A stretch of 64,000 nt of DNA from Paracoccaceae bacterium (GTDB taxonomy: Bacteria > Pseudomonadota > Alphaproteobacteria > Rhodobacterales > Rhodobacteraceae), in assembly GCA_007694945.1 (NCBI GenBank), contig REER01000047.1:1-64000 (forward strand), written 5' to 3'. Positions 1-64,000 of the stretch are shown in pieces. The position numbers and the translations under genes were made by a program. The stretch's first letter is position 1, and each line of letters opens with the position of its first letter. Under the pieces are notes generated by a model. That model did not search any database and had not been told where the DNA came from. It saw nothing but the letters and a program-made list of their open reading frames with translations.

Positions 1-5
1 ACCAG

Positions 6-479
6 ATGCACCGCCAGCTTTCAAATCCTCAAAACACCAGACTCAGTCATAGCTCCAGTGTCAGCAACGAGATCGAACTCGGCAACCCCAGGGTCTGCGC
101 GGCAGAAGCCCCGGAAACCGGGCTCTTCGGGCGGATGGCGCCCTCAGCAGCCTATCTTTCGATCGTTGCACATGAAGCGACGCATGCCATCCTGTACAGC
201 CGGGGGCTTGGTGCAGACCGGTATCTCGAACATGAATACATCGCCTCTGTGGTGTCGATGCAGGTCCTGCCAGAGTCGACCCGCGAGGCGTATCTCGCGT
301 CCATGCCGCTCACAATACAGGTCGCGTTATGGGAACTGACCCCCTTCCTGCAGCTGATGAACCCGGATCTGTTCACAGGCCGGGCATGGCGCCATTTCGA
401 CGCTCAACCGGAAAACTGCCTCTTTCTGCGCGCCCTCTCGGACGGGCTTCTGCGACTGCCCGACTTCTCGGCCTTCTGA
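6..479 (+). CDS. Putative zinc-metalloprotease-like protein (DUF6639-like), probably 5'-truncated by window edge
   Basis: The frame stays open to the left edge, so the first Met (position 6) need not be the true start and the N-terminus may lie outside the window. The readable 157 residues hold a VAHEATHA segment, a HExxH zinc-binding signature of gluzincin-like peptidases, followed by a helical C-terminal region rich in aromatic residues. The pattern resembles the DUF6639 family of Rhodobacterales, whose members usually carry an N-terminal signal peptide, which would be in the missing part. That assignment comes from memory of the HEATH context, not from a search. No function is known and no partner gene is visible on this strand. 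Confidence 0.6.
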   Translation: MHRQLSNPQNTRLSHSSSVSNEIELGNPRVCAAEAPETGLFGRMAPSAAYLSIVAHEATHAILYSRGLGADRYLEHEYIASVVSMQVLPESTREAYLASMPLTIQVALWELTPFLQLMNPDLFTGRAWRHFDAQPENCLFLRALSDGLLRLPDFSAF

Positions 480-560
480 ACAGACGGACGACCTGCCCGT
501 CAACGCGCCCAGTCATGAGGCCTGCCGCCACCCCAGACCCTTCGCGCGGACAGCTCATGC

Positions 561-586
561 GGGTCTGCCCCGAAAGGCCCAGACCC
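561..586 (-). terminator. Possible terminator after the acetate operon
   Basis: Seven-bp inverted repeat GGGTCTG/CAGACCC with a 12-nt loop, 15 bases beyond the stop of the last gene of the minus-strand operon (601). There is no T tract, so factor-independent termination is uncertain. Nothing else is seen in 480-600. Confidence 0.3.
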
Positions 587-600
587 ACACGACCTGCAGC

Positions 601-2715
601 TTACTTTGCATCGGCGACCTCGGCATTGAGGTCCTTCAGCAGCCGCCCATGGCGGCGCACTTCGCCCAGCACATCGCCAAAGGTCTCGTGCCCGCGTGTG
701 CGCAGCATCGGCAAGAGCTTGAGGAAGGCATCCGCTGTTGCCACCGTATCGCCGATGGCCGTATGCCGCGCCTCTTCGGGTATCGTGATCCCGAGACGTG
801 CGGTCAGCGCATCGAGCGAGTGCTGCTCCAACTGGCCATAGACCACGGCCGAGAGCAGCACCGTATCCAGCACCGGATGATCAAAGCGGACATTCATGCT
901 CTTCTCGTGACGGCGCAGGAACTCCATGTCGAAAGGCGCGTTATGCGCCACAAGCACGGCGCCGCGGGCGAAGTCGTGGAAGCGTTTGCCGGCTTCGGCA
1001 ATGGTCGGTGCGCCCTTGACCATATCCTCAGTGATGCCATGCACATCGGTCGAGCTTTGCGGGATCGGGCGCTGCGGGTCGACCAGCGTGTCGAAAACCT
1101 CCCGCCGTACGCGACGACCGTTTACGATGCGCACCGCGGCAATCTGTACGATCTCGTCGTTCGATGGCGTGAGCCCCGTGGTCTCGGTGTCGAACACCAC
1201 ATAGGTCAGGTCTTCCAGACGGCTTTCCAGTACACCCGCATTACGCTCTTTCGACAGTAACTCGAAATCATAGACAACTTCGCGCTCGATCGGTGTGGGG
1301 CGACGGGTGGCGCGGCGGGCCTTGAGAATGGGCAGCCGCACGGCGCTTTCTCCATCGGCCAACGCCTCGGTCCAGGCCTCAGTCGCATGCGAATCGAGTA
1401 CCGCACGTGGAGTCAGGTCGGGAACATCGCTATCGATGGGCTCGGTTAGCCAGGTGTCGAACTCGCCGACATGCAGAACGGGCCCCTGCCAGACCAGATC
1501 GAGGATCGCACCGGGACCGTCTTCTTCGGCCAGTCGCAGGGTGAAGCTCTGCGCATGGCCCAACTCTGACAGGCGCATGCCCAGCCAGCGGAACAGCAGA
1601 GCCAGTTCGAACCCGTCGCAGCTCAGCATCAGGTCTGGGCCCTCAGTGGTCAGGCTCAACCCTTTGGCATCGAATTGTGCGCTGATCCCGTCCATCAGGT
1701 CGCGCGCGCGGATCTCGGTCTGCAGCCGCCAGTCAAGGCGGCCCTCATCATAGCGCTGGCTGAGTTCGGTGATGGCTGCGCTCAAGGCATGAACCTCGGA
1801 CAGCATCGCTTCGGTCATCTCGGGTGCCTGCGCGACCTCGCCATCCTCGGAAATGACGCCGATCACAGTTTGCAGATTGGCCGCCGGGCGGCGCACGCGG
1901 TCGAACACCTCAGCCAAGAGCGCCTCGCGCGCGGAATGGGTGGCCATGTCACTCGACACATCACGCAAGGTCAGCACGAAACCAGGGCGTCGGTTGTGAT
2001 CTGTGCGGCGCAGCACGCGCATCCGGCCCTGCAATAGCCGCCCGCTGCCCGTGGTCGCACAGATCAGATCGGTTGCGGCCTCTGGGTCGTCGAGGCTGCT
2101 CAACCGCTCATAAGCGTGACGCACCGGGCCCTCACGCAGATAATCAAGCAGATTGCGGTCGAGCCCCGGCGCACCGCCGGCCTCCAGGATCGTCACTGCC
2201 TGCCCATTATAGAAAACAAGCTGATAATCCGCGGTGCAGAGCAGCACCGCTACCGGCACATCGGCGAGGAGTTTCTCGAGCCGCGCCTTCTCCGAGGACA
2301 GGCGCGAAGTCTCTCGCGCAACGGATTCCGCCAGTGCCGAGCGCGTCGCGGCCAGTGAGCGGGTGATCTCGGCCGCTGCCGGGGCAAGATCGCCCAGATA
2401 GCGCGCGTGCTGACGCTCGGCACGGATATCGTCATCCACGTCATTATGCGCGCGGGTGCGGATCGCATTGGCCAGCCGGTCGATGGCGCGGGCCACATTC
2501 GTATCGAACAGATACCAGATGCCCGTGACCAGAAACAGGATCAGGAACGCCCCCATCAGCCCCGCCTGCACCATCGCGTCAAGCAGACCCGGCACCTCGG
2601 ACCGCGCCAGCACCACCCAGCCGCCTACCACCATCGCGCCAATCGCGCCCAGGGCAAGCGCTGCAAAGAACAACAGGATACGCAGCCTGAGGCTCAGCCG
2701 TTCAAACATCGGCAA
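601..2715 (-). CDS. Membrane PAS / pseudo-histidine-kinase protein fused to a DEDDh 3'-5' exonuclease
   Basis: 704 residues. Two membrane segments (about 12-36 and 50-70) are followed by a HAMP/coiled-coil linker (75-150) and a PAS-like domain (about 150-255). Next comes a region laid out like a histidine-kinase DHp/ATPase core (262-470). The phosphoacceptor histidine expected in SHELRTP is replaced by FDRVRRP (Asp272), and no convincing N or G boxes remain, so it looks like a pseudokinase. The C-terminus (505-670) is a DnaQ-type exonuclease with Asp509/Glu511 (FDTETTG), Asp596 (HNAPFD), His651 and Asp656, a complete DEDDh set. It is last in the acetate operon and overlaps the response regulator gene by 14 bases. 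Such proteins are usually named DNA polymerase III epsilon, but the membrane sensor half argues for a signalling or RNA/DNA-turnover role. Function is inferred. Confidence 0.85.
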   Translation of the reverse strand: MPMFERLSLRLRILLFFAALALGAIGAMVVGGWVVLARSEVPGLLDAMVQAGLMGAFLILFLVTGIWYLFDTNVARAIDRLANAIRTRAHNDVDDDIRAERQHARYLGDLAPAAAEITRSLAATRSALAESVARETSRLSSEKARLEKLLADVPVAVLLCTADYQLVFYNGQAVTILEAGGAPGLDRNLLDYLREGPVRHAYERLSSLDDPEAATDLICATTGSGRLLQGRMRVLRRTDHNRRPGFVLTLRDVSSDMATHSAREALLAEVFDRVRRPAANLQTVIGVISEDGEVAQAPEMTEAMLSEVHALSAAITELSQRYDEGRLDWRLQTEIRARDLMDGISAQFDAKGLSLTTEGPDLMLSCDGFELALLFRWLGMRLSELGHAQSFTLRLAEEDGPGAILDLVWQGPVLHVGEFDTWLTEPIDSDVPDLTPRAVLDSHATEAWTEALADGESAVRLPILKARRATRRPTPIEREVVYDFELLSKERNAGVLESRLEDLTYVVFDTETTGLTPSNDEIVQIAAVRIVNGRRVRREVFDTLVDPQRPIPQSSTDVHGITEDMVKGAPTIAEAGKRFHDFARGAVLVAHNAPFDMEFLRRHEKSMNVRFDHPVLDTVLLSAVVYGQLEQHSLDALTARLGITIPEEARHTAIGDTVATADAFLKLLPMLRTRGHETFGDVLGEVRRHGRLLKDLNAEVADAK

Positions 2716-3133
2716 TCCCTTCGGGCGACGGTGCCGGGGTGGCGCCGCGCGGGCTGGCCAGAATCTTGCGCACCTCCTCGCGCAGCTCCTTCAACTCGAA
2801 GGGCTTGGTGATGAACCCGTCCGCCCCCATCGCAAGCCCCTTGCGCCGCTCCATGGCCGAGCCGCGCGCGGTCATCATCAGGATACGCACATCCGCGCAG
2901 CTTTCATCCGCGCGCACGGACTGGCAGATCTCATAGCCCGAGACCTCGGGCAGCATCACATCAAGCAGCACCAGATCGGGCTTGCGCTCGCGGATCATCT
3001 CGACGGCCCCTGCACCCGTTGCGATCCGTGTCTGGGTATAGCCCTCGCGCGTCAGCAGGTAGTTCAGGGCGACGGCGATGTTGTCCTCATCTTCCACCAC
3101 CAGTATCTCAGCCTTCTTGGGGTTGTCCTCCAT
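2702..3133 (-). CDS. Single-domain response regulator (CheY-like receiver)
   Basis: 143 residues. Receiver domain at 8-125 with acidic pair Glu14/Asp15, phospho-acceptor Asp58 (LLDVMLP), Thr88 and Lys110 (FITKPF). A short Pro/Ala tail and no output domain follow. The start is set at ATG 3133 because AAGGAGG sits five to eight bases upstream; an upstream GTG (3148) would bury this ribosome site. The gene overlaps the upstream membrane protein by 26 bases and the downstream exonuclease fusion by 14, so the three are probably co-translated. No active histidine kinase is encoded nearby, so the phosphodonor is unknown. The neighbouring pseudokinase is a candidate binding partner. Confidence 0.9.
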   Translation of the reverse strand: MEDNPKKAEILVVEDEDNIAVALNYLLTREGYTQTRIATGAGAVEMIRERKPDLVLLDVMLPEVSGYEICQSVRADESCADVRILMMTARGSAMERRKGLAMGADGFITKPFELKELREEVRKILASPRGATPAPSPEGIADV

Positions 3134-3656
3134 GTGCTCCTCCTTCACATGCCGCCTCTAGGAAAGGGTCATCCTCGGCTAGCTGATACCATTCGGCATT
3201 GACCAGCTGGCCATCCTCTCCCATCCGAGTCCCTTCGGTCAGGTCCGCGCGCCGGGCATTTACGCAGTCGAACATGGACTGAAAGCCCATGGTCAGCGCC
3301 CAGCGTTCCTGCAAGATCACCCCGGTCAGCACCAGATCCGGGTTGCGGGTGTTGCGCTGCCGGATGCGGTTATCGACAGCGATGATGCGATTGGTCAGTG
3401 GCACGACATAGGTCCAGGGCCGATACCACGATGCATGCTGGTTCTTGCTGACCACCACGATGTCATCCGGCAGGCCCGCCTGATAGCGCGGCGCCCATGA
3501 ATATTCCAGGTAGATCACCATTGCGAGCATTGCCGCCGCCGCGCTGGCCGGGGTCAGCCATTCGGGCAGGCGCCGCGCACTCAGCCGCCGCAGCAGGTGG
3601 CCGACGCCCCCACCGCCCACTCCGGCCACGATCACCGCGAGAAATTCCAGCAGCAT
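3108..3656 (-). CDS. Small two-helix membrane protein of the acetate operon, unknown function
   Basis: 182 residues. A hydrophobic N-terminal helix (about 2-22) and a second helix (about 35-50) are followed by a roughly 130-residue soluble domain with several Trp/Tyr and two Cys. I do not recognise a named family. It lies 15 bases downstream of the cNMP/CBS/DUF294 gene, and its end overlaps the response regulator start. That gene order, and the acetate symporter two genes upstream, suggest a role in transport or its signalling. The start at 3656 leaves only a short gap after the previous stop. Confidence 0.75.
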   Translation of the reverse strand: MLLEFLAVIVAGVGGGGVGHLLRRLSARRLPEWLTPASAAAAMLAMVIYLEYSWAPRYQAGLPDDIVVVSKNQHASWYRPWTYVVPLTNRIIAVDNRIRQRNTRNPDLVLTGVILQERWALTMGFQSMFDCVNARRADLTEGTRMGEDGQLVNAEWYQLAEDDPFLEAACEGGAHGGQPQEG

Positions 3657-3671
3657 TCGCGTTTCGCCCCC

Positions 3672-5504
3672 TTAACCCAGTGTTCCGGCAAGCTGGCCCA
3701 CGGCCGACTGCATTGTGCGCACGACAACAAAGGCGTCGCGCAGGTGACTGCGCTCGAAATCCGACAGATCCGAGGGCGCAAGATAATTGTCCGGCTTGCG
3801 GCCCATGCGCACCAGATTGGCCTGGTTCTCCAGGCGCAGATTGGCAATCAGGTCATAGGCCTCGATCAGGTCGCGCGCGCCCGAGACCGAGATGATGCCC
3901 ATTTCCTCGGCCGCCAGCAGCCGGTTGCGAGTATTGGCCGCAGCGATCCGCCCACGCAGCGCATAAACGCGGGCAAGGTCGGTCACCGGCACCACACCGC
4001 CCAGTTTCATGTCGACATGATTCTTGTATTCACCCGAACGGATGGTGGCGAAGCCGCGCAGCAAGCCGAGTGGCGGCGTGTGCTTGATCGAGTTCGAGAT
4101 CATATGTGCGACGAAGATCGAGTTCTTCGAGGCCGCTGCCAGAGTTTCCTCCTGCAACTCCCGGAACAGGCTGACCTGCCCGCCGATGGGGCGCAGGTCG
4201 AACATGACCGAAGCAAGCATCTGCGCCTCGGGAGAGGGCGTGTTGATCCAGCCCTGAAAATAGCGCCGCCATGTCCGCACAGGCTGGCACCAGCGCGGGT
4301 TGGTGGCCATCATGTCGCCGGGGCAGTAGAAATACCCGACCGCGTCCAGCCCGTCCGAGACGAAGCGCGCAAGCTGAGTGAAATAGTCCATATCCTCGGG
4401 CGTAACGCTGTCATCGATGATGATGCAGTTGTCCTGATCACTGACGCCGGTCTGCTCTTGCCGGCCCTGGCTGCCACAGGCCGCCCAGAGATAGGGCACG
4501 GGCGGCTCGCCCAGCTTTTCTTCACCCAGTTTCAACAAGCGGCGCGTGACCGTGTCGGCGATATCGGTGATCAGCCGCGTGACCACCTCATGGGCATTAT
4601 GCGCGCCGACCAGTTGCAGCAGAAGCTGCGGAATGCGCTCGGTGACGTGTGCGAGGCCTTCGTAATTGTCGGCGACAGCGGCATCGCGGACAAGCTGCGC
4701 CGAAGAGATCGCCTGAAACCGGGTCAGGTCGGTCTGGGTGATCATCCCCAGAAGTTTACCATCGCGCACTACCGGCAAATGCCCGATACGGTTTTCCAAC
4801 ATCATGTGCAGGATGTCCGATCCTAGCGATTGCGGGTTGAGCGCGAGGGGGTCGGGCGTCATGATCTCGGCAAGCGGCGTATCGAGCGGGCGGCCTTCGG
4901 CCAGCACGCGCGCCGAGAGGTCGCGCGTGGTCACGATACCGACCAGCGTTTCGCCCTCGACCACCGGGACACAGGAGATGCGGTTCTCGCGCATCACCAG
5001 CGCTGCTTCCTGCGCCGTGGTCGCGCGCGTGCCGGTCAGCGGCTTGCGCGCCATCAGATCGGCAACTTTCATCGTCGCCAGTTCATTCTGCCGCCCGAGC
5101 TTGTGGGCATTGCCCTGCCCGCGGCTGAAAAACCGCTCGAAGGCCGGGAAATTCGCGATCAGGTGACGCAATTCGGCCCCTGGGAGTGCCAACAACACCG
5201 AGTTCGAGGTTGCAGTCGCCGTGGTCACAGCGCGGCCCTCGCGCAAGAGCCCACGCTCGCCAAAGGAATTGCGCGGGCTCAGGATCGAGACCAGCGCGCC
5301 ATTGCTGTCGGTGACCTCGACCGTGCCCGCCTTGATCAGCCAGACACAGGTGATCGGATCGCCGGATGTGTAGATGACAGTGCCCTCGGGCACTTCACTG
5401 CGGCTGAAGCAACCGGCGACACGCGCCAGCTCGTCCTGCGGCAGGGAGTCATACGGGTGCACGGAGTGCAGGAATTCGATGATCTTCTCGGCGCTCTGGG
5501 TCAT
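3672..5504 (-). CDS. cNMP-binding / CBS-pair / DUF294 nucleotidyltransferase-like regulatory protein
   Basis: 610 residues. Domains in order are a cyclic-nucleotide-binding fold (about 10-125), two CBS domains (about 145-265), a DUF294 putative nucleotidyltransferase (about 290-435) and a DUF294 C-terminal substrate-binding-like domain (about 450-605). The transferase motif is seen as CGSQGRQE with Asp356 and Asp358 in SDQDN. ATG 5504 is chosen because the N-terminus MTQSAEKIIEFL begins just before the cNMP domain; the longer open frame adds a non-homologous Arg-rich lead. It sits 82 bases after the symporter gene, an arrangement known for VC_2705-type acetate symporters. It probably senses nucleotides (AMP/ATP by CBS, cNMP) and modifies or gates a partner. 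The reaction is unknown. Confidence 0.9.
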   Translation of the reverse strand: MTQSAEKIIEFLHSVHPYDSLPQDELARVAGCFSRSEVPEGTVIYTSGDPITCVWLIKAGTVEVTDSNGALVSILSPRNSFGERGLLREGRAVTTATATSNSVLLALPGAELRHLIANFPAFERFFSRGQGNAHKLGRQNELATMKVADLMARKPLTGTRATTAQEAALVMRENRISCVPVVEGETLVGIVTTRDLSARVLAEGRPLDTPLAEIMTPDPLALNPQSLGSDILHMMLENRIGHLPVVRDGKLLGMITQTDLTRFQAISSAQLVRDAAVADNYEGLAHVTERIPQLLLQLVGAHNAHEVVTRLITDIADTVTRRLLKLGEEKLGEPPVPYLWAACGSQGRQEQTGVSDQDNCIIIDDSVTPEDMDYFTQLARFVSDGLDAVGYFYCPGDMMATNPRWCQPVRTWRRYFQGWINTPSPEAQMLASVMFDLRPIGGQVSLFRELQEETLAAASKNSIFVAHMISNSIKHTPPLGLLRGFATIRSGEYKNHVDMKLGGVVPVTDLARVYALRGRIAAANTRNRLLAAEEMGIISVSGARDLIEAYDLIANLRLENQANLVRMGRKPDNYLAPSDLSDFERSHLRDAFVVVRTMQSAVGQLAGTLG

Positions 5505-5586
5505 GTGTCCGGTCCTGACTGCACCGCGCGGGAAAGAGGCGGCCTGCCCCCGTAACACAGGGACAGGCCAGTGACATTGCGCCAGA

Positions 5587-7359
5587 TCAGTGGTCGACGG
5601 CTGCACCCGCGCCTTTCGGCACGCGGATACCTTCGACCAGCTCCTGAATCTCCGCAGGTGCATCGCCCGTCAACTTGTTGACGAGATAGGCTGCGGCGAA
5701 GTTCAGCGCGGCACCGACTGCACCAAAGCTCAGCGGCGAGATGCCGAACAGCCAGTATTCAGGCGTGTTGGGCAGCATGTTGGTGCCAGGGAAGAAGAAC
5801 CAGCCCAGGTAGGTGAAGATATAGAGCAGGGTCGAGCCCAGACCCACGATCATCCCCGTGATGGCACCGGCAGCGTTCATCTTCTTGGAGAAGATGCCCA
5901 TCATGAGCGCCGGGAAGAGCGAGCTTGCCGCCAGACCGAAGGCCAGCGCCACCACTTGCGCGGCAAAGCCGGGCGGGTTGAGGCCCAGATAGGTCGCCAA
6001 AGCAATCGCAAAGGCCATCGATATCCGCGCGGCCAGAAGCTCGCCCTTCTCCGAGATGCCCGGATTGATCATGTTCTTGATCAAGTCATGGCTCACCGCC
6101 GACGAGATTGCCAGCAACAGACCTGCCGCCGTCGACAGCGCCGCCGCAAGACCGCCAGCCGCGATCAGACCGATGACCCAGCCGGGAAGCTGTGCAATTT
6201 CGGGGTTCGCCAGCACCAGGATATCCTGGTTGAAGGTGACCATCTCATTGCCTTCCCAGCCCAGTTCCTCGGCGAATTCAGGCGGATTGGCCTCATTGTA
6301 GTATTGAATGAAGCCGTCGCCATTCTTGTCCTCGAAGGCCAGCAGACCGGTCTGTTCCCAATTGCGCATCCAGTCAGGACGGTCCGCATAGGCCAGCGGC
6401 TGTTCCCGCACGCCATCAGGGTAGATCGTCGTGATGATGTTCAGCCGCGCCATTGCGCCAACGGCCGGAGCGACCGTGTAGAGCAGCGCGATGAACACCA
6501 GCGCCCAGCCTGCCGAGGTCCGCGCATCGGCGACTTTCGGCACCGTGAAGAAGCGGATGATGACATGCGGCAGACCTGCGGTCCCGATCATCAGCGACAG
6601 GGTGAACAGAACCATGTTGAGCGTGTTCTGCGGCGCATGCATGCCGGTATAGTCGTTGAAGCCCAGCTCGATAAGCACTTCGTTCAGCGTCTGCAAGAGC
6701 GGCTGGCCGGATTCCGTATGCGTCGAGAACAGACCCAGTTGCGGAAGCGGATTGCCGGTCAGTTGCAACGAGATGAAGATCGCCGGGATGGTATAGGCCA
6801 CGATCAGCACGCAATACTGCGCGAGCTGGGTGTAGGTGATGCCCTTCATCCCGCCGAGAACGGCGTAGATGAACACGACCGCGGCTGCGATCAACAGACC
6901 CGTGGTGTTGTCCACTTCCAGAAAGCGCGAAAAAGCCACGCCTGCGCCCGTCATCTGCCCGATCACATAGGTGATTGACATGACCAGCAGCGAGATCACC
7001 GCCACCAGACGCGCGGTCTGGCTGTAGAAACGGTCACCAATGAAATCCGGCACCGTGAAGCGGCCGAACTTGCGCAGATACGGCGCGAGCAACAATGCGA
7101 GGATCACATAGCCGCCCGTCCAGCCCATCAGGAAGGTCGAGTTACCATAGCCCACAAAGGCGATCAGGCCCGCCATCGAGATGAAGCTGGCCGCCGACAT
7201 CCAGTCAGCCGCGGTGGCAGCACCGTTGACGATGGGGTTGACGCCGCGAGAGGCGGCATAGAAGTCGGATGTGGTCCCGGCACGCGCCCAGATCGCGATC
7301 CCGATATAGAGCGCGAAGGACGCGCCCACGAAGATTAGGTTGATTACAAACTGATCCAT
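5587..7359 (-). CDS. Sodium:solute symporter, VC_2705/ActP-like (probable acetate/monocarboxylate uptake)
   Basis: 590 residues with about 13 membrane helices of the SSS family, beginning with an N-terminal outside helix (FVINLIFVGASFALYIG). The cargo is inferred as acetate or another short monocarboxylate from the operon partners acs and the DUF4212 gene 13 bases upstream. The soluble loop near 325-375, between helices, contains an EF-hand-like sequence DKNGDGFIQYYNE (344-356), a feature of this subfamily. There is no fused histidine-kinase domain, unlike CrbS-type SSS sensors. Start 7359 has a G-rich ribosome site (GAGGGGGG). Confidence 0.93.
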   Translation of the reverse strand: MDQFVINLIFVGASFALYIGIAIWARAGTTSDFYAASRGVNPIVNGAATAADWMSAASFISMAGLIAFVGYGNSTFLMGWTGGYVILALLLAPYLRKFGRFTVPDFIGDRFYSQTARLVAVISLLVMSITYVIGQMTGAGVAFSRFLEVDNTTGLLIAAAVVFIYAVLGGMKGITYTQLAQYCVLIVAYTIPAIFISLQLTGNPLPQLGLFSTHTESGQPLLQTLNEVLIELGFNDYTGMHAPQNTLNMVLFTLSLMIGTAGLPHVIIRFFTVPKVADARTSAGWALVFIALLYTVAPAVGAMARLNIITTIYPDGVREQPLAYADRPDWMRNWEQTGLLAFEDKNGDGFIQYYNEANPPEFAEELGWEGNEMVTFNQDILVLANPEIAQLPGWVIGLIAAGGLAAALSTAAGLLLAISSAVSHDLIKNMINPGISEKGELLAARISMAFAIALATYLGLNPPGFAAQVVALAFGLAASSLFPALMMGIFSKKMNAAGAITGMIVGLGSTLLYIFTYLGWFFFPGTNMLPNTPEYWLFGISPLSFGAVGAALNFAAAYLVNKLTGDAPAEIQELVEGIRVPKGAGAAVDH

Positions 7360-7372
7360 TTCTCAGCCCCCC

Positions 7373-7627
7373 TCACTCTTCCACGCCATATTCGCGGTCG
7401 AGCCTGTTCATGTACCAGCGGTAGTAGAAGATCAGCACGATGAAGGTCAGCATCGACCCTTGCTGTGCGAACCAGAACCCCAGATCGGTGCCCCCGACCG
7501 GAATGCCCGCCAGAAGCGGGCGGAATACGATGCCGAATCCGAAAGACACCAGCGCCCAGATCACCATGCAGATGGTGATGATGCGCACATTGGCCTTCCA
7601 GTAGTCGTCCGTCGATTTGTCTGACAT
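7373..7627 (-). CDS. DUF4212 small membrane subunit of the symporter
   Basis: 84 residues with two membrane helices (about 17-40 and 52-75), typical of the DUF4212 partner that accompanies VC_2705-type sodium:solute symporters. It ends 13 bases before the symporter start. Start ATG 7627 (MSDKSTDDYWK) is preferred over the upstream in-frame Met because family members begin shortly before the YWK...R segment. It probably forms a two-component transporter with the next gene. About 165 bases separate it from the adk stop, so a separate promoter is possible. Confidence 0.92.
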   Translation of the reverse strand: MSDKSTDDYWKANVRIITICMVIWALVSFGFGIVFRPLLAGIPVGGTDLGFWFAQQGSMLTFIVLIFYYRWYMNRLDREYGVEE

Positions 7628-7792
7628 GTGACGTCTCCCAGTATCCTCCTGCGCCAACCCCCTCATGGGACTGGCTTCCTCTCACTCCTCCCGAAATGCC
7701 ATCAGACATGACCCGGGGGTTTGCAGGGCGCGGGGTTATCCCGTGCTCTGCGTTCAGGCACCATCCGGTACCAGACCGGTTGCCCGGATTTT

Positions 7793-8461
7793 TCAGGCGG
7801 CCACGTCCTTGACGATGGCCGCGAGATCTTCTGCGATCCGATCGATATCGCCCATTGCATCAACACGGCGCAGCGCGCCCTTGCCTTCGTAATAGCTGAT
7901 CAATGGTGCAGTCTGTTCGTGATAGGCCGCAAGCCGCGCGCTGACAGTCTCTGCATTGTCATCCGAGCGACGCTTGAACTCGGTCGCGCCGCATTTGTCG
8001 CAGACACCATTCACAGCCGGCTTCTTGTAGAGGTCGTGATACCCCTCACCGCAATTGGCGCAGGTATAGCGCCCCGAGACGCGCTCGACCATGGCTTCGT
8101 CATCCACCTCGAGCGAGATCGCTGCGCCAAGGCCCATGCCGATCTCGGCCAGTAGCGCATCCAGCGCCTCCGCCTGCTTTGCGGTGCGCGGGAAACCGTC
8201 GAGAATGGCGCCTTTTTCCATATCAGGCGCGGCCATGCGATCCTTGAGGATGGCCAGCACGATCTCGTCGCTGACGAGCCCACCCGATTCCATCACCGCC
8301 TTGGCCTGTTTGCCCGCATCGGTGCCGGCGGCGACGGCGGCACGCAGCAGATCACCGGTTGAAAGCTGCACCAGCCCGAATTGCTCCTCAAGCATCCGCG
8401 CCTGTGTGCCTTTGCCTGCACCCGGAGGGCCGAGCAGGATAAGGACGGTCGTTTTGGTCAT
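7793..8461 (-). CDS. adk: Adenylate kinase with four-cysteine zinc lid
   Basis: 222 residues. P-loop GPPGAGKGT near the N-terminus, the NMP-binding segment STGDLLR, DGFPRT, and a LID domain with CANC...CDKC, a four-Cys zinc-type lid more familiar from Gram-positive enzymes. It interconverts ATP + AMP and 2 ADP in the cytoplasm. It follows acs by 17 bases, which makes sense because acetyl-CoA synthetase releases AMP and pyrophosphate. Start 8461 (MTKTTVLILLG) is chosen; ATG 8473 is an alternative, and neither has a strong ribosome site. It may be a second, acetate-linked copy in addition to the ribosomal-operon adk usual in this group. That copy is outside the window. Confidence 0.95.
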   Translation of the reverse strand: MTKTTVLILLGPPGAGKGTQARMLEEQFGLVQLSTGDLLRAAVAAGTDAGKQAKAVMESGGLVSDEIVLAILKDRMAAPDMEKGAILDGFPRTAKQAEALDALLAEIGMGLGAAISLEVDDEAMVERVSGRYTCANCGEGYHDLYKKPAVNGVCDKCGATEFKRRSDDNAETVSARLAAYHEQTAPLISYYEGKGALRRVDAMGDIDRIAEDLAAIVKDVAA

Positions 8462-8478
8462 TGTATCACTCATCTCTC

Positions 8479-10425
8479 TCACGCCCGGTTCATACGGTTT
8501 TCGATCAGGTCATCAACGACAGCAGGTTCTGCCAGTGTCGATGTGTCCCCAAGACTGCCGTAATCGTTCTCGGCGATCTTGCGCAGGATACGGCGCATGA
8601 TCTTGCCCGAGCGTGTTTTGGGCAGGCCGGGCGCCCATTGGATCAGATCGGGCGAGGCAATCGGGCCGATCTCCTGGCGGACCCACTTGACCAGCTCCTT
8701 GCGCAGCTCATCGGTGGGCTCGACCCCGTTCATCAACGTGACATAGGCATAGATGCCCTGGCCCTTGATGTCATGCGGGTAGCCCACGACAGCGGCCTCG
8801 GCCACGGTCTCATGCGCGACCAGCGCGGATTCGACCTCCGCGGTGCCCATGCGGTGACCCGAGACGTTGATCACGTCATCGACCCGACCGGTGATCCAGT
8901 AATAGCCATCCTCGTCGCGGCGGCAGCCATCCCCGGTGAAATAATAGTTCTTGTACTGGCTGAAATAGGCTTCCTCGAACCGCGCATGATCACCCCACAG
9001 CGTGCGCATCTGGCCCGGCCAGCTATCCTTGATGCACAGCACGCCTTCGGCCTTGGTCTCGGTCTGCACCTCGGCGGTGGATGCATCCAGCACCACTGGC
9101 TGCACACCAAAGAAGGGCTTGGTTGCCGAACCGGGCTTGTTCGGGATCGCACCGGGCAGCGAGGTGATCATGTGCCCGCCGGTCTCGGTCTGCCAGAAGG
9201 TATCGACAATCGGGCATTTGCCCTGGCCGACATTCTCGTTGTACCAGTTCCAGGCTTCGGGGTTGATCGGCTCCCCGACCGTACCCAGCAGTTTCAGCGA
9301 CGACAGGTCATGCTTCTCGACCCATTCGGTCCCCTGACCCATCAGCGCGCGGATGGCTGTGGGCGCTGTGTAGAACTGATTGACCCTGTGCTTGGCGCAG
9401 ACTTCCCAGAAGCGGCCTGCATCCGGGTAAGTCGGAACACCTTCGAACATGATCGTGGTCGCACCATTGGCGAGCGGGCCGTAGACGATATAGCTGTGCC
9501 CCGTGACCCAGCCCACATCCGCCGTGCACCAGAAGATATCACCATCATGGTAATCGAAGGTGTATTGCTGCGTCATCGAGGCATAGACCAGATAGCCGCC
9601 CGAAGTATGCACCACACCCTTGGGCTTGCCGGTCGAGCCGGAGGTATACAGGATGAACAGCGGGTCCTCGGCGCCCACCTCGGTATAGGGGCAATAGGGC
9701 GAGGCCTCGGCCATTTCCGCCTTCAGATCCACATCCCGCCCGTCAACCCATGTGGTCTGATCGCCCGTGTGCTTCACGACCAGACACTTCACCCGGTCCT
9801 TGCAATTGCGCAGCGCTTTGTCGGTGTTGATCTTGAGCGGGGTCCGCCGTCCACCGCGCGGTGCGGTATCGGCAGTGATGACGGCCTTCGCCTCGCAGCC
9901 GTTGATCCGGTCGGCCAGCGCATCGGGTGAGAAACCGGCGAAGACAATGGAATGAATCGCGCCGATCCGCGCACAAGCCAGCATCGCATAGGCGGCCTCG
10001 GGGATCATCGGGAGATAGATCACCACACGGTCGCCCTTGCCGATACCATGCTCCTTGAGCACATTCGCCATGCGCGAGGTCTGCTCGAGCAGTTCCAGAT
10101 AGGTGATGTGCTGCGCCGGTGTGCTCGGTTCATCGGGCTCCCAGATAATGGCGGTCTGGTTGCCGCGCGTGGGAATGTGGCGGTCGATGCAGTTAGCCGA
10201 CACGTTCAGCGTGCCGTCCTCAAACCAGTTGATATCTACCCTGCCGAACTCGAAAGTCGTGTTTTTGACGCGAGAATAGGGCTTGATCCAGTCAATCCGC
10301 TTGCCATGCTTGCCCCAGAAACTCTCGGGGTCAGAGACCGACGCGGCATACATCTCGTCGTACTTGGCAGCATCGACATGCGCGTTCGCAATGAACTCAT
10401 CTGATGCAGGGTAGATTTGGGACAT
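8479..10425 (-). CDS. acs: Acetyl-CoA synthetase (AMP-forming)
   Basis: 648 residues, the usual Acs length. It activates acetate with ATP and CoA to acetyl-CoA, AMP and PPi. Visible family signatures are [15 protein letters not shown] (AMP/ATP binding), [20 protein letters not shown], and a C-terminal [20 protein letters not shown] hinge and [10 protein letters not shown], whose lysine is the usual acetylation-regulated residue. The start at 10425 (MSQIYPAS) has GGAGGAG just upstream. It is the first gene of the eight-gene minus-strand acetate operon. The sirtuin deacylase at 55952-56656 could in principle act on the acetylated lysine, as known for CobB and Acs. This is inference. Confidence 0.97.
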
Positions 10426-10916
10426 AAATGCTCCTCCAGTATCGGGAGGCACGAATGGCCCGACCGGCCCAACTCCTCCCATGAATTTCTGACGCAAACG
10501 TGATGCAGCGTCATGCTTCCCCACGGCCTTTATAGCGTATTCGTCAAGAAAGTGGTAACTTTTTTTAAAATAACGATTTTTTTGTAAATTTCTTCACATA
10601 AATGCGGTAAAGGTCGTAAAATTGTTTTCGCTGCAATGCAGAGTTTCAAGAAAAACAGGCTCTTCCATGGACGTGTCAGCGCACCGACCTGACCGCAGGA
10701 AGCACGGCCCCGCCCGGATGTGATCGCAAACATCGCGCGCAATATTCGAAAAGAGTCATCCGCAAGATACGAAACAAACTGAGGCGACGGTTCGTATAGC
10801 TTCTGATTCGCACTCTGCTGCATCAGCACAACAGAGATGATTCGTCATACTGGCAAGCCTTGAAAGCGGCGGTGCGTTTCGTCACTCTCGCACTACCAAA
10901 TGGCACCGGTCCGCAT
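10426..10916. promoter_or_regulatory. Divergent control region between acs and the P-loop gene
   Basis: 491 bases without a convincing gene. The acs-proximal part (about 10530-10660) is AT-rich and runs of T/A stand out against the GC-rich surroundings, as expected for the acs promoter. It contains a perfect 11-base palindrome CTGCAATGCAG at 10631-10641. The core TGCAATGCAG recurs in the bhcR leader (12486-12495), so a shared regulator is possible. The 99-codon open frame on the minus strand here lacks family features and codon bias and is not called. Confidence 0.5.
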
Positions 10917-11651
10917 ATGCCCGCACAACCTCCAGACGACACCTCTCCTGCTGCCGACCCCATCCCGGCAGCACTGCGCAAAGCCGAGATCGACGCCGCT
11001 CTCGACGCCCTCTTCGTGCGGATCGAGGCAGCGCAGCCCGGCGCGCTGCCATCAGTGCTGATCAGCGGCACGATCCGCTGCGGCAAGACCAAGGTCGCGA
11101 GCAAACTCGCCCGCCGAACCGGACTCTACCACATCAAGACAGACGAAATCCGCAATACCTTCTACCTTGGCGTGTCCGAGGCCGACAAACGCCGGGTCGT
11201 GAAATACATCTTTCGGCGCCTGCTCCAGCGCTACCCGACGGGCCTGCTGATCGACGGGACCGCGCTGATGGATGCGCCCTGCGAATTGCCGCTCTGGGCG
11301 GCGCGGCGCGGCATCGCCTTTTATGCCATCGGCTACTCATTCGAGACACCTGCGGCCAAGCACCGTGACCTGCTGGCCTATCGTGCCATCGCCTCCTGCT
11401 GGACAAAACGCAGCAAGAGCGATGACGAGATGCGCCGCTTCGCGCGCCGTCTGATCCGACGCAGTCAGGACGTGCGACGGTTTTGTGAGGCAAATGGGCT
11501 GAACTATTTCGACCTGGACTCGGGAGATTTCGACCGCGAGCGCGACCGGATCGTCCGCGCCATCGAGCAAGACCTGAAAGCGCGCCAACCCGGCGGCACC
11601 GCGCGTCTCCGGGAATGGGTCCGAAAGGGGGTTGCGGGCCGGGCCGGTTAG
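10917..11651 (+). CDS. P-loop ATPase/kinase-like protein, unknown function
   Basis: 244 residues from ATG 10917. An in-frame ATG at 10860 would add 19 residues; neither has a clear ribosome site. A Walker A sequence GTIRCGKT lies near residue 52, followed by an alternating beta/alpha pattern, LLIDGTAL (possible Walker B region) and a basic C-terminal half with paired arginines (RRFARRLIRR). This looks like a small-molecule or zeta-type P-loop kinase fold, but I do not recognise a named family. It lies between the divergent acs operon and the convergent bhcR gene, and ends eight bases before the bhcR stop. A link to C2 metabolism is positional only. Confidence 0.7.
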   Translation: MPAQPPDDTSPAADPIPAALRKAEIDAALDALFVRIEAAQPGALPSVLISGTIRCGKTKVASKLARRTGLYHIKTDEIRNTFYLGVSEADKRRVVKYIFRRLLQRYPTGLLIDGTALMDAPCELPLWAARRGIAFYAIGYSFETPAAKHRDLLAYRAIASCWTKRSKSDDEMRRFARRLIRRSQDVRRFCEANGLNYFDLDSGDFDRERDRIVRAIEQDLKARQPGGTARLREWVRKGVAGRAG

Positions 11652-11659
11652 CACCGCCC

Positions 11660-12472
11660 CTACTGGGGCAACCGTCCTCCTGTCGCCTCGGTCACACTCT
11701 GCGCGGCCTGTTTGACCAGCGCACCCATAGCTTCCGCCCGCGCCAGCGAGAGGCGAAAGACCGGCCCTGAGATCGACAGCCCCGCGACCGGCTCGCCATG
11801 GGCGTTGAAGATCGGCGCCGCGATGCAGCGCATGCCTTCGGTGCGCTCTTCATTGTCGATGGCATAGCCGCGCGCTTTCGTCGCTTGCAGGTCGATGTCC
11901 AGCGGGGCGATTTCGGTCAGTGATGCGGGCGTGAAGCCTTCGAGCACGTGCTCCGAGAGGTCACGCAGACGCTCGCGCGGCAGAAAGGCCAGCAGCGCCT
12001 TGCCAATGCCAGAGACATGCATCGGGCTGCGTGTGCCGGGCGGGAAGAAGGCGCGAATGGCCTCTTGCGTCTCGACCTGGGTCAGAAACAGCACCTCGCC
12101 CTGGTCTTCGACTCCGAGATTGGCGGTCTCGCCACTCTCGCGCATCAGCCTCTGCATCGCACCCCGCGACCGGTCGACGAGTGCGGTCCGGCGCAGAAAG
12201 ACCGAGCCGGTGCGGAACGCGCCAGCGCCCACGTGCCAGCGCTGCGTCTGCGGGTCGAGTTCTACGAAGCCGTGCCTCTCGAAAGTCGTCAGCACCCGGT
12301 AAACCGTCGCAGGCGACTGTCCTGCGGCCTCGGCCAGTTCCGTCAGCGTCATCCCATCACCCGAGGCCAGCACCGCAAGGATCGAGAGCGCCCGGTCGAG
12401 CGACTGGACGGTGTTCTGCTCGGTCTTGTCGTGAAAGGCGCGGGGGCGACCGCGGGGGCGTGAGTCGGCCAT
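11660..12472 (-). CDS. bhcR: IclR-family regulator of the beta-hydroxyaspartate cycle (BhcR)
   Basis: 270 residues. A basic lead (RPRGRPRAF) precedes an IclR winged helix-turn-helix (about 22-85, with LTELAEAAGQSPATVYRVL) and an IclR effector domain (about 95-262, with RTEGMRCIAAPIFNAHGEPVAGLS). The start at 12472 is set by AAGGAG a few bases upstream. It is divergent from bhcA across 172 bases, the same arrangement as in Paracoccus denitrificans, where BhcR binds the bhc promoter and responds to glyoxylate. The same role is inferred here. Candidate operators lie in the intergenic region. Confidence 0.92.
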   Translation of the reverse strand: MADSRPRGRPRAFHDKTEQNTVQSLDRALSILAVLASGDGMTLTELAEAAGQSPATVYRVLTTFERHGFVELDPQTQRWHVGAGAFRTGSVFLRRTALVDRSRGAMQRLMRESGETANLGVEDQGEVLFLTQVETQEAIRAFFPPGTRSPMHVSGIGKALLAFLPRERLRDLSEHVLEGFTPASLTEIAPLDIDLQATKARGYAIDNEERTEGMRCIAAPIFNAHGEPVAGLSISGPVFRLSLARAEAMGALVKQAAQSVTEATGGRLPQ

Positions 12473-12644
12473 GGGAACTCCTTTTTGCAATGCAGTGAAA
12501 TTATATTTCGCGATTTGAAAAAAGAAAACTGCTTTCAGATCAGGCTGTAGCGCTATTTTTTCGTTCTGTAAAAAAATTTTTCAAAAAAATTGCCTGTGCA
12601 ATTGACGGGCTGTAACTTGCTTAAGAATAGGGAGGAGTAAGCCC
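12473..12644. promoter_or_regulatory. bhcR-bhcA divergent promoter/operator region
   Basis: AT-rich 172-base gap. Visible elements are GAAATTATATTTC, a perfect 5-3-5 palindrome (12497-12509), and GAAAACTGCTTTC with GAAA/TTTC ends at the same 13-base span (12524-12536). Also present are ATTGCCTGTGCAAT, a perfect 5-4-5 palindrome (12589-12602), and TGCAATGCAG (12486-12495), shared with the acs control region. IclR-family operators are often palindromes of the GAAAT-ATTTC type, so the first is the best BhcR candidate. A TTGACG hexamer (12602-12607) could be a -35 element but leaves very little room for a leader before bhcA. Confidence 0.55.
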
Positions 12645-13835
12645 ATGTCTGCACAGAACCCAGTTTTCATTCCAGGCCCCACGAATATCCCCGAGGAAAT
12701 CCGCAAGGCCTGCGACATGCCCACCATGGATCACCGGTCCCAAGCTTTCGCGCGCCTGTTCAAACCAGCGGTTGCGGGAGTGAAACGCGTGCTGAAGATG
12801 AGCGAGGGCGAGGTTATCATCCTCCCCTCGACCGGAACGGGCGGCTGGGAAGCGGCGATCTCGAACACGCTTTCACCAGGTGACACTGTTCTCGCCGCAC
12901 GCTTCGGCATGTTCAGCCACCGCTGGATCGACCTGTGCCAGCGCCACGGGTTGAACGTCCAGATCATCGAGACCCCTTGGGGTCAGGGCGCACCGCTGGA
13001 GGCCATTGAGGCTGCGCTGCGCGCCGACACGGCAAATGAAATCAAGGCGGTGCTCACAACCCATAATGAAACCGCGACTGGCGTGCGCTCTGATATCGGC
13101 GGCATCCGCCGCGCCATGGATGCAGCCAGCCACCCGGCGATGCTGTTTGTCGATGGTGTGTCCTCCATCGGCTCGATGCCCTTCGATATGGCGGGGTGGG
13201 GTGTGGATATCGCTGTTGCAGGCTCGCAAAAGGGATTCATGCTGCCTGCAGGGCTGGCCATTCTCGGCGTTTCGCTCAAGGCGCTTTCTGCGATGGAGCA
13301 CGCCACCCTGCCGCGCACGTTCTTTGATTTCCGTGACATGATCAAGGCTTATGCGGCAGGCGGCTATCCCTATACACCGGCGGTCGGGCTGATCTCTGGC
13401 CTCGCGAAATCCATCGAGATGCTGGAGGATGAGGGGCTTGAGAACGTCTACGCGCGCCACGCCCGCTTCGCCGAAGCCACCCGCCGCGCCGTCGCCGCCT
13501 GGGGCATGCGCCCCTGCGCCGCGAGTCCGGAATTCTTTTCCGACACTGTAACCGCTGTCGTCGTGCCCGAGGGCTGCAATGGCACCGATCTGGTGCAACT
13601 TGCGGCGTCGAAATACGGCATGGCCTTCGGTGTCGGGCTGGGCGAGCTCGCCGGAAAGGTGTTCCGTATCGGGCATCTGGGCATGCTGACGGATGCGATG
13701 CTGCTCTCGGGTCTGGCTGTAGCAGAAATGTGCATGGCCGATCTGGGATGGGATGTGCGGCTGGGCTCTGGCGTGGCGGCGGCGCAGGATTATCTTCGTT
13801 CAAGTGGCGCGGCAACGATTGCAGAGGCCGCTTGA
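12645..13835 (+). CDS. bhcA: Aspartate-glyoxylate aminotransferase (BhcA)
   Basis: 396 residues, class V PLP aminotransferase of the serine/alanine-glyoxylate type. The PLP-binding lysine is Lys196 in AGSQKGFML and the ring-stacking aspartate is Asp170 in LFVDGVSS. In the beta-hydroxyaspartate cycle it transfers the amino group of aspartate to glyoxylate, giving oxaloacetate and glycine. The four following genes in cycle order and the bhcR neighbour make this assignment much safer than sequence similarity alone. GGGAGGAG precedes the start by eight bases. First gene of bhcABCD. Confidence 0.95.
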   Translation: MSAQNPVFIPGPTNIPEEIRKACDMPTMDHRSQAFARLFKPAVAGVKRVLKMSEGEVIILPSTGTGGWEAAISNTLSPGDTVLAARFGMFSHRWIDLCQRHGLNVQIIETPWGQGAPLEAIEAALRADTANEIKAVLTTHNETATGVRSDIGGIRRAMDAASHPAMLFVDGVSSIGSMPFDMAGWGVDIAVAGSQKGFMLPAGLAILGVSLKALSAMEHATLPRTFFDFRDMIKAYAAGGYPYTPAVGLISGLAKSIEMLEDEGLENVYARHARFAEATRRAVAAWGMRPCAASPEFFSDTVTAVVVPEGCNGTDLVQLAASKYGMAFGVGLGELAGKVFRIGHLGMLTDAMLLSGLAVAEMCMADLGWDVRLGSGVAAAQDYLRSSGAATIAEAA

Positions 13836-13866
13836 TTTGGGGAGAGGCCGAGGGGCTCTGTCTCGC

Positions 13867-13902
13867 CGCCATTGTCTTCGGACCAATGGCGCGACAATGG
13901 CG
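13867..13902 (+). promoter_or_regulatory. Mutually exclusive stem-loops between bhcA and bhcB
   Basis: CGCCATTG(TC) at 13867-13876 can pair with CAATGGCG at 13884-13891 (8 bp, 9-nt loop). It can also pair with GACAATGGCG at 13893-13902 (10 bp, 16-nt loop). The two stems cannot form together. This lies in the 105-base bhcA-bhcB gap, 38 bases before the bhcB start, and may tune read-through, mRNA processing or BhcB translation. Confidence 0.5.
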
Positions 13903-13908
13903 ACCCCC

Positions 13909-13932
13909 GAGTATTTCTGGCAAGATGAAAGG
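13909..13932 (+). repeat. Dispersed GAGTATTT-TGGCAAGAT repeat, copy 1
   Basis: GAGTATTTCTGGCAAGAT plus GAAAGG, just upstream of bhcB. A near-identical copy lies at 62018-62042 after the DUF1501 gene, differing at about three positions. The bhcB ribosome site is in or just after this element. Confidence 0.6.
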
Positions 13933-13940
13933 CAGAGAAG

Positions 13941-14912
13941 ATGAAAGATCTGACTGACCTCGTGATACCAACCTATGCCGATGTGGAAGCCGCCCATGCG
14001 CGGATTGCGCCTTACATCCACCGCACGCCGGTGCTGACATCAAGCTATTTCAACAGCTTGACGGGCGCCGAACTGTTCTTCAAATGCGAAAACTTCCAGA
14101 AAGCCGGAGCGTTCAAGGTGCGCGGCGCCTCGAACGCGGTGTTCGGGCTGTCGGATGAGATGGCGCCGAAGGGGGTGGCGACGCATTCGAGCGGGAACCA
14201 TGCGCTCTCGCTGAGTTACGCCGCCGGGCGGCGGGGGATCCCGTGCCATGTGGTCATGCCGCGCACGGCCCCGCAGGCGAAGAAGGATGCAGTTCGAGGT
14301 TATGGTGGGATCATCACGGAATGTGAACCTTCGACAACGTCGCGCGAAGAACTTTTCGCGCAGGTCGAGGCCGAGACGGGGGCAGAGTTCGTCCACCCCT
14401 ATAACGACCCGCGGGTGATTGCGGGGCAGGCGACCTGCTCGAAAGAGTTCATGGAGCAGGTCGAGGGGCTTGATGCTGTCATCGCGCCGATTGGCGGCGG
14501 CGGGATGGTGTCAGGCACCTGTCTCACGCTCTCCAATATCGCGCCGCATGTCGAGATTTATGCCGCTGAGCCCGAGCAGGCGGATGACGCCTACCGCAGC
14601 TTCAAGGCTGGCCATATCATCGCCGATGATGCGCCAGTGACGGTTGCGGATGGGCTCAAAGTGCCGCTGAAGGAACTGACCTGGCATTTCGTCTCGAACC
14701 ATGTGACCGACATCCTGACCGCGTCCGAGCAGGAGATCATCGACGCGATGAAGCTCACCTGGCAGCGCATGAAGATCGTGATCGAGCCGAGTTGCGCGGT
14801 GCCGCTGGCCGTCATCCTGAAGAACCGCGACATCTTTGCCGGCAAGCGGGTCGGCGTCATCATTACCGGCGGCAATGTCGATCTCGACAAGCTGCCATGG
14901 ATCAAAGGTTGA
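13941..14912 (+). CDS. bhcB: beta-Hydroxyaspartate dehydratase (BhcB)
   Basis: 323 residues, fold-type II PLP enzyme of the threonine/serine dehydratase family. The PLP lysine is Lys59 (GAFKVRGASN), the substrate loop is SSGNHA (83-88), and the phosphate-binding Gly loop is GGGG (184-187). It removes water from beta-hydroxyaspartate to give iminosuccinate, the third step of the cycle. The enzyme could be mistaken for a threonine ammonia-lyase or serine racemase; the bhc context decides. The ribosome site is weak (AGGCAGAGAAG). Confidence 0.94.
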   Translation: MKDLTDLVIPTYADVEAAHARIAPYIHRTPVLTSSYFNSLTGAELFFKCENFQKAGAFKVRGASNAVFGLSDEMAPKGVATHSSGNHALSLSYAAGRRGIPCHVVMPRTAPQAKKDAVRGYGGIITECEPSTTSREELFAQVEAETGAEFVHPYNDPRVIAGQATCSKEFMEQVEGLDAVIAPIGGGGMVSGTCLTLSNIAPHVEIYAAEPEQADDAYRSFKAGHIIADDAPVTVADGLKVPLKELTWHFVSNHVTDILTASEQEIIDAMKLTWQRMKIVIEPSCAVPLAVILKNRDIFAGKRVGVIITGGNVDLDKLPWIKG

Positions 14913-14924
14913 GGAGGTAAGACG

Positions 14925-16088
14925 ATGAATGCACCTGTGAAATTCGACAATCTTGAAGTGGGCTATGACGTGCCTGCCCTGCCGGGGATGGACGAGGCCG
15001 ACATCCAGACGCCTTGTCTGATCCTCGATCTCGATGCGCTGGAGCGCAACATCAAGAAGATGGGCGATTACGCCAAGGCGCATGGCATGCGTCACCGGGT
15101 GCATGGCAAGATGCACAAATCGGTGGATGTCGCGAAACTGCAGGAAAGCCTCGGTGGGGCCTGCGGGGTCTGCTGCCAGAAGGTGAGCGAGGCCGAGGTC
15201 TTTGCCCGCGGGGGAATCAAGGATGTTCTGGTGTCAAATCAGGTGCGTGACCCGGCCAAGATCGACCGGTTGGCGCGGATCCCGAAGCTTGGCGCGAGGG
15301 CGATCTGCTGTGTCGATGATCTGGCCAATGTCGCGGATCTGTCAGAGGCCGCCGTGCGGCATGGCACGCAGATCGAGTGTCTGATCGAGATAGATTGTGG
15401 TGCAGGGCGATGCGGAGTGACGACCACGCCTGCGGTTGTCGAGATTGCCAAGGCGATTGATGCCGCTCCGGGGCTGAAATTTGCGGGCATTCAGGCCTAT
15501 CAAGGCGCGATGCAGCATATGGACAGCTATGACGACCGCAAGGCCAAGATCGATATTGCGGTGGCGATGGTGAAGGACGCGGTCGACACGCTGAAGGCCG
15601 AGGGCATCGAGTGCGACATCGTCGGCGGCGGTGGCACCGGCAGCTACTATTTCGAAAGCACCTCGGGCGTTTATAACGAACTTCAATGCGGATCCTACGC
15701 CTTCATGGATGCCGATTACGGCCGCATCCTCGACAAGGACGGCAAGCGCATCGACCAGGGCGAGTGGGAGAATGCGCTGTTCATCCTGACCTCGGTCATG
15801 AGCCATGCCAAGCCCGGCAAGGCGATTGTCGATGCCGGGCTCAAGGCGCAGTCGGTGGATTCGGGTCTGCCCTTCATCTTCGGGCGCGATGACGTGAAAT
15901 ACGTCAAATGCTCGGATGAGCATGGGGTGGTCGAAGACCAAGGCAATGTGCTGCAGATCAACGAGAAATTGCGGCTGGTGCCGGGGCATTGCGACCCGAC
16001 CTGCAATGTCCATGATTGGTATGTTGGCGTGCGGGGCGGCAAGGTCGAGACACTCTGGCCGGTCTCGGCGCGCGGCAAGGCTTACTGA
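14925..16088 (+). CDS. bhcC: beta-Hydroxyaspartate aldolase (BhcC)
   Basis: 387 residues, fold-type III PLP enzyme of the D-threonine aldolase/alanine racemase-like family. The N-terminal HxKxHK motif is seen as HGKMHK, so Lys62 is the likely Schiff-base lysine. C-terminal HCDPTCN supplies the His/Cys/Asp metal ligands typical of D-threonine aldolases. It condenses glycine and glyoxylate to beta-hydroxyaspartate. GAGGAGGT lies seven bases before the start, twelve bases after the bhcB stop. Confidence 0.94.
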   Translation: MNAPVKFDNLEVGYDVPALPGMDEADIQTPCLILDLDALERNIKKMGDYAKAHGMRHRVHGKMHKSVDVAKLQESLGGACGVCCQKVSEAEVFARGGIKDVLVSNQVRDPAKIDRLARIPKLGARAICCVDDLANVADLSEAAVRHGTQIECLIEIDCGAGRCGVTTTPAVVEIAKAIDAAPGLKFAGIQAYQGAMQHMDSYDDRKAKIDIAVAMVKDAVDTLKAEGIECDIVGGGGTGSYYFESTSGVYNELQCGSYAFMDADYGRILDKDGKRIDQGEWENALFILTSVMSHAKPGKAIVDAGLKAQSVDSGLPFIFGRDDVKYVKCSDEHGVVEDQGNVLQINEKLRLVPGHCDPTCNVHDWYVGVRGGKVETLWPVSARGKAY

Positions 16089-16097
16089 TTTTTCCCG

Positions 16098-16124
16098 GTA
16101 GCCCCGGGCTTCGCCCGGGGCTAC
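16098..16124 (+). terminator. Strong GC hairpin inside the bhc operon (bhcC-bhcD)
   Basis: Perfect 12-bp stem GTAGCCCCGGGC/GCCCGGGGCTAC with a TTC triloop, ten bases after the bhcC stop and 32 before bhcD. The preceding T tract (TTTTT) is on the wrong side for plus-strand termination. More likely it is an mRNA-stabilising or partial-attenuation element that lowers bhcD relative to bhcABC. On the minus strand it would be followed by A5, also not terminator-like. Confidence 0.5.
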
Positions 16125-16155
16125 TCATACCTCTCAGACTACAAGGAATGCCCCC

Positions 16156-17118
16156 ATGTGGATCGTCCCCGAATCCGCCATCCCCGGACTCGTCGATGCG
16201 CAATCGGCCTTTGATGCGGTCGAGGCCACTTTCGCGGCCATGGCGAGGCGAGATGCCTATAACTTCCCGGTCGTGCGCGAGGCGCTCGGAGAAGGTCGGC
16301 AATACGGGTTCAAGTCGGGGCTGGACCGGGTTGGCGAGCTGTTGGGCGTAAAATCAGGCGGGTATTTCCCTGGCAATGTCGAGCGCGGCATTCCGAACCA
16401 TCAGAGCACGGTGTTTCTGTTCGACCCGGAGAGCGGCAAACCCACCGCGATGGTAGGGGGGAACCTGCTCACGGCGCTGCGGACGGCGGCGGCGAGCGCG
16501 ATCTCGATTGCGCGGCTGGCTCGGGCGGATGCAAAGGTCCTGGGGATGGTGGGTGCGGGCCATCAATCAGCGTTCCAGATGCGCGCTGCCGTCAGGCAGC
16601 GCGGTTTCGAGAAAGTGATCGGCTGGAACCTGCACCCCGAGATGCTGTCACGTCTGGCCGAAACCGCCGAGGAACTGGGGTTGCCATTCGAGGCGGTGGA
16701 ACTGGATCAGCTCGCGGACGAGGCGGATGTGATCATCACCATCACCTCAAGCTTCGATCCCATCGTGAAGGATGCCCATGTGCGGCCTGGCACGCATCTG
16801 GCCTGCATGGGGACCGACACCAAGGGCAAGCAGGAGGTCGAAGCGGCGCTTCTGGGTCGCGCGAGCGTGTTCACTGACGAGGTGGCGCAGTCGGTCTCGA
16901 TCGGTGAGGCGCAGCATGCGGTGGCTGCGGGATTCTTGGCAGAAGACACGATTGTCGAGATCGGGGCCGTAATCAATGGCGCGCATCCGGGTCGGGCAAG
17001 TGCTGAGGAAATCACGCTATTTGACGGCACCGGCGTCGGCTTGCAGGACCTGGCTGTGGCGTCAAAGGCGGTGGAGCTGGCCGTCGCGCATGGTCTGGCC
17101 ATGGAAGTCGATTTCTGA
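16156..17118 (+). CDS. bhcD: Iminosuccinate reductase (BhcD)
   Basis: 320 residues of the ornithine cyclodeaminase/mu-crystallin family. A Rossmann segment is visible as VLGMVGAGHQS near 130, followed by NLHPEM and MGTDTKGKQEVE blocks typical of the family. In the cycle it reduces iminosuccinate with NAD(P)H to aspartate, which regenerates the amino donor used by BhcA. AAGGAAT precedes the start. Last gene of bhcABCD, converging on ppk. Confidence 0.93.
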   Translation: MWIVPESAIPGLVDAQSAFDAVEATFAAMARRDAYNFPVVREALGEGRQYGFKSGLDRVGELLGVKSGGYFPGNVERGIPNHQSTVFLFDPESGKPTAMVGGNLLTALRTAAASAISIARLARADAKVLGMVGAGHQSAFQMRAAVRQRGFEKVIGWNLHPEMLSRLAETAEELGLPFEAVELDQLADEADVIITITSSFDPIVKDAHVRPGTHLACMGTDTKGKQEVEAALLGRASVFTDEVAQSVSIGEAQHAVAAGFLAEDTIVEIGAVINGAHPGRASAEEITLFDGTGVGLQDLAVASKAVELAVAHGLAMEVDF

Positions 17119-17213
17119 GCCAGCGCATGGCGCGGCTCTTCTACAAAGCCAGGTGTATGCAGTGCGTCCACCCGGCTCTGTGTTTTCGACGGCACCCACG
17201 GCTCGGGGCAGCG

Positions 17214-19493
17214 TCACCCGTCGGTATGAGTCAGTTCCGGCACATCATCCGCGCCCGCTGATCCACGCCCCGAGAGCGAGGGGTTCTCCATGAAGAAGCG
17301 GTGGCAATTGAACAGCCGTCGCGTGGCGGCAGGATCGGGCAGCGTGCGGATGGCCGGACCCTCGGGGCGGATGACCCAGCTTTGCGCCTCATCGGCGAGG
17401 TTGGCGGCCATGATCTGACGCACAATTTGCGCCTTGACGGTCGGGTTCATGATCTCGACCAGTGTTTCCACGCGGCGGACGAGGTTGCGGCCCATCCAGT
17501 CGGCCGAAGAGATGAACACCCGCGCCTGATCGGAGGGCAGCGTGGCACCATTACCGAAACAGACGATGCGCGAGTGTTCCAGAAACCGCCCCACCACCGA
17601 TTTGATGCGGATATTTTCGGAGAGCCCCCGGATACCGGGCCGCAACCCGCATATGCCGCGCACCACGAGACTGATCTTCACCCCGGCCTGCGACGCAGCA
17701 TAAAGTGCGTCGATCACATCCGCGTCGATGATCGAGTTCATCTTGGCCCAGATCTCGGCCGGGCGGCCTGATCGCGCGGCTTCGGCCTCGGCGGCGATCA
17801 TGTCCAGCAGGCGCGGCTTGAGCGCGAGCGGCGAGATGGCGAGGTTTTCCAGTTGCGCTGGTTCGGCATAGCCTGAAACATAGTTGAACACGCGCGTCGC
17901 ATCTCGCCCGAGCGCCGCATCGCAGGTAAAGAGCGACAGGTCGGTGTAAATCCGCGCGGTGATGGGGTGGTAATTGCCCGTGCCCCAATGGGTATAGGTC
18001 ACCAGCTTATCGCCTTCGCGCCGGACCACAGTGCTGATCTTGGCGTGGGTCTTGTAGTTCACGAAACCATAGACAACATGCGCGCCCGCCCGCTCCAGCC
18101 TGCGCGACTGGCGGATATTGGCGGCCTCGTCGAAGCGGGCCTTCAACTCGACCAGGGCGGTCACCGACTTGCCCGCATCCGCCGCCTCGCAGAGAGCGGT
18201 CACGATGGGACTGTCGCGCGAGGTGCGGTAGAGCGTCTGGCGGATGGCGAGCACATCAGGGTCGCGGGCGGCCTGCTCAAGAAACCGCACCACCATGTCA
18301 AAGGTCTCATAAGGGTGGTGCAGCAGCATGTCTTTCTGCCGGATGGCCGCGAACATGTCGCCGCCATGGTCCTGCACGCGTTCGGGCACGCGCGGGGTGA
18401 AGCTGGGCCACAAGAGGTCCGGGCGCTCGTCCAGCACCAGTTCCTTGAGCGTCGAGATGCCCATGATGCCATCGACCTCGATGACATCGGTCTCGGGCAC
18501 TTCCAGTTCCTCGCGCACCACCGCGTGCAGGTCGGGCGGCGCGCCTGCCGAGATCTTCATGCGCACCACCTCGCCCCGGCGACGACGTTTCAGCGCGACC
18601 TCGAATTCGCGCACCAGATCCTCGGCCTCTTCCTCGACTTCCAGATCACTGTCGCGCAGCACAGAGAAGGTGCAGGAGCCGAGCAGCCGATAGCCCGGGA
18701 ACAGATCATCCATCTCTGCCAGGATCAGTTCCTCGAGCGGCAACATCCGGATCGGGCTTGAGCCCAGCCGAACGAAGCGATCGATCTGGCTTGGGATCGG
18801 GACCAGCGCACTCAGTTTATGCCCACGCTTATCCTCGAGTTCCAAGGCCAGCGAGAAACCCGCATTGGGGATGAAGGGAAACGGGTGTGCAGGATCGATG
18901 GCCAAAGGCGAGAGGACCGGAAAGACATGGGTCAGGAAGTGCACGCGGGTCAGTTCGCGGTCGGCCTCGGTCAGGTCATGATGCGACAGGATCACGATCC
19001 CGGCCTCGGTCAGTTCTTGCCGCAGGGTTGACCAGATTTCCTGCTGATACTCCATAAGGCGGCGCGCATCCTCATGGATCAGCACAAGCTGTTCGGCAGG
19101 CGTGCGCCCGTCATCAGAGGGTGTTGTATTCCCTGCCCGGGCCAGTTCGCGCAGACCGGCTACGCGGACCGTGTAGAATTCATCAAGATTGGTGGCCGAG
19201 ATCGACAGAAAGCGCACCCGCTCCAAGAGTGGCACGCGCGGATTGACGGCCTCTTCCAGCACGCGCCAGTTGAAGGCCAGCCAAGACAATTCGCGGTTGA
19301 AAAAGCGCGTCGGGCTTGTGGGGTCGAAGCCGTCCAGCGTGACTGGCTCGGGAAAGGGCGTGCGCAGGAAATCCGCGCCCGGCGCCTGACGGAGAAGCGC
19401 GACACTGCCGGCGGTCGCCGGCGGTAGCACACCAGGCCGCTCCTCGTCCGTGCCTTGGTCATCAGAACGCTCCGCCCGCTCGGGTGAGGTCAT
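17214..19493 (-). CDS. ppk: Polyphosphate kinase 1
   Basis: 759 residues. N-terminal domain with [19 protein letters not shown] and [18 protein letters not shown], followed by the phospholipase-D-like catalytic domains. The autophosphorylated histidine is in NYKTHAKI, and the second HSRI and [10 protein letters not shown] blocks are present. It polymerises ATP gamma-phosphate into polyphosphate. Start 19493 is chosen because GGAGA sits about nine bases upstream; ATGs at 19517 and 19571 would extend a non-conserved, charged N-terminus. No ppx is adjacent, but a polyphosphate-binding CHAD protein is encoded at 25487-26389. Confidence 0.95.
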
Positions 19494-19589
19494 TGGGCTT
19501 TTCTCCATCTCGTTCATGGCCGTCTCATTTCTGCGTCGCGGGCTCAGCCTGTAACGGCAAACCCGGGACATGAGCGGCCTGTGAACCCG

Positions 19590-20531
19590 TCATTTGCGGG
19601 CCTGAATGACCGTAACGCCGCCCGTGGTCAGGGTCAGCCGACCGGCCTCTGGGTCAAGCCGGTAGCCGTCGACCGAGGTCAGGGCCTCTATGAATTTGCG
19701 CTCCTGCTCCTCCAACCCGTTCGGGCAGGCCATCATCGTGCTGGCCATGCGCCCGAAGGACAGGATGCCACCATGCCGCCGGAAACCACCGATCATCCGG
19801 TTGCAACCGACGCTCGCGCTGATCCGGCCATCAGGGTAGAAAACCAGTTCCGTGCGTGAGGGAAAGAGCGTCGGCGTCTCGCCAATCGCGCTGATGTTCC
19901 ACACGCCCGCGGTGATATCGGCATCGGGGCGGATCAGGGTGCATTCGGTGAGTTCTGCCCCATCGATGCGTACAATCGCCGAGTCGTCTTTCATATGGAT
20001 CGACGTTGCGGGATTATCCGGAGCGACGAAAAGTGCGCCCGACGCAGCACGCTGCGCCTGCAGGGTAATGATTTGCTCGTTCAGCCGCAGACTTACCTCT
20101 TCGGGCAGAAAGCCGATCTCGATCAATTGGTTGCCACAGGACAAGAGCGACGCATAGCCAATCAGTGGCGTGCGCAGGGCGCGGATGGTGCCCAGATCGA
20201 GCGGGTCGCTGCCGGACTCGATGCCTTGTGGCTCGGTCAGCCAGATCATGTCCTCCCCCGCGCGCAGCCCTGCCCGCAGCACCAGCAAAGTGTCGGTGGG
20301 GGCCTCGATCCGGAACACGAAGGGACCCTGGCTACCCTCTGTCACGCTTCGGCTACTGGCAACGGTCCGATCCTGCGCATTGCTCAAGTCGAGCAGGAAC
20401 ACCGTGTCATCAGGCAGGCCCATGCGTTCGATGACCATGATCTCGCCCGAGATCTCGCGCATCTCCGAGGCGGAGGCGGGAAAAGCCGCGATCATCGCGG
20501 CGACAGCGAGGGCGAGAACACGGCGCAGCAT
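19590..20531 (-). CDS. Secreted YbaY-MliC-META three-domain envelope protein
   Basis: 313 residues. Signal peptide MLRRVLALAVAAMIAAFPASA precedes a YbaY/YscW-like beta domain (about 26-115). A MliC/PliC-like c-type-lysozyme-inhibitor fold follows (about 120-200, with Cys132/Cys197), then a META domain (about 205-313, GCNR at 242 and MACP at 267). There is no lipobox cysteine at the cleavage site, so it is probably periplasmic. Domain calls are by eye. A paralogue with the same stack plus an extra segment is encoded at 39940-41142. It lies just downstream of hda on the same strand. Likely role is envelope or stress protection. Confidence 0.8.
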   Translation of the reverse strand: MLRRVLALAVAAMIAAFPASASEMREISGEIMVIERMGLPDDTVFLLDLSNAQDRTVASSRSVTEGSQGPFVFRIEAPTDTLLVLRAGLRAGEDMIWLTEPQGIESGSDPLDLGTIRALRTPLIGYASLLSCGNQLIEIGFLPEEVSLRLNEQIITLQAQRAASGALFVAPDNPATSIHMKDDSAIVRIDGAELTECTLIRPDADITAGVWNISAIGETPTLFPSRTELVFYPDGRISASVGCNRMIGGFRRHGGILSFGRMASTMMACPNGLEEQERKFIEALTSVDGYRLDPEAGRLTLTTGGVTVIQARK

Positions 20532-20608
20532 CGGAAAGCTCCGGAAAAAGAAATCATTGTTCAAGGTATGGGGGCAGGCGTGCCAAAACAAGCCCCGGCG
20601 GGTCTGGC

Positions 20609-21298
20609 CTAGTCCAGATCCAGTGACATCTGCATGACATCGGCGGCCAGACGCACGGAAATGGGCTTCTTGCGCGCAATCGCCTCGGCATCGAGACGTG
20701 TGACCAACTCTTGCGCAGCCGCCAACGACCTAGTCATGCGCGGCAGCAAATAGGCGATAAGTGCATCGGGCACGCTGACCTGCCGGTCGGCAAAGAGCTT
20801 GGTCAACACCGCGGCGAGCAGCGCGTCATCGGGCTGGCCAAGCGCCACATGCGCGGCCGCCTGCAGGCGCGAGGCGAGGTCGGGCAGGCGCAGGCCCCAG
20901 TCGCGCACCGGCGCGCGGTCGGCCAGCAAGAGCTGGCCGCCCTGCGCAGCAAGCAGGTTGTGCAAGTGGAAAAGCGCAGTTTCGGCATCGCTGTCGCCTG
21001 AAATGCCAGAGGCTGCATCAATCGCCACTGCACCTTTCGCAGCGATAGCTTCGGGGGCCGCAGCGCGCAGCGCCGCGGCATCAAGCAGGAGGGCATCCTT
21101 TGCGGCGGCCCAGATAAGCAACAGATGTGTCTTGCCCGAGCCTTCCGGCCCGGTCATCACCAGCTTGCCAGCGGGCCAATCCCCGCGCTCGATCATAGCC
21201 AGCGCCTGCGCATTGCAGGGCGCAGGCACGAAATCGGCGCGAGACAGCCGGGGCGGCAGCGCCAGTGGCATCGGCATCTGGGCGGGACGGCGGATCAT
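20609..21298 (-). CDS. hda: DnaA-like regulatory protein (Hda/HdaA type)
   Basis: 229 residues. AAA+ module similar to DnaA domain III, with Walker A TGPEGSGKTHL and a sensor region, but no DnaA domain IV DNA-binding helix-turn-helix. A QxPxPL-like clamp-binding peptide (AQMPMPLALP) lies at the N-terminus, as in Hda, which binds the DNA polymerase clamp and stimulates DnaA-ATP hydrolysis. The start overlaps the AI-2E permease stop by four bases (ATGA), an order common in Alphaproteobacteria. Confidence 0.85.
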   Translation of the reverse strand: MIRRPAQMPMPLALPPRLSRADFVPAPCNAQALAMIERGDWPAGKLVMTGPEGSGKTHLLLIWAAAKDALLLDAAALRAAAPEAIAAKGAVAIDAASGISGDSDAETALFHLHNLLAAQGGQLLLADRAPVRDWGLRLPDLASRLQAAAHVALGQPDDALLAAVLTKLFADRQVSVPDALIAYLLPRMTRSLAAAQELVTRLDAEAIARKKPISVRLAADVMQMSLDLD

Positions 21299-22398
21299 GG
21301 CGCGCTGTCCCGGTCGGGCGGCCTATCCGATGGTGAATCTTTGGCGGACGTTGCGGCATCATAGAGCCGCGAGGCGCGATACTGCGCCAGCCCGAAGCGC
21401 ACCAGCACCCCCATCGAGGCTGCGATCGGAACAGCCACCAGCATGCCGGTAAACCCGAAAAGCATCCCGAAAGCAGAGACAGCAAAGAGCAGCCATACCG
21501 GGTGCAGCCGCACCGAGTCGCCCACAATGCGCGGGACAAGGACATTGCCTTCGAGCAACTGGCCGGCTGCAAAAATCGCCAGCACCAGTGCGATCATGCC
21601 TGGCTCGCCCCAGAACTGCCACAAGCCGACCCCGATGGCGAGGACCCCACCGATGATGGCGCCGATATAGGGGATGAAGGAGATGAGCCCCGCCGTGACG
21701 CCGATGGCTAGCCCGAATTGCAGTCCGACCAGTCCCAAAGCTGTTGCATAATAGACCGCCAGAATCAGGCAGACCGTAACCTGCCCGCGCACGAAGCCCG
21801 CGATCGCCCGGTCAACATCTCGGGCGAGTTCACGGATAACAGGCGCGTGCTGGCGCGGCAGCAGATCATCCGCGCCTTCCAGCACGCGCGGCCAGTCGAG
21901 CAACAGATAAAAAGCCACGACCGGCGCAATGACAATGAAGATGATCGCCGAGACGAACCCGGTCAGAGAGCGCAGCACACCCTGGGCCAGATCGGCGCCC
22001 CGGTCGTGGATCGTATCGCCCATGGTGGCCAGCGAGGATCGCAGCGTTTCCTCTAACCCGTCAAGACCCGGGAAGCGCGCGCGCAGCCAGTCCTGCAGTT
22101 GCGCCAGCAATTCAGGCGCGGCCTCGGTGAACTGGATGATCTGAGCGACCACTGCCGGGATGACCAGAAGCCCCGCCACCACAACAGCACCAATCGCGCT
22201 AAGCATCAGCAGTGCCACGGCAAGTGGGCGCGGCAATCCGGCAGCGCTCAGGCGCGTGACCAGCGGGTTCAGGAAATAGGCCAGTGCGGCGCCGGTGACG
22301 AAAGGCAGCAGGACGTCGCCCAGCAACCAGAGCAGCGCGATGAAGGCCAGCGCCGCAATGGCCCATGCGCGCAGTTGCATCTCGGATGAGAGCGCCAT
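21295..22398 (-). CDS. AI-2E/PerM-family permease
   Basis: 367 residues with about seven to eight membrane helices and the family's characteristic central GxxxFIPYIGAIIGG segment. Members are implicated in export of small molecules or in sodium/proton exchange; the substrate here is unknown. The C-terminal tail is hydrophilic. It is the first gene of the permease-hda pair, and its stop overlaps the hda start. Confidence 0.9.
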   Translation of the reverse strand: MALSSEMQLRAWAIAALAFIALLWLLGDVLLPFVTGAALAYFLNPLVTRLSAAGLPRPLAVALLMLSAIGAVVVAGLLVIPAVVAQIIQFTEAAPELLAQLQDWLRARFPGLDGLEETLRSSLATMGDTIHDRGADLAQGVLRSLTGFVSAIIFIVIAPVVAFYLLLDWPRVLEGADDLLPRQHAPVIRELARDVDRAIAGFVRGQVTVCLILAVYYATALGLVGLQFGLAIGVTAGLISFIPYIGAIIGGVLAIGVGLWQFWGEPGMIALVLAIFAAGQLLEGNVLVPRIVGDSVRLHPVWLLFAVSAFGMLFGFTGMLVAVPIAASMGVLVRFGLAQYRASRLYDAATSAKDSPSDRPPDRDSAP

Positions 22399-22464
22399 GT
22401 TTGCCTCTTGTCATATCCTTTCTGCGGGTATCGCGCGCCATGGCCCATGGTGCAAGCTGCAATG

Positions 22465-22530
22465 CCGCAAGAAGCGCCCGCCACCCGAGCCCACCCACTC
22501 GCCCCTGCCCGGCTTGCGGGCGCTTCGCGG
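22465..22530 (-). other. Stem with G-quadruplex loop after terB (element 1 of 3)
   Basis: GAAGCGCCCGC (22471-22481) pairs with GCGGGCGCTTC (22516-22526). With a two-base bulge the stem extends outward by CCGC/GCGG. The 34-nt loop is C-rich on the plus strand (four C3-C4 runs at 22484-22505 and another after). Transcripts of terB, which ends 36 bases away, therefore carry GGGG-N5-GGG-N-GGG-N3-GGG. An overlapping short hairpin CGCGGG/CCCGCG (22526-22542) could act as an alternative terminator. No T tract is present. Confidence 0.6.
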
Positions 22531-22565
22531 GCAAGACCCGCGCGGGCCATCAACCGGATCGGGGG

Positions 22566-22988
22566 TCACGCCCGCATGTGCCGGGCGCGGGCGCCACGTT
22601 CGATCGCAGCAGCATGCAACCGGTCGACCTGCAATTCGTGGCGGATCTCTTCGAGCAGACGCAGTTCGGTCTGCACGAGCCTGCCATCAGCCGCCGCCAC
22701 ATCACAGGCGAGCGCATAGGCGGTTTCATTCAAGCGCTCGGGCAGGCTATCGCGCATCAGCCCGAAAAGCGCGTCGAGCCCATCCTCCTCCTCAAGCAGG
22801 TCGAAAACTGTCTGGGCAATGATCTTGATACGGTCAGAGTCGTAGTCGGCGAAAATCGGCAGGTGATTGACAAGCGACTGGATCGCGACCAGTTCCGAGG
22901 TCTTGATCTCCATATCGGCGGCTGAGACCGCGATCATTAGCGCGACCAACGAGTCCTGCGGCGAGAGGGGATGGGGCAATTGTGCCAT
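22566..22988 (-). CDS. TerB-like tellurite-resistance family protein
   Basis: 140 residues, all-helical. Two repeated acidic blocks ([15 protein letters not shown] near the N-terminus and [16 protein letters not shown] near the C-terminus) match the internal duplication with metal-binding acidic residues seen in TerB folds. Start ATG 22988 has AAGGAAT upstream. Function in this group is unclear; the TerB name does not prove tellurite resistance. Divergent from lysK. Confidence 0.8.
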
Positions 22989-23090
22989 GGGGTATTCCTT
23001 GATGGGCATTCGGCGCGCAGATTATTGACGGCGCAGGGTATCGGCAATAGGAAGCGGAGCTTGTTCGACCCACAAAGAAGTGACCCCGTG

Positions 23091-24713
23091 ATGTCTTCCC
23101 TGCGCGATGCTGCCCTGATTTCCAAAGCCTGGCCGTTCGAGGAGGCCCGCAAGCTGCTGGCACGCTACAAGGGCAAGGCACCGGAAAAAGGCCACGTGCT
23201 GTTCGAAACCGGCTATGGCCCCTCGGGTCTGCCGCATATCGGGACCTTTGGCGAAGTGGCGCGGACCTCGATGATCCGCCGGGCGTTCGAGGAGATCAGC
23301 GACATTCCGACGCGGCTGATCTGCTTCTCGGATGACATGGACGGGATGCGCAAGGTGCCCGAGAATGTGCCCGACCCCGCTGCACTGCGCGACCATCTGC
23401 AAAAGCCTCTGACCTCAGTGCCGGACCCGTTCGGCACGCATGAGAGTTTCGGGCACCACAACAACGCCATGTTGCGGCGGTTTCTGGACACGTTCGGGTT
23501 TGAATACGAGTTCATTTCGGCGACCGAGTTCTATAAATCCGGCCAGTTCGACGAAGTGCTGTTGCGCGCGGCGGAGCGCTACGATGCAGTCATGCAGGTG
23601 ATGCTCAAGTCCCTGCGCGAGGAGCGGCAGCAGACCTATTCCATCTTCCTGCCGATCCATCCCGAAACCGGGCGCGTTCTTTATGTTCCGATGAAGCATG
23701 TCGACGGGGCGAAGGGCGAGATCACCTTTGACGACGAGGACGGGCGCGAATGGGTGCTGCCGGTCACGGGCGGGCAGGTCAAGCTGCAATGGAAGCCCGA
23801 TTTCGGCGCACGCTGGGCGGCGCTGGATGTCGATTTCGAGATGTATGGCAAGGATCACTCGACCAACACGGCGATCTATGACCGGATTTGCGAGATCCTC
23901 GGGGGTCGCAAGCCGGAGCATTATGTCTATGAGCTGTTTCTGGATGAGAGTGGCGAGAAGATCTCGAAATCCAAGGGCAACGGGCTGACCATCGACGAAT
24001 GGCTGACATATGCCTCGACCGAGAGCCTGTCCTATTACATGTTCCTCAAGCCGCGCACAGCGAAGCGGCTGTCATGGGATGTGATTCCAAAGGCGGTGGA
24101 TGAATATCACCAGCAGTTGCGGGCTTTTCCAGACCAGACGCCCGAACAGCAGGCGGCGAACCCGGTCTGGCATATCCACAGCGGTCAGCCGCCAGCCTCG
24201 GGCATGGTGGTCAGCTTCTCGCTCTTGCTCAATCTCGTGTCGGTGGCGCGGGCCGAGGACAAGGCGACGCTCTGGGGATTCATCCGCCGTTACGCGCCCG
24301 AGACCGCGCCCGAAACGCATCCGGATCTGGATCAGGCGGCAGGGTTTGCCGTGCGGTATTTTCAGGATTTCGTGGCGCCAACTCTGGCCTGCCGCGCACC
24401 CACGGCGCCGGAGCGTGCCGCGCTTGAGGACCTTTTGGAGCGGCTGCGCGCGATTACGGAGACCGGGGAAGTGCCCGACGCATACGCTGCCGAGCATGAG
24501 CGCCTGAGCGAAGAAGTCTTCATGTCGGTCGTGCGCGACACGGGCAAGGCGCATGGGTTCGAGAGCCTGCGCGACTGGTTCAAGGTACTCTACGAGGTGC
24601 TGCTGGGCGCCAGCCATGGGCCGCGCTGGGGCAGTTTCATCGCGCTCTATGGTGTGACCGAAACTGTCGCGCTGATCGACAAGGCGCTGGCGGGGGAATT
24701 GGTAAGCGCCTGA
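23091..24713 (+). CDS. lysK: Lysyl-tRNA synthetase, class I
   Basis: 540 residues. A class I signature GLPHIGT replaces HIGH, and KISKSKG is the KMSKS loop. This is the archaeal-type LysRS that replaces the class II enzyme in many Alphaproteobacteria. It charges tRNA-Lys. ATG 23091 ([19 protein letters not shown]) is chosen over an upstream in-frame Met because homologues begin here. Divergent from terB across about 100 bases. Confidence 0.95.
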
Positions 24714-24751
24714 GCGATTGCCCGAACGGCGCAGCGCTTCTACACTGCGCC

Positions 24752-25483
24752 ATGCCACGCCAGACCGGATATGAACCGCTCTTCACCCTCAAACCCGTCG
24801 CCCCGGATCTCTGGGTGGCCGATGGCGGCTGGATCCGCTTCTATGGCCTACCTTTCCCGACGCGGATGACCGTGATCCGCTTGCGTGATGGCGGGCTCTG
24901 GGTGCATTCGCCCATCGCCGATGCAGAGGGGCTATCTGACGCTGTGGAGGGCCTCGGCCCGGTCGCGCATCTGGTCGCGCCGAACTGGCTTCACTATGCG
25001 TGGTTGCGCGACTGGCAGGCACGGTTTCCACAGGCGCGGGCCTGGGGTTGCCCCGGTGTCGTCGAGCGCGCACGCTCGCGCGGGGTGCGGCTGGAGCTTG
25101 ACGGCCTGCTGGGCGACTCGGCCGCTGCAGAATGGGCCGAGGAGATCGACCAGCGACTATTTGACAGCGGGCTGCACCGCGAGGTGCTGTTCTGTCACAT
25201 GCCCAGCCGCAGCCTGATCCTGACCGACCTGATCGAGAATTTCGAGCCGCAGCATATGCGCTGGTGGGCGCGCCCGATCCTGCGGCTGGGCGGCGTCTGC
25301 ACCCCCAAAGGCGGGATGCCGCGCGACATTGCGCTGTTTGCCCGACGAAAGCCCGAGGCGATGCGCGAGCTTCTGCGCTGGATGCGGGGCAATGCACCCG
25401 AGCGGATCCTCTTTGCCCATGGTCGCTGTATCGCTTCGGATGCGATGTCCGAAATCACGCGCATCTTCGGACGCTGGGATTAA
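24752..25483 (+). CDS. DUF4336 protein
   Basis: 243 residues. Pattern PxxLWVADG...FPTRMTVIRL...LWVHSPI...LVAPNWLHY matches DUF4336, a family with a degenerate metallo-beta-lactamase-like fold. Histidines HSPI and LHY are kept, but the full HxHxDH zinc motif is absent, so hydrolytic activity is doubtful. It lies 38 bases after lysK and converges on the CHAD gene, with only three bases between the stops. Confidence 0.82.
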   Translation: MPRQTGYEPLFTLKPVAPDLWVADGGWIRFYGLPFPTRMTVIRLRDGGLWVHSPIADAEGLSDAVEGLGPVAHLVAPNWLHYAWLRDWQARFPQARAWGCPGVVERARSRGVRLELDGLLGDSAAAEWAEEIDQRLFDSGLHREVLFCHMPSRSLILTDLIENFEPQHMRWWARPILRLGGVCTPKGGMPRDIALFARRKPEAMRELLRWMRGNAPERILFAHGRCIASDAMSEITRIFGRWD

Positions 25484-25486
25484 GGC

Positions 25487-26389
25487 TCAGCCCTTGCGCC
25501 AGTCGCGCCACCAGTCCTGCCAGGTCGCGACGAGTTTCTCGGGTGGCCGGGCAAGCGCCTTGTCGGCCAGCTTCAGCGCATAGGTCGCAAGCTTGCGGCG
25601 TCGCGCCATCAGATGGCCCCGAAAAATTTCACGCGCTTCGATATCCTCGCGTGAGAGCGCGTCGCAACTGTCAAGGAACTCCATTAGTACGTCGAAATCA
25701 TTATGATCGCCCAGCGCCTCGCCAAGATCGTCGATCCGCTTGATATGCAAAGCCATTTTCTTTGGCCGGATCCTTGCCAGAAACCGCGCCTGATACCAGT
25801 GATGCTTGACCCGTTTGCGCATCTCGTGGAACGGGGTGGCGTCGAAGTCGCCCGCGAGCGAAGCCTCGGCCTGCACATGCAAGCCCTGCGCCTTGCGGTA
25901 AGTCGAGAATATGCCATTCCAAAGCAGATGCGAGGCCTTCCCATCGAGCGCAAATTCTTCGAATTCGCGTTCAATGTCCTGAAAGCACGAGATATACTCG
26001 GTGAGCGCATCCACATGCTCGAAATGGCAACGATTTGCGAATTCATCGAAAATCTGCCAACGCAAGCCCGCAAAGCGATTGGGGTCGCGGAGCTTTGCAG
26101 TCAGCGCATCGAACTGCACCGACATGACCTCAAGATCGCGGGTCTCGGACAGGCCCCGCGACGCGTCACGCAGACAATGGTCAAGAGACTTTGCTCCGGC
26201 CAGACCCGGGTGCAGCAGACGCAACAGTCCACGCACCTCCTTGGTGCGCTTGCGCAACTCGTGCACAGTGGGTATGGCGTCCGTGCGCTGCGCCTCAGCA
26301 AGACCCTTTTGCACGCACTCGCTCAACACGCGCTGCAACGCGGCCTTGGCGGATTTATCGGATTTCGACGCAGCAAGGGACATATTCAC
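25487..26389 (-). CDS. CHAD-domain protein (polyphosphate-associated)
   Basis: 300 residues, helical, rich in conserved His/Lys/Arg. HELRKRTKEVRGLLRLL and HEMRKRVKHHWYQARFL mark the two repeated CHAD helical units. CHAD domains bind inorganic polyphosphate and often occur with CYTH phosphatases; no CYTH domain is fused here. Polyphosphate kinase is encoded 6 kb away on the same strand, but no operon link is evident. Confidence 0.88.
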   Translation of the reverse strand: MNMSLAASKSDKSAKAALQRVLSECVQKGLAEAQRTDAIPTVHELRKRTKEVRGLLRLLHPGLAGAKSLDHCLRDASRGLSETRDLEVMSVQFDALTAKLRDPNRFAGLRWQIFDEFANRCHFEHVDALTEYISCFQDIEREFEEFALDGKASHLLWNGIFSTYRKAQGLHVQAEASLAGDFDATPFHEMRKRVKHHWYQARFLARIRPKKMALHIKRIDDLGEALGDHNDFDVLMEFLDSCDALSREDIEAREIFRGHLMARRRKLATYALKLADKALARPPEKLVATWQDWWRDWRKG

Positions 26390-26481
26390 AATCTAGGGAT
26401 AACCCCCCGGTCTGCGCAAGCGCGTCGGAAAGTGATCCATATGCCCTCCTGCGACGTCTTACCTGCATGGAGGATTGACCC

Positions 26482-26883
26482 ATGTCCCAGTTTTTTGCCC
26501 GACTTGCACTTCTCCTGACACTTTCAACGCCCGTGCCCGCGCTTGCTGACCCGATACAGCGCGTCATCAATGACCAGCTTTCGGCATTTCTCGCAGATGA
26601 TTTCGACACGGCCTTCACCTATGCCAGCCCGAACATCAAACGTCTCTTCGGCTCGCCTGAACGGTTTGGGCAGATGGTACGCAATGGCTATCCGATGGTG
26701 CACCGGCCCGAGGAAGTGACCATGCTCGAACAGCGCGAGATCGACGGGCGCGTGGTGCAGCGCGTGATGATCCGCGACATGGGTGGGCGCGTCCATATGC
26801 TGGCCTATCAGATGATCAAGACTGATGACGGCTGGCAGATCAATGGTGTGCAGATCCTGCGCGCGCCGGAAGTGGGCGCCTGA
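26482..26883 (+). CDS. Secreted DUF4864 protein
   Basis: 133 residues. Signal peptide (MSQFFARLALLLTLSTPVPALA) and a compact domain with VINDQLSAFLADDFDTAFTYASP, the pattern of DUF4864, a small NTF2/SnoaL-like fold. No catalytic residues are known. GGAGG lies nine bases before the start. Divergent from the CHAD gene. Confidence 0.82.
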   Translation: MSQFFARLALLLTLSTPVPALADPIQRVINDQLSAFLADDFDTAFTYASPNIKRLFGSPERFGQMVRNGYPMVHRPEEVTMLEQREIDGRVVQRVMIRDMGGRVHMLAYQMIKTDDGWQINGVQILRAPEVGA

Positions 26884-27019
26884 GAGTAGCGCACGCTGAC
26901 CTCAGCTCGGTTTAACGGCTTTTTCGTAAATCTTGTCCGATCCGGCTGACATCGGGACGGGCACGCTCCTCCCTTGTGATCCGCGCTGGTTCAGATCGAA
27001 TGACAAGAGGGTTTCCTGC

Positions 27020-29308
27020 ATGAACATGGCCGTTACTCAGGGGCTGGCGCTGATGCCGCCACCTTTCTCTGCCGGGCTTGATGTCTGGTCGCAGACCACC
27101 GGGCGCCCGGGGTCGAACACCTATGACAACGCGGCCTTTGCGGCCTTTGTCCCGACCGACCCCGATTTCGGCGGCTGTCTGGAAATCCAGAAGCTCACTG
27201 CCACAGTACGGCTGCGCTGGATGGGCGAGGTCCCGATCCTGCCAGGGCTTTATCTGCGTATCCGCGCGCGGGTGAAGGCGATGAGCGGCGTGCTGCCCGA
27301 CGTGGCCGTCGCTGCCTGGGCCGGAGACGCCTCGGCCACGCAGGTGACGGGGATACCCACGGTTGGCCCGGTCACATCGCTGACGGAGTATAACGATATC
27401 GTCGAGATCTCGGCGATTGTCGGCACGGGCGCGCGACCCGGGGTCGATATGGTCTGGCCCACAGATGTGGCCTTTGCCCATTTCGGGCTTGACCTGACCG
27501 GCCCCACGGGCGGCGTGGTGCGGATCGACGACATCATCATCGAGGATGTGACGGGCTTTTATACGGGCGAACTGCTGGGTCTTGTCGATGTGCGCGATTT
27601 CGGCGCGGTGGGCGATGGTGTTACGGATGACCGCCCCGCCTTTGTCGCGGCGATGGCTGCAGCGGGTGGCCGGGGGCTTCTGGTGCCGGAGGGGAGCTAT
27701 TTCATCGGCTCGGATCTGACGATCACCACGCCGGTCACATTCCGCGGCACACTCAGCATGCCCGAAAGCGCGATCCTCATCCTGCAACGGGATTTCGACT
27801 TTCCAAGCTACGAGGCCGCATTCGGCGATGGCGAGCAGGGGTTCCGCAAGGGTGTGCAGGCGCTGTTCCATACTGGCCAGCACACGACCTTTGATCTGCG
27901 TGGGCGCCGGGTCAATCTGAGCGGGCCAGTCGATGTAAGGGCACTCGCCGGCTTCGATGACACTTCAAGCCGGCGCATCATTGCCAATGGTCAACTTGAT
28001 GCTGTTGAGACCCCCGCCTGGGACACCCAGACCGTGACCCGTGTCGCGACCTTCAACGTCAACCAGCCACTGCGGCTTGACAATATAAGCAATGTCGCCG
28101 GTGTGCCTGTGGGCGCGCGGGTCAGCGGGGTGGGCGTCGGGCGCGAGGTCTATGTGCGGTCGCGCAACATCGGCTCCAACCGCGTGACACTGTGCCAGCC
28201 TCTCTATGGCGGCTCGGGGACGCAGAATTTCACCTTCGAGCGTTATCAATACATGCTCGATTTCTCGGGCTTCTCCGGGCTGCGGAACCTCGAGATACAC
28301 AATATCGAGTTCCGTTGCCGCGGGCGTTGCTCGGCAGTAATGATGCCCGAGGGCGGGCGTATCATCCGCTTCATGAATTGCGACTTCGACCGGCCTGCGG
28401 ACCGGGCCATCACCTCGATCGGGCAGGGCTGTCAGGGCATGTGGATCGACCATTGCCAGTTCCGCAGTTCGCAACAGCCCTTCAATGCGCAGGACCGCAC
28501 GGTGATCGCCTTCAACGTCAATGGCAATGACACCAAGATCCGCAACAACCGCGTCGTGCTCTGGGCCCATTTCGGGATCATGAACGGCTCGGGCCATATC
28601 ATTCAGGGCAACCATTTCTTTGCCGGCGACAACCAACCACAAGGGATCCGGCAAGCAGGGCTGGTGCTGACCAACAAGAATTCGAAATCGACCTTTGCCG
28701 GAAACTACATCGACAATTGCTATCTGGAACTTACCAACGAGCATGATGTCGAGCCCGAACACACCACCGGCTTTTCCTTCGGCGGGCTGACAATCGAGGG
28801 CAATATCTTCTATGCCATCGACGTGGCCCCCTGGTTCAGTTTCGTCGTGATCACGCCCTATGGGCCAGGGCATTTCCTGCAGGGGTTGATGGTCACGGGC
28901 AATGTGTTCCGCTCGACAGGCGGGCGGATCGACCGGGCCGACAAGCTCGACACGACCTTTGCCTCGATGAACTTCAATCGCTTCCGCAATGTCGTGTTCC
29001 AGAACAATGCCTATAACGGGATTGACTTCCCGACCGAGAGCCCGACGGTAATCCTCCATGAGCAGAACACCGAGTCCAACAACTGGACCGTGACGACTGG
29101 GGATAAGCTCCCCTTCGGTGGCTGGGCGCGAACGGTGCCTTCCATCGTGATGGAGAACCCGGCGCGGGATGCCTCGAACACGATCCGCTACGAGATGCCC
29201 TATGTGCAGGTGCAGCAGGGCGTCAACAACAACGAGGTGCGGCTGCGCTGGCCACAGGCCACGCGCGGGCGGGCAATTGTCACTGTGCGCGTGGACCGGC
29301 CCTTGTGA
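27020..29308 (+). CDS. Right-handed beta-helix protein, GH28-related/pectate-lyase-3-like
   Basis: 762 residues. An N-terminal carbohydrate-binding-like beta domain (about 1-185) precedes DVRDFGAVGDGVTDDRPAFVAA, the hallmark of the pectate-lyase-3/GH28-related parallel beta-helix (about 190-680), and a C-terminal beta domain. Such proteins cleave or modify polysaccharides, including tailspike-like depolymerases and EPS lyases. The substrate cannot be read. No Sec or Tat signal is seen, so export would need another route. Start 27020 is supported by AGAGGG upstream; ATG 26933 would add 29 residues in another style of sequence. Confidence 0.82.
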   Translation: MNMAVTQGLALMPPPFSAGLDVWSQTTGRPGSNTYDNAAFAAFVPTDPDFGGCLEIQKLTATVRLRWMGEVPILPGLYLRIRARVKAMSGVLPDVAVAAWAGDASATQVTGIPTVGPVTSLTEYNDIVEISAIVGTGARPGVDMVWPTDVAFAHFGLDLTGPTGGVVRIDDIIIEDVTGFYTGELLGLVDVRDFGAVGDGVTDDRPAFVAAMAAAGGRGLLVPEGSYFIGSDLTITTPVTFRGTLSMPESAILILQRDFDFPSYEAAFGDGEQGFRKGVQALFHTGQHTTFDLRGRRVNLSGPVDVRALAGFDDTSSRRIIANGQLDAVETPAWDTQTVTRVATFNVNQPLRLDNISNVAGVPVGARVSGVGVGREVYVRSRNIGSNRVTLCQPLYGGSGTQNFTFERYQYMLDFSGFSGLRNLEIHNIEFRCRGRCSAVMMPEGGRIIRFMNCDFDRPADRAITSIGQGCQGMWIDHCQFRSSQQPFNAQDRTVIAFNVNGNDTKIRNNRVVLWAHFGIMNGSGHIIQGNHFFAGDNQPQGIRQAGLVLTNKNSKSTFAGNYIDNCYLELTNEHDVEPEHTTGFSFGGLTIEGNIFYAIDVAPWFSFVVITPYGPGHFLQGLMVTGNVFRSTGGRIDRADKLDTTFASMNFNRFRNVVFQNNAYNGIDFPTESPTVILHEQNTESNNWTVTTGDKLPFGGWARTVPSIVMENPARDASNTIRYEMPYVQVQQGVNNNEVRLRWPQATRGRAIVTVRVDRPL

Positions 29309-29425
29309 GCGGGTTTTCGAGGTGGGTTGGCCCCATTGGCAGGGGCTGGCCTGTCTCGGGTCGTCCTGACACATTCTTCCGAGGCGCCCCTTGAGCCGGG
29401 CGTCTCGGGGCTTGTGTGCTGGTTC

Positions 29426-29782
29426 TCAACTCGAGACCAGCGCGATTCCCGCCACGACACAACTCGCACCAAGGATGCGCCGCATGTCCACCACCTCGCC
29501 CATCATGGCCCCTGCCGCGAGGATCATCAGCGTCTCGACCCCGATGATCGTCACATAGACTGTGGTCATATCCGCCCGGCGCAGCAGGAATATTTCGGTC
29601 ACCACGACCAGCACGAAACCGCCGAGGACAAGCGCCGTCGCAAGCGCGTAGCTGCGATCTGCCGCGATTTTCATGCCGACTGTTGCCACAGTATATCCCA
29701 GCGCCGCCAGCATGATGACGACGATCCAGCGCAGGATATGCGGGTTGGATGAGATCTCGGATAATGTGGCGTCTGGGCTCAT
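29426..29782 (-). CDS. Small four-helix membrane protein, SMR/DMT-like
   Basis: 118 residues with four predicted helices (about 17-38, 44-62, 68-88, 95-115) and little else, the size and topology of small multidrug-resistance/EamA-half transporters. The conserved SMR glutamate is not obvious in helix 1, so transport substrate and mechanism are uncertain. The start at 29782 is chosen because the sequence upstream is Arg/Ser-rich and not membrane-like. Converges on the beta-helix gene. Confidence 0.75.
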   Translation of the reverse strand: MSPDATLSEISSNPHILRWIVVIMLAALGYTVATVGMKIAADRSYALATALVLGGFVLVVVTEIFLLRRADMTTVYVTIIGVETLMILAAGAMMGEVVDMRRILGASCVVAGIALVSS

Positions 29783-30141
29783 GATCAGGGCTCTGAAGGA
29801 AGGGCGGGAGGAAGCATCCTGCGCGCGAGAGGCGATAGCGCCGCAAGGATCGTGAGAGGGGGGCGTCTTTGTCGGGGTGGGCTCTTTCACGCAAACCCCC
29901 TGACCACTTTGCTTGACCGGGTGCATTGCGGCGCAGAACCTGGCCATTCGCTCGAAGCTTGCACCGCAAGTCTGACGGCGGGGGCGCGCATCAAATCTCT
30001 CCTGTTCGGAATCTGCTGATGATCTGTGCTCCAAGAGCTAATCGCTCTGTGGCGGTTCCGCATGATCCATATGGGGTATATGAAACCCTTTTTTTCCGGG
30101 GTAAGGTCATTTTCGGATTGGAAAAGCGCCGCTCCCCGGAC
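29783..30141. promoter_or_regulatory. Divergent region upstream of the LuxR gene
   Basis: 359 bases between divergent genes. GGGT-N7-ACCC followed directly by T7 (30074-30095) resembles a weak factor-independent terminator in the leader of the LuxR gene. The frame of the regulator stays open through much of this stretch (ATGs at 29926 and 30019), so a longer N-terminus cannot be excluded. No other structure is seen. Confidence 0.35.
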
Positions 30142-31314
30142 ATGGACGAAGATTTTTACGACACGATCATTTCAGCAATCTATGATTGCGCAGTGGACCC
30201 GACAGGATGGGAAACCGCGCTGACGCTGATCCGTGATCAGCTTGCACTGTCCTATCTGCTGCTGCATTTCTTCCGGTTTCCACCCGGCTACCCTTCAGTA
30301 CCGCAAGAGGATTTCGTCGTCGGCACAGAGTGGGATCGGGACTGGATCGCACGGCTTGAGCCACTTCTGCCCAGCGTGCCCCATTTCGACCGCATGCGCC
30401 GCGCGGCTATCGATACACCTGCAACACAGTTGCAGTTCATTTCGGAAGAGGCGTTCCGGCAGAGCGATTTCTACCGCAGCTGGGTGGCGCCGCAGAAGTT
30501 GCGCGACAATTGCCTGACCAATGTCGTGGCCCGCGACAACATGGTGGCGATGCTGTCGGCGGCATCCGGGATGGAGCGCGATGTCATCTCCGAGCGCGAC
30601 ACCAGGCTGCTTGCGCGCCTCTCGCCGCATATCCGCCGCGCGCTGCTGGTCTCGGATCTGCTCGACGAAACGCGGCATCAGAGCATGATGCAATCCCGAC
30701 TGCTGGATGGCCTGTCGGTCGCGCTGTTTCTTGTCGGGCAGACGCAGCTTGTGTCCTATGCCAATGCCGCAGGGCAGGCGATGCTTTCAGAGGGCCGGCT
30801 TGTAAGCGCACGGCATGGCAAGCTGGCCGCTCGCGCAGGTGTCGGTGGCCCCGCACTGGCGGCATCGATCGAGAGGGCCTGCACCGGGCGGGATGCCGAT
30901 ATCGGGGTCTGGGGCAACGGGATACCGTTGACCGGACCCGAAGATGAACAGGGCATCGCGTATGTGCTGCCATTGGGCCGGTCGGACAAGCGGCACATGC
31001 TTGGCAATGGCATGGCGGCCGTGGCCATCACGACCAGAGGCGATGCCTGCCCGCCCGAGACCGAAGTCCTGATGGCGCTGACCGGCCTGACAGCCGCCGA
31101 AGCGCGGGTCGCAATTGCCGTGGCTTCGGGCAAATCGCTCGACATGGTGGCGGCCGAAAACTCCGTCACCACGGCGACACTGAGGCAGCAGTTGAAAAGC
31201 GCCTATGACAAGACCGGCGCCCGGTCCCAGCCTGCGCTCGGGGCCTATGTCAACACGTTGCGGGTGCAGTTGCAGAGCACTGATAGACGCGGCCCGGCGC
31301 TGCCGCGGCCCTGA
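30142..31314 (+). CDS. LuxR-type helix-turn-helix regulator
   Basis: 390 residues. An N-terminal sensor region of about 300 residues contains a PAS-like central part (SVALFLVGQTQLVSYANAAGQAML). The C-terminal LuxR-type HTH (about 310-375) includes LTAAEARVAIAVASGKSLDMVAAENSVTTATLRQQLKSAYDK (given here only to place it; key residues are the LTxxEA and TxRxxLKxxYxKTG elements). There is no receiver domain, so it is not a two-component regulator. It probably controls the three genes that follow; the ligand is unknown. Confidence 0.85.
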   Translation: MDEDFYDTIISAIYDCAVDPTGWETALTLIRDQLALSYLLLHFFRFPPGYPSVPQEDFVVGTEWDRDWIARLEPLLPSVPHFDRMRRAAIDTPATQLQFISEEAFRQSDFYRSWVAPQKLRDNCLTNVVARDNMVAMLSAASGMERDVISERDTRLLARLSPHIRRALLVSDLLDETRHQSMMQSRLLDGLSVALFLVGQTQLVSYANAAGQAMLSEGRLVSARHGKLAARAGVGGPALAASIERACTGRDADIGVWGNGIPLTGPEDEQGIAYVLPLGRSDKRHMLGNGMAAVAITTRGDACPPETEVLMALTGLTAAEARVAIAVASGKSLDMVAAENSVTTATLRQQLKSAYDKTGARSQPALGAYVNTLRVQLQSTDRRGPALPRP

Positions 31315-31393
31315 GGACCGCAGGACCGTTGCGCCATGGCCCTGCGAAATGGCGCATCTTGCATCTGGCCGCATGCGGGCGTAGGCCTCGGCC

Positions 31394-32902
31394 ATGCACG
31401 CCATGACCAGACCCGCCCCCTGTTCCCCCTGCCCCGCGCCCTTCAACATGGCGCGTTATGTGCTTGCCGCCGGGGCAGAGTCACCCGACAAGAGCGCACT
31501 GCAGATCCTGCGCGCCACCGGGGCCGAACGCTGGTCATATGCGCGGCTGATCGCAGCAGTGCGCGGCACGGGCACGGGCCTGTTGCGCGCAGGGCTGAAG
31601 CCCGGCGACCGGGTGCTCTTGCGGTTGGGCAATACGGTTGATTTTCCTGTAGCCTATCTGGGGGCGATTGCGGCGGGTCTGGTGCCGGTGCCAAGCTCGA
31701 CCCAGTTGACCACCCCCGAAATCACCCGCATCGCGCAGGACATCGCGCCTGCGGTGGTGCTTGCTGCCGAAGGCGTCGCTTTGCCCGACCACCCTGCCCC
31801 AGTGGTGATGCAGACCGCGTTGCATGCGATGCAGGAGCTTGCGCCCTGCGACTGGCACATGGGCAGCCCCGACCGGCCCGGCTACATCATCTACACCTCG
31901 GGCAGTGGCGGCAGTCCACGCGCCGTGGTCCATGCCCATCGCGCTATCTGGGCGCGACGGATGATGTGGGAGGGCTGGTATGGGCTGACCCAAGAGGACC
32001 GGATGCTGCACGCAGGTGCCTTCAACTGGACCTATACGCTGGGCACCGGGCTGATGGACCCCTGGGCGATAGGGGCGACGGCGCTCATTCCCGAACCTGG
32101 CGCACCACTGGGGCTGATGCTGAAGCGTTTCGACGCGACGATCTTTGCAGCAGTGCCTGGGGTATACCGCCAACTCCTGAAAGATGGCCGCAAGCTGGAC
32201 CTGCCGCGCCTGCGCCATGGGCTGTCGGCGGGTGAGAAGCTGCCGGATGTCACACGCTCGGCCTGGCGCGACGCGACGGGCTGCGAGATCTACGAAGCGC
32301 TTGGCATGTCGGAATGCTCGACCTTTGTGTCCAGCTCTCCGGGGCGCCCGGCTGCGCCGGGCGTTGCCGGGTATCCGCAGGCCGGGCGACTGCTGGCCGT
32401 GCTGGGCGAGGATGGTCAGCCTGTGGCACGCGGGGAAGCGGGTGTTCTGGCCGTGCATCAAGACGATCCGGGGCTGATGCTGGGCTATCTCGGCCCCGAT
32501 GGCCCGAAGCTACCGCTTCGGGGTGCATGGTTCGAGACCGGCGATTGCGTGATCATGGCCGAAGATGAGAGCATCACTTATATCGGGCGCCATGACGACA
32601 TGATGAATGCCGGCGGCTTCCGCGTCTCGCCGCTGGAGGTGGAGCGCGCGCTGGCGCAGCACCCCGAGATTCACGAGATTGCCTGCACCGAGGTCACGGT
32701 GCGCGAGGGGGTGAGCGTGATTGCCGCCTTTTATACGGCCGACGCACCGTTGGAAGATGCCGCGCTGATGGAATATGCTGCAGGCCAGCTTGCCCGCTAC
32801 AAGCAGCCGCGTCTCTATCGGCATTGCGACAGCCTGCCGCGTTCGGCCAATGGCAAGCTATCGCGGCGCGCTCTGCGCGCCGCTTTCGAGGAGATGTCCT
32901 GA
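31394..32902 (+). CDS. Acyl-CoA/benzoate-CoA ligase-like AMP-binding enzyme
   Basis: 502 residues (499 if ATG 31403 is used). ANL superfamily adenylating enzyme with YIIYTSGSGGSPRAVVHAHRA (P-loop-like A3 motif), EALGMSECSTFVSSS, FETGDCV and GRHDDMMNAGGFRVSPLEVE hinge motifs, and a C-terminal SANGKLSRR lysine. The size and SEC motif fit benzoate-CoA-ligase-type enzymes acting on aromatic or medium-chain acids, but the substrate is not decidable. The stop overlaps the next start (TGATG). Confidence 0.88.
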   Translation: MHAMTRPAPCSPCPAPFNMARYVLAAGAESPDKSALQILRATGAERWSYARLIAAVRGTGTGLLRAGLKPGDRVLLRLGNTVDFPVAYLGAIAAGLVPVPSSTQLTTPEITRIAQDIAPAVVLAAEGVALPDHPAPVVMQTALHAMQELAPCDWHMGSPDRPGYIIYTSGSGGSPRAVVHAHRAIWARRMMWEGWYGLTQEDRMLHAGAFNWTYTLGTGLMDPWAIGATALIPEPGAPLGLMLKRFDATIFAAVPGVYRQLLKDGRKLDLPRLRHGLSAGEKLPDVTRSAWRDATGCEIYEALGMSECSTFVSSSPGRPAAPGVAGYPQAGRLLAVLGEDGQPVARGEAGVLAVHQDDPGLMLGYLGPDGPKLPLRGAWFETGDCVIMAEDESITYIGRHDDMMNAGGFRVSPLEVERALAQHPEIHEIACTEVTVREGVSVIAAFYTADAPLEDAALMEYAAGQLARYKQPRLYRHCDSLPRSANGKLSRRALRAAFEEMS

Positions 32903-33537
32903 TGCGGCTGGAAATCTGGTCGGACCCGATCTGCCCATGGTGCTTCATTGGCAAGGCACGGCTTGACCGCGCGCTGGAATCGCGCCCGGATCATCCGTTC
33001 GAGATCGTGTGGCAGCCCTTCCAGCTCAACCCCGACATGCCGCGCGAAGGCATGGAGCGCGACGAATACATGGCGCTGAAATTCGGCGATGCAAAGGGCA
33101 TCCTTGATGCCTATCGCCCAGTCATTGAGGCCGCCGAAGCCACCGGGCTGACACTCGATCTGCCTGCCATCACACGCACCCCTGACACGCTCGATGCGCA
33201 TCGGCTGATTCACTGGGCAGGACTGGAAGGCAGGCAGAACGCCGTGGTCGCAGCCCTGTTCCGTGCCTATTTCCAGGAAGGGCGCGATATCGGCGACCTC
33301 GCAACATTGGCCGCGATAGCCGAGCGCGCCGGGATGGACCGAAGAGTGACCGAACGCCTGCTGGCCAGTGACGCTGATACGGCCCAGATCCGCGAGGCCG
33401 CGCGCGCTGCGCGCGCGCGCGGCATACAGGGCGTGCCGTGTTTCATCCTTGACGGGCAATATGCGATTTCGGGGGCACAGCCGGTCACGCTCTGGCGAGA
33501 GGTGATCGACGATCTGGCGCGAGGCGCCCACGCATGA
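32902..33537 (+). CDS. DsbA-family (FrnE-like) thioredoxin-fold oxidoreductase
   Basis: 211 residues. Starts MRLEIWSDPICPWCFIGK with a CPWC redox motif, cis-Pro loop IQGVPCFILDGQYAISGAQ. There is no signal peptide, so it is cytoplasmic, as for FrnE proteins. ATG overlaps the upstream stop by one base, and its own stop overlaps the MFS start by four bases, so the three are translationally coupled. GC-repeat-rich coding near 33405-33422 reads as an Ala/Arg run. Confidence 0.9.
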   Translation: MRLEIWSDPICPWCFIGKARLDRALESRPDHPFEIVWQPFQLNPDMPREGMERDEYMALKFGDAKGILDAYRPVIEAAEATGLTLDLPAITRTPDTLDAHRLIHWAGLEGRQNAVVAALFRAYFQEGRDIGDLATLAAIAERAGMDRRVTERLLASDADTAQIREAARAARARGIQGVPCFILDGQYAISGAQPVTLWREVIDDLARGAHA

Positions 33538-34757
33538 GCCGCTGGACCCCGACGCGGCCCCTGCGGTTCGGCGAATTCGTGGCGCTGATGGCGCTTCTCT
33601 CCTCAACCGTGGCCTTTTCCATCGACGCGATGCTGCCCGCTCTGCCCACCATCGGGCAGGAGCTTTCGCCCGCGAACCCGGCACGTGGACAACTTATCAT
33701 CACGAGTTTCGTCTTCGGTCTGGGTGTGGGCACGCTGATCTGCGGGCCGGTCTCAGATGCATTCGGGCGCAAGTCGGTCCTGCTGGCGGGGCTTGCGCTC
33801 TATCTCCTAGGGGCGGTGATGGCGGTCTGGGCACCGACCATCGAGACACTGTTGGCGGCGCGCTTCCTGCAAGGGCTTGGGGCCTCGGCCCCGCGGGTGG
33901 TGGCCACGGCAATGGTGCGGGACCTTTACTCGGGGCGCAACATGGCGCGCGTGACCTCCTTCATCATGACAGTTTTCGTGCTGGTCCCCGCGCTTGCGCC
34001 TTCGATGGGCGCTGGGATCATATGGCTTTCGAACTGGCGGATGGTGTTTTTCAGCTTCGTTGTCTTCGGCCTTATCTCGGGCCTGTGGCTGATGCTGCGC
34101 CAGCCAGAATCACTGCCGCCCGAGAACCGCCGTCCGCTGCATCTGCGCAGCCTAGTGCGCGCTTTGGTCGAGATCGTGACCAACCCGGCCGTGATGGTCT
34201 ATGTACTGGCCCTCACCTTTGCCTTCGCGCCGCTCTTTGCGTGGCTGTCGAACCTGCCGATGATCTTCGATGACGTCTATGATCGCGCCAGCACCTTTCA
34301 TTTCTGGTTCGCTGCGACCGCGCTGGTCGCGGGCACCGCAGCCATCGTCAACGCCAAGCTTGTGCTCAAACTCGGCATGAAGCGTATCGCCACCTGGGCC
34401 TTTGCCTGGCAGGCGACAGTATCGGCGCTGTTTCTCGGGTTGATGCAGATGGGCCTGCCCGCGCCATGGGATTTCGCGCTCTTCTTCGCCTTCATGTGTA
34501 CGGCTTTCTTCTCGATCGGGCTGACCTTCGGCAATCTGAACGCACTGGCGCTGCAACCGCTGGGCCATATGGCCGGGATCGGGGCCTCGGTGGTGATGTC
34601 GCTCTCGACCGTGGGCTCGGTGCTGATCGCAGTGCCGATTTCGCTGGCCTATGACGGCACGCCGATACCGCTGATCTTTGGCATGATTCTCTGCGCCTGC
34701 ACAGCATTGTCGCTGATGCTGCTGGCACGCAGAGTTGCGCAGGAAGACACTGCGTGA
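33534..34757 (+). CDS. MFS drug/metabolite exporter, Bcr/CflA-like
   Basis: 407 residues with twelve membrane helices. FSIDAMLPALPTIGQEL (helix 1) and GPVSDAFGRKSVLLAG (loop 2-3, the MFS DxxGR signature) fit the Bcr/CflA drug:proton antiporters. Placed after a LuxR regulator, a CoA ligase and a DsbA-like protein, it may export a product or toxic intermediate of that ligase. That is inference. Confidence 0.9.
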   Translation: MSRWTPTRPLRFGEFVALMALLSSTVAFSIDAMLPALPTIGQELSPANPARGQLIITSFVFGLGVGTLICGPVSDAFGRKSVLLAGLALYLLGAVMAVWAPTIETLLAARFLQGLGASAPRVVATAMVRDLYSGRNMARVTSFIMTVFVLVPALAPSMGAGIIWLSNWRMVFFSFVVFGLISGLWLMLRQPESLPPENRRPLHLRSLVRALVEIVTNPAVMVYVLALTFAFAPLFAWLSNLPMIFDDVYDRASTFHFWFAATALVAGTAAIVNAKLVLKLGMKRIATWAFAWQATVSALFLGLMQMGLPAPWDFALFFAFMCTAFFSIGLTFGNLNALALQPLGHMAGIGASVVMSLSTVGSVLIAVPISLAYDGTPIPLIFGMILCACTALSLMLLARRVAQEDTA

Positions 34758-34822
34758 TTTAACCTGATAGCAAGCCTGTCATGGCATCCACTGCGACAAG
34801 GCCATTCTAACGAGGTCGCTTC

Positions 34823-35677
34823 ATGGAAATCATTCTCGCACTGGTCGTTCTGCTGGTCCTGACAGTCATTCTTGGGCTCAAGATCGTGCCGCAATCCGAA
34901 AATTTTGTCGTCACGCGGCTTGGCGCCTATCACCGCACGCTGGATGCCGGGGTCAATGTGATCGTGCCTTTCCTCGACCGGGTCCATTCCAAGGTGCCGG
35001 TGAATGATCAGGTGCTCAATGATATCTCGCTTGAAGTGGTCTCGGCCGATAACGTGGTGTTCGGCTGTCAGTTGCTGGTCGTCTACCGGATCGAGAACCC
35101 GGAGGCGGCTGTGTTCCGCGTGAACAATATCGACAATCTGGTGATCGGGCTGGTGCAGTCGCTGGTTCGTTCGGAACTTGGTAAGGTCGAACTCGATCAG
35201 GTGCAGTCGGATCGCGGTTCGCTGAACGTCGCGCTGCTGGAGGCGCTGGAAGATGCGGGTCAGACCTATGGCATTCGCATCTCGCGCTCGGAAATCACCG
35301 ATGTGAAGCTGAATGAGACTACTCAAAAGGCGATGGCCGAGGTTCTCGCCGCAGAGCGCGAGCGGCGCGCGGCGATCACCCGCGCCGAGGGGCAGCGGCG
35401 CGCGGCGGAACTCGCCGCCGATGCCGAGTTATACGAGGCCCAGCGCCGCGCCGACGCGATCCGCGCCATCGCAGATGCGAATGCCGAGGCCAATCGCGCC
35501 ATCGCCGCCTCGCTGGAAGGGGAAAATGCGCGCGAGGCGCTGACCTTCCAGACCGCGCGGATGCAGGTCGAGGCGCTGGAAGGGTTGTCGAAATCGGACA
35601 ATGCGAAACTGATCATGCTGCCAGGCGGGCCTTCCAATGCCTTCCGCGAAGCCGCTGCGATCCTCAAGGAAATCTGA
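34823..35677 (+). CDS. SPFH/band-7 stomatin-like membrane protein
   Basis: 284 residues. An N-terminal membrane helix (2-22) is followed by the band-7 domain (about 22-190; VPQSENFVVTRLGAYHRTLDAGVNVIVP), a coiled coil rich in Ala/Glu/Arg (about 165-245) and MLPGG near the end. Stomatin-type proteins form membrane microdomain scaffolds. The partner NfeD gene follows three bases later, the usual pair, so the two probably form one complex. About 65 bases separate it from the MFS gene, so it is likely a separate unit. Confidence 0.92.
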   Translation: MEIILALVVLLVLTVILGLKIVPQSENFVVTRLGAYHRTLDAGVNVIVPFLDRVHSKVPVNDQVLNDISLEVVSADNVVFGCQLLVVYRIENPEAAVFRVNNIDNLVIGLVQSLVRSELGKVELDQVQSDRGSLNVALLEALEDAGQTYGIRISRSEITDVKLNETTQKAMAEVLAAERERRAAITRAEGQRRAAELAADAELYEAQRRADAIRAIADANAEANRAIAASLEGENAREALTFQTARMQVEALEGLSKSDNAKLIMLPGGPSNAFREAAAILKEI

Positions 35678-35680
35678 GTG

Positions 35681-36016
35681 ATGGACCTGCTTGCCCTGCC
35701 CGACTGGATCATCTGGGGCCTGATCGCCATCGGCCTCGTGGTTGCCGAGATGCTGACCACGGTCTATGTCGCACTCGGCTTCGCAGTTGGGGCCGCGGTA
35801 GTGGCGCTGATCAGCTATTTTTTCCCGGGCATGCATGTCTTCTTTCAGGGCCTGATCTGGGCGCTGGTCGGGCTTGGGGTCTGGCTTGGATTGTCCCGCT
35901 GGCACAAGGCAAAGCGCAAGTCACGGCGCGACATCAATGATTTCGATTCGGTCGAATCGCTACCCCGCGCTGATCGTGAGCGGCGCGAGGCCCGGCGCAA
36001 ACGCAACGAAGACTGA
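35681..36016 (+). CDS. NfeD-family membrane partner of the SPFH protein
   Basis: 111 residues with two to three membrane helices (about 8-30, 32-55, 58-72) and a short, charged C-terminal tail (SRRDINDFDSVESLPRADRERREARRKRNED). The soluble OB-fold of long NfeD proteins is missing, as in short NfeD1b-like forms. An in-frame GTG (35678) is directly before the chosen ATG. Followed by a 10-bp GC hairpin and then by the second stem-G4 element. Confidence 0.85.
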   Translation: MDLLALPDWIIWGLIAIGLVVAEMLTTVYVALGFAVGAAVVALISYFFPGMHVFFQGLIWALVGLGVWLGLSRWHKAKRKSRRDINDFDSVESLPRADRERREARRKRNED

Positions 36017-36034
36017 CGCGGGCTGTTGGGCCAA

Positions 36035-36058
36035 GCCCTGCCCCACGAGGGGCAGGGC
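36035..36058 (+). terminator. GC hairpin after nfeD
   Basis: Perfect 10-bp stem GCCCTGCCCC/GGGGCAGGGC with an ACGA tetraloop, 18 bases after the nfeD stop. No T tract. Likely 3'-end stabiliser or terminator of the SPFH-nfeD transcript. Confidence 0.6.
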
Positions 36059-36100
36059 CCCCGAAATCTGCAGGCGCCACACGGACCGAGCGTTTTTTCC

Positions 36101-36158
36101 GCAATGCGCCCTCGGGCCGTGAGGGTGGGTGGGTGGGCACGGTCCGAGGGCGCATTGC
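36101..36158 (+). other. Stem with G-quadruplex loop between nfeD and prs (element 2 of 3)
   Basis: 21-nt arms at 36101-36121 and 36138-36158 pair completely except for one G:T (G:U in RNA). The 16-nt loop is A followed by GGGTGGGTGGGTGGG, an exact four-run G-quadruplex motif with one-base loops, on the nfeD RNA strand. CACGGACCGAG at 36080-36090 nearly repeats CACGGTCCGAG of the right arm, so the left arm can pair with either segment. This resembles a switch. Confidence 0.7.
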
Positions 36159-36183
36159 TCGCACGACCGGGACGCAAAAAAAT

Positions 36184-37200
36184 TCAGACCCCGTAGAGCC
36201 CCTCATAAATCGGCATCAGCGTCTCGGTATCGAAAAGCGACGAGACCGAGGTGCCTTTCCATGTGTTCAGGATGCCTTGCGCGAACATCGGTGCAGTGGG
36301 CACGATGCGGATATTCGGCGCATTCTTGACGGCCTCGGTGGGTGCGATGGAGTCGGTGATCACCAGCGATTTCATCACCGACCCAGTCACCCGCTCGACT
36401 GCCGGACCCGAGAGCACGCCATGAGTGATATAGCTGTGCACTTCGGTCGCTCCGGCCTCGATCAGCACCTCGGCGGCCTTGCAGAGCGTGCCCGCCGTGT
36501 CGCAGATGTCATCCACGATGATGCAGGTCTTGCCTGCGACCTCACCGATCACGGTCATCTCGGCAATCTCACCGGGCTTTTCGCGCCGCTTGTCCACGAT
36601 CGCCAGCGTGCAGCCGATCCGCTTGGCCAGTTCCCGCGCCCGTGCGACCCCGCCGACATCGGGTGAGACGACGACGAGGTCCTGAATCCGCCCGTTGAAA
36701 TGGTGCATCACATCCAGCGCAAAGACCGGCGCGGCATAGAGATTGTCCACCGGAATGTCGAAAAACCCCTGAATCTGGGCGGCGTGCAGATCGAGTGTCA
36801 GGATACGCTCGATCCCCGCCTGCGTAATCATGTTCGACACCAGCTTGGCCGAAATCGGCGTGCGCGCCTTGGTGCGACGATCCTGCCGCGCATAGCCGAA
36901 ATAGGGAATCACCGCCGTGATCCGCGCCGCCGAAGAGCGCTTGAGCGCATCAGCGATGATCAACAACTCCATCAGATGGTCATTGGCCGGTTTCGAGGTC
37001 GACTGGATGATGAACATGTCCTCGCCGCGCACATTCTCGAAGACCTCGACGAAGACCTCGCCATCATTGAACCGCTCGACCCTTGCCTCGACAAGGCTGA
37101 CCGACATGCCCCGATGCAGGCTCATGCGCCGCGCGATGGCCTGCGCTAGGGGCCGATTGGCATTTCCGGCAATCAGTTTGGGTTCGGAACGGTCGATCAT
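36184..37200 (-). CDS. prs: Ribose-phosphate pyrophosphokinase
   Basis: 338 residues. PRPP signature [21 protein letters not shown] and [16 protein letters not shown], with the flexible-loop KAR region ([12 protein letters not shown]). It makes PRPP from ribose 5-phosphate and ATP for nucleotide, His and Trp synthesis. Start 37200 (MIDRSEPKL) is preferred over 37233, as the extra residues are not conserved in the family. Divergent from the isomerase gene across 89 bases. Confidence 0.96.
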
Positions 37201-37289
37201 GGAGGGGCCCTTGGCATTACGCGACGTTGACACCGCTTATCACCCCGTTACGGTCTTGCAAACCTCCCCACCGACCCGAAGGACAGTCC

Positions 37290-37886
37290 ATGGCGCATAT
37301 CGATTACTATCTCAGCCCGATCTCGCCCTGGACGCATGTGGCCGGACAGAGACCCGCCCGGATCGCCGAGGTCGCCGGTGCCAGCATCCGCTACAAGCCG
37401 CTCGATCCGCAGGCGCTTTTCGCACGCACCGGCGGCAAGCCGCTGGCCGAGCGGCACGAGAGCCGACAGGACTACCGCATGCAGGAACTTGAACGTTGGG
37501 CACGCAGGCTTAAGCTGCCGCTGACCCTGCGCCCGGCCTTCTTCCCGACCAACCCTGCCCCTGCCTCTTACGCTATCATCGCGGCGCAAGAGTCGGGCGG
37601 TGGTGACATGGCCGGGCTCGTGCACGCCCTGACCCGCGCCTGCTGGGAAGAGGAGCGCAATATCGCGGAGGATGACGTGATCCGCGACTGTCTGACAGCG
37701 AACGGGTTCGACGCGTCTCTTGCCTTCAGCGGCATGCTGCAGGGGGCCGAGATCTACCCACGCAATCTGGAAGACGCTGTGCTTTCCGGTGTCTTCGGGG
37801 TTCCCTTCTTCGTAGTGGGCGAAGCGAGGTTCTGGGGGCAGGATCGGATCGACTTTCTGGCCGAGCATCTTGGCGTGGCTTTGTGA
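37290..37886 (+). CDS. 2-Hydroxychromene-2-carboxylate isomerase/DsbA-family protein
   Basis: 198 residues. Kappa-class GST/DsbA-like fold starting HIDYYLSPISPW, with a Ser-Pro in the redox position instead of CxxC, a helical insert, and the cis-Pro loop GVFGVPFFVVGEARFWGQDRI typical of HCCA isomerases. It probably uses glutathione on an aromatic or other substrate that is not identifiable. GAAGGACA precedes the start. The stop overlaps the next GTG start by four bases. Confidence 0.88.
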   Translation: MAHIDYYLSPISPWTHVAGQRPARIAEVAGASIRYKPLDPQALFARTGGKPLAERHESRQDYRMQELERWARRLKLPLTLRPAFFPTNPAPASYAIIAAQESGGGDMAGLVHALTRACWEEERNIAEDDVIRDCLTANGFDASLAFSGMLQGAEIYPRNLEDAVLSGVFGVPFFVVGEARFWGQDRIDFLAEHLGVAL

Positions 37887-38662
37887 TCGCGGATTGCAGT
37901 TTCAGCGATGAGGGTCCGCCTGCGCTGATGCTGCATTGCATGCTGGGGCGGGCGCGCGACTGGCAGAGGCTGCTGGCGGGCTTGCGCACACCGCTTGCGG
38001 CGCGCAGCTTCGATTTGCCCGGTCATGGGCGCTCCGACTCTTGGGACGGTGAAGAAGATCTGCACGCGCTTTGCACGGGGCTCGCCCGCGAGCGCTGCGG
38101 GCCTGTGGATGTGGTGATCGGGCATTCCTTCGGCGCCACACTCGCCTTGCGGCTCGCGCTTGAGGTGGGCAGCGCGCTGCGCGCGCTGGTGCTGATCGAG
38201 CCAGTGCTGTTCGCGGCTGCCTGTGGCACACCCGAAGCCGCAGCGCAGGCACCCCATGACGCCGCACTGGCAGACGCTTTCGCGCGGGAAGATTACCATG
38301 CCGCCGCGCGCGGCTTTCTTGCGCAGTGGAGCGACGGTCCGCCCTTTGACGCGCTGCCACCGGAGCAACAGGCGCGGATTGCTGCGCGGATGGAGATGGT
38401 GCGGGCGACGGCACCTGTGCTGAACGAAGATAGTGCCGGGTTGCTCCGCCCCGGTGGGCTCGAGAGGCTGGAGTTGCCAGTCCTGCTGCTGCGCGGGAGC
38501 GGGTCTCCCGCTGTCACCGGTGCCATCAACCGCGCCCTTGCGGCGCGACTGCCGTGGTCCGACACGGCGATTGTGCAGGGTGCCGGTCATATGGCACCGA
38601 TCACCCATCCGCGCGAGACTGCGGCGCTGATCGATCCCTTTCTCGCCAAGTTCATGCAGTAA
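37883..38662 (+). CDS. Alpha/beta hydrolase
   Basis: 259 residues. Nucleophile elbow GHSFGA (Ser), oxyanion-type LHCMLG near residue 20, acid in the strand-7 region and the catalytic His in GAGHMAPITHP. This is the complete triad pattern of a soluble alpha/beta hydrolase. It starts at GTG 37883, overlapping the isomerase stop, so the two are co-translated. Substrate unknown. A strong terminator follows. Confidence 0.9.
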   Translation: MIADCSFSDEGPPALMLHCMLGRARDWQRLLAGLRTPLAARSFDLPGHGRSDSWDGEEDLHALCTGLARERCGPVDVVIGHSFGATLALRLALEVGSALRALVLIEPVLFAAACGTPEAAAQAPHDAALADAFAREDYHAAARGFLAQWSDGPPFDALPPEQQARIAARMEMVRATAPVLNEDSAGLLRPGGLERLELPVLLLRGSGSPAVTGAINRALAARLPWSDTAIVQGAGHMAPITHPRETAALIDPFLAKFMQ

Positions 38663-38668
38663 TGGAAA

Positions 38669-38702
38669 AGCCCGCTGCGGCCTTGCTGCAGCGGGCTTCT
38701 TC
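38669..38702. terminator. Bidirectional terminator between convergent genes
   Basis: AAGCCCGCTGC/GCAGCGGGCTT, an 11-bp perfect stem with a 9-nt loop, followed by CTTCTTC. On the minus strand it is preceded and followed by A/T tracts (TTTTCC). Serves the hydrolase gene and probably the convergent small gene. Confidence 0.8.
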
Positions 38703-38718
38703 AACGGTTTCGTCCTGC

Positions 38719-39048
38719 TCAGGCCGCTTCGGCCTCTGCCGCAGCCGCCGCCGCATTGCGCCGCTCGCTCTCTTCGCGCGACAGTGCAACCGAGGTGCGC
38801 ACGCCTTTGGCGACAAATTCCATCAACCCCGACACAACCCGCTCATTGGGGTCAATACCGGCACAGCTCAGCACCTCACGACCGTCGCGCGAGCGCGCCC
38901 AGCGGGCGATCTGCTCGGGGCCGTTGCCGTATTTCTTGTCATCCGCGATGGCATCATCCAGCGCAGCCAGCACCACGGCCGCAAAAAGCTTGCGGGCACG
39001 CGCACCTTGCTCGTGCGTGAAGGCTGTTCCATCTGCTGCATCAAACAT
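38719..39048 (-). CDS. Small conserved alphaproteobacterial protein (DUF6280-like)
   Basis: 109 residues, helical, with a conserved-looking middle (LFAAVVLAALDDAIADDKKYGNG) and an Ala/Glu-rich C-terminal tail (EESERRNAAAAAAEAEAA). No signal peptide or membrane helix. I recall similar Rhodobacterales proteins under DUF6280 but am not certain. Function unknown. Divergent from efp across 229 bases. Confidence 0.75.
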   Translation of the reverse strand: MFDAADGTAFTHEQGARARKLFAAVVLAALDDAIADDKKYGNGPEQIARWARSRDGREVLSCAGIDPNERVVSGLMEFVAKGVRTSVALSREESERRNAAAAAAEAEAA

Positions 39049-39277
39049 AGTCTGGTCCTTTTGTTCTTGCGCTTACCGCGTATTCTTGCTCTTGCATCCG
39101 CCGGAACCGCCTGCATACGCGGTTTTAGTCGTGATTCGCTACGTCGTGTTTGCATGGCTGCCATGCGCAAAGTGCATGGCTTATGAACTCGCGCAATATA
39201 TCCTGTTCTTGCGCGAAGACGATCCCCGCGATATAGGGGCTGGTGTTCGGACTTCAAGACAGGCGTAAGGTTATCGC
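39049..39277. promoter_or_regulatory. Divergent region upstream of efp with several palindromes
   Basis: GCATGGCTGCCATGC (39152-39166) is a perfect 7-1-7 palindrome, and TGCATGGC recurs at 39173-39180. TCGCGCAA-N12-TTGCGCGA (39189-39216) has 8-bp perfect arms. GTTCTTGCGC occurs twice (39063-39072, 39205-39214). These may be operators or leader structures for efp or the divergent small gene. No match to a known regulator box was recognised. Confidence 0.4.
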
Positions 39278-39841
39278 ATGCCAAAGATCAATGGAAATGA
39301 AATCCGTCCGGGGAATGTGTTGGAGCATGATGGCGGGCTCTGGGCAGCGGTGAAGGTCGGGCATGTAAAGCCCGGAAAGGGCGGCGCCTTTGCCCAGGTC
39401 GAGTTGAAGAACCTGCGCGACGGGCGCAAGTTGAATGAACGCTTCCGCTCGGATGACAAAGTCGAGCGCGTGCGGCTGGAGCAGAAAGACCAGCAATTCC
39501 TCTACGAATCGGATGGGCGTCTGGTCGTGATGGATATGGAAACCTTCGAGCAGGTCGAACTCGACGCCGAAATCCTCGGTGAGCGCCGTCCCTTCTTGCA
39601 GGACGGGATGACTGTAACTGTCGAGTATTATGGTGAAGAACCGCTCAATGTCGCTTTGCCGCAAAAAGTGATCTGCAAGGTGGTCGAGACCGAGCCGGTG
39701 GTTAAAGGCCAGACGGCAGCCAACAGCTTCAAGCCTGCTGTGCTGGACAATGGTGTGCGGGTGCTGGTGCCGCCCTTTGTCGGGCAGGATGAGGATATCG
39801 TCGTCAATACCGAGACTTTCGAGTATTCCGAACGCGCCTGA
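39278..39841 (+). CDS. efp: Translation elongation factor P
   Basis: 187 residues, standard length. KOW-like domain I with the modifiable loop [10 protein letters not shown] (Lys34), followed by two OB domains ending TFEYSERA. It relieves ribosome stalling at polyproline. Lys34 is compatible with beta-lysylation, but no epmA/epmB is in the window. AAGG lies eight bases before the start. Confidence 0.97.
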
Positions 39842-39939
39842 GACACATAAGACTGCATCACGTTTTCGCTGAGTGATCTTGCTGCCGTGGGCGCTTCTGG
39901 CATATGGCTGGCGCGTACCCGCCAAGCGGAGAGAGTGGG

Positions 39940-41142
39940 ATGCGTCTCATCGCAGCTATATTTACCCTCGTTGCCCTGACGACAGGTGCCGATGCGCGTG
40001 AGGGGGTGGCGGATCTGCGCTGGAGCGAACCCGCGAGCGAAGGCAGTGCGGTCTTGCTGATGGTGCGCAATGCCGAGGGTGATGCCATTCTTTCCGTCCG
40101 CGAGTCTGTCGAGGTCGGGGCGACCCAGATCGGCATCGAGGTTCCCCCACTGACGCGGCAGGCCAGCACGGTGCAAGCCGGTCTGGTTGTGGACGGGCGG
40201 GTTATCGCGCAAAGCCTGCCAAAGAACGTCTCGGCCCGCGAGACCGACCTGCGGCTGGAGCTGCGCAGCCTGCTGGCAGTCGGCTTCGATGATCACTGGA
40301 TTTGCGAGGACGTGGGTCAATCGGTCCGGCTGAACCGCTCTGAGGACGCGGTGCATCTGCGTAATGCTGGACCCTCTCTCATGCTGGCCCGCGATGCCGA
40401 GAAGAGTGACCTATACACCGGCCCTGACGGGAGCCGTATCCTGTTTCACGGCAACACAGCGGGGATCACCCTTGCCAGTCAGGAGCTTGGCCTCTGCCAC
40501 CCGAAACTGTTTGCGCCAATTGTTCCGTTGCAGATTATGGCGCTCGACGGTGCATGGTCGGTCGAACTGGGGCTGGAGCGGGCGACGCTGATCTTGCCCG
40601 GTCTGGATGACGAAACAATCGCGGCCACGGGGCTGCACGTCCGGTCAGCGCGCGACGGTTTGATACGGGTCACCGCGCCGTCACTGACCATCACACTGCG
40701 CGACGAGCGCTGCATGACGCAGGACGCTATTGTGCCTTATCCGTTTTCCGCCGCGCTGAAGCTCGACCCGGATGCACAATCCACTCCGGGATGCGCTGGC
40801 AATCCGCTCGATCTGCTCGCAGGAGCGTCGTGGCAGGTGCAAAGCATCTATGGACAGCCGCTGAGTCTACCGACGCCGATGCTCACGCTGCAGGTTTCGG
40901 GGTCCGAGATTTCAGGGCGCACGCCCTGCAACCGCTATGTCGGGACTGCAACGGTGATTGAGGGACGACTCGCGTTCAGCGAGTTGGGTGCAACGCGGTT
41001 GGCCTGCCCGGCCGAACAGCGCAATATCGAACTGCGCTTTCTTGACGCGCTGGAAATCGCGACCGGGTTCGATCTGTGGCGCAATGGCGGCTTGAGCCTG
41101 CGTGCCGGTCCCGTTGCCGTTCTGACCGCTACGCGCGAGTAA
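39940..41142 (+). CDS. Secreted YbaY-MliC-META protein with an extra domain (paralogue)
   Basis: 400 residues. Signal peptide (about 1-19) and YbaY/YscW-like domain (about 21-108) precede a MliC-like domain (about 112-190, Cys122/Cys186). A second beta segment resembles COG3650-type regions (about 200-285, Cys258/Cys285), and a META domain closes the protein (about 290-400; CNRY at 330, ACPAE at 355). ATG 39940 gives a clean signal peptide. The order and spacing of domains match 19590-20531, except for the inserted segment. It lies between efp and the convergent ispG. Probable periplasmic envelope protein; lysozyme inhibition is an inference from the MliC fold. Confidence 0.78.
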   Translation: MRLIAAIFTLVALTTGADAREGVADLRWSEPASEGSAVLLMVRNAEGDAILSVRESVEVGATQIGIEVPPLTRQASTVQAGLVVDGRVIAQSLPKNVSARETDLRLELRSLLAVGFDDHWICEDVGQSVRLNRSEDAVHLRNAGPSLMLARDAEKSDLYTGPDGSRILFHGNTAGITLASQELGLCHPKLFAPIVPLQIMALDGAWSVELGLERATLILPGLDDETIAATGLHVRSARDGLIRVTAPSLTITLRDERCMTQDAIVPYPFSAALKLDPDAQSTPGCAGNPLDLLAGASWQVQSIYGQPLSLPTPMLTLQVSGSEISGRTPCNRYVGTATVIEGRLAFSELGATRLACPAEQRNIELRFLDALEIATGFDLWRNGGLSLRAGPVAVLTATRE

Positions 41143-41177
41143 AGCGCAACGATACGCTGCATAGACCGTGGGGCCGA

Positions 41178-42308
41178 CTACTCCGCCGCCTGTTCATGCG
41201 CCTGTGTCGCCTCAATCTCGGCGGCCCTGCGCTCAACCTGCTCCACGATGTGTTCGATCATCTGTTCATTCGACAGTTTGTGGCTCTGTTTTCCGGCCAG
41301 ATAGACCATCCCCGACCCGGCACCACCACCGGTAAAGCCGACATCGGTCATCAGCGCTTCTCCCGGCCCGTTGACCACGCAGCCGATGATCGACAGGCTC
41401 ATCGGTGTCTTGATATGCGCGAGCCGTTCTTCGAGAATACCCACGGTCTTGATCACATCGAACCCCTGCCGCGCGCAGGAAGGGCATGAGATGATATTCA
41501 CTCCCCGGTGCCGCAGGCCGAGCGATTTCAGGATCTCATAGCCGATCTTCACTTCCTCGACCGGATCGGCCGAGAGGGAAACCCGGATCGTATCGCCGAT
41601 CCCCATCCACAAGAGATTGCCAAGCCCGATGGCCGATTTGACCGTCCCCGAGATCATGCCGCCCGCTTCAGTGATGCCCAGATGGATTGGCGCGTCGGTC
41701 GCCTCGGCCAGCCCCATGTAAGCAGCAGCGGCCAAGAACACGTCCGAGGCTTTCACGCTGATCTTGAACTCGTGGAAGTCATTGTCCTGTAATATGCGGA
41801 TATGATCGAGGCCGGACTCGATCATCGCATCGGGGCAGGGTTCGCCGTATTTCTCCAGCAGATGCCGCTCGAGCGAGCCAGCATTCACCCCGATACGGAT
41901 CGAGCAGCCATGATCACGCGCGGCCTTGATGACCTCGCGCACGCGGGTAGCATCGCCGATATTGCCAGGGTTGATGCGCAAACAGGCGGCTCCCGCCTCG
42001 GCGGCCTCTATGGCGCGTTTGTAGTGGAAATGGATATCGGCCACGATCGGCACCGGGCTTTCGCGCACGACCTCGCGCAGCGCGCGGCTGGCATCGGTAT
42101 CGGGGACCGAGATCCGGACGATATCGGCCCCGGCCTCGGCGCAGGCGAGTACCTGCTCGATAGTTGCCTGCGCGTCACCCGAGTCGGTATTGGTCATGGT
42201 CTGGACAGAGATCGGGGCGTCACCCCCCACCGGTACATTGCCGACCATGATCTGACGCGACTTGCGCCGCGCAATATTGCGCCATGGGCGAATGTGATTG
42301 TGATCCAT
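41178..42308 (-). CDS. ispG: 4-Hydroxy-3-methylbut-2-enyl diphosphate synthase (GcpE/IspG)
   Basis: 376 residues. TIM-barrel start [24 protein letters not shown]-terminal 4Fe-4S cysteines in [10 protein letters not shown] and [11 protein letters not shown]. It converts MEcPP to HMBPP in the MEP isoprenoid pathway. Start 42308 (MDHNHIRPW) gives the family length; the longer frame adds a cysteine-rich, non-conserved lead. Third on the minus strand after hemA and the RodZ-like gene, with a terminator before it. Confidence 0.96.
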
Positions 42309-42383
42309 CTGTCCTGACACCTTTCCCGACAGCCTTCCCCATAAGGATAAGCCAAAGCCCACAGAGCGGCAACGGCAGGCAGA

Positions 42384-42414
42384 AAAGAAAAAAACCCGCA
42401 CACGAAGGTGCGGG
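42384..42414 (-). terminator. Factor-independent terminator after the RodZ-like gene
   Basis: CCCGCAC-N6-GTGCGGG (42395-42414), read on the minus strand, is followed by T7 and more T-rich sequence (42384-42394). It is a classic terminator, 102 bases beyond the RodZ-like stop, and isolates ispG from upstream transcription. Confidence 0.9.
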
Positions 42415-42515
42415 CATTTAGAGGACTACTAGATACGATATTATCTTATCACGGAGCGGTTACTAACGGGGCGTATTTCGGGAAGACTCACCCGAATGTG
42501 ATACTCTGGTTTACG

Positions 42516-43745
42516 TCAATTCTCTGTTTCAGCCATGGCGACGAAGGTCTGCAGGTCGCGATCGTCAGAGAGGTTTGCTTCGGCAAAGCGCTCGGTGACG
42601 GCATCAGCCGAAAGTGCGATCTGATCCACCACCTGCGCGCCGGGTGCAGTCGGACCATAGGGCACACCATCAATCATGATGTAAACCGAACCGGAATTGC
42701 CCGCCCGCAAAATCGGGGGTTGTTCGGCCTGCGGCACCTTGTAACGCTCACCCGCGTCGAGGACTTTCTCAAACAGCACGGTCCCATCAGCGCCACGGAC
42801 GCGAATCCAGCTTGGTCGCACAGCAAGCAGTTCGACGGCCGGAGGCCCGGCCTCGGTGACGCGAACAGTGTCGGGCGCCAGTTCCGACCCCTCGGCTTCC
42901 GAGAGCGCCATCTCGATGGCGGAGCGCATGCCCAAACCATCATTATCGCTCTCAGGCTCGCTCCGCGGATTGATCGCCGCAATCGGACCATCACGCGAAG
43001 CGATTACCGGTGCGTCGAGCGCTTCAGGGCGATAGTCGCGCACGACACCTTGCGCGAGTGAAGTCGTGGCGTCACTCTCACGGCCCACACGCAGCACAGG
43101 CTCTTCGGCAACATCCATTCTGGGAGTCGCGCCTGCGATCACGGGATCAAGCTCGTCCAGAACGGCGGGAGGCTGGTCGGCAGGCGCCAGATTCACGCGC
43201 TGGACCTCGCGCAACACAGTCCAGCCGCCGAAACCCAGACCAACGGTCAGGAAAAGCATGACAGCGATCGAGCCGATTGCGACAGGGTCGATCCGGCGCC
43301 AGATTGGATCGGGCTCAGACGCCATCTTGGTGCGCGACAGCAAGCCCTGCGACAATTCACGATTCGCGCCGACTTGCTGGAGCGGCTTTCCCGACGAACC
43401 CGATGCAAAACCGTTCAGATCGGAGGTAACGGAGAAATTGGTCTCGGCGCAAAACTTGGCATAGCACCAATCCGGGTCCATCCCCAGGTACCGCGCGTAA
43501 GACCGCACATAGCCCGCCACGAAACTCGTCGCCTCGAAGGCAGAGAGATCGCCCGCTTCGATGGCCGCGATATAGGTTGCCCGAATATGCAACTCACGCT
43601 GCACATCCAGAAGCGACTTGCCCAGAGTCGCCCGCTCACCGCGCATCAGGTCGCCGAGGCTCACCTCGAAGTCATCAAAGCCTATGCTTCGCTCTGATGT
43701 CAGCGCCTGTTCTTCATCCTTGGGCTTTTTGCCGAACCATTTCAT
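42516..43745 (-). CDS. RodZ-like helix-turn-helix membrane protein (DUF4115)
   Basis: 409 residues. N-terminal Cro/C1-type HTH (about 28-100; LGDLMRGERATLGKSLLDVQRELHIRA and a YxxxYARYLGMD segment) precedes one membrane helix (about 155-178), a low-complexity linker and a DUF4115 C-terminal beta domain (about 310-385). This is the RodZ layout. RodZ ties MreB to the cell-wall elongation machinery. The start at 43745 is favoured by AAGGGG eight bases upstream; ATG 43769 has no ribosome site. Last of hemA-rodZ on the minus strand. Confidence 0.88.
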   Translation of the reverse strand: MKWFGKKPKDEEQALTSERSIGFDDFEVSLGDLMRGERATLGKSLLDVQRELHIRATYIAAIEAGDLSAFEATSFVAGYVRSYARYLGMDPDWCYAKFCAETNFSVTSDLNGFASGSSGKPLQQVGANRELSQGLLSRTKMASEPDPIWRRIDPVAIGSIAVMLFLTVGLGFGGWTVLREVQRVNLAPADQPPAVLDELDPVIAGATPRMDVAEEPVLRVGRESDATTSLAQGVVRDYRPEALDAPVIASRDGPIAAINPRSEPESDNDGLGMRSAIEMALSEAEGSELAPDTVRVTEAGPPAVELLAVRPSWIRVRGADGTVLFEKVLDAGERYKVPQAEQPPILRAGNSGSVYIMIDGVPYGPTAPGAQVVDQIALSADAVTERFAEANLSDDRDLQTFVAMAETEN

Positions 43746-43874
43746 TGCCCGCCCCTTAAAGACCGCCATTATCTTTAATATTTACTGCCTGGTGTTTACC
43801 GCAGCTTTTCCATCTGCGTTCGGTATGAGTAACACTATATTTATTTTGGCGGCAATTTGAAGCGCAAAGACGGC

Positions 43875-45098
43875 TCAGGCCGAAATTTCGGCGCGATTCA
43901 GCGCACAATGCGACCAGAGCCCATCCATCGCGCGCACAAGATCATCGATCATGCACGGTGCGTGCACGGGCGAGGGCGTGAAGCGCAACCGCTCGGTACC
44001 ACGCGGCACAGTCGGGAAGTTAATCGGCTGGACATAAATCCCGTGCCGGTCCAGCAGCATGTCCGAGATATGCTTGCAATGCACCGGGTCGCCGACATGC
44101 ACCGGCACGATATGGCTGCCATGATCGATGATCGGCAGGCCAAGCCCGCGCAGACGCATTTTCAGGATGCGTGCGTGCTCCTGCTGCTTGTCGCGCAGAT
44201 ATTGTCCTGTCTTCAGATAGTTGACCGAAGCTGCCGCCCCGGCCGCCACAGCAGGTGGTAGCGAGGTAGTGAAGATGAAACCTGGCGCGTAGGAGCGCAC
44301 GGCGTCGCACATCTTGGCCGAGGCCGCGATATAGCCGCCCATCACGCCATAGGCCTTGGCCAGCGTTGCGTTGATGATATCGATTCGCCCCATCAGCCCG
44401 TCACGCTCGGCCACACCGGCCCCGCGCGGGCCGTACATGCCGACCGCATGCACTTCATCGATATAGGTCAGCGCGCCAAATTCGTCGGCCAGGTCGCAGA
44501 TGGCCTCGATCGGGCCGAAATCGCCATCCATCGAATAGATCGACTCGAAAGCGATCAGCTTGGGCGCTGCAGGGTCATCGGCCTCCAGCAACTCGCGAAG
44601 ATGCGCCACATCGTTATGCCGGAAGATCCGCTTGGCCCCACCGTTGCGACGCACGCCTTCAATCATCGAAGCATGGTTGAGAGCGTCGGAATAGATGATC
44701 AGCCCAGGGAACAATTTAGGTAGCGTCGAAAGTGTCGCGTCATTGGCGATATAAGCCGATGTGAAGACAAGCGCGGCCTCTTTGTGGTGCAGATCGGCAA
44801 GCGCCGCTTCAAGACGTTTGTGATAAACTGTCGTCCCCGAGATGTTGCGCGTGCCGCCCGAGCCTGCACCCGTGGCGTCGAGAGCCTCGTGCATCGCATC
44901 AAGCACGACCGGATTCTGTCCCATGCCAAGATAGTCATTGCCGCACCAGACCGTGATCTCGCTTTGTGTGCCGTCCGGACGCTTCCAGAGCGCATGCGGA
45001 AACTGCCCCTTGCGCCGCTCGATATCGATGAAGGTGCGGTAGCGGCCTTCCTCATGCAGACGGTTCAAGGCGACATCAAGTGCAGCGTTATAGTCCAA
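43875..45098 (-). CDS. hemA: 5-Aminolevulinate synthase (C4 pathway)
   Basis: 407 residues, alpha-oxoamine synthase family. [49 protein letters not shown] and the PLP lysine in [11 protein letters not shown] are all present. It condenses glycine and succinyl-CoA to ALA, the first step to heme, bacteriochlorophyll and cobalamin. No bacteriochlorophyll genes are in the window. An FNR-type palindrome lies 118 bases upstream of the start. Confidence 0.97.
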
Positions 45099-45354
45099 GA
45101 CCCTCTCCTCGCGGTCAGCTGGGTATAGTCATATTGTTCTTTCTTCTCCGCTATCAGAGCATAAGAGAAGATGCGTCCTGTTCACGATTTAACACCTCTA
45201 GGCGTAGGCGCTGACATGACCTAGATCAATTGCAAATGTAGATTTTGCGACCAAAGGACCACGCGACCGCTTGTCGCGACGCCCATAACTGTTCCAGGCC
45301 ATCCAGCAGCAAGAGACGCGGACACTGAGCGAGGCGGCACGGCTTCACAAGTCC
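45099..45354. promoter_or_regulatory. hemA promoter region with FNR/CRP-type box
   Basis: ATGAC-CTAG-ATCAA at 45216-45229, read on the hemA strand TTGAT-CTAG-GTCAT, matches the FNR half site TTGAT exactly and the second half at the central TCA. Its centre is 124 bases from the hemA start, so a class II promoter would give an 80-base leader. FnrL control of hemA is known in Rhodobacter. A CGCGAC/GTCGCG hairpin (45262-45278) lies nearer the next gene. Confidence 0.55.
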
Positions 45355-45744
45355 TCAGCGTGGCGCGATCTCTAGCACGATCTCGCAGGGATCGCCACTC
45401 GCGCGGGCCTCATCGCAGCCTTCGAGCGCGGCGTTACGGGCTTGGTCGAGGTCGGGCAGATTGCCCATCGCCATGGCCGAATCGACCGGGATCCCGTCGC
45501 GGATAAAGCCCTCGTCAGGGGCCACGGCCAACGCGCCGAACTGTCCGCCCTCGGGCAGGAAGAGCGCCAAGGCATCGGGGCTCTGCCCGATGATGCGCAG
45601 CGTGTCGGTTTCCTCTTCGGTCAGAAAGCCATGCAGGATCACAGTCACTTCCGAGCCCTGCACCTCGTAGCGCTCGGCCTCTTGTGCCTGCACTGGCAAC
45701 ACGACGCTTGCCAGCATGAGCGCGGGGATAACCGATCTGAGCAT
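45355..45744 (-). CDS. Small secreted protein of unknown function
   Basis: 129 residues. Signal peptide (MLRSVIPALMLASVVLPVQAQ, cleavage near AQA/QE) and a short acidic domain with two cysteines (about 110 and 118). It does not resemble ALA synthase, despite lying upstream of hemA. Function unknown. It is divergent from the M20 peptidase gene. Confidence 0.8.
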   Translation of the reverse strand: MLRSVIPALMLASVVLPVQAQEAERYEVQGSEVTVILHGFLTEEETDTLRIIGQSPDALALFLPEGGQFGALAVAPDEGFIRDGIPVDSAMAMGNLPDLDQARNAALEGCDEARASGDPCEIVLEIAPR

Positions 45745-45854
45745 TCTTCACCTCCGGAATCATTATATATCGCGCTTTTATAACTCGGATGCCGCCTCTG
45801 GACAGCCCCGTTGCCTCTGTTACGTTGCGGCTAACCCAGCCGCGAGGACCCATC

Positions 45855-47240
45855 ATGTCGACCAATATTACTGCCGTGCTCGACCAGATCGACACTGACC
45901 TGCCCGAGAGCCTGGAGCGGCTGAAGGACCTGCTGCGCATCCCCTCGATCTCGACCGATCCGGCACATGCCGGCGATGTCGATCAGGCCGCCGATTGGCT
46001 GGTACGTGAACTCGCCGGGTTGGGGCTGGCCGCGCGCAAGGATGCGACGCCCGGGCATCCGATGGTGGTGGCCGAAGGCGGGGTCGGGGACGGGCCGCAT
46101 CTGCTGTTCTATGCGCATTATGACGTGCAACCCGTTGACCCTCTGGAGCTTTGGGATCGTCCCCCCTTCGACCCCGAAGTGCAGGAAACCCCGAGAGGTA
46201 AGGTGATCCGCGCGCGCGGAGCTTCCGACGACAAGGGGCAAATGATGACCTTCATCGAGGCCTGCCGCGCATGGCTGAAGGTGCATGGCAGCTTGCCGGT
46301 CAGACTGACCTTCTGTCTGGAGGGCGAGGAGGAATGCGGCTCGCCCTCGTTGGTGCCGTATCTAGAGGCCAATCGCGACGCGCTTAAGGCCGATCTGGCG
46401 CTGATCTGCGACACAGGGCTGTTCGACCCCGAGACACCCGCGATCACCACCATGCTGCGCGGGCTTCTGGGCGAGGAGATCATCATCCATGGCCCTGACA
46501 AGGACCTGCATTCGGGCATGTTTGGCGGCGCCGCGATTAACCCGGCGCGGGTGCTGGCGCGGATTCTCGCGGACCTGCATGATGATCAGGGGCGGGTGAT
46601 GGTTCCGGGCTTCTATGATGGCGTACATGAACTGCCCGACGAGTTGCGCGCGCAATGGGAGGGACTGGGCTTTGACGCGGATGGTTTCCTCGGCGCTGTT
46701 GGGCTGTCGAAACCGGCAGGCGAGGACGGGCGCACCGCGCTCGAAATGCTCTGGTCGCGCCCGACTTGCGAGATCAATGGCATGACATCGGGCTACACGG
46801 GCGCAGGGTTCAAGACTGTGCTGCCCGCGCAAGCCTCGGCCAAGGTGAGTTTCCGCCTGGTCGGCACACAGGACCCACACAAGCTGCGCGACGCCTTCCG
46901 CGCCTTTGTCCGCGAACGGCTGCCCGAGGATTGCCGGGTGGAGTTCATCGAGCACGGGGCCGCGCCCGCCTCGTTGATGGAGACGGCGCACCCGGCTTTT
47001 GAGGCCGCGCGCGCGGCGCTGTCGCAGGAATGGCCGAAACCGGCGGCCTTTGTCGGCGCGGGTGGGTCGATCCCGATTGCGGGCTATTTCAAATCCATCC
47101 TCGGCATGGATTCGATGTTGATCGGCTTTGCCAAGGATGACGACCAGATCCACTCGCCAAATGAAAAGTATGACCTCGACAGCTTTCATCGCGGCATACG
47201 ATCTTGGGCGCGGATTCTGGACGCGGTGGCCGAGGTTTGA
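45855..47240 (+). CDS. M20-family dipeptidase/carboxypeptidase
   Basis: 461 residues. Metal-binding motifs LLFYAHYDVQPVDP (His/Asp), GASDDKGQ (Asp) and CLEGEEECGSPS (catalytic Glu and metal Glu), with a dimerisation insert after about 205 and the final HSPNEKYDL histidine. This is the CNDP-like dipeptidase branch. Start ATG 45855 (MSTNITAVLDQ) has GAGGA upstream. Its stop overlaps a P450 start in another frame. Confidence 0.93.
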   Translation: MSTNITAVLDQIDTDLPESLERLKDLLRIPSISTDPAHAGDVDQAADWLVRELAGLGLAARKDATPGHPMVVAEGGVGDGPHLLFYAHYDVQPVDPLELWDRPPFDPEVQETPRGKVIRARGASDDKGQMMTFIEACRAWLKVHGSLPVRLTFCLEGEEECGSPSLVPYLEANRDALKADLALICDTGLFDPETPAITTMLRGLLGEEIIIHGPDKDLHSGMFGGAAINPARVLARILADLHDDQGRVMVPGFYDGVHELPDELRAQWEGLGFDADGFLGAVGLSKPAGEDGRTALEMLWSRPTCEINGMTSGYTGAGFKTVLPAQASAKVSFRLVGTQDPHKLRDAFRAFVRERLPEDCRVEFIEHGAAPASLMETAHPAFEAARAALSQEWPKPAAFVGAGGSIPIAGYFKSILGMDSMLIGFAKDDDQIHSPNEKYDLDSFHRGIRSWARILDAVAEV

Positions 47241-48424
47241 GCGCCAACCCTCTTGCATTGCCCGAATTCAGTCAGGACCTGCGCGATATCGGGTTTGTGC
47301 AAGAACCCTACCCTTCCTATGACCGGATGCGCGCGCTGGGGCCACTGGTCTACTGGCAGGAATTCAACATGACCTGTGCGGTCAGCCATGCGGCCGCCAA
47401 TGCCATCCTGCGGGACCGCCGCTTCGGTCGCGCGCCACTGGAACCCGCCACGCATCCCGACCACCTCGCACCCTTCTACGCGGTCGAGGCGCATTCGATG
47501 CTGGAACTGGAGCCCCCGCGCCACACCCGGCTACGCGCGCTGGTGCTGCGCGCCTTCACCTCGCGCCGGATCGCAGAGCTGGCTCCGGAGATCGAGGCGC
47601 TGGCGCATCGGCTGATCGACGATCTGCCCGATGCCCCCTTCGATCTGATCAAGGGCTTTGCCGAACCTCTGCCGCTGACGATCATCGCGCGCCTGCTGGG
47701 CGTGCCCGAAGCAATGGTAGCAGACCTGCTACGCTGGTCGCATGACATGGTCGGCATGTATCAGGTCGGGCGCACGCGCGCGGATGAGGATCGCGCGGTT
47801 ACTGCCGCAAACGAATTCGTGGCTTTCCTGCGCGACTATATCAAGAAGCGCCGCACGGACCCGCGCGAGGACCTGATCACTCATCTGATCGCCGCCGAAG
47901 AGGAAGGCGAAACGCTAAGCACCGACGAGATGATCTCGACCTGCATCCTGTTGCTGAACGCAGGGCATGGGGCGACGGTGCATAGCCTCGGCAATGCCGT
48001 AAAGACGCTTCTGGAGACCGGCCATTACGTTGCGCCTGTGACCGAAGCGCTGGTCGAGGAATGCCTGCGCTACGACCCGCCGCTGCATCTGTTCACGCGC
48101 TGGGCCTATGACGATATCGACGTGATGGGCCGGATCATCCCGAGGGGCGCGCAGATCGCCTGCCTGCTGGGCGCAGCCAATCGCTGCCCGCGCCATTGGG
48201 ACGCGCCCGACCGTTTTGATCCCACCCGCACGCTCAAGCCGAATCTGGCCTTTGGTGCGGGGCTGCATTTCTGTCTGGGCGCGCCGCTCGCGCGGCTGGA
48301 ATTGCAGATCGCGCTTGCGGCGCTGACCACCCGCCTGCCCCGCCTGCGGCTGCAGGCCGCGCCGGTGTACGCTGATATCTACCACTTCCACGGGCTCGAA
48401 GCGCTGATGGTCCGCCCGCGCTGA
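47237..48424 (+). CDS. Cytochrome P450
   Basis: 395 residues from TTG 47237, which overlaps the peptidase stop (TTGA); ATG 47204 would add 11 Gly/Arg-rich residues and overlap the peptidase by 37 bases. The I-helix oxygen-binding region LLNAGHGATVHS, ExxR in EECLRYDPP, and the heme-ligand FGAGLHFCLGAPLARLE are complete. It is a soluble class-I-type enzyme; redox partners are not nearby. Substrate unknown. The oddly close link to the peptidase suggests co-expression. Confidence 0.92.
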   Translation: MSANPLALPEFSQDLRDIGFVQEPYPSYDRMRALGPLVYWQEFNMTCAVSHAAANAILRDRRFGRAPLEPATHPDHLAPFYAVEAHSMLELEPPRHTRLRALVLRAFTSRRIAELAPEIEALAHRLIDDLPDAPFDLIKGFAEPLPLTIIARLLGVPEAMVADLLRWSHDMVGMYQVGRTRADEDRAVTAANEFVAFLRDYIKKRRTDPREDLITHLIAAEEEGETLSTDEMISTCILLLNAGHGATVHSLGNAVKTLLETGHYVAPVTEALVEECLRYDPPLHLFTRWAYDDIDVMGRIIPRGAQIACLLGAANRCPRHWDAPDRFDPTRTLKPNLAFGAGLHFCLGAPLARLELQIALAALTTRLPRLRLQAAPVYADIYHFHGLEALMVRPR

Positions 48425-48496
48425 GCCCTTTCCCTTGCACCCGCGCCGGATATGTTTCACATGAGGCGCAAGGATAGATCAGGCGGGACAGGACGC

Positions 48497-49468
48497 ATGA
48501 CGAGTATGGCAAAACCCACGGAAGAAATTTCGGTCCGCGATGTCTTTGGAATCGATTCGGACATGAAGGTGAAAGGCTTCGCCGAGCCTTCGGATCGCGT
48601 GCCGGCGATCGACCCGACCTACAAGTTCGACCCTGACACCACGCTCGCGATCCTCGCAGGTTTTGCCTACAACCGACGGGTGATGATCCAGGGCTATCAC
48701 GGCACCGGGAAATCCACCCATATCGAGCAGGTTGCCGCGCGGCTGAACTGGCCTGCAGTGCGGGTCAATCTCGACAGCCATATCTCGCGGATCGACATGA
48801 TCGGCAAGGACGCGATCAAGCTGCGCGACGGCGCGCAGGTGACCGAGTTTCAGGAAGGCATCCTGCCCTGGGCATTGCGTAACCCGGTGGCGATTGTCTT
48901 TGACGAATACGACGCAGGCCGCCCGGATGTGATGTTCGTGATCCAGCGTGTGCTAGAGCATGACGGCAGGCTGACCCTGCTCGATCAGAACGAGATTATC
49001 ACCCCGCATCCGTGCTTCCGGCTGTTTGCCACGGCGAATACAGTCGGGCTGGGGGATACCACAGGGCTCTATCACGGCGTCCAGCAGATCAACCAAGCGC
49101 AGATGGACCGCTGGTCTCTGGTCGCGACGCTGAACTATCTGAGCCATGATGCCGAAACCGCCATCGTGCTGGCCAAGAACCCAACCTTTAACACCGCCAA
49201 GGGGCGGCAGGAGATCAGCCAGATGGTGACGGTCGCCGATATGACGCGCACGGCCTTCATGAATGGCGACCTCTCAACGGTGATGAGCCCGCGGACGGTC
49301 ATCAACTGGGCCGAGAATGCGCGCATCTTCCGCTCGATCGGCTATGCCTTCCGGCTGTCTTTCCTGAACAAATGCGACGAGTTGGAGCGCAAGACAGTGG
49401 CCGAGTTCTACCAGCGCTGCTTTGACGAGGAACTGCCCGAGAGTGCTGTCAGCATGGCGCTGGGGTGA
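48497..49468 (+). CDS. cobS: Cobaltochelatase ATPase subunit CobS
   Basis: 323 residues. MoxR-type AAA+ ATPase with [16 protein letters not shown] (Walker A), [10 protein letters not shown] (Walker B) and [17 protein letters not shown] (sensor 1). CobS with CobT and CobN inserts cobalt in aerobic cobalamin synthesis. ATG 48497 is chosen; 48506 (MAKPTEE) is possible. cobT, which usually follows within one or two genes, is absent here. A GC hairpin and a convergent DoxX gene come next. Confidence 0.95.
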
Positions 49469-49472
49469 GGGC

Positions 49473-49493
49473 CGCGCAGGGGAACCCTGCGCG
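49473..49493. terminator. GC hairpin between cobS and the DoxX gene
   Basis: Perfect 9-bp stem CGCGCAGGG/CCCTGCGCG with a GAA triloop, four bases after the cobS stop and 14 before the convergent stop. No T tract. Confidence 0.6.
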
Positions 49494-49507
49494 ACCCGGT
49501 CATGCGG

Positions 49508-49936
49508 TCAGCCTTGCTCTGATTTCCGCGCAGGGGCAGAGAGCGCAAGATAGAGACCAGCGCAAAGCAGCAAGATGTGGAACTGGTTGAACAGGATCAG
49601 ATCCAGTGGCGGTGCCCAATAGGCCACGATGATGACCCCGATCACGATCAGCGCCGCGCCGATCCCGGCGATGCGGGTGACCACTTCGCCAATGCGATTG
49701 CGCAACATCCCGCCCGCAACCAGCATCAGCGCAACGACAATCTCGGCAACCCCGGCCAAACCCCAGAGAAACAGCGGCAGCCCCCAGCCTGCCGCCACAT
49801 CAGCCGAAAGCGGGAATTTGTCGAAACCGTATTGTAGCAGCACCAATGCAAGTGGCAGGCGCAACAGCCAATCCGCGTGATGCGTCTGCGGCAGCACGCG
49901 CGCTGTGCGGTCGATCATGTCTGAAACATAGGCCAT
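49508..49936 (-). CDS. DoxX-family membrane protein
   Basis: 142 residues with four membrane helices, beginning RLPLALVLLQYGFDKFP. DoxX-like proteins accompany quinone-linked or redox enzymes, but the partner is not identifiable here. AAAGGAG lies nine bases before the start. It follows the LysR gene on the same strand after 105 bases, which may mean co-regulation. Confidence 0.85.
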   Translation of the reverse strand: MAYVSDMIDRTARVLPQTHHADWLLRLPLALVLLQYGFDKFPLSADVAAGWGLPLFLWGLAGVAEIVVALMLVAGGMLRNRIGEVVTRIAGIGAALIVIGVIIVAYWAPPLDLILFNQFHILLLCAGLYLALSAPARKSEQG

Positions 49937-50041
49937 GCGAGTCTCTCCTTTGTCACGTTACACTGCGCAGCCTACGCATGACCCGCGCGCAGCATCCCTG
50001 CCACGCGCTCACTTTGTGATCACGTCTCTGTTGGCCGGAGG

Positions 50042-50926
50042 CTAAGCAGCAGCGTAACGCCGCGCAGCCGCGAGAAGCGCGCCCAGAACCGGCGTATACG
50101 TCTCGCGCCATGGTGCGATAAGCCCCACCTGTTTTGCGGCCCCCTCTTCTGAAAGCGGCACGGCACAAAGCTCCGGGGTCGCTGCAAAGAGCGCTGCGGT
50201 CTGGATATTGACCACGCTCACCCATGGCCCCGCCTGCACATGCGCGACCAGCGCCAGGCTCGAGTTCGACTGCAGGTGCAGATCGACCGGCACCCCGGCC
50301 TCGGCCAGGGCGTGGTTCAGGATGCGGCGGTTCTGCATGTCAGGCGTCAGCAAGCAGAGCGGCAGCCCGGCCAGTTCGGCCCAATCCAGCGATGTGCGGC
50401 TGGCCAGCGGGTGATCGCGGCGCATGAGCGCCGCGTAGCGCTCGGCATAGAGCAGCACCGTCTCGACCCGGCCCAGCGGTTCGTTGTCGAGATAGGTGAT
50501 CCCTGCATCGAGGCTGAGCGCGTCGATCTGCTGCAGAATCTCGATCGATGACCGGGCGCGGATCTCCAGCCGCACATTGGGGTGACGTGCGAGATAAGGC
50601 GCGGTGAGACTCGCCACCATGGGCAGCGCTGTCGGCACAACTCCCAGCCGCAGATGCCCGGCAAGCCCGTGGCGGGCGGCACGCATCTCTTCTCGCAGGG
50701 TGCGGGCATCACCCACGATGCGACGCGCCCAGTCGAGCACGCGCGCACCCTCGGGCGTGAGGCCCTGAAACCGCGCCCCGCGAAACACCAACTGCACCCC
50801 CAACTCTCCCTCAAGCTGCTTGATCGCCGCCGAGAGTGAGGGCTGCGTGACGTTGCAGGCCTCGGCGGCGCGACCGAAATGGCGGGCCTCGGCAAGGGCG
50901 ATGAACATTTCCAGACGGTCGAGCAT
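50042..50926 (-). CDS. LysR-family transcriptional regulator
   Basis: 294 residues. N-terminal winged HTH (LDRLEMFIALAEARHFGRAAEACNVTQPSLS; key residues 2-60) and a periplasmic-binding-like effector domain (about 90-290). Start 50926 is set by AGAGAGG a few bases upstream. LysR proteins usually regulate the divergent gene (here the S49 peptidase) or the downstream one (DoxX). The ligand is unknown. Confidence 0.92.
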   Translation of the reverse strand: MLDRLEMFIALAEARHFGRAAEACNVTQPSLSAAIKQLEGELGVQLVFRGARFQGLTPEGARVLDWARRIVGDARTLREEMRAARHGLAGHLRLGVVPTALPMVASLTAPYLARHPNVRLEIRARSSIEILQQIDALSLDAGITYLDNEPLGRVETVLLYAERYAALMRRDHPLASRTSLDWAELAGLPLCLLTPDMQNRRILNHALAEAGVPVDLHLQSNSSLALVAHVQAGPWVSVVNIQTAALFAATPELCAVPLSEEGAAKQVGLIAPWRETYTPVLGALLAAARRYAAA

Positions 50927-51050
50927 GATCACCTCTCTTGCAGGCTGTCGCATTCTGGGCCGAGCCGCGCGGGTTGCGCAAGCCACGGGGCACATAAATA
51001 ATGGAGATGGTCTCTTGCTGCCCCTGCAGCGGGCGCTTACATCTCGCGCC

Positions 51051-51848
51051 ATGGTTCAGCTCATCCCCTTTCTTCCTCGTAAACCCATGGTGGCCGTGGT
51101 CCGGCTGCAGGGCATGATTGCCGCCAGTGGCTCGCCCGGGCGGCTGAATGACGCCGCACTTGCCGGCATTCTGGACGTCGCGTTTCGGCGCGGCAAGCCG
51201 GACGCTGTCGCGCTGGTGATCAACTCGCCCGGTGGCAGCCCGGTGCAAAGCGCGCTGATCGCCGCGCGCATCCGGCGTCTGAGCGATCAGCACAAGGTGC
51301 CCGTCCATGCCTTTGTCGAGGATGTTGCGGCTTCAGGCGGTTATTGGCTCGCCACGGCCGCCGATGAAATCCATGTCGATGCCAATTCGATCCTCGGCTC
51401 CATCGGGGTCATCTCGGCGGGGTTCGGATTGCACGAGATGATCGGGCGTATTGGAGTGGAGCGGCGAGTCTATACAGCAGGGGTTTCGAAATCGCAGCTT
51501 GACCCGTTTCGACCCGAAAACCCCGACGACGTCGCTCGCCTGAATGCTCTGCTGGAGCAGATGCACGGCAATTTCATCGCGCAGGTGAAGGAACGCCGCG
51601 GCGCGAAGCTTGCCGAGGGAGACCTGTTCACCGGCGAGTTCTGGCTGGGCGCGAAGGCCGTGGAGTTGGGCCTTGCCGACCGGATCGGCCATCTGGTGCC
51701 AGTGATGAAAGACCGCTTCGGCGAGAAGGTCCGCTTCCGCCAATATGGCCTGCGACGGCCCTTTCTGTCGCGGCTGGGACTATCGATGATGCAGGATGCG
51801 CTGGGGCTCGCCGAAGAACGCGCACTATACGCGCGCTACGGGTTGTGA
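51051..51848 (+). CDS. S49-family signal-peptide-peptidase-like protease (short SppA/SohB type)
   Basis: 265 residues. ClpP-fold with INSPGGSP, catalytic Ser in VAASGGYWLA and the general-base Lys in GVSKSQLDPF, a complete Ser-Lys dyad. Only one SppA repeat is present, and there is no clear N-terminal membrane helix, so it is a short, probably cytosolic or peripheral form. Start 51051 (MVQLIPFLPRKPMVAVVRL) is the best Met before the fold. First gene of a tight plus-strand block through the SDR gene. Confidence 0.88.
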   Translation: MVQLIPFLPRKPMVAVVRLQGMIAASGSPGRLNDAALAGILDVAFRRGKPDAVALVINSPGGSPVQSALIAARIRRLSDQHKVPVHAFVEDVAASGGYWLATAADEIHVDANSILGSIGVISAGFGLHEMIGRIGVERRVYTAGVSKSQLDPFRPENPDDVARLNALLEQMHGNFIAQVKERRGAKLAEGDLFTGEFWLGAKAVELGLADRIGHLVPVMKDRFGEKVRFRQYGLRRPFLSRLGLSMMQDALGLAEERALYARYGL

Positions 51849-51852
51849 GCCA

Positions 51853-52044
51853 ATGATCATCAAGATAGTCGCGGCATTTCTGGTCTTCATGATCGTGATG
51901 GGCGCGATCCAGAAATGGCTCAACCCGGGACACAAGACGCCGATCGATCGGTTGCGCGCGACCAAACTGCCCCGCCCCCGCAAATGCAAGACCTGTGGCA
52001 GATTCCTTCTGGGCAGTGACGATTGTCGCTGCAAGGGCAGGTAA
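51853..52044 (+). CDS. Small membrane protein with C-terminal zinc ribbon
   Basis: 63 residues. One membrane helix (about 2-18), a basic linker and CKTCGRFLLGSDDCRC, a CxxC...CxC zinc-ribbon-like end. The start is four bases after the peptidase stop, and its stop is three bases before the antiporter. No family is recognised. Its position between a membrane protease and an ion exchanger suggests membrane-quality-control or metal sensing, but this is speculative. Confidence 0.75.
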   Translation: MIIKIVAAFLVFMIVMGAIQKWLNPGHKTPIDRLRATKLPRPRKCKTCGRFLLGSDDCRCKGR

Positions 52045-52047
52045 TCC

Positions 52048-52989
52048 ATGATCCTCGATCTGGGTCTGGTCGTCGCCGGGCTCGTGGTGCTGCTGCTGGC
52101 TGGTGATTATCTGGTGCGCGGGGCCGTCAATCTGGCGCTGCGGCTGGGAATCCCGGCCGTGATGGTGGGCATGACTGTGGTGGCCTTCGGCACCTCGGCA
52201 CCCGAATTGCTGGTGGCAGTGCAGGCCGTACTGCGCGATGCCGATGGACTGGCGCTGGGGAATGTGGTGGGGTCGAACACAGCTAATATCCTGTTGGTGA
52301 TCGGCCTGCCTGCACTGATCGCGCCCATGGCCATGGCGCGCGAGAGCCAGCGAGATTACATCATCATGCTGGTGGCCACTGCCCTGTTCGGCGCGTTGGC
52401 GCTGACCGGGGCTGTCGGGTTGTGGCAGGCACTCGTGCTGCTGGCAGCGTTCTCGCTCTTCATGGGTGACTCGATCTTGCGTGCGCGCCGCGCGAGGATG
52501 TCACCGGAAGAGCTTGAAGGCGCAGACCCCGGCCTGCCCGGCCCCAAGCTCGCCTTCTTTTTGGGGCTGGGGATTGTCGGCCTGCCGCTGGGCGCGCATC
52601 TGCTGGTAACAGGATCCGTGAATATTGCCGCAGCGCTCGGCGTGTCCGAGGTTGTCATTGGGTTGACCATCGTCGCCATTGGCACTTCACTACCGGAACT
52701 GGCCACCACGGCAATGGCCGCATGGCGGCGAGAGGGCGGCGTGGCGCTCGGCAATATCATTGGCTCCAACCTCTTCAACCTGCTGTTCATTCTTGGCGTG
52801 GCGGGTCTCTTCGGCCGGATCGACATTCCGCAACAGGTTATAGCGTTCGATTTCTGGGTCATGCTTGCAGCCTCGCTGGTGCTCGCGCCCTTCCTCTGGA
52901 CCGGACGCGACATCGGCGCGGGTATGGGCGCGATCTTGCTTCTCGCCTATGCGGGCTATCTCTGGTCTCTGGTTCCAGCCGGAGGATAG
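52048..52989 (+). CDS. Calcium/sodium antiporter, YrbG type
   Basis: 313 residues, about ten membrane helices, with the two internal alpha-repeats VVAFGTSAPELLVA...GNVVGSNTANI and TIVAIGTSLPELATT...GNIIGSNLFNL. These are the ion-binding repeats of the CaCA superfamily. It exports Ca2+ for Na+ or H+. It lies three bases after the small zinc-ribbon gene and three before the SDR, so it is co-transcribed. Confidence 0.94.
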   Translation: MILDLGLVVAGLVVLLLAGDYLVRGAVNLALRLGIPAVMVGMTVVAFGTSAPELLVAVQAVLRDADGLALGNVVGSNTANILLVIGLPALIAPMAMARESQRDYIIMLVATALFGALALTGAVGLWQALVLLAAFSLFMGDSILRARRARMSPEELEGADPGLPGPKLAFFLGLGIVGLPLGAHLLVTGSVNIAAALGVSEVVIGLTIVAIGTSLPELATTAMAAWRREGGVALGNIIGSNLFNLLFILGVAGLFGRIDIPQQVIAFDFWVMLAASLVLAPFLWTGRDIGAGMGAILLLAYAGYLWSLVPAGG

Positions 52990-52992
52990 AAC

Positions 52993-53778
52993 ATGGCGCG
53001 GGCATTGGTGACAGGGGCAGCGAAGCGGCTGGGGCGCGCCATGGCGCTCTGTCTGGCGCAGCGCGGGCATGACATCGCCATCCATTACGCAACCTCGGCG
53101 CAAAGCGCCGAGGCGCTGGCGGAGGAGGTCGAGGCGCTCGGTCGCAAGGCAGTCTGTTTGCGCGCCGATCTGCTCGACGAGGCGCAGCTAGCCCCGCTCG
53201 TGGTTGAGAGCGCGCGGGAACTGGGCGGACCACTGAGCGTGCTGGTCAACAATGCCTCGATTTTCGAGCAGGACAGCATCGCCACGGCGACCCGCGAAAG
53301 CTGGGACCGGCACATGATGTCGAACCTTCGCGCGCCTTTCGTGCTGACCCAGGCGTTCGCCGCGCAATGCCCTGCACCCCAGAAGGATGGTGCAGGCGAA
53401 CCCGTGGCGCAGGGGCTGGTGGTGAACATGATCGACCAGAAAGTGCGTAAACTGACGCCGCAGCACATGACCTATTCCATCGCCAAGATGGGGCTCTGGG
53501 CGTTTACCAAAATGGCGGCTCAAGAGCTTGGCCCAAAGGTGCGCGTGAATGCCATTGGCCCCGGTCCGACCCTGCAGGCGGTTGATCAGGGCGCTGCGGA
53601 GTATCAGCGAAGCCGCGAAAGCACCGTCCTGCAGCGCGGCGCGAACCTGTCGGACATCACGGCCGCTCTAGGGTTTTTGCTGGACGCTCCGGCAGTTACC
53701 GGGCAGCTCTTATGCATCGACGGAGGGCAGCATCTGGTCTGGCAGACGCCCGATGTGATGGGTGCGCCGACCGTCTGA
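52993..53778 (+). CDS. Short-chain dehydrogenase/reductase, pteridine-reductase-like (FolM-type)
   Basis: 261 residues. Cofactor motif TGAAKRLGRA (TGxxxRxG, typical of NADPH pteridine reductases), NNAS in the third strand, catalytic YSIAK and ending CIDGGQHLVW. This fits FolM/pteridine reductase-like SDRs, which reduce dihydropterin or dihydrofolate. The active-site Ser is at N/M (VNMIDQ), as in that subgroup. It ends the S49-to-SDR block. Confidence 0.85.
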   Translation: MARALVTGAAKRLGRAMALCLAQRGHDIAIHYATSAQSAEALAEEVEALGRKAVCLRADLLDEAQLAPLVVESARELGGPLSVLVNNASIFEQDSIATATRESWDRHMMSNLRAPFVLTQAFAAQCPAPQKDGAGEPVAQGLVVNMIDQKVRKLTPQHMTYSIAKMGLWAFTKMAAQELGPKVRVNAIGPGPTLQAVDQGAAEYQRSRESTVLQRGANLSDITAALGFLLDAPAVTGQLLCIDGGQHLVWQTPDVMGAPTV

Positions 53779-54074
53779 AGCCCGGGGTGCAAGCGCAAGT
53801 TGTGCACTGTTCACAAAGCTGTCACGGAACTGAGATAATTTCTTAATACATTTTAATGCCTTGCGTAATTAACCTATTTTTTCATTTAATATTAGATGGT
53901 TATGTAATTGCCTATTTTTTGTGCAACTCACGGAATCCCTATGTAAGCAACGGAAAATCCCGCTGGTGCACCCTCCCTCCACAGAGTTATCCACAGAATT
54001 CGTGGACAGGATTCAGGTTGCAGGGGGCAGGAAAACATTGCAGCTGAGACCAGAATCGCGCAAATCCTTGTGCC
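53779..54074. promoter_or_regulatory. AT-rich region before uvrC with a consensus DnaA box
   Basis: 296 bases. 53830-53945 is markedly AT-rich for this genome. TTATCCACA, the consensus DnaA box, is at 53987-53995 within the imperfect palindrome TCCACAGAATTCGTGGA (53990-54006). TTGTGCACTGTTCACAA (53800-53816) is a second near-palindrome. These could serve the uvrC promoter or bind DnaA. There is no gene in the gap. Confidence 0.5.
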
Positions 54075-55955
54075 ATGACCATGCCCGTTGAACCCTCGAC
54101 CACTGACGCAGTAAACTTGCGCGGACATGCCTGCATTCAGGACTATGTCACCCGGCTGGATGCCTCCCCCGGTGTCTATCGGATGCTGAACGAGAAGTCC
54201 GAAGTGCTTTATGTTGGCAAAGCCCGCAACCTGCGCGCGCGGGTGGCAAACTATGCGCGCCCCTCGGGGCATTCGGCGCGGATCGCGCGGATGATCGCCG
54301 AGACGACCTCGATGATGTTCCTGACCACGCGCACAGAAACCGAAGCCCTGTTGCTGGAGCAGAACCTGATCAAGCAGCTCAAGCCGCGCTACAATGTGCT
54401 GCTGCGCGACGACAAGAGCTTCCCCTACATCCTGCTGCCCAAGGATCATGCTTATCCGCAACTGCGCAAGCATCGCGGGCGGCGCGCGGTCAAGGGCAGG
54501 TATTTCGGACCCTTTGCCTCGGCCGGTGCCGTGAACCGCACGCTGAACCAGTTGCAGCGCGTGTTCCTGTTGCGGAACTGCACGGATTCGGTCTTTAACA
54601 GCCGCACCCGGCCCTGCCTTCTGTATCAGATCAAGCGCTGCTCCGCGCCTTGCGTAGGGTATATTTCCGAGGATGACTATGCCGCGCTCGTGGCCGATGC
54701 CGAGCGGTTTCTGTCAGGAAAGAGCACGAAGATTCAGGCGCAGCTGGCTGAAGAGATGGCGAAAGCCTCCGGAGCCATGGAATTCGAGCGCGCTGCCGCC
54801 CTGCGCGACCGGATTCGCGCGCTGACAAATGTGCAACAAAGCCAGGGCGTGAACCCGCGCGGCGTGCCCGAGGCGGATGTGATCGCCGTGCATCTGGAGA
54901 AAGGGCAGGCCTGCGTGCAGGTCTTCTTCATCCGCGCCAATCAATCCTGGGGCAATCGCGATTTCTATCCTGCGACCGGGGCCGGGGCCGAGGAGCCGGA
55001 AATCCTCGAAGCTTTCATGGCGCAATTCTATGACGGGAAGGAACCACCCCGGTTGGTGCTGACATCGCATGAGATCGAAAACCCGGATCTCATAGGCGCG
55101 CTCCTCGCGGAGCGCGCCCGGCGCAAGGTCGAACTGGCCTGCCCCAAGCGCGGTGAAAAGGCGGAGCTGGTCGAGAATGCGCTGCGCAACGCGCGCGAGG
55201 CGCTGGCGATGCGCATGGCCTCTTCCGCCGCGCAGTCGCGCCTGCTCGAAGGGCTCGCCGAGGCGTTCGGGCTGGAGGCCCCACCTGCGCGGGTCGAGGT
55301 CTATGACAACAGCCATATCCAGGGCAGCGATGCCGTGGGCGCGATGATCGTGGCCGGGCGCGAGGGTTTTGTGAAAAGCCAGTACCGCAAGTTCAATATC
55401 CGGGGCGCCGGACTGACGGCCGGCGATGACTTCGGGATGATGAAGGAAGTGCTGACGCGGCGTTTTGAGCGGCTCTTGAAGGAAGACCCCGACCGCGAGG
55501 GCGAGACCTGGCCGGACCTGCTTTTGATCGACGGCGGCGCAGGGCAGGTTTCCGCCGTGGCCGGAATCATGGCTGATCTGGGGGTGGAGGGTATCCCTGT
55601 TGTGGGAGTCGCCAAGGGGGTGGACCGCGACGCCGGCAAGGAGGAATTTCACCGACCCGGCCAGCGTCCCTTTGCGTTGCGGCACAATGACCCGGTGCTC
55701 TATTTCATCCAACGCCTGCGCGATGAAGCGCACCGTTTCGCTATCGGCACGCACAGGGCCAAGCGCGCGAAGGTGGTAAGCGCCTCGCCGCTGGACGAGA
55801 TCCCGGGTGTGGGCGCAGGACGCAAACGCGCTCTGCTTGCGCATTTCGGATCGGCCAAGGCCGTGGCGCGGGCCGGGGTCACCGATCTGCAGGCCGTGGA
55901 TGGCATCTCGGCGGCGCTGGCGCAGGTGATCCATGATCACCTGAATGCGCGGTGA
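54075..55955 (+). CDS. uvrC: Excinuclease ABC subunit C
   Basis: 626 residues. N-terminal GIY-YIG nuclease ([20 protein letters not shown]), UVR/UvrB-binding motif ([22 protein letters not shown]), RNase-H-like C-terminal nuclease ([16 protein letters not shown]) and tandem HhH ([19 protein letters not shown]). Makes the dual incision in nucleotide excision repair. It overlaps the sirtuin start by four bases. No LexA box was found upstream. Confidence 0.96.
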
Positions 55956-56656
55956 GCAGCGTGGAGCGGGTCGTCATCCTTTCGGGCGCAGGGCTGTCGG
56001 CGGAAAGCGGGTTGGGGACCTTCCGCGACGCAGGCGGGATCTGGCAGAAATTCGATCTCGAAGAGGTCGCCACGCCCGAGGGCTTCGCGCGCAATCCGGC
56101 GCTGGTGCATGAGTTCTACAATGCGCGGCGCGCCAATTGTGCGGGGGCTGCACCCAACGCGGCGCATCGCGCACTGGCAGAAATGCAACAAGCGGCACCC
56201 GACAGGGTAACGCTGGTGACGCAGAATATTGACGATTTATTGGAGCGCGCGGGCGCGCGCGAAGTCATCCACATGCATGGTGAGGTGATGCGAGCGCTTT
56301 GCGCATCCTGCGGCCATCGCTGGGATGCGCCCATGGTGATGCAGCCGCATGACCCCTGCCCGGCCTGCGGGGCCGGCGCCACGCGGCCCGATATCGTCTG
56401 GTTCGGCGAAATTCCCCATCACATGGAAGATATCGGCGCGGCCCTGTCACAGGCGGATCTCTTTGTCGCAGTCGGCACATCGGGGGCAGTCTATCCGGCA
56501 GCAGGCTTCGTGAGCGAGGCGCGCGCCTTCGGCGCGCGTACGCTGGAACTCAATCTGGAGCCTTCGGAAACCTCGCGCCTGTTCGACACCTCCCGCCTTG
56601 GCCCTGCCAGCGAGATAGTGCCCGCCTGGGTCGCGGATCTGCTGCAGCGGCGCTGA
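55952..56656 (+). CDS. cobB: NAD-dependent protein deacylase, sirtuin (CobB-like)
   Basis: 234 residues. [26 protein letters not shown] and a four-Cys zinc module (CASC...CPAC). A Tyr-x-x-Arg (EFYNARR) matches the pair that gives desuccinylase activity in SIRT5-like enzymes. It starts at GTG 55952, overlapping uvrC. Known CobB targets include Acs, which is encoded in this window, but not in the same operon. Confidence 0.93.
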
Positions 56657-56733
56657 CCGGGCCACCCTCCCTGCGCTGCGGCGCGCGGGTGGGAGGGTGG
56701 GGCGTGTCGCAGCGCAGGGAGGGTGGCCCGGTC
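56655..56733 (+). other. 26-bp perfect inverted repeat with G-quadruplex loop (element 3 of 3)
   Basis: Arms 56655-56680 and 56708-56733 are perfect 26-bp complements. The 27-nt loop holds GGGTGGGAGGGTGGGG (56687-56702), four G-runs with one-base loops. The left arm begins inside the sirtuin stop codon, and the right arm ends 29 bases before the convergent imuB stop. The G-rich strand is the sirtuin RNA strand. No T tract. Confidence 0.75.
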
Positions 56734-56762
56734 AAGCCCTTCAGAGCGTGGCCTGCCCCGTA

Positions 56763-58232
56763 TCAGGCAAATGTCCCGTGCACGCTCCAGCCGCTGCATT
56801 GCGGCGTGTGAAACAGCCACAGCCGCGCGCCCTGTTCGGTCTGCACCCGCCAGTAATCCCGGATGCCCGACCGCCAGGCCGGATCATCGAGCCACCATTC
56901 CGGGCTGATCCGCTCCGGCCCGGACACAGATGTCACCCGCCAGTCCTGCCCCCGCCAGCGGAACCGCTGTGGCGGCCTGCGTCCCTGCCCTGCAATTGGT
57001 TCGGGCGGGAACAGCACCAGCGGGCGGGGTGGCGTGGCAGGCCAATCGCGCGCAGGATCACTATAGGCGGCCGCCGCGATTATGAAGCCCTTCTCGGCGA
57101 TATGGCTGTCGGCGGGCAGGTAGCGCTGGACATGTTCGAAGCCCACGCGGTTGCACAACCGGGTCAAGAGGTCGGCCAGCGCGCCCTGCGCCTCTGCGCC
57201 CGCAGAGGTGATTTGCTGCACAGGCTGCGCCTCGAGTTCGACTGCGCTGAGCCGCATCCGCTCGATACCGTACCCTGTATCGAACCCGTCCAGTGCCGCA
57301 GCGAAAAGCGGCTGCATGGCATCAGCATCGCGCATGGCCCGGGCCAGACCGATCTCGAGATGCGCCACCGAGCCATCGACGCGGGACAACTCCAGCACCA
57401 GCCGCCGTGCGCCTTGCCCAGCGCGCTCCAGATGCGCACAGAGCCGTTCCAGCAGGCGCGCAAGCCCGGCATCGATATCGCCGCGCAGGCCGACGGGCTC
57501 GGGCAGGGACAGGCGCACGGCGAAGCCGGGCGTCTCCGGCAGCGGCGAGACAGGCTCGGACAGCGCCCCCAGTGCCTGATCGAGTCGCACCATCGGCCCC
57601 GGCCCGAAACGGCGCGCGAGGCTTGCGCGCGGGATCTGGACAAGATCGCGCACGATCCGCAGGCCGAGCCGCTCGAGCCCCTCGACAGCCTCTGGCTCCA
57701 GCCGCAGGGCGGCAAGCGGCAGCGGCATCAGCGCGCGCCGGGTCTCTCCGGACGCAACCACGCCCCCTGCCCCGAAATGCGCCACGGCCCATGCCGCGCC
57801 GCGTGTCTCGGCAATCGCAGCGCGGGTCTCGAAGCCCATCCGCTCCAACCGGCCGGTCAGATCATCCAGCAATGCCGCCTCACCGCCTATCAGATGCGCG
57901 GCCCCCGTGATGTCCAACACCAGCCCATCCGCACCATCCGGGGCAACCCAGGGGCAATAGCGCAGCGCCCAGCGACCAAGCGCGGCCAGTGCCTGTGCCT
58001 GCGCGTGCGGATCGTCGGGCCGCGTCAGCAGATCGGGCAGCAGCGCGCGCGCATCGGCCAGCCCCATGCCGCGCGCAAGCCCGCGCGCTTCGGCCTCGGC
58101 CGAGAGCCCGGCCAGCCGGTCCGCGCCGCGCGACCGCGCCACCAGTGCGAAAGGCCCCGCCACCGGGTTGCGGCGCAGCGAGAGGTCGGAACCGAAGCGG
58201 GGCAGCCAGAGCGAGAGGAGTCGGCGGGGCAT
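56763..58232 (-). CDS. imuB: ImuB, catalytically inactive Y-family polymerase homologue
   Basis: 489 residues. Starts [21 protein letters not shown]; the Y-family palm acidic triad is not conserved, as expected for ImuB, which acts as a hub for ImuA and DnaE2 in damage-induced mutagenesis. The C-terminal half keeps the thumb/little-finger-like region. imuA and dnaE2, normally adjacent, are absent on both sides. A LexA box lies 17 bases upstream. Confidence 0.9.
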
Positions 58233-58248
58233 GAGACAGAGAGCTTAT

Positions 58249-58263
58249 GTTCCTGTAATGTTC
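58249..58263 (-). promoter_or_regulatory. LexA (SOS) box upstream of imuB
   Basis: GTTC-CTGTAAT-GTTC, an exact match to the alphaproteobacterial LexA consensus GTTC-N7-GTTC, 17 bases before the imuB start. It indicates direct SOS control of imuB as first gene of its transcript. Confidence 0.85.
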
Positions 58264-58362
58264 TCATCTAGAGCAGCACGCGCCATGAGTCGAGTCGCGC
58301 CTTCCAGATTGCAAATCGCGCCTCCCTCGCGCATAAGCCGCCAAAGCGCTGGGGAAACGGGC

Positions 58363-59322
58363 ATGAACTATCTCGAATTCGAAAAACCACTAGCAGAAAT
58401 CGAGGGCAAGGCCGCCGAATTGCGCGCCATGGCGGCGGCCAACCCGGATATGGATGTCGAGCGCGAGGCGGCAGCGCTGGACCAGAAGGCCGAGAAACTG
58501 CTGATCGATCTCTACAAGAATCTCAGCCCCTGGCGCAAATGCCAGATCGCCCGACACCCCGACCGCCCGCATTGCCAAGACTATATCGACGCGCTGTTCG
58601 ACGAGTTCACTCTGCTTGCCGGGGATAGGGGATTCGCCGAGGATGAGGCCGTGATCGGCGGGTTGGGGCGGCTCAAGGGTCGACCCGTGATGGTGATAGG
58701 GCAGGAAAAGGGCAATGACACCCAGTCCCGGCTGAAGCGCAATTTCGGCATGGCCCGGCCCGAGGGCTATCGCAAGGCGATCCGGCTGATGGATATGGCC
58801 GACCGTTTCGGTCTGCCCGTCATCACGCTCGTGGACACGCCCGGGGCCTATCCGGGCAAGGGCGCCGAAGAGCGCGGGCAGGCCGAAGCGATTGCGCGGG
58901 CGACGCAGAAATGTCTGTCGCTGGGAGTGCCGCTTGTGTCGGTCGTCATCGGTGAGGGTGGCTCCGGGGGCGCGGTGGCTTTTGCCACCGCCAATCGCGT
59001 GGCGATGCTGGAGCATTCGGTCTATTCGGTGATTTCGCCCGAGGGCTGCGCCTCGATCCTGTGGAAGGATGCCGAGAAGATGCGCGAGGCCGCTGAGGCG
59101 CTACGGCTGACCGCGCAGGACCTGCGCAAGCTAGACGTGATCGACCGCATTATCCCCGAGCCACGGGGCGGTGCGCAGCGCGACCCCGATGTGATAATCA
59201 AGGCCGTGGGCGCGGCTCTGCGAGACATGCTGCGCGAGTTGGACGGCTATGATGCCGAGAATTTGCGCCGGATCCGGCGCGAGAAATTCCTCGCGATGGG
59301 CGCGCGGGGGCTCGCGGCCTGA
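58363..59322 (+). CDS. accA: Acetyl-CoA carboxylase carboxyltransferase subunit alpha
   Basis: 319 residues, normal length. An N-terminal helical region ([14 protein letters not shown]) precedes the crotonase-like core with [21 protein letters not shown] and [11 protein letters not shown]. It transfers CO2 from biotin to acetyl-CoA to form malonyl-CoA with AccBCD, encoded elsewhere. ATG 58363 is chosen, since the long upstream frame is Arg/Ser-rich shadow sequence. Divergent from imuB across 130 bases. Confidence 0.96.
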
Positions 59323-59412
59323 CGGGCGATGCCGCGCGCCGGGCGACCCGTCGCTCACCAGTTTCCCGCATCGTGATTTGCCTCTCTCTCGCGACATGCC
59401 ATACTGCGCGCC

Positions 59413-60771
59413 ATGAACTTTTCGCCCGCCTCTGCTGCGATCCGCTTCGGCTCGGGCCTCGGTCCGGGCCATGCGCCACCAGCCAACCCTGGTGAAATCT
59501 GGGAAAGCCTGCATAGCGAGGCTCAGCCTGCATTTCCGATCACCCCTTGGCAAACGCGCCTTGACCATGCGCGCGAGCGACGCGCCCTACGACGCACGCT
59601 CAGGGACGACCCCGAGGCCGATCTGCGCACCGACTTGCGGGACCTGAACCGCGCCGACCGGATGGCAGCCTTTGCTGATCTGGAGGCAAACCTCGCGCGG
59701 CTGGCCTATGCGCCGGTCGGGTTTCACGCGCGGTTGACGCGGTTCTGGGGCAATCATTTCGCCGCCATGGCACAGGGCGGCATCCTGCGGCTGGCGCGGT
59801 CGAGTTACATCGAGGAGACGATCCAGCCGCATGTGACCGGCACTTTCCGCGACATGCTGCGCGCCGCGATACTGCATCCGCTGATGCTGGCCTATCTCGA
59901 CCAGAACCGCTCGGTCGGCCCCTTCTCGCAGGTGGGTCGCCGACGCCGGCGCGGGTTGAACGAGAACCTTGCGCGCGAATTGCTGGAGTTGCACACGCTC
60001 GGCCCCGAGGGCAGCTATACGCAGGAGGACGTGACCCAGCTTGCGCGTCTGCTGACCGGGTTGACCTTCGATCTGGATGAGGGTTTTCGGTTCGAGCCAC
60101 GCATCGCCGAGCCCGGCATCATCGAGATTTTCGGCAAGCGCTATGGCGGGCGGCCGATGTTCCTAGAGCATGTGCTGGAATTCCTCGACGATCTGGCCGA
60201 GCGCCCCGAAACCGCCGCGCATCTGGCCGGAAAACTCGCGCGCCATTTCGTCAGCGACGCGCCCGACCCGCAGCTCGTGGCACACATGACCGCCAGCTAT
60301 CTGGACGCGAAAGGCGATCTGATGGCGCTCTACCGCGCGCTCTTGGAGCACCCTGCCGCCCATACGCCAGGGCACCGCAAGGTCCGCGCCCCGATGGAGT
60401 TGATGGCCGCCAGCCTGCGCGCGCTGGAGGTCGCGCCCGAGCAGGTAACAGGGCTGAGCGCGCGCGTTGCCAATCGCTGGCTGGTGCAGCCGCTCGACGC
60501 GATGGGCGAGCCGCTGGAGCAAGTGCCCAGCCCGGCCGGGCACGGCGATCTGGCCGCCTATTGGGTGACGCCGCAGGCGTTGGCCGCGCGCACGCTCTGG
60601 GCCATGGCGCTGCCCGTGCGGCTGGGTGATGTGCCGGACCCGCGCGCCTTTGTCGATCTGGCGCTTGGCGGGCAGGCGAGCGAGACCCTCCGTTTTGCCG
60701 CCGCCGGGGCAGAGACGCGGGTCGAGGGGATCGGGCTGGTGCTCGCCTCGCCCGAATTCAGCCGGAGATGA
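59413..60771 (+). CDS. DUF1800 family protein
   Basis: 452 residues. Typical DUF1800 blocks are visible: RLTRFWGNHFA, NENLARELLELHTLG and TQEDVTQLARLLTG. No cleavable signal peptide is clear. DUF1800 and DUF1501 genes occur as a pair in many bacteria with no assigned activity. This one is five bases upstream of the DUF1501 gene, so the two are almost certainly co-expressed. Confidence 0.88.
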   Translation: MNFSPASAAIRFGSGLGPGHAPPANPGEIWESLHSEAQPAFPITPWQTRLDHARERRALRRTLRDDPEADLRTDLRDLNRADRMAAFADLEANLARLAYAPVGFHARLTRFWGNHFAAMAQGGILRLARSSYIEETIQPHVTGTFRDMLRAAILHPLMLAYLDQNRSVGPFSQVGRRRRRGLNENLARELLELHTLGPEGSYTQEDVTQLARLLTGLTFDLDEGFRFEPRIAEPGIIEIFGKRYGGRPMFLEHVLEFLDDLAERPETAAHLAGKLARHFVSDAPDPQLVAHMTASYLDAKGDLMALYRALLEHPAAHTPGHRKVRAPMELMAASLRALEVAPEQVTGLSARVANRWLVQPLDAMGEPLEQVPSPAGHGDLAAYWVTPQALAARTLWAMALPVRLGDVPDPRAFVDLALGGQASETLRFAAAGAETRVEGIGLVLASPEFSRR

Positions 60772-60775
60772 TGCG

Positions 60776-61966
60776 ATGAGGCGCCAGAGACCTGCGATCA
60801 CGGAAGCACATCAGCCCTTGTCGCGGCGCGGATTTCTGGGCCAGTCGCTGGCGCTGGGCTGTTCGCTGGCCGCGGCACCGCTGGTGACACCGATTGCGCT
60901 TGCAGGTGCACCGGGCGAGAACCGGCTGGTCGTGATCATCCTGCGCGGGGCGATGGACGGGCTCGACCTATTGCGCCCGCTGGGTGACCCGTTTCTGCCC
61001 GAGCTGCGCCCGTCACTCTCGGACGAAGGTGTGGGGCTGGACGGGCATTTCGCGCTGCATCCGGTGCTGGAGGGGCTGTTGCCGCTGTGGCAGGCGGGGG
61101 AGCTGGCCTTTGTGCCTGCGACCTCGACCCCCTATCGCGACCGGCGCAGCCATTTCGACGGGCAGGACCATCTGGAGGCCGGCACGGCCGGCGCCCTGCC
61201 CCCGGCGCTGGCGCGCGATGGCTGGCTGAACCGGCTGCTGACGCTTCTGCCCGGCGTGGAGGGGCGGACAGCCTTTGCCGTGGGGCGCACGCGGATGCTG
61301 ATCCTTGAAGGGGAGGCCCCGATCACGCAATGGACACCGGGCACGGAACTGGCGCTGAGCCCGCAGAGCCAGTTGCTTCTGAGCTATCTCTTCGAGGCCG
61401 ACCCCCTCTTTGCCGAGGCGGGACAGACAGCGCTCAAGATGTCGGGGCCATCCGGGACCGGCCTGGTGGCGCAGGATGCCGAGGGGCTTGCGCATTTCGT
61501 GGCCGAGCAGATGCAGGGCGCCACACGGATCGCGAGTTTCTCGTTGACAGGCTGGGACACACATCAGGCGCAGGCCCGCGCCCTACCCCCGGCACTGACC
61601 CAGTTGCAGGCTGCCCTTCTGGGGCTGCGCGCGAGGCTCGGTCCGCTATGGGCGCAGACGACCGTCATGGCGATGACCGAATTCGGGCGCACGGTCCGCG
61701 AGAATGGCACGGGCGGCACGGACCATGGCACGGGTGGGGCGCTGCTGCTCGCAGGTGGGGCGATAAAGGGCGGGCGGATTATCGGCGGCTGGCCAGGGCT
61801 GGCGGAGAATGCGCTCTATGCCGGGCGCGATCTGATGCCACTGCGCGATATCCGCGCCTATGCGGGCTGGGCGTTGCGCGACATGTTCGGGCTCGAGGCA
61901 AGCGCGATTGCCGCGACCGTGTTTCCGGGGCTGGATATGGAGGCGAACCCGGGCTTGCTGCTGTGA
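60776..61966 (+). CDS. DUF1501 protein with Tat signal
   Basis: 396 residues. The twin-arginine signal LSRRGFLGQSLALGCSLAAAPL near residues 15-37 predicts folded export by Tat. The mature part is sulfatase/alkaline-phosphatase-like, with LVVIILRGAMDGLD and MTEFGRTVRENGTGGTDHGTGG blocks. The start at 60776 keeps the signal intact. Partner of the DUF1800 gene. Substrate unknown. Confidence 0.88.
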   Translation: MRRQRPAITEAHQPLSRRGFLGQSLALGCSLAAAPLVTPIALAGAPGENRLVVIILRGAMDGLDLLRPLGDPFLPELRPSLSDEGVGLDGHFALHPVLEGLLPLWQAGELAFVPATSTPYRDRRSHFDGQDHLEAGTAGALPPALARDGWLNRLLTLLPGVEGRTAFAVGRTRMLILEGEAPITQWTPGTELALSPQSQLLLSYLFEADPLFAEAGQTALKMSGPSGTGLVAQDAEGLAHFVAEQMQGATRIASFSLTGWDTHQAQARALPPALTQLQAALLGLRARLGPLWAQTTVMAMTEFGRTVRENGTGGTDHGTGGALLLAGGAIKGGRIIGGWPGLAENALYAGRDLMPLRDIRAYAGWALRDMFGLEASAIAATVFPGLDMEANPGLLL

Positions 61967-62017
61967 TGCGCTTGGGTATATCCGCAGGCGTCGGGATGCG
62001 GTGCTGGCGTTAAATTT

Positions 62018-62042
62018 GAGTATTTTTGGCAAGATAAAGAGG
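62018..62042 (+). repeat. Dispersed GAGTATTT-TGGCAAGAT repeat, copy 2
   Basis: GAGTATTTTTGGCAAGAT plus AAAGAGG, between the convergent DUF1501 and GMC oxidoreductase genes. Matches copy 1 at 13909-13932 in all but about three positions, although the surrounding sequence is unrelated. Confidence 0.6.
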
Positions 62043-62064
62043 GCAGGACTGTTGCTAGGGCTGA

Positions 62065-63666
62065 TCATCCGTTGCGGATCAGGTCGGCCCCGCGTTCGGC
62101 GATCATGATGGTAGGGGCGTTGGTGTTGCCTCCGATGAGTGTCGGCATCACGCTGGCATCGACCACGCGCAGGCCGTCAATCCCTTGCACGCGCAGCGCC
62201 GGGTCGTTGACGGCCATGGCATCCTGCCCCATGCGGCAGGTGCCGACCGGGTGGTAGATGGTTTCGGCCCGCGCGCGGATATCGGCCTCGCGCGCCACAT
62301 CCGAGCCGTCACGCGGATAGAGCCTGCGCCCGCGCCACGGGGCGAGGGGTGGGCTGTCGAGGATCTCCTCCATGATCTGCACGGCGCGTTTGAGTGTGCT
62401 CAGGTCGCGCGGGTCGGAGAGGTAATTGGGGTCGATGCGGGGTGGCGCGGCGGGGTTTGCGCTGGTCAGACCGACACTCCCGCGCGAGAAGGGGCGCAGC
62501 AGGCAGACATGGCAGGAATAACCATTGCTCAGATGCAGGTTGCGCATATGGGCATCGACAATTCCGATCACGAAATGAAGCTGGGCATCGGGGCGGTCGA
62601 GTGCCGGGTCGGTGCGCAGGAAGGCGCAGCCCTCGGCCATGGGCGAGGCGAAGAGCCCCTCACCGCTTGCGCGCCAGTCGAGCCCGGCGCGCAGCAGGCG
62701 GGTGAGCCCCGCCGGGTTCAGCCCCACCACATCAGGGCGGCGCGAGGTGCAGGAAATGATGTAATCGAGGTGATCCTGCAGGTTCTGGCCGACACCGGGG
62801 AGGTCATGGTGGACCTCGATCCCATGCACCCGCAACTCATCTGCGGGACCGATACCCGAGAGCATCAGGAGTTGCGGTGAGCCGAAAGCCCCGGCCGCGA
62901 GGATAACCTCACGCCGCGCACGGAGATGCTGCCGCCGCCCGCGCCTGCGGATCATGACTCCGGTGGCGCGCTTGCCGTCGAGGGTCAGCCGCTCGGCGCG
63001 GGTGCGGATCAGCACGGTCAGGTTGGGCCGCGTCATGACCGGGTGCAGATAGGCGGCGGCGGTCGAACAGCGGGTGCCTTTGAACGGGCCGGAATGGAAT
63101 TGCGTGACCTGAAACAGCCCTGCGCCCTCTTGGTTCGGGCCGTTGAAATCGTCATTGTGCGGCAGGCCCTGCGCGGCGCAGGCCTCAACGAAGGCGCGGG
63201 TGATGGCAGCGGGGCGACGCTGGTCAGCGACCTGTAACGGGCCGTCAGCACCGTGCCATTCCGAGGCACCGCGTGCATTGGTTTCGGATTTGCGGAAATA
63301 GGGCAGCACGGACGCCCAGTCCCAGCCATCGGCACCGGCCTCGGCCCAGGCGTCATAGTCGGACGGGTGGCCGCGGATGTAGAGCATGGCATTGATGGCG
63401 GACGAGCCGCCAAGGCAGCGCCCGCGCGGCTGGAACAGGCGACGGCCGTTCAGGCCTGGTTGCGGCGTGCTCCAGAAGGCCCAGTTATTGATCTTCGGTC
63501 GCCCCGAGATCGTGCCCGCCACCATGGCGGGCGCGCGCACCATGAAGCTGCGCCCTGCCCCGCCTGCCTCGATCAGGCAGACGCGGATGGCCGGGTCCTC
63601 GGACAGGCGTGCGGCCAGCACGCATCCGGCAGAGCCGCCACCGATGATGACATAGTCGAATTCCAT
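62065..63666 (-). CDS. GMC-family FAD oxidoreductase (choline/alcohol dehydrogenase-like)
   Basis: 533 residues. FAD-binding DYVIIGGGSAGCVLAARLSED near the N-terminus, GMC signatures GRCLGGSSAINAMLYIRG and GSPQLLMLSGIG, and the C-terminal catalytic histidine region YHPVGTCRMG. It oxidises an alcohol (choline, PEG, alkanol or glyoxylate-precursor type) to the aldehyde; the substrate cannot be decided. No betaine aldehyde dehydrogenase or betI is adjacent. A small gene lies 42 bases upstream on the same strand. Confidence 0.93.
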   Translation of the reverse strand: MEFDYVIIGGGSAGCVLAARLSEDPAIRVCLIEAGGAGRSFMVRAPAMVAGTISGRPKINNWAFWSTPQPGLNGRRLFQPRGRCLGGSSAINAMLYIRGHPSDYDAWAEAGADGWDWASVLPYFRKSETNARGASEWHGADGPLQVADQRRPAAITRAFVEACAAQGLPHNDDFNGPNQEGAGLFQVTQFHSGPFKGTRCSTAAAYLHPVMTRPNLTVLIRTRAERLTLDGKRATGVMIRRRGRRQHLRARREVILAAGAFGSPQLLMLSGIGPADELRVHGIEVHHDLPGVGQNLQDHLDYIISCTSRRPDVVGLNPAGLTRLLRAGLDWRASGEGLFASPMAEGCAFLRTDPALDRPDAQLHFVIGIVDAHMRNLHLSNGYSCHVCLLRPFSRGSVGLTSANPAAPPRIDPNYLSDPRDLSTLKRAVQIMEEILDSPPLAPWRGRRLYPRDGSDVAREADIRARAETIYHPVGTCRMGQDAMAVNDPALRVQGIDGLRVVDASVMPTLIGGNTNAPTIMIAERGADLIRNG

Positions 63667-63708
63667 ACGGCAGCGGGGTCTTTCCGAAAGGGGTTTGCCT
63701 TGCGGATG

Positions 63709-63996
63709 TTACGCGCGCGGCGGGCCGGATTCCAGCCCTGTGCTCAGCGATTTGGCAGGAGACGGTTTGAGCGGGCGGAGCTGGCTGCGCCCGAAAATCG
63801 CTTCGGCCTCGGCCAAACCCTTGGCGCGCAGGATCAGCAGCCCCGCGCGGCGTTCAACCAGCGCGCGATCATGCGCGCGCAGCACAGCGGCGCGGGCGCG
63901 GGGCTCGGGCCAGCCCAGATGCTCGATCAGAGCATGCAGGGTGTTTTCCTCGGGCATCTCGGGCCGGTCCTGATGGGTGAAGAGATGCGCGACCAA
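63709..63996 (-). CDS. Hypothetical protein, probably truncated at the right edge
   Basis: 95 residues readable, helical and rich in Arg/Ala/Leu. The candidate start at 63996 is four bases from the window end, so the gene may continue outside. I do not recognise a family. It runs in the direction of the GMC oxidoreductase gene, with 42 bases between them. Confidence 0.45.
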   Translation of the reverse strand: MVAHLFTHQDRPEMPEENTLHALIEHLGWPEPRARAAVLRAHDRALVERRAGLLILRAKGLAEAEAIFGRSQLRPLKPSPAKSLSTGLESGPPRA

Positions 63997-64000
63997 GGCG

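Follow-up and report, generated by a model that had tools for sequence, protein, structure and literature searches.

Hairpins with a kept four-run G-tract loop and varying stems near gene ends in Rhodobacteraceae

The "G-quadruplex-Hairpin-Duplex switch" of E. coli (Kaplan et al. 2016) is said to be a conserved bacterial sequence, associated with REP-type repeats, that can adopt quadruplex, hairpin and duplex forms. REP and BIME elements are intergenic multi-copy palindromes found near gene ends. CcsR and "cuckoo" are names for relatives of the small RNAs SmelA075 and SmelA099, and the CcsR RNAs bear a CCUCCUCCC loop. Excerpts of two papers name REP and BIME as a repeat class (PMC4666352, PMC4692102). 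SmelA075 and SmelA099 themselves are presented, in an excerpt of PMC3927594, as alphaproteobacterial small RNAs made of several hairpins, in which the C-rich CCUCCUCCC loop is fixed and the stems are variable and diverged. In Rhodobacter, an intercistronic hairpin of the puf operon has a stabilising effect on the 3' end of the mRNA segment that precedes it, and maturation of the CcsR RNAs of R. sphaeroides involves RNase E and the RNA-binding protein CcaF1 (PMC10253847, in excerpt). Interspersed recurrent G4 motifs with an alternative hairpin are reported from Methanomicrobiaceae archaea (PMC8044849, in part). Finally, a survey of 118,019 genomes reports that inverted repeats accumulate past stop codons, and that their spacers are more variable than their arms, above all near terminators (PMC13155455, in part).

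The hairpin described here lies in a window of 64,000 nucleotides, by which we mean the whole stretch of DNA that was analysed, within a 167-nt gap between a gene for a small NfeD-like protein (35678-36016, plus strand, 112 aa) and prs, which encodes ribose-phosphate diphosphokinase (36184-37200, minus strand, with an uncertain start that is alternatively at 37233). The earlier note had called these genes nfeD and prs; the identity of prs is confirmed, whereas the 112-aa protein has no Pfam match and takes its name only from its location behind an SPFH gene. As the same note described, 21-nt arms with one G:T pair enclose an A and a quadruplex tract (36101-36158). The left arm GCAATGCGCCCTCGGGCCGTG (36101-36121, plus strand) pairs over 21 positions with the right arm CACGGTCCGAGGGCGCATTGC (36138-36158, plus strand), which is the prs-proximal one and adjoins the G-tract without a linker. 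Between them the 16-nt loop (36122-36137) consists of A followed by GGGTGGGTGGGTGGG, that is A+(GGGT)3GGG, with its G-runs on the plus strand. This is the template strand for prs, and the prs mRNA carries CCCACCCACCCACCC. The hairpin is 84 nt from the end of the nfeD-like gene (36016) and 25 nt from the prs stop (36184), and it goes with prs, not with nfeD. An ordinary 10-bp hairpin with an ACGA loop (36036-36059, plus strand), about 20 nt past the nfeD-like stop, is a candidate 3' end of that gene. No T-run directly adjoins the stem of 36101-36158 in either direction. An RNA folding model of the G-strand gives -82.5 kcal/mol with a quadruplex term and -45.1 kcal/mol without it.

The locus thus described has four foldable G-runs within an inverted repeat, which is the arrangement by which a G-quadruplex-hairpin-duplex switch is recognised. 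From what is said of the Kaplan switch, the present element differs in having its quadruplex tract as the loop of a long stem, in the variety of stems between sites, and in its host family, the Rhodobacteraceae. With REP and BIME it shares the character of intergenic multi-copy palindromes near gene ends, but it has many stems and a loop of G-runs, and the genome from which the window comes (the source genome) has no Y1_Tnp match. The puf hairpin is similar in lying inside an operon, although a quadruplex tract is not known for its loop. The CCUCCUCCC-loop RNAs are composed of three or four hairpins, whereas the element is single, is located past stop codons and has another loop (CCCACCCACCCACCC in the prs mRNA, in place of the CCUCCUCCC by which CcsR-type RNAs are recognised). 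In the Methanomicrobiaceae repeats, as PMC8044849 presents them, an adjacent C-rich tract competes with the G4, whereas here the arms enclose it. Compared with inverted repeats in general (PMC13155455, in part), the element does the reverse: it keeps the loop and varies the arms. We did not find this structural class described in the open-licence PMC literature, and Rfam gave no match above the gathering threshold in 14 loci (39,818 bases, including L003, which holds 36101-36158), by which an Rfam element is ruled out for these loci.

The earlier note had stated that the same design recurs at two other gene ends in the window. This is correct for 56654-56734 (plus strand), a longer copy with 33-bp arms (31 Watson-Crick and two G:T pairs) around the loop GGGTGGGAGGGTGGG. 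A SIR2-family gene (55952-56656) has its TGA stop within the left arm, and a gene for an IMS/ImuB-like polymerase (56763-58232, minus strand) converges on this hairpin. The other case, 22471-22526, has its G-runs on the minus strand and is much weaker, with perfect 11-bp arms around a loose 34-nt loop; it sits between genes for a TerB domain protein (22566-23009, minus strand) and an AI-2E transporter family protein (21295-22380, minus strand), and it faces the opposite way relative to the preceding gene.

In order to determine how far such sequences exceed chance, we counted the exact 15-mer (GGGT)3GGG and compared the counts with an order-3 Markov model of the source genome. Four copies are present in this 3.18-Mb genome, where 0.008 are expected, and the 37 genus genomes have 127 copies in all, carried by 27 of them, against an expected 0.29. 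A scramble of the same composition, GGGTGGGGTGGTGGG, has no copy in the same 37 genomes, with a Markov expectation of 0.33. A chance origin is ruled out by the scramble count and the Markov expectation; the earlier note had named genome-wide counts no higher than base composition predicts as grounds for giving up the idea, and the observed counts are above that level. Inverted repeats as such are also in excess: a 464-kb sample of the source genome, window included, holds 33 with a score of at least 13, against one after a single local shuffle. Three of the four copies in the source genome have the stem of 36101-36158 and the fourth has another stem, while in G007 all 37 of the listed copies lie within hairpins (stem score of at least 14). 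The exact 15-mer occurs in 28 of 295 sampled genomes of the family, most being without it, and in 13 of 397 genomes of a phylum sample from outside the family. Long poly-G runs that end contigs C5, C79 and C126 of genome G000 are probably sequencing or assembly artefacts, and they inflate the counts of GGGNGGGNGGGNGGG.

Within Rhodobacteraceae, 128 of 139 distinct copies are flanked by a stem with a score of at least 10 (65 of 73 in the genus, 34 of 37 in other genera, and 29 of 29 in G073), a level reached by no more than 0.06% of shuffled flanks. None of the eight distinct copies from the 397-genome phylum sample outside the family reaches this score. The element class is therefore restricted, by computation, to Rhodobacteraceae in the sample searched. 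The copies analysed are those with fetched loci (73 distinct ones among the 127 of the genus and 29 among the 72 of G073), and they are not phylogenetically independent; after removal of shared arms, 91 distinct inner arms remain among the 128 hairpins. The palindrome is conserved between copies within families that share a core stem, not across the class. Eleven of the 139 family copies fall below the stem cut-off; four of these (L037, L052, L060, L061) bear an extra inner hairpin, and a stem is lacking altogether in L140 and in the two L150 copies. By eye, L031 and the same four loci are branched forms, in which an outer stem surrounds an extra hairpin and the G4 tract, and the G4 adjoins or nearly adjoins the right arm. 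L150 (contig C38 of G119) is an exception in the family, with two GGGTGGGTGGGTGGG copies 130 bp apart that belong to a direct repeat and not to a hairpin loop.

We also approached the class from the stems. A scan of 164 loci for intergenic hairpins with a loop of at least 12 nt returned 59, which were scored for mismatches in the 12 run positions of a four-run tract: 31 have none, seven have one to three, and 21 have four or more. Random intergenic windows of equal lengths contain a perfect four-run tract in 1.1% of cases. The stretches scanned are non-random, in that contigs came from the motif-search listing, G073 was picked for its many copies, and the phnJ, smr, betB and SPFH genes were picked since some locus has the element beside them. 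Perfect loops account for seven of 14 long-loop hairpins in G073 stretches, three of seven at betB loci, one of five at SPFH loci and 17 of 19 at phnJ and smr loci, against none of four at SPFH loci outside the family. In 20 stretches of the source genome outside the window only one of nine is perfect, and four more have one or two mismatches, so this genome also holds decayed forms. Taken over the four sets outside the window (source genome, G073, betB, SPFH), 12 of 35 are perfect against the random 1.1%. Under a strict quadruplex rule the figures are four of 10 in the source-genome sample, window included (random 0.4%), and seven of 15 in G073 (random 1.0%). Elements fetched by their core stem give a similar picture: of the 19 that have a partner arm, 14 have a loop in which one strand carries at least four G3 runs, three have three runs and two have fewer, and six further half-sites have no partner arm in reach.

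The constraint within the loop falls on the runs. Among the 38 hairpins with at most three run mismatches, aligned at the best-fitting offset, 25 of 114 separators are not T and 13 of 456 run positions are mismatched, the latter figure being limited by construction. G-runs are thus rigid and the single-base separators vary. Broken loops occur at L261, L283, L159, L071, L078, L080, L225, L227, L252 and L254.

Placement was examined relative to neighboring genes, which were called with a codon-model gene caller of our own, trained on the source genome and used on other genera too; context counts omit copies at a locus end (within 40 nt) and those with identical 25-nt flanks, and overlapping tandem matches were merged. 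Taking the G-strand as plus, both neighbors of the 128 hairpins are on the minus strand in 62 cases and on the plus strand in 10, the neighbors converge in 44 and diverge in five, and seven cases are of other kinds. For the 121 that can be classified, this amounts to 72 co-directional, 44 convergent and five divergent sites, whereas background gaps of at least 60 nt in the source-genome sample number 139, 42 and 66, respectively. Compared with the background counts, divergent gaps are avoided and convergent gaps are favoured. Measured from the stop codon of the gene whose mRNA contains the C-loop, the hairpin begins after a median of 21.5 nt, and in 24 of the 62 co-directional sites the start of the following gene lies within 60 nt.

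The element is also found between presumed operon partners, namely betI-betB, betB-betA, betT-betA, phnI-phnJ, phnK-phnL and gcvH-gcvP, as well as in a liv transporter pair and, in two genera, between an M20 hydrolase gene and an agmatinase gene. NCBIfam matches, some of them below the curated cut-off and obtained with protein pieces, identify BetI (L139), betaine-aldehyde dehydrogenase (L133), choline dehydrogenase (L155), GcvH (L059) and agmatinase (L144), and both PhnK and PhnL are confirmed at L146. A 200-aa piece of PhnJ has no NCBIfam match and the PhnI-like protein has only a sub-threshold match to PhnG; the names phnI and phnJ, like those of the partner genes, livG, BCCT/betT, tgt, gcvP and other neighbors, were given by reading. 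In glycine-betaine (bet) genes of different genera the hairpin is seen at several joints (L139, L133, L136, L155). A full terminator would be odd in such operons, and a partial attenuator or a stabilising intercistronic hairpin fits them better.

Comparison of the same gaps across genomes shows the loop being kept while stems and presence change. Behind smr, a hairpin is present in 10 of 30 loci of the genus, with several different stems by eye (L272, L273 and L274 are alike, as are L279 and L282) and a broken run in L283; tgt downstream of smr was read in L035 only. Between phnI and phnJ the element is present in 13 of 16 readable loci, often directly before the phnJ ribosome-binding site. 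It is absent from L260 (source genome), L265 and L270, and L271 is unreadable (partial match); since the sequence upstream of phnJ looks coding in L260 and L270, phn gene order may differ there. The phnI-phnJ stem is mostly invariant, with 97.6% of cells paired and two pairs changed on both sides. Covariation as proof of structure was set aside at this gap, as 12 of 500 shuffles also reach two compensated pairs, and because the stem hardly varies the structural argument rests on the differing stems at smr, at betB and between genera. Behind betB the element occurs in two of 30 genera (L393, L400) among the best 30 of 71 matching genomes; L133 and L136, chosen by motif, also carry it there, with different stems and the same direction. 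Tandem G.A pairs beside the G-tract, considered as a G-strand junction at phnI-phnJ and smr, stay a guess.

In the nfeD-prs gap of the closest titled relative (L156) there is a remnant but no intact hairpin. The core stem is the same in L159 but its loop is shortened, a four-run loop sits on a different stem in L176, L158 and L167 have degenerate hairpins, and the other readable loci have short, absent or unrelated sequence. From this comparison, the element at nfeD-prs has been quickly gained and lost within the genus. The conservation of the loop in relatives that the earlier note looked for is therefore found at phnI-phnJ and behind smr, but not at nfeD-prs in the closest titled relative. 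The L160 gap contains a hairpin with the stem GGGTGGGTG/CACCCACCC, in which G-runs are in an arm and not in the loop.

The element looks like a little-known signal that may mark or protect gene ends, a function that we infer for the class only from its placement and constraint. In the reading that we tentatively prefer, at somewhat less than even confidence, it is a cis-acting 3'-end or intercistronic element that would combine a quadruplex-prone template strand with an RNA stem-loop protecting or delimiting the upstream mRNA. Transcription of prs would produce an RNA with a 21-bp stem and a C-rich loop, while the template DNA strand with its G-runs could form the same stem capped by a quadruplex. 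Like the puf intercistronic hairpin, the RNA stem-loop might then shield the upstream mRNA from 3'-to-5' decay or delimit it, and the quadruplex-capped template arm might help the DNA palindrome to open behind RNA polymerase and slow the polymerases that follow. At convergent ends the element would separate two genes; inside operons, if the paired genes are co-transcribed, it would allow the upstream gene and the next one to be expressed at independent levels. The earlier note's proposal of a terminator, an RNA decay block or a DNA roadblock is in line with this non-chance, recurrent placement at gene ends. A wider version seems possible but somewhat unlikely: in part of the Rhodobacteraceae the element could be a genome-wide punctuation of 3' ends, with a fixed tip (four G3 runs in the template, C3 runs in the mRNA) and freely changing stems, which RNA polymerase itself or a dedicated factor reads and which sets the stoichiometry of genes in operons such as bet, phn and gcv and insulates convergent genes. 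Roles of bacterial quadruplexes have often been argued from counts; here family restriction, a kept loop with changing stems, 3'-end placement, strand bias and linker asymmetry coincide. Such loci offer natural, replicated sites in environmental bacteria at which the role of a quadruplex at gene ends could be tested, the G-strand in DNA against the C-loop in RNA.

The closest rival to this preferred reading, an RNA-level one, we consider fairly unlikely. According to the rival, a protein or a G-rich RNA binds the mRNA hairpin with its C-loop (CCCRCCCRCCCACCC), and the capacity of the opposite strand for quadruplex formation is a by-product. At co-directional pairs the G-runs are on the template strand and the C-rich loop is in the mRNA of the nearer gene in 62 cases against 10 (p 2.7e-10, uncorrected for kinship), a bias that also appears with non-redundant inner arms (52 to 6) and in a set of mostly one copy per genus (22 to 3), and which counts for the preferred reading as well as for the RNA-level one. 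For the nearer gene, prs in our case, a quadruplex in the RNA loop is excluded because the mRNA loop is C-rich, a point that the earlier note did not anticipate. A GUCG junction before the C-loop, which recurs by eye, speaks for an RNA role; its counterpart, a CGAC that follows the G-tract, is present in 11 of the 91 distinct inner arms. Precedents are the hairpins with a fixed C-rich loop (PMC3927594, in excerpt) and the puf intercistronic hairpin and CcsR maturation (PMC10253847, in excerpt). Transcription with T7 and SP6 polymerases in vitro yielded (G3T)n quadruplexes when the RNA was G-rich and not when it was C-rich (PMC7023247, in part), and the prevailing orientation is by this result the one least expected for a transcription-driven DNA quadruplex. 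G4-seq of Rhodobacter is reported to show no quadruplex enrichment in any genomic region (PMC6486626, in excerpt). Against a pure RNA role, two features favour the G-strand, namely runs of three with free single separators and an asymmetry of the linkers, the 5' linker being the longer one in 67 of 128 hairpins and the 3' linker in four. At its 3' end the G-tract thus meets the stem directly, as would be expected if folding of the G-strand mattered and as though a folded tract were stacked with its 3' face on the stem; both features are what a G-strand quadruplex needs. Furthermore, at convergent sites the mRNA of the other gene receives the G-loop.

It is improbable that the hairpins are selfish REP-like repeats that spread by copying and have no job in the host, although part of the material resembles such repeats. 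The core stem GCGCCCTCGGGSCGTG is a short extragenic palindrome that occurs in many copies, as REP sequences do, with 99 half-sites in G007, 30 in G009, 10 in G011 and four in the source genome; it is found in seven of the 37 genus genomes and absent from the other 30. A similar 17-bp core recurs, by eye, in G073. In the genus, however, palindromes extend beyond the core in a locus-specific manner, unlike a fixed unit: 25 strict-core copies average 4.08 extra pairs, compared with 1.63 after the flanks of different copies are interchanged, at least five extra pairs are present in nine of the 25 against 3.6% with mixed flanks, and 31 copies with a looser core have 3.42 against 1.16. The 19 copies of G073 show no arm extension (1.05 against 1.04), which fits a fixed unit there. 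Different stems also share loop, place and direction across genera, and a search for the Y1 kind of transposase (PF01797) returned no match at E 0.001 in the source genome (assembly 95% complete) or in G007, whereas four of the 37 genus genomes have a match at E of at most 0.001. RAYT/REP mobility was set aside on the missing Y1_Tnp match in the source genome. Spread by plasmids was also considered and dropped, as a blastn search with 71 bases containing the element gave no match in a plasmid collection, a result that low-complexity filtering may mask.

Several G007 copies (L089, L090, L092, L095, L110) have a core palindrome extended outward by six to 11 locus-specific pairs. The G007 cores look as if they sat inside, or had grown from, a local palindrome; palindrome growth by template switching and insertion into existing hairpins were not retained as explanations, arm extension being present in the genus and absent in G073. 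A second repeated stem family, AGCGCCCGCGA..GGGTCA-[G4]-GACCCTGAGCGGGCGCT with variants, was seen by eye at L006, L032 and L047 (source genome and G016). L068 of the source genome has at 12879-12953 a long imperfect palindrome without a G4, with 30-nt arms and the AT-rich loop TGAAAAAAATTTCTC.

Ordinary intrinsic or bidirectional terminators with an incidental loop appear just as doubtful as selfish repeats. The element is a GC-rich hairpin just past a gene, as intrinsic terminators are, and its 3'-end placement and frequency at convergent sites are like those of ordinary hairpins in the same genomes. No clear U-tract follows the G4 hairpins (a mean of 1.59 T in 8 nt, and 9% with at least four), which argues against termination, although ordinary 3'-end hairpins are little better (1.98 T and 15% in the source genome, 1.66 and 11% in G073); since both are weak, the U-tract does not separate the two kinds. 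The close starts of next genes noted above also weigh against terminators, and perfect four-run loops (12 of 35 against 1.1%) are too frequent for an incidental loop.

The three-segment, potassium-gated switch proposed in the earlier note is very improbable: although 10 of the 11 bases of CACGGACCGAG (36080-36090, plus strand) do match the start of the right arm, as the note said of its competing arm, the alternative hairpin is weak (-16.8 against -45.1 kcal/mol for the 79-nt stretch that includes the main stem, as RNA and with no quadruplex term), the two sister copies lack such an arm (8 of 11 matches in L001 and 6 of 11 in L004), and the match is marginal by chance and probably incidental, a match of this quality arising in 0.18% of 20,000 shuffles of the upstream gap for that 11-mer and in 1.4% of 3,000 for any 11-mer of the right arm. 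Elsewhere in the window, an ordinary strong hairpin at 38663-38703, with 19-bp arms that have A/T ends and a CTT loop, is located between genes that end at 38662 (plus strand) and 38719 (minus strand), and it resembles a normal bidirectional terminator.
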